From: a virus
IMG/VR virus record: IMGVR_UViG_3300025168_000538
Span: 1-27,067 of that record
Reading direction: 5' to 3' (one strand)
Length of the DNA: 27,067 nt
The notes beneath the pieces were generated by a model, which saw only the letters and a list, made by a program, of their open reading frames with translations, did not search any database and had not been told where the DNA came from. Made by a program: the position numbers and the translations under genes. Positions 1 to 27,067 of this stretch are shown one piece after another. Each line of letters begins with the position of its first letter. The stretch's first letter is position 1.

Positions 1-2
1 CT

Positions 3-938
3 TTAGCACCTGATGGGGTGGGATTTGGTTATACATTAACTCCAAACTCATCTAACACTACTCATTATTTAAATTATAATTGGTATAATTTAACTGTTGC
101 TATAGGTGTAGATGTTACTTATAGTATGTTTGTAAAGCCTAATAGTTTTAATTTTATTCAGATAGCAAGTTCAACAGGCTTTGCTTCAAAGTTTCAGAAT
201 TTTGAATTAACAGGTGATGGGGTGATAGGCACAGGAGATGTTGACGGTAAAACAATAGAAAAAATAGGAGATTATTATAGAGTTTCAGTAACACAAGTTT
301 CAACAGGAGCAAACCCTAGATTTTTACTAATACCAAGTCCAACTGCTTTAGCGACTAGAAACGCATCTTTTACAGGTAATGGTGCTGATGGTGTATTAGG
401 GTGGGGAGTACAGGTAGAAGTAGGCTCTTATCCAACATCTTACATTCCAACATCAGGAAGTACAGTAACAAGAAACAAAGACATCTTCACAAGAGATGGT
501 ATAGGTAGTTTGATTAATAGTACAGAGGGGGTTTTGTTTGTTGAGATTGCTAGTTTAAGTGAGAGTGGTAATTATAGAGAATTAGGGCTTAGTGATGGAA
601 CTACAAGTAATAGAGTTTTAATTAGTTACAAATCAACAGACAATGTAATTAGAGGAAGTTTTCAAGGGAGTGGTGGTGCAAACTTAGAATACACAGTTAC
701 AAGTAGTAAGGATTTTCATAAAATTGCTGTAAAATGGAAAGTTAATGATTTTGCTTTGTGGGTTGATGGGGTTGAGGTTGGCTCTGACACTAGCGGAAGT
801 AGTTTCCCTGCTAACACTTTAAATTCTATAAATTTTAATAGTGGTTCGGGTGGTGATATTTTCTACGGCAAAGTAAAACAACTACAAGTCTACAAGACAG
901 CACTAACAGATGCACAATTAACTTCTTTGACTTCATAA
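3..938 (+). CDS. Tail fibre-like protein with C-terminal lectin-like domain (5' partial)
   Basis: The reading frame is open to the left edge of the window, continuing upstream of the first possible GTG at position 18 as LAPDGVGFGY, so the gene is cut and its true start is not seen. About 311 residues remain. The first part (to about residue 150) is a beta-rich segment with the pattern GDYYRVSV and a closing GWGVQVEVGSYPTSYIPT. This pattern is common in carbohydrate-binding modules of phage tail fibres. The last 130 residues (EGVLFVEIASL to the end, with ALWVDGVEVG and KQLQVYKTALTDAQL) look like a LamG/concanavalin A-like fold. The probable role is host surface binding at the tail tip. It stops one base before the next gene, and the portal gene follows, which is an unusual place for a fibre gene. 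Family assignment is by motif recognition only. Confidence 0.6.
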   Translation, partial: LAPDGVGFGYTLTPNSSNTTHYLNYNWYNLTVAIGVDVTYSMFVKPNSFNFIQIASSTGFASKFQNFELTGDGVIGTGDVDGKTIEKIGDYYRVSVTQVSTGANPRFLLIPSPTALATRNASFTGNGADGVLGWGVQVEVGSYPTSYIPTSGSTVTRNKDIFTRDGIGSLINSTEGVLFVEIASLSESGNYRELGLSDGTTSNRVLISYKSTDNVIRGSFQGSGGANLEYTVTSSKDFHKIAVKWKVNDFALWVDGVEVGSDTSGSSFPANTLNSINFNSGSGGDIFYGKVKQLQVYKTALTDAQLTSLTS

Positions 939-939
939 T

Positions 940-1299
940 ATGAATATATACAAATTACAATACACAGACAAAGCAGAAGGAGATGCTGACTTACTTGCTA
1001 AAGGTACTTTTAAAGTAATAACTGAAGAAGGAGTTACTCAAGAATTGTACAGAAATGGTACACAGGCAATAGTCTTTTTAAATAAGATAGTAGAGATACC
1101 AGGAACTTATGATAAAGATGGTAAAGAAATAACACCTCCTGTATATTACCCTGGAGTATTTTACGACCTAATGACTACTGAAGAATTTGACTTTGGAATT
1201 AATGAGATATTCCCTACAGATTGTGTACATTCGTTTTTAGGTTATGAAAAGAACGCAGAAGGTACAGATGTAGACCCTGACGAATTAATAATAGAATAA
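940..1299 (+). CDS. Hypothetical phage protein, 119 aa
   Basis: This is a small acidic protein of 119 residues that starts with ATG one base after the stop of the tail fibre-like gene and ends one base before the portal start, so it is co-transcribed with both. There is no signal peptide or membrane segment. It has a short proline-containing middle (ITPPVYYPGVFYDLM) and an acidic tail (DVDPDELIIE). I do not recognise a family. Position directly after a fibre gene could fit a fibre chaperone or assembly factor, and position before the portal could fit a head protein; neither is shown by the sequence. Confidence 0.65.
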   Translation: MNIYKLQYTDKAEGDADLLAKGTFKVITEEGVTQELYRNGTQAIVFLNKIVEIPGTYDKDGKEITPPVYYPGVFYDLMTTEEFDFGINEIFPTDCVHSFLGYEKNAEGTDVDPDELIIE

Positions 1300-1300
1300 A

Positions 1301-3289
1301 ATGGATAAAATAATTTCAGTAGATTTAAGCACTTCAACAGCTCCTCTAGTACAAGAGGTTAGAGGTAAGGACTACATTGAGTACGGCGACGCTAATGGCG
1401 AATGGAGAAACCTCTACCCACAGTTTCTTATTGACCTTTATTACAGTAGTTCAATAACAGCTGCAATAGTAAACGCTACTGCTGAAATGATTAGTGCTGA
1501 AGATCTAGTTATTACAGATGAAGACGATAGAGATGAAGAAGCAAGAGTAAAACTTCAGAACTTTATGAATAATGCTAATGGTAATGAAACACTACACGAA
1601 GTATTAAAAAAGGTAGCATTTGACTTTAAGCTACAAGGTGCATTTGCTCTAAACATAGTTTGGTCAAAAGACAGAACACAGATAGCTGAGATTTATCACA
1701 TTGCAGTCGAAAAAATTAGGTGTGAACGTCCTGACGAATTTGGCAAGACTAGAGGTTACTATGTTTCAGGAGATTGGGCAAATACAAGAACAAACAAGCC
1801 TTATAGAGTTCCTGCTTTTAATGTAAACGACAGAACTTCTGCAAATCAAATTCTTTATACAGGTCTTTACAGTCCTAATATGAACTCTTATTATACTGCT
1901 GATTACATTTCTTGCAATAATTGGTCGTTAATTGATTCTAAAGTTTCAGAATTCCATTTACAAAACGTAAGTAATTCATTCTCAGGAAGTTATATGATAT
2001 CCTTCGCAAATGGAATTCCAACAGCCGCTGAAAGAAATCAGATAGAAAGAAGTTTAGCATCTAAATTTCAAGGAGAAAATAATGCAGGACGAATAGTTTT
2101 AACTTTTTCAGATGACAAGACTAGAGTTCCTGAAATAACTCCTATCAGTCCTGCTGATTTGGACAAACAATATTTAGCACTTCAAGAACTACTTACTAGC
2201 AACATCCTAGCAGGTCATAGGGTAACTTCTAAGACACTTATGGGCTTGGATAGTACTAATGGGTTCAGTTCAAATGCAGACGAGCTTTTAAACGCTTCTA
2301 ATTTTTACTTAAATACTGTTGTAATGCCATTCCAAGAGCAAATCTTAAAAGTATTACACAAGATATTTCAAGTTAATAATATGGATATGCCTGTTCAATT
2401 TGTACAGCTTAAGCCAATTACAATACAATTTGATTCTAAGACTATAAGAGAAGTAATGACGCAAGACGAAATTAGAGAAGAAATTGGATTACCGCCTTTA
2501 GAAGTTGAAGAAGAAACTTTAGATTTTTCTAAAGTTGGTATGATAGACGGAAAGCCTGTTTTTGACACTATAGAAGAAGCCTTAGCGAGTGCAAAGTCTT
2601 TAGGGTGTGAAGGCTACCACGAACACGATTACGAGGGTAAGACAGTCTATATGGCTTGTGAAGGTCATACAGAAGCTACAGAGCTTTCTAAATTCATTGA
2701 GGAGTTTGGAGAAGATATGCCAGAAGAATGGGAATTAGTAGAAGAAGAAGTAGTCGATGGAGAACATCAAGACTTTAATTTCGAGCAGGTATTAAATGAA
2801 GTAGCTAATGAAAAATTAGAACTTGCTTCAACAGGTACAGCTAGACCTAATGCTAGAAGTTCACAAGATGGCACAAATAAGTCAGATAATGATTTTTACA
2901 AAGTTAGATATGTTTACACTCAAGATAACTTTTTAAGTCAAACAGGAGGAACAAGAGATTTTTGTAAATTAATGGAATCCTCTAAAAAAATATACCGAAA
3001 GGAAGATATTATACAGATGGGAAGTAGAGCAGTAAATCCAGGATGGGGTCCTAGAGGCGCAAACACTTATAGTATATGGCTTTACAAAGGAGGTGGTAAC
3101 TGTCATCATTATTGGCTAAGACAAATATATAAGACTTCATTAAGAGGTGCAAAAAGTAATATAACTTCTAGCCAACTAATAGGGTATACAAAAGCTAAGT
3201 CAGAAGGTTTTACAGCTGAAAAAAATGATAACTTAGTAGCTAGACCACCAAAGAGAATGAAAAATAACGGATTTTTAGAACCAAGATAA
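1301..3289 (+). CDS. Phage portal protein with Cys/His-rich C-terminal extension
   Basis: The protein has 662 residues. Residues 1-405 look like an HK97/SPP1-type portal, the dodecameric ring at the capsid vertex through which DNA enters. Supporting stretches are LYPQFLIDLYYSSSITAAIV near residue 40, QGAFALNIVW near 115, a predicted stem and crown region, and QDEIREEIGLPPLE near 388, the usual end of a portal core. Beyond this lie about 250 extra residues. Residues 413-463 contain GCEGYHEHDYEGKTVYMACEGH. Residues 535-612 contain VRYVYTQDNF, TRDFCKLM and GGGNCHHYWLRQIYKT, which recalls minor head protein tails and may bind a metal. The tail end is basic. The extension could be a fused MuF-like minor head module or a scaffold-like part. 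The ATG follows the previous stop by one base and the connector gene follows. Confidence 0.8.
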   Translation: MDKIISVDLSTSTAPLVQEVRGKDYIEYGDANGEWRNLYPQFLIDLYYSSSITAAIVNATAEMISAEDLVITDEDDRDEEARVKLQNFMNNANGNETLHEVLKKVAFDFKLQGAFALNIVWSKDRTQIAEIYHIAVEKIRCERPDEFGKTRGYYVSGDWANTRTNKPYRVPAFNVNDRTSANQILYTGLYSPNMNSYYTADYISCNNWSLIDSKVSEFHLQNVSNSFSGSYMISFANGIPTAAERNQIERSLASKFQGENNAGRIVLTFSDDKTRVPEITPISPADLDKQYLALQELLTSNILAGHRVTSKTLMGLDSTNGFSSNADELLNASNFYLNTVVMPFQEQILKVLHKIFQVNNMDMPVQFVQLKPITIQFDSKTIREVMTQDEIREEIGLPPLEVEEETLDFSKVGMIDGKPVFDTIEEALASAKSLGCEGYHEHDYEGKTVYMACEGHTEATELSKFIEEFGEDMPEEWELVEEEVVDGEHQDFNFEQVLNEVANEKLELASTGTARPNARSSQDGTNKSDNDFYKVRYVYTQDNFLSQTGGTRDFCKLMESSKKIYRKEDIIQMGSRAVNPGWGPRGANTYSIWLYKGGGNCHHYWLRQIYKTSLRGAKSNITSSQLIGYTKAKSEGFTAEKNDNLVARPPKRMKNNGFLEPR

Positions 3290-3319
3290 ATAACATAACT
3301 AATTGATAATTAAACACTT

Positions 3320-3898
3320 ATGTCATACGTACTATTTGTATCAGAAAGTAAATTAAAAGACAGTACTGCCATCAACTTATCAGTTGATAATGAGATATTA
3401 TTGCCTTATTTACGCCAGAGTCAGAAGCTTTATGTGGAGACACATTTAGGAACACCATTAAATAATAAATTAAAAGACTTAATTATAGCAGGAACAGTAG
3501 GCTTACCTGCAAATGCAGCTTACAAGACTTTGCTAGATGATTACATAGGAGATATGTTACCAAATTGGGCTTTATACCATTGTATTCCTTTTCTTAGATT
3601 TAAGGTAGAAAATGGAAATATATATAGTAAAACTAGCGAAACTGGTAATAGTTTAACGACGGAGGAATCTCAACATCTTAGGGAAGAAATTAGAAATACA
3701 GCTGAATACTATACAGAAAGAATGATAGATTACCTCTGTAACAACAACACACTTTTTCCTGAATATGGAACATCGAGTGGCTCAGATGTGGATGCAAACA
3801 AAAATGCGTTCTATAACGGAATGAACCTTGAACGTCCTCAAGAACAAGGAACTAAAATTACTTTACAAAACTTTTTAAGCTCATCAGATTACTCATAA
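3320..3898 (+). CDS. Probable head-tail connector protein (DUF6712-like)
   Basis: This 192-residue protein begins LFVSESKLKDSTAINLSVDN and continues with ILPYLRQSQ and HLGTPLNNKLKDLI. It also has a mostly helical middle ending in YTERMIDYLC NNNTLFPEY. That layout matches small proteins placed directly after the portal in Bacteroidota phages (DUF6712-type) and the helical gp6/gp15 class of connectors that extend the portal ring. A 30-base gap separates it from the portal gene, and its stop overlaps the next start (TAATG). The ATG at 3320 is the only sensible start. Function is inferred from size, helical character and position next to the portal; the family name is from memory. Confidence 0.6.
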   Translation: MSYVLFVSESKLKDSTAINLSVDNEILLPYLRQSQKLYVETHLGTPLNNKLKDLIIAGTVGLPANAAYKTLLDDYIGDMLPNWALYHCIPFLRFKVENGNIYSKTSETGNSLTTEESQHLREEIRNTAEYYTERMIDYLCNNNTLFPEYGTSSGSDVDANKNAFYNGMNLERPQEQGTKITLQNFLSSSDYS

Positions 3899-4014
3899 TG
3901 AAGAAACACTACAAGCCAAAACAAATTAATATAACGAAGCTAAAATCCTACTTGGATAAAAAGCCTAAAAATAAAACAAATGCAAGACAGCCTTCAAGTA
4001 GGAATAGCAAATAG
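3898..4014 (+). CDS. Small basic protein, 38 aa
   Basis: A short open frame starts in the TAATG overlap with the connector gene and runs 38 codons to TAG. The product is very basic, beginning MKKHYKPKQINITKLKSYL and ending in KNKTNARQPSSRNSK, without membrane segment. Its last third overlaps the next small frame in another phase. The stop/start coupling is the main evidence that it is translated. It might bind nucleic acid or be a minor structural peptide, but nothing identifies it. Confidence 0.4.
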   Translation: MKKHYKPKQINITKLKSYLDKKPKNKTNARQPSSRNSK

Positions 4015-4135
4015 TACAGCAATAGGATTAAGTCTAGGACAGGCAAATGAACTCCTAACTTTTTGTTCCTTAATATTAGCCATTACTTTTACAATATATA
4101 AGTTTGCTAAATATGACAAAAAAAAAACTGATTAA
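3980..4135 (+). CDS. Small single-span membrane protein, possible holin or spanin-like, 51 aa
   Basis: The frame reads 51 codons from ATG to TAA. It has a polar N-terminus (MQDSLQVGIANSTAIG), then one clear membrane segment around residues 24-40 (LLTFCSLILAITFTIY), then a lysine-rich tail (KFAKYDKKKTD). This is the shape of a small phage lysis or membrane protein with its N-terminus outside and basic tail in the cytoplasm. It overlaps the 38-residue frame before it by 35 bases and the DUF5675 gene after it by 23 bases, so three frames are nested here. Together with the holin-like gene at 4534 it may form part of the lysis cassette. Translation is not proved. Confidence 0.5.
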   Translation: MQDSLQVGIANSTAIGLSLGQANELLTFCSLILAITFTIYKFAKYDKKKTD

Positions 4136-4532
4136 CTTATTACTCATAAGAGATACATTTTCTGAAAAATCTACTATAGGAGAACTTTTTCTAAACGGAG
4201 AAAGAATATGTGATACTCTTGAAAACCCTTGGTTAGATAATCAAAGAAATATAAGTTGTATTCCTGAAGGAGAATATAAAGTAAGACTAAGACTTCCAAG
4301 AGAATCAGCTACTAGACATTATATACACCTATTAGTAAAAGATGTTTCAAATAGAGATTACATACTATTTCACAGGGGCAATACAGCCCAAGATACTAGA
4401 GGATGTATATTGGTTGGTTTAAGCTCTGAACAAGACGTTGTTTATAACTCTACGTTGGCTATGGACTTATTAATCAAAGAATTAATACATTTGGGAGCAG
4501 TAAATATAAATTTAATAATTAAAAATAGATAA
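4113..4532 (+). CDS. DUF5675 family protein, probable cell wall-active lysis protein
   Basis: The frame opens at a TTG at 4104, but ATG at 4113 gives the natural N-terminus MTKKKLINLLLIRDTF and is preferred, giving 139 residues. The family signature is seen in STIGELFLNGERICDTLENPW, IPEGEYKVRL and, near residue 85, ILFHRGNTAQDTRGCILVG. The last motif (H, then G, then GC) resembles the His/Cys active site of L,D-transpeptidase-like folds. That resemblance is why I infer action on peptidoglycan, though the family is formally of unknown function. It sits between two small membrane proteins, as an endolysin does between holins. No signal peptide is evident, so export would depend on a holin. Confidence 0.7.
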   Translation: MTKKKLINLLLIRDTFSEKSTIGELFLNGERICDTLENPWLDNQRNISCIPEGEYKVRLRLPRESATRHYIHLLVKDVSNRDYILFHRGNTAQDTRGCILVGLSSEQDVVYNSTLAMDLLIKELIHLGAVNINLIIKNR

Positions 4533-4533
4533 A

Positions 4534-4728
4534 ATGAAAAAGTTTTTCCAAAAGTACCTAATCGGTCAGATGTTAAAATCAAAGAAGTTTTGGTACGCAA
4601 TCAGTTCTGTAGTAGTTCCTGCTATTGTAACTTACTTAGGAGTAGACCAATCTACTGCAACAGAATTATACCACGCAATCTTAGTTCTTATTGTTGGACA
4701 GGGAATAGCTGACGTTGCTAAGAAATAA
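4534..4728 (+). CDS. Holin-like small membrane protein, 64 aa
   Basis: The product has a basic N-terminus (MKKFFQKYLIGQMLKSKKFW). Two hydrophobic stretches follow: AISSVVVPAIVTYLG at about residues 23-37 and AILVLIVGQGIADVAKK at about 48-64, separated by DQSTATELYH. The size, two spans and charged N-terminus match class II holins, and the C-terminal VGQGIAD pattern is frequent in small holin-like proteins of phages. It begins one base after the stop of the DUF5675 gene and overlaps the following phosphoesterase frame by 14 bases. The role would be to permeabilise the inner membrane at lysis. No direct evidence separates it from another small membrane protein. Confidence 0.65.
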   Translation: MKKFFQKYLIGQMLKSKKFWYAISSVVVPAIVTYLGVDQSTATELYHAILVLIVGQGIADVAKK

Positions 4729-5437
4729 CAGATACAGATTAAAGCCACACGAAATAGTGGCATTAGAAAAAATGAGGGAAACCGAAGCTAGAAATGTTCT
4801 AGTTATCGGCGACCTTCACGAACCATTCTGTCTTGACAGCTATCTTGATTGGTGTATTGAGCAGTATGACACCTTTAATTGCACAGAAGTAGTCTTTATA
4901 GGCGACGTAATAGACAATCATTATAGTTCATACCACGAAACATCTGCTGATGGTATGGGTGGATTAGAGGAGCTAGAATTAGCCATTAAGCGTATTGCAC
5001 GTTGGCGAGATGCTTTTCCTGTAGCTACTGTACTTATAGGAAACCACGACAGACTTATAATGCGTAAGGCACAGACTTCTGCAATACCTTCTAAATGGAT
5101 TAAGTCTTATAAAGAAGTATTAGAAACTCCAGATTGGAACTTTGTAGAACGTTATGTATTAGACAATGTTCAATATTTACACGGAGAAGGGGGTACTGCA
5201 TCCAGTAAGTGTAGAGCAGATATGATGAATACAGTACAAGGACATTTACATACTCAATGTTATGTTCAAAATTTCGTAGGACAAAAATTCAGAATATTTG
5301 GCGTTCAGTCTGGATGTGGAATAGATCACGAAAGCTATGCTATGGCTTACGCTAAGTATGGTAAAAAACCAGCTGTAGGTTGCGTTGTTGTACTTAACAA
5401 TGGAAAAACTCCTATAAATTTATTAATGCCTTTATAA
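4715..5437 (+). CDS. Calcineurin-like metallophosphoesterase
   Basis: The 240-residue protein carries all metal-binding motifs of the calcineurin-like phosphoesterase superfamily in order: GDLHEP (residues 32-37), GDVIDN (about 63), GNHDR (about 109), HGEGG (about 155) and GHLHT (about 176). It should hydrolyse phosphoester bonds with two metal ions; the substrate is unknown. The start is uncertain. TTG at 4715 overlaps the holin-like gene by 14 bases and keeps the segment RYRLKPHEIVALEKMRE, which reads like real coding sequence. ATG at 4772 would give 221 residues and still keep every motif. The location at the end of the lysis cassette is odd for a nucleic-acid enzyme. Confidence 0.85.
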   Translation: MLRNNRYRLKPHEIVALEKMRETEARNVLVIGDLHEPFCLDSYLDWCIEQYDTFNCTEVVFIGDVIDNHYSSYHETSADGMGGLEELELAIKRIARWRDAFPVATVLIGNHDRLIMRKAQTSAIPSKWIKSYKEVLETPDWNFVERYVLDNVQYLHGEGGTASSKCRADMMNTVQGHLHTQCYVQNFVGQKFRIFGVQSGCGIDHESYAMAYAKYGKKPAVGCVVVLNNGKTPINLLMPL

Positions 5438-5514
5438 TGCAATTAAAGGATTCTACAAAGCTATCTATATTTTATATTCTATTAATTATAATAGTTTTAC
5501 TCTTTACAATATAA
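5437..5514 (+). CDS. Tiny membrane peptide, 25 aa
   Basis: A 25-codon frame starts in a TAATG overlap with the phosphoesterase stop. After a short polar start (MQLKDSTKLS) it is entirely hydrophobic (IFYILLIIIVLLFTI), one membrane span. Overlapping stop/start coupling suggests translation, but AT-rich DNA gives such peptides by chance, so confidence is low. It is the last gene before the early promoter. Confidence 0.3.
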   Translation: MQLKDSTKLSIFYILLIIIVLLFTI

Positions 5515-5540
5515 TACTTTACATCTAGTAAGTAACATTC

Positions 5541-5559
5541 TTAACAATAAAATTGTTAA
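5541..5559. promoter_or_regulatory. Perfect inverted repeat, candidate operator
   Basis: TTAACAAT and ATTGTTAA form a perfect 8-base inverted repeat with a 3-base AAA centre. It lies about 40 bases upstream of the early promoter -7 element in the only sizeable gene-free stretch of this part of the genome (5515-5632). It could be a binding site for a host or phage regulator. A weak AT-rich terminator hairpin for the upstream genes is the alternative, but no T run follows. Confidence 0.45.
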
Positions 5560-5575
5560 TAACTTTGTTTATCAT

Positions 5576-5608
5576 TCTGTTTATATAATTATATTTTTAT
5601 ATCTTTGC
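5576..5608 (+). promoter_or_regulatory. Bacteroidota-type early promoter
   Basis: TATCTTTGC at 5600-5608 matches the Bacteroidota -7 element TAnnTTTG. A TCTG at 5576-5579, 20 bases upstream, is a one-mismatch fit to the -33 TTTG. The expected transcription start is near 5613, leaving a short A-rich leader before the ATG at 5633. This would drive the early replication and recombination operon with the host primary sigma factor. The assignment is by motif and position only. Confidence 0.6.
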
Positions 5609-5632
5609 TTCATAATTAATCAAATAAATATT

Positions 5633-5740
5633 ATGAAAAATTTACTATCAACACTTTTAGGAATAGCAGGACTTTTTGGCTGCTTATATATACTACTAGG
5701 TACTATTACTTTAGTAGAACTATTTTTTAATTTAAGATAA
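5633..5740 (+). CDS. Small membrane protein, 35 aa, first gene of the early operon
   Basis: The frame has 35 codons from ATG to TAA. The product starts MKNLLSTLLGIAGLFGCLY and continues as an almost unbroken hydrophobic stretch to VELFFNLR, enough for one membrane span. It lies about 25 bases after the -7 element of the early promoter, after an A-rich leader, and its stop overlaps the next start (TAATG). Being the first product made after infection makes it a candidate membrane-acting early protein, for example in host takeover or superinfection exclusion. That role is a guess from position. Confidence 0.5.
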   Translation: MKNLLSTLLGIAGLFGCLYILLGTITLVELFFNLR

Positions 5741-5949
5741 TGGAATTTAAAATGAAAGAAGCTACAACTAAGCAGGAAGCTATTATTAGCTTATTAGACG
5801 TACAATCTAAACAGCCTGTACTTTTACCTGATAATACAGTATTAACTGAAGATGGACTTAATTTATTAAAGTTTCAAATAGTAAGAGATTTATATGTTAA
5901 AGTAAAAACAGCTTATTATAATTCAATAGATAACTCAAAAAGATTTTAA
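5740..5949 (+). CDS. Hypothetical early protein, 69 aa
   Basis: This 69-residue soluble protein starts in a TAATG overlap with the membrane peptide gene. It begins MEFKMKEATTKQEAIISLL and has a polar central loop (LPDNTVLTEDGLN) followed by a helix ending in KTAYYNSIDNSKRF. A second ATG at codon 5 (5752) could also serve as the start. I do not recognise a family. Its place at the head of the early operon suggests an accessory or host-interaction role, with no direct evidence. Confidence 0.6.
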   Translation: MEFKMKEATTKQEAIISLLDVQSKQPVLLPDNTVLTEDGLNLLKFQIVRDLYVKVKTAYYNSIDNSKRF

Positions 5950-5950
5950 T

Positions 5951-6340
5951 ATGACTAGACTAGACGCAGAATATTTAGAATATAATTCATTGAATTTAAT
6001 TTGTAAAGACTTTTTTTATAAAGAAGATGCTTATATAGAAAAGTCAGTGTTTAATAAAAGCTTATATGCTATGGATAACGACTTAGTAGGTAACGAAAGG
6101 GCAATAAGAATCTATGGTACAAAAGAACAAATTGATTTAGCTGAAGATGAATACGCAAAGATCAACGGACTTATGGTAGATGAATGTTATAACTACAAAG
6201 TAGAATCTAAAGGAAGTTATTGGTATGACTTAGGTATAATAACTGATGAACAAAATAAAGTAATAGCTAAAAAATTAGTAAAATACAACGAGCTTTACAA
6301 CCAAAAGGGTAGAAAAGCATTAATATTAAGAACAAGATAA
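5951..6340 (+). CDS. Hypothetical early protein, 129 aa
   Basis: The product has 129 residues and starts with ATG one base after the previous stop. It is soluble, rich in Tyr, Asp, Glu and Lys, and predicted mostly helical. Recognisable stretches are AIRIYGTKEQIDLAEDEYAK in the middle and a basic C-terminus (KGRKALILRTR). The gene lies just before the Rad52-like gene, with a TAATG overlap, so the two are translationally linked. A recombination accessory is possible, but no family is recognised. Confidence 0.6.
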   Translation: MTRLDAEYLEYNSLNLICKDFFYKEDAYIEKSVFNKSLYAMDNDLVGNERAIRIYGTKEQIDLAEDEYAKINGLMVDECYNYKVESKGSYWYDLGIITDEQNKVIAKKLVKYNELYNQKGRKALILRTR

Positions 6341-6795
6341 TGAATTTAGAAAAATTAAAAACAGAGATACCTTTTAAATGGAGGGTTCAATCAGCAAATC
6401 AATGGGGTGCTTCTTGTGTTGCTTATATAGATGCAAGAGATTGCCAAGACATACTAGACCACGTATGTGGGCAAGAAAATTGGCAGACTATATATTACGA
6501 AAGTTCAGGTTTACTATTTTGTAAAGTAGGAATAAAAATAGAAGAAGATGAATGGGTATGGAAGTCAGATACAGGTTCAGAATCTAATGTTGAGAAAAAC
6601 AAAGGACACGTTTCAGATGCTTTTAAAAGAGCTTGTGTTAATTGGGGGATAGGAAGATTCCTTTATAGTAAGACTATTGTAAGGCTACCTGTAAAAGAAA
6701 AAAATGGTAGGTTTGCTCCTTATTCAGCAAAGACAGGTAAGTTCATCTATGGAGATGATATAACAAAATGGTGCAACTCAATTAGTAATAAATAA
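6340..6795 (+). CDS. Rad52/Rad22-type single-strand annealing protein
   Basis: At 151 residues this matches the compact phage members of the Rad52 superfamily, which form rings that anneal complementary single strands. The signature is clear: VAYIDARDCQDILDHVCG near residue 27, NWQT after it, a strand pattern ending in DEWVWKSDTGSES near 70-80, then KGHVSDAFKRACVNWGIGRFLY at about 89-110. The C-terminal KFIYGDDITKWCNSI is also typical. The role is recombination-dependent replication and repair of phage DNA, together with the SSB-like gene 38 bases downstream. It is short because it lacks the eukaryotic C-terminal Rad51-binding part. Confidence 0.85.
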   Translation: MNLEKLKTEIPFKWRVQSANQWGASCVAYIDARDCQDILDHVCGQENWQTIYYESSGLLFCKVGIKIEEDEWVWKSDTGSESNVEKNKGHVSDAFKRACVNWGIGRFLYSKTIVRLPVKEKNGRFAPYSAKTGKFIYGDDITKWCNSISNK

Positions 6796-6833
6796 TTAAT
6801 TAATAAAGACCTGCAAAAACAGGCACAATAAAA

Positions 6834-7154
6834 ATGGAAGTAAAAGGAAAAGTAGTAAAGAAGTTACCAATAGAATCAGGAATTTCTAAGTCAGAAAAAG
6901 AATGGAAAAAACAAGTAATTGTAATAGATACAGGAGCAGACTATAATCCTGAAATTGCAATTCAAGCTTTTGGAGATGATAAAATTAAAGACTTGAATAA
7001 ATTATCAGTAGGAGATTCAGTATTAATTAAGTGTAATGTGTCATCAAGAGAATACAATGGCAAGTATTTTCATAATATTGATGGGTGGTTTTTTACAAAG
7101 AATACTAAAGAAGAAGGTGTTGTAGTTTCTGAATCTGAAGATTTACCTTTTTAA
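6834..7154 (+). CDS. DUF3127 single-stranded DNA-binding-like protein
   Basis: This 106-residue protein has the OB-fold-like pattern of DUF3127, a family widespread in Bacteroidota and their phages: MEVKGKVVKKLPIESG, EKEWKKQVIVIDTG, IAIQAFGDDKIKDL, VGDSVLIKCNVSSREYNGKYF and a closing acidic tail SESEDLPF. That tail resembles the acidic tip of bacterial SSB, which recruits partner proteins. I infer that it coats single-stranded phage DNA and works with the Rad52-like protein. The 38-base gap before it contains a short CCTG/CAGG inverted repeat (6810-6823) of no clear function. Confidence 0.75.
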   Translation: MEVKGKVVKKLPIESGISKSEKEWKKQVIVIDTGADYNPEIAIQAFGDDKIKDLNKLSVGDSVLIKCNVSSREYNGKYFHNIDGWFFTKNTKEEGVVVSESEDLPF

Positions 7155-7155
7155 G

Positions 7156-7671
7156 ATGACACAAGAAGATAACTTTAAAAACTTATGCAACCTAACGACA
7201 AGTGTCTTAGGATTGCGTAAGGGTTCTTTAGCTTATAAAAGCCGTAAACAAGATTTACAAATAGCAAGATCTATAGCAAGTGTTATTGCTAGAATGGAAG
7301 ACGAAACACATCAGACAGTAATAGCATCAGTAATAAAAAGAAATAGAAGTTTGATATATCATTACGAAAAAATGCACAAGTCTAACTACTCAACTTTTCC
7401 GAAGTACAGAGATAAATTTAATATTGTGTATAATGCTTATGTAACAATTAAAGATTCTAAAAAATTATTTTATGACTTATTTGAACTTAAAGATTATTTA
7501 AGAAAAAATGGAGTTACTAATAGTAAAAATCATCAATTATCAATTAGGATTAAATCAGGTAAAGTAGGTACTGACATAAAACTTTCTTACAGAGATTTTT
7601 ATAATCAATTAGAAAATGTTAAGATTGCACTTCAGAATTATAAATATGAAACGGAAATAATTACTTTATGA
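7156..7671 (+). CDS. DnaA domain IV-like DNA-binding protein
   Basis: Residues 22-75 read SLAYKSRKQDLQIARSIASV followed by IARMEDETHQTVIASVIKRNRSLIYHYEKMH. This parallels the helix-turn-helix domain IV of DnaA (Arg-rich start, bulky ARxIA helix, recognition helix with R/S/hxxxxxxxH), the part that binds DnaA boxes. The AAA+ ATPase part is absent. The remaining 100 residues are a basic mixed region without recognised motifs. The gene starts one base after the DUF3127 stop and overlaps the replisome gene by 4 bases, so a role in origin recognition or transcriptional regulation of host DnaA targets is plausible. Confidence in the coding call is high and in the fold moderate. Confidence 0.6.
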   Translation: MTQEDNFKNLCNLTTSVLGLRKGSLAYKSRKQDLQIARSIASVIARMEDETHQTVIASVIKRNRSLIYHYEKMHKSNYSTFPKYRDKFNIVYNAYVTIKDSKKLFYDLFELKDYLRKNGVTNSKNHQLSIRIKSGKVGTDIKLSYRDFYNQLENVKIALQNYKYETEIITL

Positions 7672-8276
7672 AAGAGAAGCCTAACTACTACGCAATAATA
7701 CCTTCTGAAGTAAGATACAGTAAAGACTTAATACCTAACGCTAAATTACTTTATGCAGAGATTACAGCTTTGTGTAATATGAACGGTAAATGCACAGCAT
7801 CAACTGAATATTTTTGCAGACTTTATGAGGTTAGTAAAGTTTCAGTACAAAAGTGGTTAAAGAATTTAGAAGATAATAATCATATTATGCGAGTAAATAA
7901 ATATAAGCCATATAGCAAACAAATAGAGTGTAGGGTAATAACTTTAGTTAATGTGCCTAGTAAAGAAAAGTTAACAGATAATACTAATATAAATATAACT
8001 AATACTAATCTTACAGATAGTAATAATAAGGCTTTCTTTAAAAAGCCAACTGTTGAAGAGGTACATCAATATTGTGAGAAAAGAAAAAATAAAGTATGTG
8101 CAGATGCGTTTATAGATTTTTATGAATCCAAAAATTTTATGATAGGTAAAAACAAAATGAAGGATTGGAAGGCTTGTGTCAGAACTTGGGAAAGTAGAGA
8201 GAAGAATAAACCAAAAACAATGAGTAAGTTAGATGTACAAATTAATGAATGGCAAAAAGCAAAAGAATTATTATGA
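7668..8276 (+). CDS. Replisome organiser/replication initiation protein
   Basis: The 202-residue protein has an N-terminal winged helix-turn-helix of the phage replication type, from YYAIIPSEVRYSKDLIPNAK through LLYAEITAL, ASTEYFCRLYEVSKVSVQKW and LKNLEDNNHI (residues 1-75). An Asn/Thr-rich linker (about 104-120) follows. The C-terminal domain contains PTVEEVHQYCEKR, FIDFYESKNFMIGKNKMKDW and VRTWE, common in DnaD-like replisome organisers. The likely job is to bind the phage origin and load the replicative helicase, which is not encoded nearby. The linker DNA is AT-rich with direct repeats, an arrangement like lambda ori inside gene O. Its stop overlaps the next start (ATGA). Confidence 0.75.
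   Translation: MKEKPNYYAIIPSEVRYSKDLIPNAKLLYAEITALCNMNGKCTASTEYFCRLYEVSKVSVQKWLKNLEDNNHIMRVNKYKPYSKQIECRVITLVNVPSKEKLTDNTNINITNTNLTDSNNKAFFKKPTVEEVHQYCEKRKNKVCADAFIDFYESKNFMIGKNKMKDWKACVRTWESREKNKPKTMSKLDVQINEWQKAKELL
7973..8030. repeat. AT-rich direct repeats in the replisome gene, candidate origin
   Basis: This 58-base stretch is nearly all A and T with repeated ACTAAT (three copies) and AATACTAAT (two copies), flanked by two copies of ACAGATA. It encodes the Asn/Thr-rich linker of the replisome organiser. Position between the DNA-binding and C-terminal domains is the same as lambda ori in gene O. The repeats may simply reflect the low-complexity linker. Confidence 0.4.
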
Positions 8277-8479
8277 ATATAGATTATAACGAAAATATTA
8301 TTGAAGACTTAGGTCTAACAGAACTTCAAGTATTAAACATTGTATCAGTTTGGTACACTAATGGAATGATACCTGACATATTACAAAATTCTAATGGGTG
8401 TGAGTTAGATGAAATATCTGATTGTTTATTTTTTAAAAAACTAGAAGAATTAAAAATATTAAAAAGTATTAAATTATGA
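8273..8479 (+). CDS. Hypothetical small protein, 68 aa
   Basis: The frame opens at ATG 8249, but ATG 8273 makes a classic ATGA overlap with the replisome stop, leaves MNIDYNENIIEDLGLTELQV as the N-terminus and is preferred. The protein is acidic and mostly helical, ending in FFKKLEELKILKSIKL. No family is recognised. The tight coupling on both sides (ATGA again at its end) suggests a replication accessory, such as a helicase loader partner, but this is inference from place only. Confidence 0.55.
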   Translation: MNIDYNENIIEDLGLTELQVLNIVSVWYTNGMIPDILQNSNGCELDEISDCLFFKKLEELKILKSIKL

Positions 8480-8844
8480 AACCATTAAAACAAGAAGAAC
8501 TACAAACACTTACTGAAAAGGTTTTAGACTTATTAGGAAAGACATCAGTAGAGATAGGACACAGATCAGACGCTCAAACTTTAGCAAGTCTAAGTAAGAT
8601 ATTTGCATCAGACTTAATACAAGAAAAACGTTTTGGAAATATGACTTGGAATCAAATCTTAGATGCTTTTCATATAGGAGTTAGATTTGGTAAAGATGAA
8701 CCATTCTTAAACATTAGAACTTTTTACAAATGGGTTTACGCTCACAAAAAAGTAATTGATGACGCAACTTATCAAGTAAGAACATTAGGAAACGATCCTA
8801 AACAAGTAAGATATTATCAAGAACCTATAAAATTATTAAAATGA
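8476..8844 (+). CDS. Hypothetical replication-region protein, 122 aa
   Basis: This helical protein of 122 residues includes LASLSKIFASDLIQEKRFGN, MTWNQILDAFHIGVRFGKDE and FLNIRTFYKWVYAHKKVID. The pattern is one I associate with uncharacterised proteins beside replisome genes in Bacteroidota phages; the family has no function known to me. It is coupled by ATGA overlaps to both neighbours. A helicase-loading or replisome-adaptor role would fit the setting, since neither helicase nor loader is otherwise seen. Confidence 0.6.
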   Translation: MKPLKQEELQTLTEKVLDLLGKTSVEIGHRSDAQTLASLSKIFASDLIQEKRFGNMTWNQILDAFHIGVRFGKDEPFLNIRTFYKWVYAHKKVIDDATYQVRTLGNDPKQVRYYQEPIKLLK

Positions 8845-9038
8845 AAAAAGAAAAATTATATGATCCTGAAAAAACAGGAACTTTTCAAATGATGTTTGGA
8901 ATGAAAAATACAAATAACTCAGGAAAAAAAATATATGAAAAAAAGAAGAAGTATTACTATAAAGATAAAAGAACTAAAAAATATGGAAATCAAAGAATTG
9001 AATTACTAAAAGAAAATAAAAATGAAGACAAAAGATAA
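8841..9038 (+). CDS. Small basic protein, 65 aa
   Basis: The product is 65 residues and extremely lysine-rich, for example KKIYEKKKKYYYKDKRTKKY in the middle, with a short start MKKEKLYDPEKTGTFQMMFG. It is coupled to its upstream neighbour by an ATGA overlap and overlaps the next gene by 17 bases. The charge suggests nucleic acid binding or simply reflects A-rich DNA. No family is recognised. Confidence 0.45.
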   Translation: MKKEKLYDPEKTGTFQMMFGMKNTNNSGKKIYEKKKKYYYKDKRTKKYGNQRIELLKENKNEDKR

Positions 9039-9318
9039 AGTAAAATATTGGCTAGAAAAGTACCCTAGTTTAAGAGATAATGACAATCGATTATGCTCAA
9101 ACATTTGGGCTGTAGAATTAATTGAAAAAGGTTTTAATGTAAGCCATTTCCTAGTTGTTTATGCAGCTAAGAAATTAACATCAGCTCCAAGCATTAAAAG
9201 AGCAAGGGCAAAGCTTCAGGAAGAAGAACCTAAATACAGAGGAGAAAAGTATAATCTTAGAAAAGGTATATTGCAAGACAAATGGCGTAAAGACTTAGGC
9301 TATGAAAAAAACAATTAG
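9022..9318 (+). CDS. Conserved phage protein upstream of NinG, 98 aa
   Basis: The protein reads KYPSLRDNDNRLCSNIWAVE near the start, then FLVVYAAKKLTSAPSIKRAR, AKLQEEEPKYRGEKYNLRKG. This is a pattern I recognise from small phage proteins that accompany recombination or replication genes, with no assigned function. It is basic and helical, which fits DNA binding. It overlaps both neighbours by 17 bases, so it is probably translated with NinG. Confidence 0.6.
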   Translation: MKTKDKVKYWLEKYPSLRDNDNRLCSNIWAVELIEKGFNVSHFLVVYAAKKLTSAPSIKRARAKLQEEEPKYRGEKYNLRKGILQDKWRKDLGYEKNN

Positions 9319-9712
9319 CAAACTAAAGAAAGAATTAGACAAGTGGTTTAGTCTTTACATAAGACTTAGGGAAGCTAACGAATTTGGTTATTGTCAGTGC
9401 ATAACTTGTAATGTGGTAAAACACTATAAGGACGGAATGCAGAACGGACACTTTCAGAGTAGGAAGCATTTATCTACTCGCTTCGATGAGGAGAATTGTC
9501 AAGTACAGTGTGTCAAGTGTAATGTTTATTCTTGGGGAGAGCAGTACAAATTCAGTCTAGCATTAGACTCTAAGTATGGAGAAGGTAAGGCAGAAGAATT
9601 ACAGTTTCTCGCTAGAACTACTTTAAAAATATCAAGAGTAGAATATGAAGAAAAGATAAGTTATTACAAAAACCTTGTTGAAAACTTAAAAGAAGAAAAA
9701 GGAATTTCGTAA
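9302..9712 (+). CDS. ninG: NinG-like recombination nuclease
   Basis: The 136-residue protein has an N-terminal coiled helix (ISKLKKELDKWFSLYIRLRE), then CQCITC at about residues 31-36, NGHFQSRKHLSTRFDEENC at about 48-66 and VQCVKCN just after. This Cys-x2-Cys / His / Cys-x2-Cys zinc layout is the HNH-like core of phage NinG (Rap), which acts on recombination intermediates such as Holliday junctions. Length is shorter than lambda NinG (about 200 residues) but usual for flavobacterial phages. It closes the first early operon; its stop is followed within 10 bases by a second promoter-like element. Confidence 0.8.
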   Translation: MKKTISKLKKELDKWFSLYIRLREANEFGYCQCITCNVVKHYKDGMQNGHFQSRKHLSTRFDEENCQVQCVKCNVYSWGEQYKFSLALDSKYGEGKAEELQFLARTTLKISRVEYEEKISYYKNLVENLKEEKGIS

Positions 9713-9721
9713 CTATTTAAG

Positions 9722-9729
9722 TATCTTTG
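9722..9729 (+). promoter_or_regulatory. Second Bacteroidota-type -7 promoter element
   Basis: TATCTTTG matches the Bacteroidota -7 consensus TAnnTTTG exactly. The ATG of the next gene begins 5 bases later, at or next to the expected transcription start, so the message may be leaderless. I see no good -33 TTTG at the expected distance, which lowers confidence. It would start the second early or middle gene block. Confidence 0.5.
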
Positions 9730-9733
9730 GCGT

Positions 9734-10090
9734 ATGACAGAACCAATCTATGCAAATGATGAACACAGAGTTATAATAGATACTTATATTACAATGTGTA
9801 AAGAGTTTGCAAAAGAAGTAAGTAATAAAAATAGATACGAAAATTACTTAGAGGTTGTGCAAATTATAATAGAATACCATAATGGATATGGACAAGGTGA
9901 TAGAGAAAATTTATTTTGGGAATGGTTGACTATTATACCAATAAACCTAGCTGTTGCAACAAATGGTTTCTTTGCAGGAATAGAAACTAAAGGCAACGCA
10001 TCAGTAGTTAGAGCTTACAGAGTTGTTTTAGATGAATTAGTACAAGAAACAGTTAATAAGATTGATAAGATAGAACCAATTAAAGAATAA
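9734..10090 (+). CDS. Hypothetical protein, 118 aa, first gene of second early block
   Basis: This 118-residue soluble helical protein includes DTYITMCKEFAKEVSNKNRY, a middle segment FWEWLTIIPINLAVATNGFF and a C-terminal EPIKE. The hydrophobic middle is too broken for a certain membrane span. No family is recognised. The ATG lies 5 bases after a TATCTTTG element, and a 2-base gap leads to the methyltransferase gene, so the two share a transcript. Confidence 0.6.
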   Translation: MTEPIYANDEHRVIIDTYITMCKEFAKEVSNKNRYENYLEVVQIIIEYHNGYGQGDRENLFWEWLTIIPINLAVATNGFFAGIETKGNASVVRAYRVVLDELVQETVNKIDKIEPIKE

Positions 10091-10092
10091 TT

Positions 10093-10923
10093 ATGAATGT
10101 ATTAAGTTTATTTGATGGAATGAGTTGTGGTCAGATAGCTTTAGAACGTGCAGGAATTAAAGTAGATAATTACTTTGCAGCAGAAATTAAGAAACACGCT
10201 ATTGAAGTAACACAACACAACTACCCCAATACAAAACAATTAGGAGATGTTACTAAAATTAATGGACTTAATCTTCCTAAAATAGATTTACTAATAGGAG
10301 GTAGTCCTTGTCAAGACTTTAGTAGAGCTAACAAAGAAAGAAAAGGAGTAGAGGGTTCTAAGTCTAGTTTATTCTTTGAATACATTAGACTTCTTAAAGA
10401 GTGTAAACCTAAATACTTTCTTTTGGAAAATGTTATAATGTCAGACTATAATTATTGGTTTATTTGTAATGAGTTAAACTGCGAACCTGTTAGAATATGT
10501 GGTAGTTTAGTAAGTGGTGCTTTAAGGGATAGACTTTATTGGACAAACATTCCACCATTCAGTTATGATCTAACAGGTAGATTGATTAGTAATATACCAC
10601 AACCTAAAGACAAAAAAATATATCTTCAAAATATCTTAGACAGTGGAACAACAAAGAAAAGGAAACACACTTGCTTAAATACAAAAAGTGGTTACCAAAC
10701 ACCTAATCAAGATTCTTTAATTCATAGAAACAAAACAACAGGAATGATAACCTTAATATATGAAAAAGATTGTGTTAGAACTGTTAATCAAAATGAATTA
10801 GAAAAACTACATAATATTCCTAAAGGATATACAAGTATTTTAAATCAAACAAAAGCAGGTGATTTGATTGGAGATGGGTGGTCAGTTGATGTAGCAACAC
10901 ATATTTTTAAAAATATTTTATAG
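10093..10923 (+). CDS. DNA (cytosine-5) methyltransferase, orphan
   Basis: The product has 276 residues and carries the C5-methyltransferase motifs in order: motif I SLFDGMSCG at residues 5-13 (S-adenosylmethionine binding), motif IV GGSPCQDFS at about 70-78 with the catalytic Cys, motif VI FLLENV at about 110-115, a motif VIII-like ALRDRLYWTN and motif X-like GDLIGDGWSVDVA near the end. The target-recognition part between VIII and X is short, as in small phage and DNMT3-like enzymes. No restriction enzyme is adjacent, so the likely role is to mask phage DNA from host restriction or alter gene expression. The next gene starts directly after its stop. Confidence 0.9.
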   Translation: MNVLSLFDGMSCGQIALERAGIKVDNYFAAEIKKHAIEVTQHNYPNTKQLGDVTKINGLNLPKIDLLIGGSPCQDFSRANKERKGVEGSKSSLFFEYIRLLKECKPKYFLLENVIMSDYNYWFICNELNCEPVRICGSLVSGALRDRLYWTNIPPFSYDLTGRLISNIPQPKDKKIYLQNILDSGTTKKRKHTCLNTKSGYQTPNQDSLIHRNKTTGMITLIYEKDCVRTVNQNELEKLHNIPKGYTSILNQTKAGDLIGDGWSVDVATHIFKNIL

Positions 10924-11490
10924 ATGACTGAGATATATTTAGAAATATCAAAGCTAACAGATAAGTTTAGGAATATGGCTTACGGACTTACATCTGATAA
11001 AAATGATGTCAACGATGCAGTGCAAGAATTAATGCTTTATCTAATACAGATGAATCCCTCTACATTAAAGACTATTTATGATAATGATGGAATTGATGGT
11101 GTTACAAGATATGGAGCAGTTGCCTTAAGACGTGCTTTAACAAGTCCAAGAAGTAATTACTATTATAAGTATAAGAAGTATTATTCACACATAGACAGCT
11201 TAACAAGTGCAGTTACTTATGATGAAATGGAAACAGGCGAAACAATACCATCTAAGCACCTTTACAACTTGCCTAATGAATTAGTAGACAATTATCAATG
11301 GACTAGCCTTGAAAAGATAGATAAAGCCTTAGAAAGCTTTTCTTGGTACGATTCTAAAATTTTTACTTTGTATTATTATGAATGTAATACATTAAGCTCA
11401 CTAGCTCAGAAGACTGGGATAAGTAGAAACAGCTTATTTACGACAATAGATAAAGTTAGAGTACAATTAAAAGATAAGTTAAGTGAATAA
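10924..11490 (+). CDS. Sigma-70 family-like protein, candidate late transcription factor
   Basis: This 188-residue protein has an N-terminal region like sigma region 2 (DKFRNMAYGLTSDKNDVNDA followed by VQELMLYLIQM). Its C-terminal region is like sigma region 4 (LEKIDKALESFSWYDSKIF at about 129-148, then TLSSLAQKTGISRNSLFTTI as a helix-turn-helix at about 156-176). Between them a basic, tyrosine-rich segment (SPRSNYYYKYKKYYSH) could contact DNA. Length is close to T4 gp55, the late sigma factor. The gene comes after the early operons and before the packaging and virion genes, four of which share an upstream TCTATTATATA motif, making it the best candidate to direct late transcription. A terminase small subunit-like or other helix-turn-helix role is the alternative. 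Confidence 0.6.
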   Translation: MTEIYLEISKLTDKFRNMAYGLTSDKNDVNDAVQELMLYLIQMNPSTLKTIYDNDGIDGVTRYGAVALRRALTSPRSNYYYKYKKYYSHIDSLTSAVTYDEMETGETIPSKHLYNLPNELVDNYQWTSLEKIDKALESFSWYDSKIFTLYYYECNTLSSLAQKTGISRNSLFTTIDKVRVQLKDKLSE

Positions 11491-11893
11491 GTTTTTTGTA
11501 CCTAAAGAAATATATGAAGATAGAATAGCTATCTGTAAAGGCTGTGAATTTTATTTTAAAATGACAGGAAATTGTAAAATTTGTTTGTGTTTTATGAAGC
11601 TGAAGTCCAAAATCAGCAGTCAATCTTGTCCAAAAGGCAAATGGCAGAAGACAACAGAAGTAGAAGTAAGAACAGATATACCTGAAGAAATAATACAAGA
11701 GATTATAGCTTTGTGGCCTGACTTAAAAACAGGAAGAGCAAAAGATCAAACTGCAAAAAAGAAAATGATTGAGATTTACAACACGTTATACAATACTAAC
11801 TACTCAACAGGTACTAATTGTGGTTCTTGTATAGCTGCTTGTTTTGATGGTATAAAAAAGATATATAAAGAATATGCAGGAAACAATTACTAA
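11483..11893 (+). CDS. Cys-rich zinc-binding-like protein, 136 aa
   Basis: The frame starts with GTG and overlaps the sigma-like gene by 8 bases; no ATG fits better. The N-terminal half contains CKGCEFYF, CKICLCFMKLK and SCPKGKW, five or more cysteines arranged as a probable zinc ribbon. The middle (PEEIIQEIIALWPDLKTGRA) is helical. The C-terminal GTNCGSCIAACFDGIKKIY adds three more cysteines. I know such Cys-rich proteins from several large phage groups, without function. A nucleic acid or RNA polymerase contact is possible given its coupling to the sigma-like gene. Confidence 0.65.
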   Translation: MNKFFVPKEIYEDRIAICKGCEFYFKMTGNCKICLCFMKLKSKISSQSCPKGKWQKTTEVEVRTDIPEEIIQEIIALWPDLKTGRAKDQTAKKKMIEIYNTLYNTNYSTGTNCGSCIAACFDGIKKIYKEYAGNNY

Positions 11894-11921
11894 TAAATAT
11901 AGGGTAAGACCTAAAAGCTTT

Positions 11922-11933
11922 TAATTTTTCAGT
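11922..11933. repeat. 12-base perfect palindrome
   Basis: TAAAAGCTTTTA is perfectly palindromic and followed by ATTTTTC. It lies in the 100-base gap between the Cys-rich gene and the next small gene. It might be an operator, or with the T run a weak terminator, but its centre leaves no loop for a strong hairpin. Confidence 0.3.
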
Positions 11934-11946
11934 CCTGTATAGTAGT

Positions 11947-11968
11947 GGGGGGGTGTGGTTACCTCCCC
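11947..11968 (+). promoter_or_regulatory. GC-rich RNA hairpin in intergenic gap
   Basis: Seven consecutive G residues (11947-11953) pair with CCTCCCC (11962-11968), giving a 7-base-pair stem with one G-U pair and loop TGTGGTTA. Such a GC-rich stem is striking in this AT-rich genome. No T run follows, so it is not a simple intrinsic terminator. It may act as a translation or RNA-stability element ahead of the small gene at 11994. Confidence 0.5.
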
Positions 11969-11993
11969 AATACAACTAACTAAAACAATAATT

Positions 11994-12164
11994 ATGCAAA
12001 GAACATACAAAACAATTAAATGGATATTGAAAGACAATATTAAAAAGAACGTAAGAAGTCTATGGACTTGGAAGGATGACAACTTTACTTGTATCTATGA
12101 AAACTATGATGGAGATGATAGAATATACACTTCAAGTCAATTACTAAAACTATTAAGCAAATGA
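11994..12164 (+). CDS. Hypothetical small protein, 56 aa
   Basis: An earlier GTG at 11955 lies inside the GC-rich hairpin, so ATG 11994, preceded by an A-rich leader, is preferred. The product is small and basic (MQRTYKTIKWILKDNIKKNV), then has aromatic and acidic stretches (LWTWKDDNFTCIYENYDGDD). It could be a single small beta domain. The stop overlaps the next start (ATGA). No family is recognised. Confidence 0.5.
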   Translation: MQRTYKTIKWILKDNIKKNVRSLWTWKDDNFTCIYENYDGDDRIYTSSQLLKLLSK

Positions 12165-12340
12165 TTATATTTACATTACTAGGAATATTTACAGCAATAT
12201 TTATTTTTACTGTTATTATTATGAGCGTCATAGAAGGCAAAGACAGAAACAAAACAAATGAAAAGATTGTAAGAAAAATGGATAAGGTAGAAACATTAAC
12301 AGGAGGATTAGAAAACGATAGGCTAAATGAAAGGAAATAG
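12161..12340 (+). CDS. Small membrane-anchored protein, 59 aa
   Basis: The frame has 59 codons, starting in an ATGA overlap with the previous gene and ending 14 bases inside the DUF3310 gene. The first 24 residues form one membrane span (IIFTLLGIFTAIFIFTVIIM), and the rest is a charged helix (EGKDRNKTNEKIVRKMDKVE, then TLTGGLENDRLNERK). A short anchor with a charged cytoplasmic or periplasmic helix is the layout of spanin subunits or of small membrane regulators. With no lysis genes beside it, a regulator or exclusion protein is equally possible. Confidence 0.5.
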   Translation: MIIFTLLGIFTAIFIFTVIIMSVIEGKDRNKTNEKIVRKMDKVETLTGGLENDRLNERK

Positions 12341-12536
12341 AATACCTAACTACTATATAGGAAAACGTTACAAGATAGAGGCTCGTAAGGTAATAGAGGA
12401 CTTTGATTTATCTTATAATGTTGGTACTGCCTGTTCATATCTGATGAGAGCAAATAGAAAACACGACTCCCCGATTGAGTGCATACAAAAGGCTATAAAC
12501 CACTTAGAGTTTGAATTAGATAAATTAAAGAGATGA
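12327..12536 (+). CDS. DUF3310 family protein
   Basis: At 69 residues this matches the small DUF3310 domain common in phages: IPNYYIGKRYKIEARKVIED, FDLSYNVGTACSYLMRANRK, then IECIQKAINHLEFELDKLK. The helical layout with N-x-G and YLxRA patterns resembles MazG-like nucleotide pyrophosphohydrolase accessories, and the family is sometimes called nucleotide kinase-like, though its function is not established. It overlaps the membrane protein gene before it and, by 4 bases (ATGA), the gene after it. Confidence 0.7.
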   Translation: MKGNRIPNYYIGKRYKIEARKVIEDFDLSYNVGTACSYLMRANRKHDSPIECIQKAINHLEFELDKLKR

Positions 12537-12787
12537 CATTATACACTTGCGAATGTGGAAAAGAAAGTAAAGAAATTGCAAAGGCTACAATAGTCTATAG
12601 AGAAAAAAAATGGGTAGCAAAGGAAGCTCAATGCAGTTGTGGTAAATATATGACTAGCGAACCAACAGAAGGCATACCAACTTTACAAAGAACAGAGCCT
12701 AGTCTTACTAAGAACAGAGATAAGCTATGGGCAGGAGCAAAAGAAAAGCTAGTAGGCGAAAGAGGAATCAATGAACCCTTTGACTAA
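12533..12787 (+). CDS. Small zinc-ribbon-like protein, 84 aa
   Basis: The N-terminal half has CECGKES and, 25 residues later, CSCGKYM, two Cys-x-Cys pairs that could form a zinc ribbon. The C-terminal half reads GIPTLQRTEPSLTKNRDKLW and AKEKLVGERGINEPFD, a pattern I associate with proteins next to NinB in Bacteroidota phages. The function is unknown. It starts in an ATGA overlap and its stop overlaps the NinB-like start by one base. Confidence 0.55.
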   Translation: MTLYTCECGKESKEIAKATIVYREKKWVAKEAQCSCGKYMTSEPTEGIPTLQRTEPSLTKNRDKLWAGAKEKLVGERGINEPFD

Positions 12788-13170
12788 TGAAGTTCGTAAT
12801 TAAGGACAGTAGAGATAAGCAAAGCCTATTTAGTTACCTAAAAGAATTAGAGAACGATTACATAGTCAGCGTAAAGAAACAAAGAAACACACGTAGCAAT
12901 ATGCAGAACAGTTATTACTGGAAATGTATCGTACAAGGACTAGCAGAAGAACTAGGATATTTTCCTAATGAGATGCACGATGTACTAAGAGCTAAGTTTT
13001 TATCTGAATATGAAATGATCAGTATCAATGATAACCAAATAGCATTAAATAAAATAGGAAGTACAACAGCACTTAATACTAAAGCCTTTGAAGTATATAC
13101 AGAACAAATAAGAGTATGGGCTATGACTGACTTGGGTATCAGACTAATGCTACCAAACGAATACGAGTAA
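12787..13170 (+). CDS. ninB: NinB-like recombination protein
   Basis: The 127-residue protein contains SVKKQRNTRSNMQNSYYWKC, ELGYFPNEMHDVLRAKFL and TALNTKAFEVYTEQIRVWA, then MTDLGIRLMLPNE. This is the layout of the NinB/Orf family, which binds single-stranded DNA and can substitute for RecFOR in lambda recombination. It completes a recombination set with the Rad52-like, SSB-like and NinG proteins. The late-type TCTATTATATA motif begins at the very next base after its stop. Confidence 0.75.
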   Translation: MKFVIKDSRDKQSLFSYLKELENDYIVSVKKQRNTRSNMQNSYYWKCIVQGLAEELGYFPNEMHDVLRAKFLSEYEMISINDNQIALNKIGSTTALNTKAFEVYTEQIRVWAMTDLGIRLMLPNEYE

Positions 13171-13185
13171 TTTCTATTATATAAT
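13171..13185 (+). promoter_or_regulatory. Late promoter-like motif, copy 1
   Basis: TTTCTATTATATAAT occupies exactly the space between the NinB stop and the small terminase ATG. It shares TCTATTATATA with three other sites. If TATTAT (13175-13180) is a -10-like element, transcription would start at the A of the ATG, giving a leaderless message. Confidence 0.6.
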
Positions 13186-13539
13186 ATGGAAACAGAACAA
13201 AAGAGGACACAGGAGGGTAAAAAAAAGCTACTAGCTGCACTAGAGGTATCATTAGGTATAGTTACAGAAGCTTGTGAGAAAGCAGACATAACAAGAAGCA
13301 GACATTATGCTTGGATGCAAAGTGATGAAGAATACAAGAAAGCAGTAGATGACATAGATAGTAAATTTATTGACTTTGCTGAAACAAGTTTAAAGAAACA
13401 AATTAAAGAAGGTAATACAACAGCCACTACATTCTTTTTAAGGACTAGAGGACGTAAGAGAGGTTACAATGAGAAACAAGAAATAGATTTAACTTCAGGA
13501 GATGAAAGAATTAAAATAAATATAAATCTTGGAGATTAG
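13186..13539 (+). CDS. Terminase small subunit-like protein
   Basis: The 117-residue protein has a charged N-terminus and a helix-turn-helix of the phBC6A51/terminase small subunit type (LLAALEVSLGIVTEACEKAD, ITRSRHYAWMQSDEEYKKAV). A helical oligomerisation region follows (DDIDSKFIDFAETSLKKQIK) and then ATTFFLRTRGRKRGYNEKQE, which is typical of the family. It should recognise phage DNA and start packaging with the large subunit, whose frame overlaps its end by 11 bases. The gene begins directly after the TCTATTATATA motif and is the first late gene. Confidence 0.8.
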   Translation: METEQKRTQEGKKKLLAALEVSLGIVTEACEKADITRSRHYAWMQSDEEYKKAVDDIDSKFIDFAETSLKKQIKEGNTTATTFFLRTRGRKRGYNEKQEIDLTSGDERIKININLGD

Positions 13540-14839
13540 CCCTGAATTTACACCAAAGCAAAAGGAATGTTTAAAGTACCTATTTGATCATAAGACTAAA
13601 GAGGTGTTATTTGGTGGTGCAGCAGGTGGCGGGAAGTCTTGGGTAGGTGTAAGTTATTTAATATTAATGTGCCTTCAATACCCTAAAACTAGATACTTAA
13701 TGGGAAGGTCTAAGCTAGATGCTTTAAAAAAGACTACACTAAATACATTCTTTGAAGTCTGTACTGCTTGGAATCTTAAAGCAATTAAAGACTACACGTT
13801 TAATGGTTCTAGTAATGTAATAACCTTTTACAATGGTTCAGAGATAATACTAAAAGACTTGTTCTTATACCCATCAGACAGAAACTTTGATAGCTTAGGT
13901 TCTTTAGAAATAACAGGAGCTTTTATAGATGAAGCTAATCAAATAACAGAGAAGGCTAAGAACGTAGTGGCTTCAAGACTTAGGTATAAGTTAGACGAAA
14001 ATAACTTAATTCCTAAACTACTGATGACTTGTAATCCTGCTAAGAATTGGGTTTACTCAGAGTATTACAGACCAGCACAAGATAATACAATAAAGCACTA
14101 CAGGAAGTTTATTCAATCTTTAGTAATAGATAATACTTACATCTCTAAGCATTATGAAACTCAACTATCACAATTAGACGAACTAAGTAAGCAAAGACTT
14201 TTATTTGGTAATTGGGAGTATGATGCAACAGCAGATAGTCTTATTGACTACAATTCTATAGTGGGAATGTTTAGTCAGAAAGGAATAGAGGGAGATAAAT
14301 ACATAACTTGTGATGTAGCACGATTTGGAAGCGATAAGACAGTCATAATGCTTTGGCAAGGGTTACACATTAGATATATAAGAACTATCCTTAAATCGGC
14401 TGTAAATGAGGTTGTGGATGAAATTAAGAAACTACAACAAGAGAATGGAGTAAATCTTAGGAATATTATAGTTGATGAAGACGGAGTAGGTGGTGGTGTA
14501 AAAGATTACTTACGTTGTCAAGGATTTACTAATAATGCTAGAGCTTTAAAAGGTGAGAACTATCAAAACCTTAAAACTCAATGTTACTACAAATTAGCTG
14601 ACCAAATAAACAAAGGTCAAATCGGTGTAAGTTGTTCAGATGTAAATGTTAAAAATTACATAACAGAGGAGTTAGAACAAGTAAGAACTAAGGATGCAGA
14701 TAAAGATAATAAACTTCAGATAATACAAAAAGATACTGTTAAAGCTATTCTAGGGCGTTCTCCTGATTATGCTGACGCTTTAGCTATGAGAATGTATTAC
14801 GAGATAGATAGTAACTTTGGAAGGTATTTCGTTCAGTAA
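13529..14839 (+). CDS. terL: Terminase large subunit
   Basis: The 436-residue motor has an N-terminal ATPase with Walker A GGAAGGGKS at residues 29-37 and Walker B GAFIDEA at about 130-136, followed by the coupling motif LLMTCNPAKNW. The C-terminal RNase H-like nuclease has acidic residues in YITCDVARFGSDKT (about 258), IIVDEDGVGGG (about 313) and SPDYADALAM (about 411). It packages DNA through the portal and cuts it. The start is a TTG that overlaps the small subunit gene by 11 bases; the next ATG lies after Walker A, so the TTG is needed. Length is typical for this class. Confidence 0.93.
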   Translation: MEISPEFTPKQKECLKYLFDHKTKEVLFGGAAGGGKSWVGVSYLILMCLQYPKTRYLMGRSKLDALKKTTLNTFFEVCTAWNLKAIKDYTFNGSSNVITFYNGSEIILKDLFLYPSDRNFDSLGSLEITGAFIDEANQITEKAKNVVASRLRYKLDENNLIPKLLMTCNPAKNWVYSEYYRPAQDNTIKHYRKFIQSLVIDNTYISKHYETQLSQLDELSKQRLLFGNWEYDATADSLIDYNSIVGMFSQKGIEGDKYITCDVARFGSDKTVIMLWQGLHIRYIRTILKSAVNEVVDEIKKLQQENGVNLRNIIVDEDGVGGGVKDYLRCQGFTNNARALKGENYQNLKTQCYYKLADQINKGQIGVSCSDVNVKNYITEELEQVRTKDADKDNKLQIIQKDTVKAILGRSPDYADALAMRMYYEIDSNFGRYFVQ

Positions 14840-14854
14840 ACTAAAAACAACAAA

Positions 14855-14867
14855 TTTCTATTATATA
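14855..14867 (+). promoter_or_regulatory. Late promoter-like motif, copy 2
   Basis: TTTCTATTATATA lies in the 32-base gap after the large terminase gene, 4 bases before the ATG of the tail chaperone gene. It matches copy 1 across 13 bases. Confidence 0.6.
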
Positions 14868-14871
14868 GTGT

Positions 14872-15471
14872 ATGAAAGTTAAAATCAAAAAACAAAACAA
14901 AGTAGAAAAATTTAGTCTTATTAACAGTTGGTCAGATGTTACTTTGTCTACCTGGATTTCATTAGTTGACTTTGCAACAGGTACAAAGACAGAAGAAGCT
15001 ACTGAAACAATAGCAGCGCTATCAGATATTCCTAAACAGTTAGTAAAGGAACTAGCCTTATCTGATGTTGCAGTTATAATGAGTAAGATAGCAGAGCTAC
15101 AAGCAAAGCAAGATACGACTTTAAAAAGAATAATAGAAATCAATGAAGTTGAATATGGCTTTCATCCTGATTTAGATAAGATTACTTTAGGTGAGTATGC
15201 CGACATAGAGCAGTTTATCAAGAACGGAATAGAAACAAATCTTCCTGAGTTGATGGCTGTACTCTATAGACCTATAAAATATAAGAAAGAAAATATTTAT
15301 ATAATAGATGCTTATGATGGTGAAATAACAATGCGAACGGAGGAAATGAAGAAGATGTCAGCTGAACAAGTGCAAAGTGCATTGGTTTTTTTTTATCATT
15401 TAGGGAAGGTATTGTCAGTGATTTTGCCATCATATTTGATGGATCGGCTGAAGGAAACGAAGACGCAATAG
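14872..15471 (+). CDS. Tail assembly chaperone, short form (gpG-like)
   Basis: The 199-residue short product is soluble and helical, including WSDVTLSTWISLVDFATGTK near the start and ITLGEYADIEQFIKNGIETN in the middle, then LPELMAVLYRPI. This composition and place before the tail genes fit gpG-type chaperones, which coat the tape measure during tail assembly. At codons 172-174 the frame runs over T9 (15386-15394); ribosomes that slip back one base enter an 83-codon extension to give a longer gpGT-like form. Zero-frame translation after the slip site continues only 25 more codons. The frameshift evidence strongly supports the functional call. Confidence 0.8.
   Translation: MKVKIKKQNKVEKFSLINSWSDVTLSTWISLVDFATGTKTEEATETIAALSDIPKQLVKELALSDVAVIMSKIAELQAKQDTTLKRIIEINEVEYGFHPDLDKITLGEYADIEQFIKNGIETNLPELMAVLYRPIKYKKENIYIIDAYDGEITMRTEEMKKMSAEQVQSALVFFYHLGKVLSVILPSYLMDRLKETKTQ
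15386..15394 (+). other. T9 slippery site for programmed -1 frameshift
   Basis: Nine T residues are read in the zero frame as GTT TTT TTT TAT, which contains the ideal slippery heptamer T TTT TTT. A -1 slip moves the ribosome into the open frame that starts TTA TCA TTT AGG. No clear pseudoknot was found by eye downstream. Confidence 0.8.
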
Positions 15472-15644
15472 CAGGTGAAGACTTTGCAAGTAAATGGGGC
15501 TGGTTTGGAGTAATGCACAGATTGTGCGGAGAAGACATTAGTAAATTAGAAAGTATTACAAAGCTAAGTCTGTTAGAGTGTTTGACTTGGTTAAGTTATG
15601 AAACAGACTTAAACTCACAAAATAAAGTGAAAAGAAATGGTTAA
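15393..15644 (+). CDS. Tail assembly chaperone, -1 frame extension (T part of gpGT-like fusion)
   Basis: After the T9 site the -1 frame is open for 83 codons to TAA at 15642-15644, and it has no start codon of its own near its beginning. It reads LSFREGIVSDFAIIFDGSAE, then FASKWGWFGVMHRLCGEDIS, KLESITKLSLLECLTWLSYE. The KWGW and hydrophobic helix pattern is that of T-type extensions, which bridge the tape measure and tail tube. The fusion product would have about 257 residues (174 from the zero frame). Its end overlaps the next gene by 8 bases, explaining the otherwise gene-free gap at 15472-15636. Confidence 0.8.
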   Translation, partial: LSFREGIVSDFAIIFDGSAEGNEDAIAGEDFASKWGWFGVMHRLCGEDISKLESITKLSLLECLTWLSYETDLNSQNKVKRNG

Positions 15645-16185
15645 AAATAAAACATACAATAACGTAGTAAACACCTTACTTAGATTAGGTGAGAACCACA
15701 AACAAATACAATCAACATCTGTAGGAGATGTATTTGACATAAACCTTGAAAAGATGCAGAAGTTTCCTCTGTTACATATTAACCCTACAAGTGTAACAAC
15801 AGGAGATAGTCAATTGACATACAACTTTCAAATCTTTGTAATGGATATGGTTACAGAAAAAGAGAATTGGACTAAGAATAATGCAAATGCTAACTTTACA
15901 AAGCTATACAAGACTTTAAGTAATGAACAAGATGTATTCAATGAAACATTACAAATATGTACAGACTTTATAGGAATGCTTAGACACAGTGAAAGACAAT
16001 CTTTAGAAGGTGTTAATGATATTAATTTCCCTATATACTTTACTCAAGATCAATTTACATTAGAGCCTTTTTCAGAAAGGTTTGATAATCTTTGTTGTGG
16101 GTTTGTATTTAATATTGGAATATTAGTACAGAATGACTTTCAAACTTGTAATATACCTGTAACACAAAAAGGTGCGGGATATTAA
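15637..16185 (+). CDS. Putative tail completion/terminator protein, 182 aa
   Basis: This 182-residue protein begins VVNTLLRLGENHKQIQSTSV and continues with HINPTSVTTGDSQLTYNFQI and FVMDMVTEKENW. A strand-rich core and a C-terminal CGFVFNIGILVQNDFQTCNI follow. The alpha/beta layout (small helical start, then strands matching a ring-forming fold) is what I would expect of a tail terminator or completion protein, and the position after the tail chaperone fits. No motif is decisive. The ATG overlaps the end of the frameshift extension by 8 bases. Confidence 0.5.
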   Translation: MVKNKTYNNVVNTLLRLGENHKQIQSTSVGDVFDINLEKMQKFPLLHINPTSVTTGDSQLTYNFQIFVMDMVTEKENWTKNNANANFTKLYKTLSNEQDVFNETLQICTDFIGMLRHSERQSLEGVNDINFPIYFTQDQFTLEPFSERFDNLCCGFVFNIGILVQNDFQTCNIPVTQKGAGY

Positions 16186-16256
16186 TGGAATGGAAGTTAA
16201 GATGGTTAACAATAGAAATAGGATGGAAAAAATTTAAAATAACAATTAATTTATAA
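16185..16256 (+). CDS. Tiny basic peptide, 23 aa
   Basis: A 23-codon frame starts in a TAATG overlap and fills the gap before the next gene. The product MEWKLRWLTIEIGWKKFKIT is amphipathic, basic and Trp-rich. The coupling suggests it may be translated; equally, the 75 bases may be only an A-rich leader for the gene at 16260. Confidence 0.25.
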   Translation: MEWKLRWLTIEIGWKKFKITINL

Positions 16257-16259
16257 AAT

Positions 16260-16709
16260 ATGGCAGACTTAGTAACAACAATCAGCGAAACAGTAACTTT
16301 AAATGGAAGCCTTCGAGGTTCTGTAAATTCATTAACAACAACAGGTATCAATGACGTACTAGAAAGAATTGTAACTTGTACAGCAAGTGTAGTAACTACT
16401 ATAGGAGTATTTGATACATTACCTTCTACTTCTCCAGGTGCAATAAATGTATCTGCAACTAAATATGTTAGAGTAACTAACTTAGAAACAGCTGTAACAA
16501 TTGAACTTGCAGTAGTTACTACAGCTACTAACTATCAAGTAACAATAAGACCTGGAGGTTCTCACGTTTTATTTTCAGGAGATGTAGTTGCATTAGGAGA
16601 AGCAGATACAAGTCCTAGTTTTGGAACTATGGAAAACCTTGCTTCATTACAAGTACAACCAACAACAGCAGTTACGGCTAGAGTTGAATTGTTTATTGGC
16701 TTAGAATAG
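16260..16709 (+). CDS. Putative virion structural protein, 149 aa
   Basis: The product is a Thr/Val-rich, beta-strand protein of 149 residues (VTLNGSLRGSVNSLTTTGIN, ITATKYVRVTNLETAVTIEL-like strands, then VTARVELFIGLE). It has no Cys cluster, membrane span or enzyme motif. Composition and position between tail genes suggest a tail tube, decoration or capsid-stabilising protein. A long A-rich leader (AATTTATAAAATATGG context) suggests strong translation, as for an abundant virion protein. The precise role is not identifiable. Confidence 0.55.
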   Translation: MADLVTTISETVTLNGSLRGSVNSLTTTGINDVLERIVTCTASVVTTIGVFDTLPSTSPGAINVSATKYVRVTNLETAVTIELAVVTTATNYQVTIRPGGSHVLFSGDVVALGEADTSPSFGTMENLASLQVQPTTAVTARVELFIGLE

Positions 16710-17257
16710 TGAATACTGACAATATAGAAAGGTACTTAGAAAGCTTTGGTAAGCAAGTTGTCAATCGCTCTAAAGGTAACTTACAAAGAGCAGGTAAAGG
16801 TGGTAAACTTGAGAACTCAATTAAGTTTGAGATAGTTACAACACCTGATGGATTTACTGTTCAATTCTATATGTCAAACTATGGTCAGTTTGTAGATAAA
16901 GGAGTATCAGGAACTAAAGTTAAGAGAAGCTTTAAAGACTACAAAGGTAAAACTATTAAGAGTCCCTTTGCTTATAAAAACTCAAAAGGACATTCACAAC
17001 CACCTAGCAAGGCATTAGATAAATGGGTAGTAAAAAAAAGGATAGCTCCAAGAGATGCTAGTGGTAAATTTATGAAGCGTAAGTCTATCACATTCTTAAT
17101 TGCAAGAAGTATAGGTAAAAAAGGAATACAAGGTATAAGCTTCTTTCAAAAGCCTTTAGGGCTTGGCTTAAAACAATTTGGTAAAGACTTACTAGGAAGC
17201 GTAAAAGAAGATATTTTAAATACTTTAAATAAAGAAACAATAACACAAGTAAACTAA
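16709..17257 (+). CDS. HK97 gp10-like tail completion/neck protein
   Basis: The 182-residue basic protein starts with GTG in a TAGTG overlap. It contains KQVVNRSKGNLQRAGKGGKL, ENSIKFEIVTTPDGFTVQFY and MSNYGQFVDKGVSGTK. A small domain with residues of the form YxxFVdkGv is the hallmark of HK97 gp10-type neck or minor tail proteins, which link head and tail. The remainder is Lys-rich with SITFLIARSIGKKGIQGISF and FFQKPLGLGL, also usual in this family. It overlaps the next start (TAATG). Confidence 0.65.
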   Translation: MNTDNIERYLESFGKQVVNRSKGNLQRAGKGGKLENSIKFEIVTTPDGFTVQFYMSNYGQFVDKGVSGTKVKRSFKDYKGKTIKSPFAYKNSKGHSQPPSKALDKWVVKKRIAPRDASGKFMKRKSITFLIARSIGKKGIQGISFFQKPLGLGLKQFGKDLLGSVKEDILNTLNKETITQVN

Positions 17258-18702
17258 TGGCAACACTAATAGAGCAGCACCCTTTATACGATACACTTCC
17301 TGTAGGTCAAGATGTAATTTTTACAGTATCTAATACTTTAATAGTTTCTACATTCACTAATGTAAAGTTTATAGCTGAAGTACATATAAGTTCAGGGAAT
17401 CCTCCGAATCCAAATACTTCAACATCTAAAGTAGGAACTTTTAAGACTAATCCAAACAACGCTGGAGTTGGAATGTTTGACTTTAGACCTATTATTGAAA
17501 ACTTTGTAAAGGCAGACAATTTAGCAAAGGAAGGTAGTGAATATAAATTAGCAACAAACACAGTAGACACAAATGTTCCTATTCACTTAATAGATAAGTA
17601 TTCTGGAAACTTAAATGCAATGCGATATTTGTTTATTAGATTTAAAATTCAATATACAGATAATGACGTTAGTAGCGCTACATTTGGTGATGTAATAATT
17701 ACAGATACTAAGGATTCTGATTTATACAATATATTTAATGGTTACTTAAAATACACAGATATACTAGATTTAGCAAATACTCCATTTAGTCAAAATACTG
17801 GTAATAATTTTGGCTATCCTATTCCTCAAAAATTTACATTAGACTTTGATGCAGGAGAATTTCTTTCTAACGCCCCATTAACTCAGTTTGCAAATATTAA
17901 CGACTATGGAACACTTAGCTTTTTAACTATCTCAAGCAAACCTCAAAAGATTAAATTTACTTATTATAAATCTACTGGAGTTCCTGTAGGTCAAGAACTT
18001 GTAAATTTTACATCTGCCAATGGAGGTATTACAAATTTAAGTGCTAAAGTAAGTGAAAGATTATTTTATTTTGGTTGTTTTCCTGCTAATTTAAGAAATT
18101 ATAGTACATTATTTAATTCTTTAGTTACATTAGGGACTATAGAAGGTGGTTATTATACTATAGAGCCTTTAGCATCAGGTACTCAGAATTTTGGAAGTAT
18201 ATATACTATTAATTTAAACTGCACAACACTTAAAGGTTACGAGCCTATCAGACTATGCTGGTTAAATCAATGGGGAACTTGGGACTACTACACTTTCACT
18301 ATGAAGTCAAGTAAAATGATTTCAACAAAAGGAAGCACATACGAGCAGCTAGAAGGATCTTGGAATGATTCAACTTATAAAATAAACGGATTTAGAGGTG
18401 GTAAAAAATCATTTAGAGTAAACGCTACAGAAAAGATAACTATGAATACAGACTTTGTTAGTGAAGCAGAATCAACTTGGTTTGAGGAGCTTATTAATAG
18501 TCCTGAAGTATATATATTACAAGGATTTCAAAGTGATTTAAACCAAGGTCAAGGATTAAAAATACCTGCAATGAATCAATATGTAACTCCTGTTAGACTT
18601 ACAACTTCTAGCTATACTAAAAAGACTGTAGCAAATGATAAACTAATGCAGTACACTTTTGAAGTAGAAAAAAGTAAAACACTTAGAACTCAATCAATAT
18701 AA
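17257..18702 (+). CDS. Putative tail structural protein, 481 aa
   Basis: The protein is rich in beta strands and aromatic residues. The start (IEQHPLYDTLPVGQDVIFTV) and a C-terminal region with CWLNQWGTWDYYTFTMKSSK, RGGKKSFRVNATEKITMNTD, FVSEAESTWFEELINSPEVY match a type of protein found next to large baseplate-like proteins in Bacteroidota phages. It has no enzyme motif or membrane span. I infer a distal tail or baseplate hub component. Coupled by TAATG to both neighbours. Confidence 0.55.
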   Translation: MATLIEQHPLYDTLPVGQDVIFTVSNTLIVSTFTNVKFIAEVHISSGNPPNPNTSTSKVGTFKTNPNNAGVGMFDFRPIIENFVKADNLAKEGSEYKLATNTVDTNVPIHLIDKYSGNLNAMRYLFIRFKIQYTDNDVSSATFGDVIITDTKDSDLYNIFNGYLKYTDILDLANTPFSQNTGNNFGYPIPQKFTLDFDAGEFLSNAPLTQFANINDYGTLSFLTISSKPQKIKFTYYKSTGVPVGQELVNFTSANGGITNLSAKVSERLFYFGCFPANLRNYSTLFNSLVTLGTIEGGYYTIEPLASGTQNFGSIYTINLNCTTLKGYEPIRLCWLNQWGTWDYYTFTMKSSKMISTKGSTYEQLEGSWNDSTYKINGFRGGKKSFRVNATEKITMNTDFVSEAESTWFEELINSPEVYILQGFQSDLNQGQGLKIPAMNQYVTPVRLTTSSYTKKTVANDKLMQYTFEVEKSKTLRTQSI

Positions 18703-21458
18703 TGAGCGCACAACTTATAGTATACCCGCAAAATTACGAAGGCTTAACTAATTCTACTAATATTGCTAATGCTCTTTTAGTTGATGGAATTAATTTTAGT
18801 ACAGTAAATGCTTCAACAAGTTTTTTTGTAGGACAGCCTAATGGTTCGCAAGAAGCAATAAATTTTTACAATCCTACGCTACCTGTTAATACTTGGAAAA
18901 GATACAAGGTGGGAAGTTCAGGAATTTCTGCATCAGGCGGTTCTTTAAGTATTGCTATATTAGGATCTACTAATCAACAGGGAATTTTACAGAAGCTTTC
19001 AAACCTTACAGTCGGAGCTGTTTATAATGTTGAAATAGATTGCACTTTATTAATTAATGGAATTTTTTTTAATTTATCTATTTTTTCTGGAACTGTTTTA
19101 CAAAGTATTCAACCATTTCCAATAACAGGAAGTGGTACTACTATTTCTTTTCAATTTACTGCTAACTCTACTGAAGACACTATAGTTATAGGCGGGAAAT
19201 TTGGAACAGGAAACCTTATTACTTCAAATATAAGCATTTCTACAGCACCAACACAACCTTCAGGAATAATTCAAATTTTAGGAGATGGACAAGTGATTTT
19301 AGATTTATATGAAGATGAAGATTTACCATTAACTTTAAGCGTAGATAATTTTAAAAATGTAGCTGAACAAATACAATCTTATTCAAAGGCTTTTAATCTT
19401 CCTGCTACAAAAAGAAACAATAAAATTTTTGATCATATATTTGAAATAACAAGAGAATTAGAAGTTGGTAGTCTTTTATTTAATCCTTATAAAGAAACAA
19501 AGTGCGTATTAAAACAAGATGGTTTTATTTTATTTGAAGGATATCTAAGAATGTTAAATATTACTGATAAGGAAGGGGAGATAAGCTATGATGTAAATCT
19601 TTATTCTGAAGTAATAGCTTTAGCTGACATCTTACAAGAAAGAACGTTTAGAGATTTAGATTTTACAGAATTAGAACACGATTACAATAAGAGTAATATC
19701 AAAAGAAGTTGGAACGAAAGTCCAGACTCAAGTCTTGTATATACAAATCCTAGTACATCAGGATTTAGAGATGCTTATACTACTTTAAGATACCCTTTTG
19801 TAAATTGGAATGGAAATTTATTATTAGCTAATAATACTGGAGCTTCAGGCCCTACTGACGGAAACCCACAACTTACATCTTTACAACAAGCTTTTAGACC
19901 TTTTATAAATATAAAATACATAATAGATAGAATATTTGAAGCAACAGACTTTACTTATGAATCAGCTTTTTTTAATGAAGATAGCTTTAAGAAGCTGTAT
20001 ATGGACTTTAATTGGGGTGCTGATAACAATCCATTTAGTATATTAGAAAATGGATTAGCTTTTGTAGATACTGTTCAAACAGCAACTACTAGTTTTGTTA
20101 CGATACAAACAAACGATAATGGATTTAACACTAATTTAGGTTATAGTGGAGGTGTTTATACTGCTTTAGTTGACAATCAGAATTATATAATTGATTATAG
20201 TTATGGATATAATGTATCAACTGGCGCAGCTTGGTCAGGAACTTTTAGATGGATTTTGACTAGAGCCTCAGGATTTGTTGAACCTCCTATAAACATAACG
20301 AATGTAAATGGAGTCGGAATTATAGGAACAGGATTTAGTAATTTTAATGTTATATTTGATACTTTGAATGTAAATTTAAATGTCGGAGATACTTTAAAGC
20401 CTGAATTTAAATCTAGTACAGCTGCTACAAATGATTTTCGAATATTGATTTTTGGTAATACAACTAACAATCTATTTGGTACAGTTGGTCTTACTATTGT
20501 ATCAACTAGCGCAACAGCAGCCACAAATAATTCTTTTTTACAAACTTTAAGAGGTGAATTAGGGCAATGGGAGTTTTTAAAAGGATTGATCACAATGTTT
20601 AACTTAGTAAGTTTACCTGATGAAGATAATCCTAATAATATAAAAATAGAACCTTATCAAGACGTATTTATTCCAACACCAACAGCTGGTGAAACTCTTG
20701 CTAATAGAGGAATTGAACACAATTGGACTGAAAAAATCGATGTTTCACAAATGAAGCTAACACCTTTGACTGACTTAAATAGAAGTACAATGTTAAAGTT
20801 TGTAGAAGATGATGATGACTTTGCTTTTAATAAATATAAAAATCAAGTAGATGGACATTTGTATGGAAGTCAGTTATTTACTGTTTCTAATGAATTTAAT
20901 ATATTAGATGGAGAAGATGAAATAGTTGCTGAACCTTTTGCAGCTACAGTAGTTAAGGCTTTGCATAATAATTTTCCTCAATTTATTACCCCTGCAATTT
21001 ATGCTATGAATGACGATGGTACGTCTGAAGGCTTTGAGAATAGTCCTCGCATAATGTTTAACAATGGAGTTAAGCCAACAGGAGCAAGTTATTATATACC
21101 TGAACAAAATGGTTTATTAAGTGAAAATCAAACAAATTTTCTTCAGTTTAGTCATTTATCTTCAATACCTTCTAATTCTTCATCTTTAGATTTTCATTTT
21201 GGTATATGTCAATTATTACAAGGAGTTGGATTACCTACTACTAATAATTTATTTGATTTATATTGGCTACCTTATTTAAATGAGCTTTACAATCCTAATA
21301 CTAGAACTATGACTATTAAAGTAAATCTTAGTCCTGCTGACATTAATACATTCAAGTTTAATGACACAGTCTTTATAAAGAACAGAGTCTTTAGAGTAAA
21401 CAAGATAGACTACAAGCCGAACGACTTGGCAACAGTAGAATTTATACTTATACCATAA
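18702..21458 (+). CDS. Large tail/baseplate protein with inserted beta-sandwich domains, 918 aa
   Basis: This is the largest gene in the window. Residues 1-185 include a lectin- or carbohydrate-binding-like beta-sandwich (NTWKRYKVGSSGISASGGSL, LSNLTVGAVYNVEIDCTLLI). Residues 190-310 look like a structural core (QILGDGQVILDLYEDEDLPL, TLSVDNFKNVAEQIQSYSKA). Around residues 450-610 comes a second beta-rich insertion. The C-terminal third returns to a core with MTIKVNLSPADINTFKFNDT, VFIKNRVFRVNKIDYKPND, the way many baseplate hub and tail-associated proteins end. The likely job is adsorption apparatus. Domain borders are rough estimates; no enzyme motif is visible. Confidence 0.6.
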   Translation: MSAQLIVYPQNYEGLTNSTNIANALLVDGINFSTVNASTSFFVGQPNGSQEAINFYNPTLPVNTWKRYKVGSSGISASGGSLSIAILGSTNQQGILQKLSNLTVGAVYNVEIDCTLLINGIFFNLSIFSGTVLQSIQPFPITGSGTTISFQFTANSTEDTIVIGGKFGTGNLITSNISISTAPTQPSGIIQILGDGQVILDLYEDEDLPLTLSVDNFKNVAEQIQSYSKAFNLPATKRNNKIFDHIFEITRELEVGSLLFNPYKETKCVLKQDGFILFEGYLRMLNITDKEGEISYDVNLYSEVIALADILQERTFRDLDFTELEHDYNKSNIKRSWNESPDSSLVYTNPSTSGFRDAYTTLRYPFVNWNGNLLLANNTGASGPTDGNPQLTSLQQAFRPFINIKYIIDRIFEATDFTYESAFFNEDSFKKLYMDFNWGADNNPFSILENGLAFVDTVQTATTSFVTIQTNDNGFNTNLGYSGGVYTALVDNQNYIIDYSYGYNVSTGAAWSGTFRWILTRASGFVEPPINITNVNGVGIIGTGFSNFNVIFDTLNVNLNVGDTLKPEFKSSTAATNDFRILIFGNTTNNLFGTVGLTIVSTSATAATNNSFLQTLRGELGQWEFLKGLITMFNLVSLPDEDNPNNIKIEPYQDVFIPTPTAGETLANRGIEHNWTEKIDVSQMKLTPLTDLNRSTMLKFVEDDDDFAFNKYKNQVDGHLYGSQLFTVSNEFNILDGEDEIVAEPFAATVVKALHNNFPQFITPAIYAMNDDGTSEGFENSPRIMFNNGVKPTGASYYIPEQNGLLSENQTNFLQFSHLSSIPSNSSSLDFHFGICQLLQGVGLPTTNNLFDLYWLPYLNELYNPNTRTMTIKVNLSPADINTFKFNDTVFIKNRVFRVNKIDYKPNDLATVEFILIP

Positions 21459-22312
21459 TGTCAAAAGTAAGAACAACCCCATTTTTAACAGGCTATACTG
21501 TAAAACCTTCTTCTATTTCAGGGCTTGGAGAAGTAACATTTACTGATGGAACTAATAATATAATACCAAATCAGTTACAATGCGAAGCTTATGGTTACAC
21601 ATATAATAAAGTAACAGGTACTTGCTCAACTTTTCGTTATAATACAAATCTAAATACAGCTTTTGCAAATGTAAACAATAAAACTTTTGGTTCTAATAAC
21701 TCAACAGAAACAGGAACTAATAATACTTTAGTAATGGGCGAAAGTAATACTGTTAGAGGTTTTTCGAGAAATAGTATCATTACAGGAAATCAAAATGCAA
21801 TAGACAATGGAGTAAACAATGCCAACGTTTCAGGTACTTTAGGAGAAGCTACAGCCGATAACTCAATAGTGTTGGGTGGTAACAATGGTTCTGATGCTTT
21901 AGGCGAAAGGCAGTCTATACATTTGCTTTATGGTTTACAGACAACTGATGGCGTTAATACAATTAGCTTCTTAAACAATACTACAGATAGTCTATTTGCT
22001 ATTCCTGATAATACTGTAATGTACTTTCACGCTGACGTCATAGCTGTTAGAGTTGGAGGAACAGCAGCAGGTAATGTTGGAGATTATGCAAGTTTTGTAG
22101 AAAGAGGTGTTATTATAAACGAATCAGGAACAGTAACTATTAATAGAGAAAGAGATTCAATAAAAAGTAACGGAACAGTTACAGGTTGGCAGCCTACAGG
22201 AATAGTAAGTGGTACAAGTTTTGCTATGAGGGTAAAAGGCGCAACAGATATGACAGTAGAATGGTGCAGCAATATTACATTTACACAAATTAAAACAGGA
22301 GTAACTTTATAA
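21458..22312 (+). CDS. Appendage-like virion protein with Hep/Hag-type repeats, 284 aa
   Basis: Residues 65-150 hold short repeats of the form G-x-N-N-x2-T/S-G (for example FGSNNSTETGTNNTLVMGES, NTVRGFSRNSIITGNQNAID), like the beta-roll of trimeric autotransporter heads. This is followed by a beta-rich end domain (FHADVIAVRVGGTAAGNVGD to WCSNITFTQIKTGVTL). Such roll-and-head layouts occur in phage tail appendages and fibres. The N-terminus (SKVRTTPFLTGYTVKPSSIS) is probably the tail attachment part. The ATG overlaps the stop of the 918-residue protein by one base (TAATG), so the two probably work together at the tail tip. Confidence 0.55.
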   Translation: MSKVRTTPFLTGYTVKPSSISGLGEVTFTDGTNNIIPNQLQCEAYGYTYNKVTGTCSTFRYNTNLNTAFANVNNKTFGSNNSTETGTNNTLVMGESNTVRGFSRNSIITGNQNAIDNGVNNANVSGTLGEATADNSIVLGGNNGSDALGERQSIHLLYGLQTTDGVNTISFLNNTTDSLFAIPDNTVMYFHADVIAVRVGGTAAGNVGDYASFVERGVIINESGTVTINRERDSIKSNGTVTGWQPTGIVSGTSFAMRVKGATDMTVEWCSNITFTQIKTGVTL

Positions 22313-22320
22313 ATAAAATT

Positions 22321-23880
22321 ATGAATACAGAAGAAATAAATTTAAAAGTAAATTCAGATATTGGCGAAGTAACAAAGGACACTAAAAAATTAACTGATGA
22401 GTCAAAAAAAGCTCAAAAAGGTGTTAGTGGTATTGGTACAGCATTCAAAGGAATAGGAACAGCTATTAAGGCAGCAGGAATAGGACTAGTAGTTGGACTT
22501 TTAGCAAAGCTAATGGAAGTATTCAGTAAGAACCAAACTGTATTGGATAATTTTAATACAGCAATGACTGCTTTAGAAATAGCATTCAATGACTTGTTTA
22601 ATTTCTTAAGTAATAATATTGGAACTATTACTGATTTCTTTAAAGATATATTTGAAAATCCTAAACAAAGTCTAATTGATTTTGGCGACGCTATAAAGGA
22701 TAATCTTATAGAAAGATTTATGAGTTTACTTGATGTCTTTGGTTTTTTAGGTAAAGCTTTAAAAGAATTAATGGCAGGAGAATTTGGTAATGCTTTAAGT
22801 ACAGTTAAACAAGCAGGGGTTGAAATGGTTGATGTTTTTACAGGAGTTGATAATTCTGTAGAGAAAGTAAAAGAAACAATTACAAAAACCACAACTGCTA
22901 TTATTGACTATACAAAGGCAACAACAGACCAAGCAGCAGCTATAACAGCATCAGCAAAAGCAGCAATATTTGCAGACGCAGAATTTCAAAAACTTAATGC
23001 TCAATTTTTAAAAGATGCAGAACTACAAAGACAAATAAGAGATGATGAAACAAAGACTTTTGCAAAAAGAATTGAAGCTAATAATAAATTAAAAGAAACT
23101 TTAGAAGAACAAGAAAAACTACAAAGAAAGCAAGTAGAAATAGCTATAAACGCTGCTCAAGCACAAGTAGATTTAAATGATAGTGATGAAAATAAGTTAG
23201 CTTTATTGGTAGCTCAAAATGCTGAACTTGAATTAGAAGAAACTATTACAGGACAGTTGTCAGAACAAAAGACCAATCAAGTAAGTCTTGAAAAGGAATT
23301 ACTAGAAACACAAAAAGAATTAAGAGCAGAAGGTCTATCAGGATTAGAAAGGGAGTTACAAGATTTGCAAGATGCTTATGACTTAAAGATTCAAATGGCA
23401 AATAAAGCAGGAGTAACTACAACTGCTATTACTAAGAAATTTGAAAAACAAAAGACAGAAGTAGTCCAAGCTAATCTTAATGAACAACTAAGCGCATACT
23501 CAGGACTTGCAGGAGCTTTAAGTTCTTTAGCAGGAGATAACAAAGCATTAGCAGTAGCTTCAGCAGTAATAGATACTTATGTAGGAGCAAATAAGGCATT
23601 TGCACAAGGAGGAATTGCAGGATTTGCTACAGGTGCAGCAGTTATTGCAGCAGGATTAAATAATGTTAAAACTATTTTATCTACTGAAGTTCCAGGTTCA
23701 GAAGGAGGAGGAGGTTCAGCACCTGCAGCAACTCAAACACCTGCACCACAAATGATGTCAGGAGCTTTTGAACTATCAGGAGGAGTAGCACCAGATCCTG
23801 TTCAAGCCTTTGTAGTTACAGATGAAATGACAAACAGCCAAAATCAATTAGCAAATATAAGACGTAGAGCAACAATCTAA
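22321..23880 (+). CDS. Tape measure protein
   Basis: The 519-residue protein is almost all helical. The N-terminus has NLKVNSDIGEVTKDTKKLTD, then a Gly-rich hydrophobic segment (GIGTAIKAAGIGLVVGLLAK) at about residues 44-63. The middle (about 200-385) is a long coiled coil rich in Gln, Glu and Lys. The C-terminal part has another Gly/Ala-rich stretch (GGIAGFATGAAVIAAGLNNV) and a low-complexity GSEGGGGSAPAATQTPAPQ linker. This is the profile of a tape measure protein, which sets tail length and is ejected into the host. At about 1.5 angstrom per residue the tail would be some 75-80 nm. It is unusually placed directly before the head protease. Confidence 0.8.
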   Translation: MNTEEINLKVNSDIGEVTKDTKKLTDESKKAQKGVSGIGTAFKGIGTAIKAAGIGLVVGLLAKLMEVFSKNQTVLDNFNTAMTALEIAFNDLFNFLSNNIGTITDFFKDIFENPKQSLIDFGDAIKDNLIERFMSLLDVFGFLGKALKELMAGEFGNALSTVKQAGVEMVDVFTGVDNSVEKVKETITKTTTAIIDYTKATTDQAAAITASAKAAIFADAEFQKLNAQFLKDAELQRQIRDDETKTFAKRIEANNKLKETLEEQEKLQRKQVEIAINAAQAQVDLNDSDENKLALLVAQNAELELEETITGQLSEQKTNQVSLEKELLETQKELRAEGLSGLERELQDLQDAYDLKIQMANKAGVTTTAITKKFEKQKTEVVQANLNEQLSAYSGLAGALSSLAGDNKALAVASAVIDTYVGANKAFAQGGIAGFATGAAVIAAGLNNVKTILSTEVPGSEGGGGSAPAATQTPAPQMMSGAFELSGGVAPDPVQAFVVTDEMTNSQNQLANIRRRATI

Positions 23881-23903
23881 ATATCAAATAAACTAACTAA
23901 AAA

Positions 23904-23914
23904 TCTATTATATA
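23904..23914 (+). promoter_or_regulatory. Late promoter-like motif, copy 3
   Basis: TCTATTATATA lies in the 36-base gap after the tape measure gene. The ATG of the head protease begins 2 bases after the motif, the same geometry as copy 1. Confidence 0.6.
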
Positions 23915-23916
23915 CT

Positions 23917-24639
23917 ATGCCTTGCGAAAAATGTGAAAACGGAAAATATAAATGGGGAAAGACAGGAAGCTGTAAGTATAACTCTAAAGCTGAATGTGAA
24001 GAAGCTAATAAAGACTATTACGAAGATATGAAAGAAACTAAAATAGTAGAATTAATAATTGCAGACGATAGTCAAGAATTAGCAATAGACGCAATCAGTC
24101 TAGTAACAAGTCCTGCAATAGAGCAATCCTTTGTATTTTTTGGTAAAGAAAAGAACAACTTGACATTTGCTAAAGTAGATGAAGAAAAAAGAATGCTAGT
24201 AAGTCCTGCTTTAATTCCAAACAAGCAAATATTTAGACACGATCCTAATACTGACAGTGATTACTATGTTTACTTTTCTAAAGAAACAGTCCGTAAGGCT
24301 GCTGAACTATACTTAAAGCATAACAATCACCACAAAGCAACGTACCAACATCAAGACAGAGTATCAGGAGTTCTAACAGTTGAATCTTGGATTAAGGAAG
24401 GAGATAGTGATAAGTCAAAGTTATACGGTTACGACTTACCTAATGGTACTTGGTTCGTTAAAATGAAGATTGAGAATGACGAGCTATGGCAAAAGATAAA
24501 AGCAGGTGATGTTAAAGGTTTGTCAATTGAAGGATTTTTTACTTCAAAATATGAAGCTATGCAAAAGAAAAAGCAAGAGCCAACTAATGAGGAAATACTA
24601 AAAGCACTAAACGAAATAATCACAAAATCAAACAAATAA
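23917..24639 (+). CDS. XkdF-type head maturation serine protease with Cys-rich N-terminus
   Basis: The 240-residue protein has the features of XkdF-like phage proteases (S78-related): IDAISLVTSPAIEQSFVFF near residue 60, the catalytic His in TYQHQDRVSGVLTVESWI (about residues 142-158), LPNGTWFVKMKIENDELW near 172-190 and the Ser in VKGLSIEGFF at about 198-207. It should cleave scaffold and capsid precursor during head maturation. The first 35 residues carry MPCEKCENGKYKWGKTGSCK plus another Cys in KAECEEAN, a small Cys cluster added to the usual protease domain. It begins right after a late motif, and scaffold and capsid genes follow. Confidence 0.8.
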   Translation: MPCEKCENGKYKWGKTGSCKYNSKAECEEANKDYYEDMKETKIVELIIADDSQELAIDAISLVTSPAIEQSFVFFGKEKNNLTFAKVDEEKRMLVSPALIPNKQIFRHDPNTDSDYYVYFSKETVRKAAELYLKHNNHHKATYQHQDRVSGVLTVESWIKEGDSDKSKLYGYDLPNGTWFVKMKIENDELWQKIKAGDVKGLSIEGFFTSKYEAMQKKKQEPTNEEILKALNEIITKSNK

Positions 24640-24645
24640 ACAATC

Positions 24646-24660
24646 TTTCTATTATATAAT
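24646..24660 (+). promoter_or_regulatory. Late promoter-like motif, copy 4
   Basis: TTTCTATTATATAAT, identical to copy 1 across 15 bases, lies between the protease and scaffold genes. Here the ATG is 18 bases downstream after an A-rich leader, so this message would have a short leader rather than none. Confidence 0.6.
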
Positions 24661-24678
24661 ACAACTTAAATTAAAACT

Positions 24679-25395
24679 ATGGATATTAAAGAACAAATTT
24701 TGGTAGCACTTGGCTTAGACAAAGGTGAAGAAGTAGTAATGAATTATCAGGCTAAATCTGAAGACGGAACTATTTTCGTTTCAACAGCTGATGAATTAGC
24801 AGTAGGCGTAGATATATCAGTACTTACTGAAGATGGTACGACAATTTTACTTCCAATCGGAACGTACAAGACTGATACAGGAGTTACTTTCAGAGTAGAT
24901 GAAGAAGGTATCGTTGCTGAAGTTATGGAAACTGAAACTGAAGAAGAAGTTGAAGCTGGTTATGATGACGAAAAAGAAGAAATGGCAGAAGCAGTTGAAT
25001 TTGCATTTCCAGAAACAGATGCTGAGAAAGCAGATTGGGCTAAGTCTTATGAAGAAATGAAAGACAAAGTAGATAACTTAATTGATGCAGTAGCTGATCT
25101 TAAAAGAGATAAAGACGGAGGTGATGATGAAGTTGAAGAAATGTCTGAAGAAGTTGTTGAGCCTTCTACTAATCCTAAGTCTATAAAAACTACAGAAGTA
25201 GTTGAGTTCTCAGCAGAAGACGAATTAAAGAAGTTAAAAGCTGAAAATGAAAAATTAAAGACTGAGTTGGCAGAATCTCCTGCATCAGCACCTTTAGACA
25301 CAAATAAATTCAGTTCAGATAGACCAACACCTACTGCACAAGATTTTAGAAGAATGACAAGTAAGGAAAAATTCTTATATAACTTAAATAAATAA
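24679..25395 (+). CDS. Scaffold protein
   Basis: The 238-residue protein is very acidic. It has an N-terminal beta-rich part (GEEVVMNYQAKSEDGTIFVS, VLTEDGTTILLPIGTYKTD) followed by a Glu-rich run (METETEEEVEAGYDDEKEE). A helical middle comes next, then a coiled coil (DELKKLKAENEKLKTELAES) and a basic C-terminus (FRRMTSKEKFLYNLNK). This charge and coil layout, and the place between protease and major capsid genes, fit a scaffold that guides capsid assembly and is then cleaved. No sequence family is certain. Confidence 0.7.
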   Translation: MDIKEQILVALGLDKGEEVVMNYQAKSEDGTIFVSTADELAVGVDISVLTEDGTTILLPIGTYKTDTGVTFRVDEEGIVAEVMETETEEEVEAGYDDEKEEMAEAVEFAFPETDAEKADWAKSYEEMKDKVDNLIDAVADLKRDKDGGDDEVEEMSEEVVEPSTNPKSIKTTEVVEFSAEDELKKLKAENEKLKTELAESPASAPLDTNKFSSDRPTPTAQDFRRMTSKEKFLYNLNK

Positions 25396-25422
25396 TAAAC
25401 AATAATTTAAAAAAACAAAACT

Positions 25423-26331
25423 ATGGCAATTACAGTAGCTTCAAACTTTGCAGGTAAGGCAGCAGGATTTTACATCTCAGCAGCTTTAAAAGCATCAAAC
25501 TCGTTAGACTATCTAACAATGATAGAGAACATTAAATTTAAGAGTAACATACAAGCTCTTAATCAAACAGTAAATAGCGTTGTAGACGCAACTTGCGACT
25601 TCACAGCAGCAGGAACTTTAGCTTTAACTGAAAAAGTATTAGAGCCTAAAAACTTACAAGTAAATATGGATATTTGTAAAGAAACTCTTTTATCTTCTTG
25701 GGAAGCATTACAAATGAGAGCAGGAGCAGGAGCGCCACCACCTGCATCTTTTGATGACTATGTTATCTCTTATATGGGAGAAGTTATTGCACAAGCAACT
25801 GAAAACTCTATTTGGGCTGGTACTAATGTAGCTGGACAATTTAATGGATTCTTAGGAGCAGCAACAGGACTTTTATTACCAGGTGTTGATGGTACAGTTG
25901 TACAAGACGCAGCAGCAGGAGCATATAACGCAGGAACTATCATAGCAGAGCTTCAAGGAGCTGTAGCATCTATTCCTGTAACTACTTTAGGTAAAGAAGA
26001 CTTGCATATCTATATGAGTCAAAGAACTTACCAATACTACATTTCAGCAGTATCTACTTTAGGATATGTAAATGCTTACAATATGAATGGTGATTACGTT
26101 CCAATGTTTGAAGGCTACAAAATCGCAGTTTGTAACGGAATGTTAGAAAATGAATTAGTTATAGCTCAAAAATCTAACTTATTCTTTGGAACTGATCTTT
26201 TAAGTGATGCTACAAGAATTAACTTGATGGATATGGCTCAGTTAGACGGTTCTGACAATATCAGAATGGTTGCTCGTTACTCAGCAGGTGTACAAACTGG
26301 TACTGGAGCTGATATCGTAAGACAGTCTTAA
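25423..26331 (+). CDS. Major capsid protein (HK97 fold)
   Basis: At 302 residues this fits the small HK97-type capsid proteins of Bacteroidota phages. Supporting stretches are FYISAALKASNSLDYLTMIE near the start, a long central helix region with VISYMGEVIAQATENSIWAG (about 112-131), a P-domain-like GKEDLHIYMSQRTYQYYISA (about 188-207) and a final VPMFEGYKIAVCNGMLENEL (about 226-245). It forms the icosahedral shell. A strong A-rich leader (AAAAAAACAAAACT before the ATG) is typical of highly translated genes in this phylum. The GC-rich hairpin after its stop may limit read-through. Confidence 0.85.
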   Translation: MAITVASNFAGKAAGFYISAALKASNSLDYLTMIENIKFKSNIQALNQTVNSVVDATCDFTAAGTLALTEKVLEPKNLQVNMDICKETLLSSWEALQMRAGAGAPPPASFDDYVISYMGEVIAQATENSIWAGTNVAGQFNGFLGAATGLLLPGVDGTVVQDAAAGAYNAGTIIAELQGAVASIPVTTLGKEDLHIYMSQRTYQYYISAVSTLGYVNAYNMNGDYVPMFEGYKIAVCNGMLENELVIAQKSNLFFGTDLLSDATRINLMDMAQLDGSDNIRMVARYSAGVQTGTGADIVRQS

Positions 26332-26345
26332 TAAATAAATAATAC

Positions 26346-26375
26346 GGAAGTGAGGGGGTAAAACCCTTCACTCCC
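26346..26375 (+). promoter_or_regulatory. GC-rich stem-loop between capsid and tail tube genes
   Basis: GGAAGTGAGGGG (26346-26357) pairs with CCCTTCACTCCC (26364-26375), with one G-U pair and one A-C mismatch, around loop GTAAAA. No T run follows. It may protect the 3' end of the capsid message or partly stop transcription, giving more capsid than tail protein. Confidence 0.55.
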
Positions 26376-26397
26376 TTAACCTAATAAAACAAAAAAT

Positions 26398-26985
26398 ATG
26401 GCTTGTACAGCACTAACAAAAGGTAGGGGACTCGACTGTAATAGAATCAGTGGAGGAATAAAATTCGTTTATTTCGGAGTTTACGACCAATTTACAGCAC
26501 CAATAGAAACAACAGGACTTCCTGTTACAGCAGGAGAAGTAACTGATTTAGAAATGGGTACTAATGACTTATACAGATATACTATGCCTTTAGGCGTAGC
26601 TAGTTTAACAGAAACAATTACTGGTAGTCGTGAGAACGGAACTATTTTTTACACTCCTTCTTTAAGTGTTATCTTAAACAGACTTACAAAAGAGGATCAA
26701 AACCAAATTAAGCTTTTAGGACAAACTAAACTTGTATGCTTTGCTCAATTAAATGCTACTTTACCTTCAGGAACAGATGTTATTGTTGCTTTAGGAGTTA
26801 CTAACGGAATGGAACTTAATGCTGGAACTATGGATTCAGGAGCAGCATTTGGTGATAGAGGAGGTTATACTCTTACTTTTGATGGTTTAGAAAATGAGCC
26901 TTTTCCAATGGTAGCAGACTACCCTATAGCAACAGGCCCTTTTTCAAATGCAGCTTTTAATTTTGGAACAATAGTTACATCTTAA
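26398..26985 (+). CDS. Putative major tail tube protein
   Basis: The 195-residue protein begins MACTALTKGRGLDCNRISGG, a start often seen in Bacteroidota phages for the gene after the capsid gene. It continues with beta-strand regions (TGSRENGTIFYTPSLSVILN, VCFAQLNATLPSGTDVIVAL, GDRGGYTLTFDGLENEPFPM). Loop and strand lengths resemble tail tube monomers, in which the GYTLTFDG-like end completes the beta sandwich. The tube is non-contractile as far as can be judged, since no sheath gene is seen. It is the last gene before an intrinsic terminator. A head decoration protein is the alternative. Confidence 0.6.
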   Translation: MACTALTKGRGLDCNRISGGIKFVYFGVYDQFTAPIETTGLPVTAGEVTDLEMGTNDLYRYTMPLGVASLTETITGSRENGTIFYTPSLSVILNRLTKEDQNQIKLLGQTKLVCFAQLNATLPSGTDVIVALGVTNGMELNAGTMDSGAAFGDRGGYTLTFDGLENEPFPMVADYPIATGPFSNAAFNFGTIVTS

Positions 26986-27012
26986 TTTTCTTATCTGTTT
27001 TCTTATAATCTT

Positions 27013-27047
27013 AAAAGGGGTAGCTTAATTGTTACCCTTTTTCTTTT
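27013..27047 (+). terminator. Intrinsic (rho-independent) terminator
   Basis: AAAAGGGGTA (27013-27022) and TACCCTTTTT (27033-27042) form a 10-base-pair stem with one G-U pair and a 10-base loop, and the right arm runs into a T-rich tract to 27047. It closes the late operon after the tail tube gene. Confidence 0.75.
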
Positions 27048-27067
27048 CCAAACAAAAACAGACTTTT

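Follow-up and report, generated by a model that had tools for sequence, protein, structure and literature searches.

A DUF5675 protein with a predicted L,D-transpeptidase fold as the probable endolysin of a compact phage gene cassette

The described cell wall enzymes closest to the phage protein reported here are those of the YkuD, or L,D-transpeptidase, family (Pgp2, Csd6, LdtB, LdtMt2, and DpaA), which the DUF5675 protein resembles in predicted fold over nearly its whole length. L,D-Endopeptidase activity has been described for some members of that family in a review whose available part names no phage lysin of this kind (PMC12729407). Another close system is Tlde1a, presented in the accessible part of its description as a secreted, peptidoglycan-attacking effector with conserved residues R115, H121, S128, and C131, disulphides, and a capping subdomain (PMC9638812). 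YkuD domains are already known, albeit rarely, among phage lysins: as far as the text of these sources was available, there are 10 YkuD proteins among the phage lytic proteins of PhaLP (PMC8310338), one multi-domain YkuD protein named in a survey of gut endolysins (PMC13284279), and a YkuD entry in a table of a hot-spring virome (PMC5017753). Likewise, crAss-like relatives of DUF5675 (e.g., in cr85_1), homologous by tblastn and set in a similar neighborhood, already carry the name L,D-carboxypeptidase/transpeptidase as an annotation only. For crAss001, the accessible part of one paper places a holin and an endolysin among the late genes with the gene not specified (PMC8375218), and that of a second paper names neither (PMC6235969). 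Our queries on crAss-like lysis and on marine flavobacterial viromes matched nothing. In the literature searched, as far as its text was available, the name DUF5675 is merely listed with no function assigned, and Pfam and PHROGs both list the family as being of unknown function. What is new in our study is the link of this widespread family to a predicted transpeptidase fold and to a predicted endolysin role.

The window analyzed here is the whole viral record IMGVR_UViG_3300025168_000538, a linear stretch of 27,067 bases with a G+C content of 0.32. Its other phage genes recognized in Pfam scans include those for a terminase, a portal, an XkdF-like protease, NinG, and a Rad52-like protein, and its 5' end truncates the first tail gene. 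A DUF6712 gene precedes the cassette and a metallophosphoesterase gene, the product of which is not thought to take part in lysis, follows it; the layout is as follows:

3320..3898, + strand: DUF6712 protein, upstream neighbor (PF20459, E 1.9e-16)
3898..4014, + strand: 38-aa basic protein, first gene of the cassette (open reading frame [ORF] found in 78/78 near relatives, with third-position bias outside the overlap)
3980..4135, + strand: 51-aa membrane protein (one hydrophobic span, basic C-terminal end; a hydrophobic gene at this place in 78/78 near relatives)
4113..4532, + strand: DUF5675 protein, 139 aa from the ATG at 4113 (PF18925, E 1.8e-32; predicted fold, invariant residues, context elsewhere)
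4534..4728, + strand: 64-aa membrane protein (two hydrophobic stretches by eye, basic ends; 76/76 near relatives)
4715..5437, + strand: phage metallophosphoesterase, downstream neighbor (PHROG 221, E 1.8e-47; PF00149)

The four frames listed by the first-pass annotation (38-aa basic, 51-aa single-span, DUF5675, and 64-aa) are thus all present as stated. Its description of them as nested genes was mistaken, since the frames overlap end to start only: the stop of the DUF6712 gene and the 38-aa gene share 1 base, the 38-aa and 51-aa frames 35 bases, and the 51-aa frame and the DUF5675 gene (from the ATG at 4113) 23 bases. The DUF5675 gene could also start at a TTG at 4104, giving 142 aa. No clear Shine-Dalgarno sequence was seen before the cassette starts, and such a lack is usual in Bacteroidota. 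Relatives of the DUF5675 protein were found on eight bacterial or archaeal contigs, five of which belong to Bacteroidota organisms. The phage is a small tailed phage, the host of which, as we infer it, is probably among the Bacteroidota. One contig assigned to a Pseudooceanicola metagenome-assembled genome (L198; PAPR01000004.1) carries a DUF5675 gene at 77% together with both membrane genes and is probably a misbinned phage contig.

Chance ORFs were ruled out as an account of the small genes by their conservation in near relatives and by the codon positions at which these differ. The near-relative set comprises the best 80 of the 440 viral-contig stretches encoding DUF5675 relatives, at 75 to 99% identity. 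The 38-aa gene is present in 78/78 near loci having 400 or more upstream bases, a hydrophobic gene of 45 to 62 aa precedes DUF5675 in all 78 near loci with enough flank, and a hydrophobic gene of 55 to 71 aa follows it in 76/76 near loci having at least 230 bases downstream. The overlap of the 38-aa gene with the first hydrophobic gene exists in every counted locus and measures 35 to 89 bases. Mean pairwise differences at the first, second, and third codon positions are 0.079/0.083/0.236 in the 38-aa gene up to where the overlap begins (26 distinct sequences sharing the most frequent length, from 79 loci) and 0.116/0.083/0.310 for the 64-aa gene (39 distinct sequences, from 74 loci); the differences thus lie mostly at third positions, which argues for purifying selection on both proteins. 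Within 33 overlapping bases, the third-position bias is absent for the 38-aa frame (0.124/0.285/0.294). The 38-aa protein is strongly basic (pI 10.7, 13 K/R versus 1 D/E) and matched no family in Pfam, PHROG, and NCBIfam searches, NCBIfam yielding no hit above its cut-off.

The single-span protein at the 51-aa position exists as two sequence types, and parts of the cassette are exchanged independently between phages: in one contig (L038), the 64-aa protein is 100% identical to that of the window and the DUF5675 protein 79%, and in another (L014), the DUF5675 protein is 81% identical and the 64-aa protein 36%. The near relatives also hold 24 additional small ORFs lying between the single-span gene and DUF5675 (e.g., in L041, L053, and L066), mostly of two types, one with KRKLNS..NPKY and a YATYSI-like end and the other ending in Y-[KR]-GQGR.

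The 51-aa and 64-aa proteins are small, show a hydropathy maximum (the number of spans being read by eye), and flank the enzyme in 78/78 and 76/76 loci, respectively. Library matches to holins are marginal: the 51-aa protein reaches PHROG 920 "holin" at E 0.31 and the 64-aa protein PHROG 297 and 9987 "holin" at E 0.0014 and 0.0033, within a range of E 0.0014 to 0.23 for all PHROG holin matches, and the match of the 64-aa protein to Pfam Phage_holin_1 stays under the cut-off. From its basic C-terminal end, the 51-aa protein would be oriented N-out/C-in and could be a holin or a holin regulator, and the 64-aa protein may be class II holin-like. One of the two may, as suggested earlier, be a holin and the other an antiholin, given that DUF5675 has a conserved small membrane protein on either side, but nothing assigns these roles to them.

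The DUF5675 protein of the window scores 112 bits on PF18925, for which the cut-off is 26.7, and the same model is matched by 30/30 members of a varied alignment. With relatives in 440 viral-contig stretches and in 257 of 50,697 phage records, the enzyme is not rare. One copy is encoded in a complete gokushovirus record (L084:1663-1962; PV067912.1) where no gene is annotated. DUF5675-like domains also occur in very large viral proteins, namely BFVD A0A8S5VTR0 (868 aa) and A0A1L7N1E2 (a 1251-residue piece, from Ralstonia phage RP31), which are possible virion-associated lysins. In 3/80 near relatives (L060:1532-1954, L069:4377-4799, and L071:3370-3792), TGA replaces a conserved tryptophan codon of DUF5675 (ENPW) in an otherwise open gene, which is odd for an essential gene; it may be a nonsense variant, a readthrough site, or an effect of assembly. 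A changed genetic code was rejected, as the TGA is limited to DUF5675 and the other tblastn-matched genes of these three contigs have no in-frame stop.

Eight residues are invariant in the 30-member alignment (E37, P51, H87, N90, G97, C98, G102, and S113), R81 is kept in 29/30 members, and the motif R-x5-H-x-[GA]-N-x6-GC is found in 80/80 near relatives. The invariant H, N, G, and C fit the catalytic motif of L,D-transpeptidases, at the level of sequence comparison: as in E. coli LdtB (HGTN...SHGC), an asparagine stands three residues after the histidine and is followed by GC. In contrast to the YkuD family, the serine/threonine of [ST]-x-G-C is not always kept, the residue at this position being S/T in 17/30 members and L or I in 13/30, and GC is followed by I-x-x-G in DUF5675 versus an arginine in LdtB. 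The DUF5675 protein further differs from that family in being phage-encoded, about 140 aa long, without visible signal sequence, and without significant profile match. Tlde1a, a cysteine enzyme, shares the fold predicted for DUF5675 and an arginine six residues before the histidine, with a similarly short histidine-to-cysteine spacing of 10 compared to 11 in DUF5675 (C98 lying eleven after H87). The Tlde1 domain (PF10908) is weakly matched by 4/30 members (best E 0.0076) and not by the window protein, which matches DUF5675 only.

Structural modeling points in the same direction. The AlphaFold model of the window protein (30 sequences) reached a pLDDT of 92 and a pTM of 0.87, and realignment of Foldseek's 1000 best PDB chains, on which the fold assignment rests, gave 33 listed rows at Z 7.7 to 10.9, all of the L,D-transpeptidase fold, before the next row at Z 2.5. 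They include Pgp2 (Z 10.9, 116 aligned, 3.5 A), Csd6 (Z 9.8), and Tlde1a (Z 8.9, 111 aligned). We take Pgp2, Csd6, Bd1075, and DpaA to be L,D-transpeptidase-family enzymes, on which their structure titles are silent. A second model, of a distant member from a Cellulophaga phage, gave 46 rows at Z 6.3 to 12.1 with the next at Z 2.5; 45 of the 46 belong to the L,D-transpeptidase family, one is titled a fused amidase/peptidase (4xxt), and Pgp2 again matched (Z 12.1, 117 aligned, 2.5 A), the two models not being independent in sequence as the 15 sequences used for the second are all in the first alignment. Foldseek alone against the PDB returned nothing significant (best E 0.32 for the first model and 0.082 for the second, whose list is topped by Pgp2 at that E value). 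In a search against viral models, proteins named "Endolysin" (E 2.6e-3) and "Lysin" (E 0.019) rank after DUF5675 proteins.

Profile comparisons with the YkuD family gave no significant match. The 30 members match 12 Pfam families, and PF03734 is not one of these. With hhalign against E. coli LdtB/LdtC, neither the alignment behind the first model nor that behind the second was significant (probabilities of 0.6 and 0.5%, E 0.093 and 0.12); the first of these nonsignificant comparisons places H, N, G, and C on LdtB H194, N197, G209, and C210, and the second spans the GC end only. A relative of solved structure was also sought by sequence, where coagulation factor X led the list (best E 0.0038) and was taken as chance. 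Altogether, DUF5675 is predicted to adopt an L,D-transpeptidase (YkuD-like) fold.

The first-pass annotation had seen no standard endolysin, and this holds: Pfam scans found no canonical endolysin in the forward ORFs of the window taken as genes. The search for another endolysin gene, in the window and in relatives covering the missing contig end, gave a negative result. In three relatives (L184-L186), the last window gene is connected to the portal region via one to three or four ORFs of at least 90 aa, and the scanned ORFs of at least 90 aa contain no lysin domain; two of the three have a LamG tail gene within the gap region. An endolysin hidden in the missing end was thereby rejected. DUF5675 is, as judged from these scans, the sole recognizable cell wall enzyme of the window group, and a lysin family of unknown kind may exist. 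Moreover, GH24, Amidase_2, and M15_4 were each found in 0/37 records encoding DUF5675 (in 19/37 of which its presence was established by tblastn and not by the Pfam model), and these records, which include five of the window's group, other relatives, and fragments, show a tendency and do not amount to 37 independent cases. Four lysin families were searched, GH19 not being counted as it had no positive control. Mu, the 38th record, matched GH24 in the same search, and 4/7 control vibriophages without DUF5675 carry GH24, Amidase_2, or M15_4. In two viral contigs (L217 and L218), a gene sharing 88% identity with E. coli LdtB lies close to an end and is more likely host DNA than phage.

No spanin was recognized in the window. 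By eye, no clear spanin lipoprotein surrounds the cassette; a 35-aa hydrophobic ORF with LFGC lies at 5633-5740. In several members of the family, small genes beside DUF5675 encode products that carry an N-terminal span or begin like a lipoprotein, spanin-like by reading only, and such neighbors scanned in phi39:1, L170, L174, and L175 matched no spanin family.

The place of DUF5675 in other phages also points to lysis. Mu has the gene order late activator C, endolysin gp22, spanin gp23, gp24, DUF2730 (gp25), gp26, and terminase. In the Vibrio phages martha 12B12 and ZX4290, the late activator (followed in martha 12B12 by one additional gene) precedes DUF5675, two unknown genes, a DksA-like gene, DUF2730, one gene, and the small terminase, and no GH24 lysozyme was found in either. 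DUF5675 thus occupies the place of the Mu endolysin gp22 in two Mu-like vibriophages. Mu gp22 is a membrane-anchored GH24 lysozyme, whereas DUF5675 is a predicted cysteine peptidase; in the accessible part of one description, Mu gp25 (DUF2730) is the releasin required to release the gp22 endolysin (PMC9239132).

Holin genes adjoin DUF5675 in further phages. In Vibrio phage 1.122.A, DUF5675 and the gene of a GTA_holin_3TM holin (E 2.2e-8) make up a two-gene operon, with opposite-strand genes on both sides. A GTA_holin_3TM-like gene (E 2.4e-4, under the cut-off) lies directly downstream of DUF5675 in L181, and a Phage_holin_4_1 gene (E 6.8e-10) ends where DUF5675 starts in L172. In crAss-like phages, a "lysis regulatory protein/holin" is annotated directly upstream of the DUF5675 relative of cr85_1 and a "lysis regulatory protein" two genes upstream of that of cr111_1. 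DUF5675 is also present in microvirus genomes of 4.8 to 6.3 kb and in Cellulophaga phage Ingeline, the available description of which names a spanin and no endolysin (PMC8776804). Taken together, the replacement in the Mu slot, the holin neighbors, and the absence of other lysins of the families searched argue for a role in lysis.

Another use of the same fold would be wall modification, DUF5675 being a carboxypeptidase or transpeptidase that trims or exchanges stem peptides for remodeling or for blocking superinfection while an unrecognized protein lyses the cell. This seems unlikely to us, even though Pgp2 and Csd6, both cell-shape proteins, and transpeptidases are nearest in fold, and Tlde1a has carboxypeptidase and exchange activities according to the available part of its description (PMC9638812). 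The structural matches are mainly transpeptidases and carboxypeptidases, which alone do not solubilize the wall, and Tlde1a is an effector and not an endolysin; both points count against an endolysin. Against wall modification, DUF5675 fills the place of the endolysin in two Mu-like phages, lies next to holins, is encoded in genomes as small as those of the microviruses, and has no co-occurring lysin of the families searched.

Lysis by a single gene or by a holin only, with a small membrane or basic protein blocking wall synthesis or permeabilizing the cell and DUF5675 as an accessory, appears very improbable. Three very small conserved genes do surround DUF5675, and a single small protein lyses the host in some microviruses, but DUF5675 is kept where its neighbors are, by eye, unlike these small genes, and the small genes themselves vary in type. 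A virion-associated entry enzyme, as suggested by the occurrence of the domain in viral proteins whose models are 868 to 1251 residues long, is scarcely credible for the window protein, which is a free-standing domain beside membrane genes and outside any tail gene.

We propose a model in which DUF5675 is an L,D-peptidase endolysin working in a holin-endolysin cassette with small holin-like partners, a reading that we consider likely. The suggestion that DUF5675 may be the lytic enzyme is in this respect supported by the predicted fold, the invariance of H, N, G, and C, the position of the gene in other phages, and the lack of any other recognized endolysin. The protein would collect in the cytoplasm; as neither a signal sequence nor a membrane anchor is visible in it (by eye, the model opening with a strand), a holin would be needed, with the 51-aa and 64-aa proteins as candidates. 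One or both of these may thus act as the holin and let DUF5675 out to the wall. There, a putative cysteine-histidine active site set in the YkuD-like fold would most likely hydrolyze the L,D bond after diaminopimelate in stem peptides, breaking cross-links. The 38-aa basic protein is a conserved part of the cassette.

A wider proposal, towards which we lean on balance, is that DUF5675 forms a major unnamed endolysin class, a stand-alone cysteine L,D-endopeptidase made from the transpeptidase fold and used by single-stranded DNA microviruses, small flavophages, Mu-like and other vibriophages, and crAss-like phages, which would explain phages without a named endolysin (e.g., Ingeline).

The predicted active site lends itself to simple single-residue tests, and the three conserved genes of the cassette, at 38 to 64 codons, can escape standard gene callers. 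If our model is true, a common phage family without a function would gain one, and phages that seemingly lack an endolysin would be explained. A fold familiar above all from enzymes that build and trim the wall would be used for breaking it, with an L,D bond specificity found in few phage lysins, and the same DUF5675 gene would, as predicted, fill the place of the lysis enzyme in quite different phages.

Follow-up and report, generated by a model that had tools for sequence, protein, structure and literature searches.

The 188-residue product of the gene at 10924–11490 (+ strand, ATG start) is best read, with a probability that we put at about 0.85, as a phage-encoded ECF-like (group IV-type) late sigma factor that reads bipartite late promoters. 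The gene lies in a viral DNA stretch of 27,067 nucleotides (IMG/VR record IMGVR_UViG_3300025168_000538, positions 1–27,067), the whole of which is referred to below as the window. The reading draws on the family match and predicted fold of the protein, on the strand, spacing and location of a two-part motif in front of late genes, on the association of the motif with the sigma gene, and on the different −10 elements that accompany diverged sigma homologues.

Identity and setting of the sigma-like protein

At least 584 relatives of the protein were confirmed in IMG/VR contigs; searches of INPHARED phages at the protein and at the DNA level gave no close matches, and no relative was found in bacterial and archaeal genomes (one per species). 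Among NCBIfam profiles the protein matches TIGR02937 (sigma70-ECF; E = 1.4e-8) over residues 13–186 and model positions 12–165 of 165, i.e. nearly full length, at a score (34.5 bits against a curated cut-off of 42.9) that makes it a remote member; further matches were to NF058625 (GFO_1088 family, flavobacterial ECF) and TIGR02985 (Bacteroidota ECF). With Pfam the single sequence gave a weak match in region 4 only (Sigma70_r4_2, E = 0.0064, under the gathering score). When 59 diverse homologues of the window sigma (alignment A3, identity down to 48%) were searched, Sigma70_r4 was matched by 45 and PHROG_1740, ‘RNA polymerase sigma factor’, by 53 (best E = 2.7e-7).

AF2 gave only a poor model (pLDDT 62.5) when supplied with 17 close sequences; the model built on A3 (pLDDT 79) has two confident domains, sigma2-like (residues ~1–80) and sigma4-like (~128–187), joined only by a flexible linker (~89–127) predicted to be disordered. 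This arrangement, without sigma1.1 or sigma3, is that of ECF sigma factors, and it is seen both in the model and in its PDB matches. The best Foldseek matches in the PDB were the ECF sigmas SigL, SigH, RpoE and SigW, with modest E-values (4e-3), and nearly all rows of the refined list were sigma factors or models of them; the non-sigma rows seen were two UPF0122-type HTH proteins, which match the sigma4-like part only. Superposition of the full-length model on sigma-E gave Z = 10.2 with an rmsd of 11.7 over 140 residues, the placement of the domains being different, and the domains taken singly gave Z = 10.0 and rmsd 1.9 over 67 residues (sigma4) and Z = 9.0 and rmsd 2.0 over 70 (sigma2, against that of SigR). 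As a sequence-profile search of the PDB with alignments A1 and A3 returned no significant sigma match, the structural link rests on the fold comparison together with TIGR02937. The initial annotation had called a sigma-like protein of this length with region 2-like and region 4-like segments, and had suggested comparing its predicted structure with sigma factors; both segments are borne out, by the TIGR02937 alignment that runs across them and by fold matches to each. No second sigma-like gene was identified within the window.

The gene stands at the end of an early block encoding an Erf-like annealing protein, SSB, a replication initiator, NinG and a DNA methyltransferase, and is followed by NinB, terminase and the head and tail genes, in agreement with its earlier placing between the early operons and the late block. 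Its end is overlapped by a gene (11483–11893, +) that is conserved beside it in related genomes and encodes a Cys-rich DUF6171 protein (PF19668, E = 2.1e-8), a possible partner, anti-sigma or cofactor. In the cultured Nonlabens phage P12024S the product of gp35, two genes past the sigma gene of that phage, is Cys-rich too. Before the early block of the window lies a host-type box, TATCTTTG (5600–5607, +), recognized from its sequence and from relatives and corresponding to the Bacteroidota sigma-A consensus TAnnTTTG (PMC9723704); host-type promoters (TTG-N17-22-TAnnTTTG) likewise precede the early block in many related genomes. As host-type promoters precede the early block, the likely plan is one in which the host sigma would serve the early genes and the phage sigma the late genes. 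The host of this marine virus, judged by the cultured relative and by promoter type, is probably of the flavobacterial type.

Anatomy of the predicted late promoters

On the + strand of the window TCTATTATATA occurs four times (13173, 14857, 23904 and 24648) against 0.045 copies expected under an order-4 Markov model, and all four copies stand at the starts of late units. The two motif sites named in the initial annotation, 13171 and 24646, are thus present and are joined by two more, at 14855 and 23902. A single − strand copy at 15298, inside the gene after terminase, is probably there by chance. The first gene of the late block, the terminase small subunit (13186–13539, +; PHROG terminase small subunit, E = 4.2e-8), is preceded by the −10 element TTCTATTATATA at 13172–13183 and by a −35-like element, CAAACGAAT, at 13154–13162, and transcription is predicted to begin with the first base of its start codon (ATG 13186), which would make the message leaderless. 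For the gene that follows the terminase large subunit (ATG 14872), the −10 element lies at 14856–14867 and the −35-like element, AAACTAAAA, at 14838–14846. Before the head maturation protease homologue, identified by PHROG match and again predicted to be leaderless (ATG 23917), the −10 element ATCTATTATATA lies at 23903–23914 and the −35-like element CAAATAAAC at 23885–23893. At the scaffold-like gene (ATG 24679) the corresponding elements are at 24647–24658 and, as CAAACAAAT, at 24629–24637, with a predicted start at 24661 that would leave a short leader. All of these elements are on the + strand.

When IMG/VR was scanned for the motif only, blind to protein content, contigs that share the arrangement of the window were returned. 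In 21 contigs of the lineage (582 kb, window included) the late strand holds 63 exact copies of TTCTATTATATA and the opposite strand a single one. Typical genomes carry three to five late-promoter sites, which precede the terminase or a ‘ParB-like’ gene (a label guessed from the N-terminus), the gene after terminase, the protease, the scaffold and a gene whose product starts with MIQ or MIH. The contigs G004–G049 (L221–L254), about 25–32 kb long and with the same gene order from different start points, are probably circularly permuted near-complete genomes, and the window (27 kb) is likely to be without the MIQ gene and its promoter. Five contigs (G011, G030, G034, G037 and G039; L227–L228, L235–L236 and L239–L244) have a terminase small and/or large subunit unlike that of the window and keep the late promoter in front of it.

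Upstream of the −10 element, at fixed spacing, the sites carry a second, −35-like element, CAAAYRAA, so that the promoter is bipartite. Numbered from the predicted start, the two bases of AA at −31/−30 are present in 95 and 96 of 96 sites, C at −12 in 94 and A at +1 in 89, and TATTATAT spans −11 to −4. The initial annotation had supposed a late promoter without a −35 element, which these counts contradict. The upstream element was found in every gene class of promoter sites and is therefore not peculiar to a single set of homologous sites; of the gene starts that lack the motif, only 22% have AA at the equivalent place. Bacterial ECF promoters have −35 and −10 elements about 16–17 nt apart, and the predicted elements AA[A/C]-N16-CTA of the window family and AAAC-N16/17-CGTTA of P12024S agree with this pattern, the agreement being one of architecture only.

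Start codons never lie less than 12 nt past the conserved C. The offset of the ATG has a minimum of 14, is exactly 14 in 38 sites and ranges from 14 to 50 nt, and where the ATG is 20 nt or more away the A is still kept in 40 of 43 sites. The simplest reading of this geometry is that transcription starts at the conserved A, which implies that the mRNAs of many late units would be leaderless. We also considered whether the motif might be the site that terminase recognizes, and rejected this, since it precedes several unrelated genes and is kept where the terminase genes no longer match those of the window.

In the mechanism that we propose, the sigma factor would be made from the early block, bind host core RNA polymerase and direct it to the late promoters, of which a genome has about five. 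The sigma4 domain would contact the A-rich element (−32 to −24, including the nearly invariant AA) and the sigma2 domain the TTCTATTATATA element (−14 to −3); transcription would start at the A 12 nt past the conserved C, giving a leaderless mRNA where that A belongs to the ATG. Binding to core polymerase, the timing of the switch and the exact start site are thus predictions of the model. As the sigma gene and the motif occur together and have diverged together, we infer that the sigma factor reads the motif directly.

Association and divergence of sigma gene and promoter

In 50 long records from the motif scan the sigma gene is present in 18 of 22 motif-rich records and in 5 of 28 others (Fisher p = 1e-5, which takes related records as independent and is indicative only). 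All 15 motif-rich records of 25–36 kb carry it, and the four motif-rich records without it (G025, G035, G036 and G046) are fragments of less than 24 kb, two of which begin at the gene adjoining that for sigma. Motif and sigma gene travel together in one phage lineage, and their co-occurrence taken by itself could reflect shared descent. One contig (G010; L225, L226) has sigma-family matches near both of its ends, at 698–1252 and 29148–29705 (E = 1e-92 and 3e-88), which may be a pair of paralogues or else unequal copies that overlap in the assembly.

Of the cultured phages, those that came closest to the window were the Nonlabens phages P12024S and P12024L, whose portal and capsid-like proteins are about 30% and 26% identical to those of the window. 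P12024S gp33 (P0002; NC_018271), whose annotation goes no further than ‘hypothetical protein’ and a sigma-70 region 2 domain (PF04542), passes the Pfam cut-off for PF04542, as does another related protein (L482), and occupies the syntenic place before terminase; tblastn with the window sigma (P0001) did not find it. The P12024S genome has no copy of TTCTATTATATA. At least seven of its genes are preceded by AAAC-N16/17-CGTTAATATA-like sites, with the ATG mostly exactly 12 nt past the C, so that the register is that of the window promoters and the spacing that of ECF promoters. A scan for promoters of the P12024S type returned many large contigs, apparently unrelated, and a scan with the conserved gene after terminase gave further clades with sigma homologues recognized by A3 or by gp33. 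In these other clades the late genes are preceded by CGTTATATA, CGATATATA or TGTTATATA, with the distance to the ATG unchanged, although some of the clades have the sigma homologue or the motif represented by one or two sites, and an unbiased k-mer search did not pick the motif in some partial loci.

The −10 element of the window family (CTATTATATA) is constant over sigma homologues that are 48–96% identical, and differs where the phage sigma belongs to another clade. Within the window clade a stretch presumed to be region 2.3/2.4 (YGAVALRRALTSPRSNYYYKYKKYY) is, like the motif, nearly invariant, and both differ in other clades; distant relatives retain the sigma gene and the promoter architecture with a different −10 element. 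These patterns indicate that sigma and promoter would have changed together across related viruses. The most distant of the records examined (G001; L255, L256) has TTGTTATATATA at 10450, before the gene after terminase, and at 19309, near a scaffold-like gene. It also has a marginal sigma-like ORF (6806–7312, E = 0.014), and because of this ORF and the two TTGTTATATATA sites it was not used as a negative control.

Three other explanations were weighed against a late sigma factor. The protein might be a sigma-like activator of the RinA/ArpU/Ltr kind, whose region-4-like HTH recruits host holoenzyme while a host sigma reads the motif. Its best single-sequence PHROG match, phrog_36 ‘transcriptional regulator’, covers the C-terminal HTH (E = 2.7e-5), and such regulators typically sit shortly before terminase, as this gene does. 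We consider this unlikely: RinA/ArpU-like activators have the region-4-like HTH without a sigma2 domain, whereas here a sigma2 domain that matches that of SigR is predicted with confidence, TIGR02937 spans both domains, the related proteins gp33 and L482 carry PF04542, and the motif contains no host TAnnTTTG box and has a −10 element that varies between phage clades. Less likely still is that a host ECF or primary sigma reads the motif and that the phage sigma has other targets, such as host genes or a small number of middle genes. Flavobacteria do encode several ECF sigmas, and in Flavobacterium psychrophilum a CGT −10 box has been assigned to them (PMC9723704), one predicted ECF motif sharing CGT in its −10 element with some of the related phage clades; against this, the −10 element (CTATTATATA in the window family) follows the phage sigma across clades as described above, and the window offers no other gene identified as sigma-like.

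That the motif is an RNA-level signal, such as a translation enhancer or processing site, we regard as highly improbable. Many copies do lie directly against a start codon, and in Bacteroidetes A/T-rich signals have been described ahead of start codons (PMC3160421), but the ATG lies anywhere from 14 to 50 nt away whereas the two DNA elements keep a fixed spacing, the upstream one may fall within the preceding gene, and the spacing in P12024S is ECF-like. A phage-encoded late sigma factor thus remains our preferred reading.

Relation to known phage sigma factors

The initial annotation had taken T4 gp55 as its model. The pairing that it drew, of a small sigma-like protein with a non-host late motif in one phage, stands as a coherent late switch; the likeness to gp55 and the single-element promoter that went with it do not. 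T4 gp55, a diverged member of the sigma family and very small, works with a separate sigma4 mimic, T4 gp33, and activation is by the sliding clamp (PMC2988020). The two proteins share small size, sigma family, late genes as targets and an A/T-rich late motif, but the window protein has its own confidently predicted sigma4 domain beside sigma2 and its promoter a conserved −35-like element, and the gp55 analogy was dropped.

On our best reading of the published systems the closest counterpart in behaviour would instead be gp47 of Salmonella phage 7-11 (SaPh711_gp47), which works with host core polymerase at bipartite late promoters, GTAAtg-16-aCTA, the early genes of that phage being served by the host sigma (PMC8948821). 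Here too a phage sigma and bipartite promoters before late genes are predicted alongside host-type promoters, and thus host sigma, for early genes. The host phylum and the sequence are different, the spacing of the elements differs by about two bases, and leaderless mRNAs, predicted here, have not been reported for 7-11 (PMC8948821). The small sigma gp36 of phiEco32, which serves middle and late genes, recognizes a single-element promoter, tAATGTAtA, a property explained by its missing region 4 homology (PMC4331800, PMC8948821); in the window both region 4 and the upstream element are present, so that the sigma described here obeys the phiEco32/7-11 rule tying the one to the other. Bacterial ECF sigmas (TIGR02937, NF058625, Escherichia coli sigma-E) share with it the sigma2–sigma4 fold and −35 plus −10 promoters, but the phage gene has no recognized anti-sigma, its predicted targets are late phage genes and its −10 element is A/T-rich. 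P12024S gp33 resembles it as a PF04542 protein encoded before terminase, with a bipartite and predicted leaderless late motif that was found in this work, and differs in its diverged sequence and in its −10 element (CGTTAATATA against CTATTATATA).

Phage late sigmas are already known (T4 gp55, phiEco32 gp36, 7-11 gp47); the present case adds a new phylum, a new promoter, the predicted leaderless geometry and a series of diverged pairs. Although marine metagenomes commonly contain relatives of this virus, our full-text literature search, which covered mostly papers outside subscription, gave no earlier report of such a promoter, a late sigma switch or a cognate sigma–promoter pair in flavobacterial phages. 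The finding supplies defined promoters and a start site predicted with single-base precision, and P12024S is a cultured relative in which the same logic would apply. The naturally varied pairs could be used to relate residues of the sigma to bases of the promoter and to build expression tools for Bacteroidota. We think it rather probable that Bacteroidota phages of a large group, most of them uncultured, use their own late sigma–promoter pairs, co-diverged clade by clade, and express much of their structural programme from leaderless mRNAs in hosts where such messages are rare. Leaderless late mRNAs, if true, would be a notable departure, given that only 5.5% of the mapped mRNAs of F. psychrophilum are leaderless (PMC9723704).
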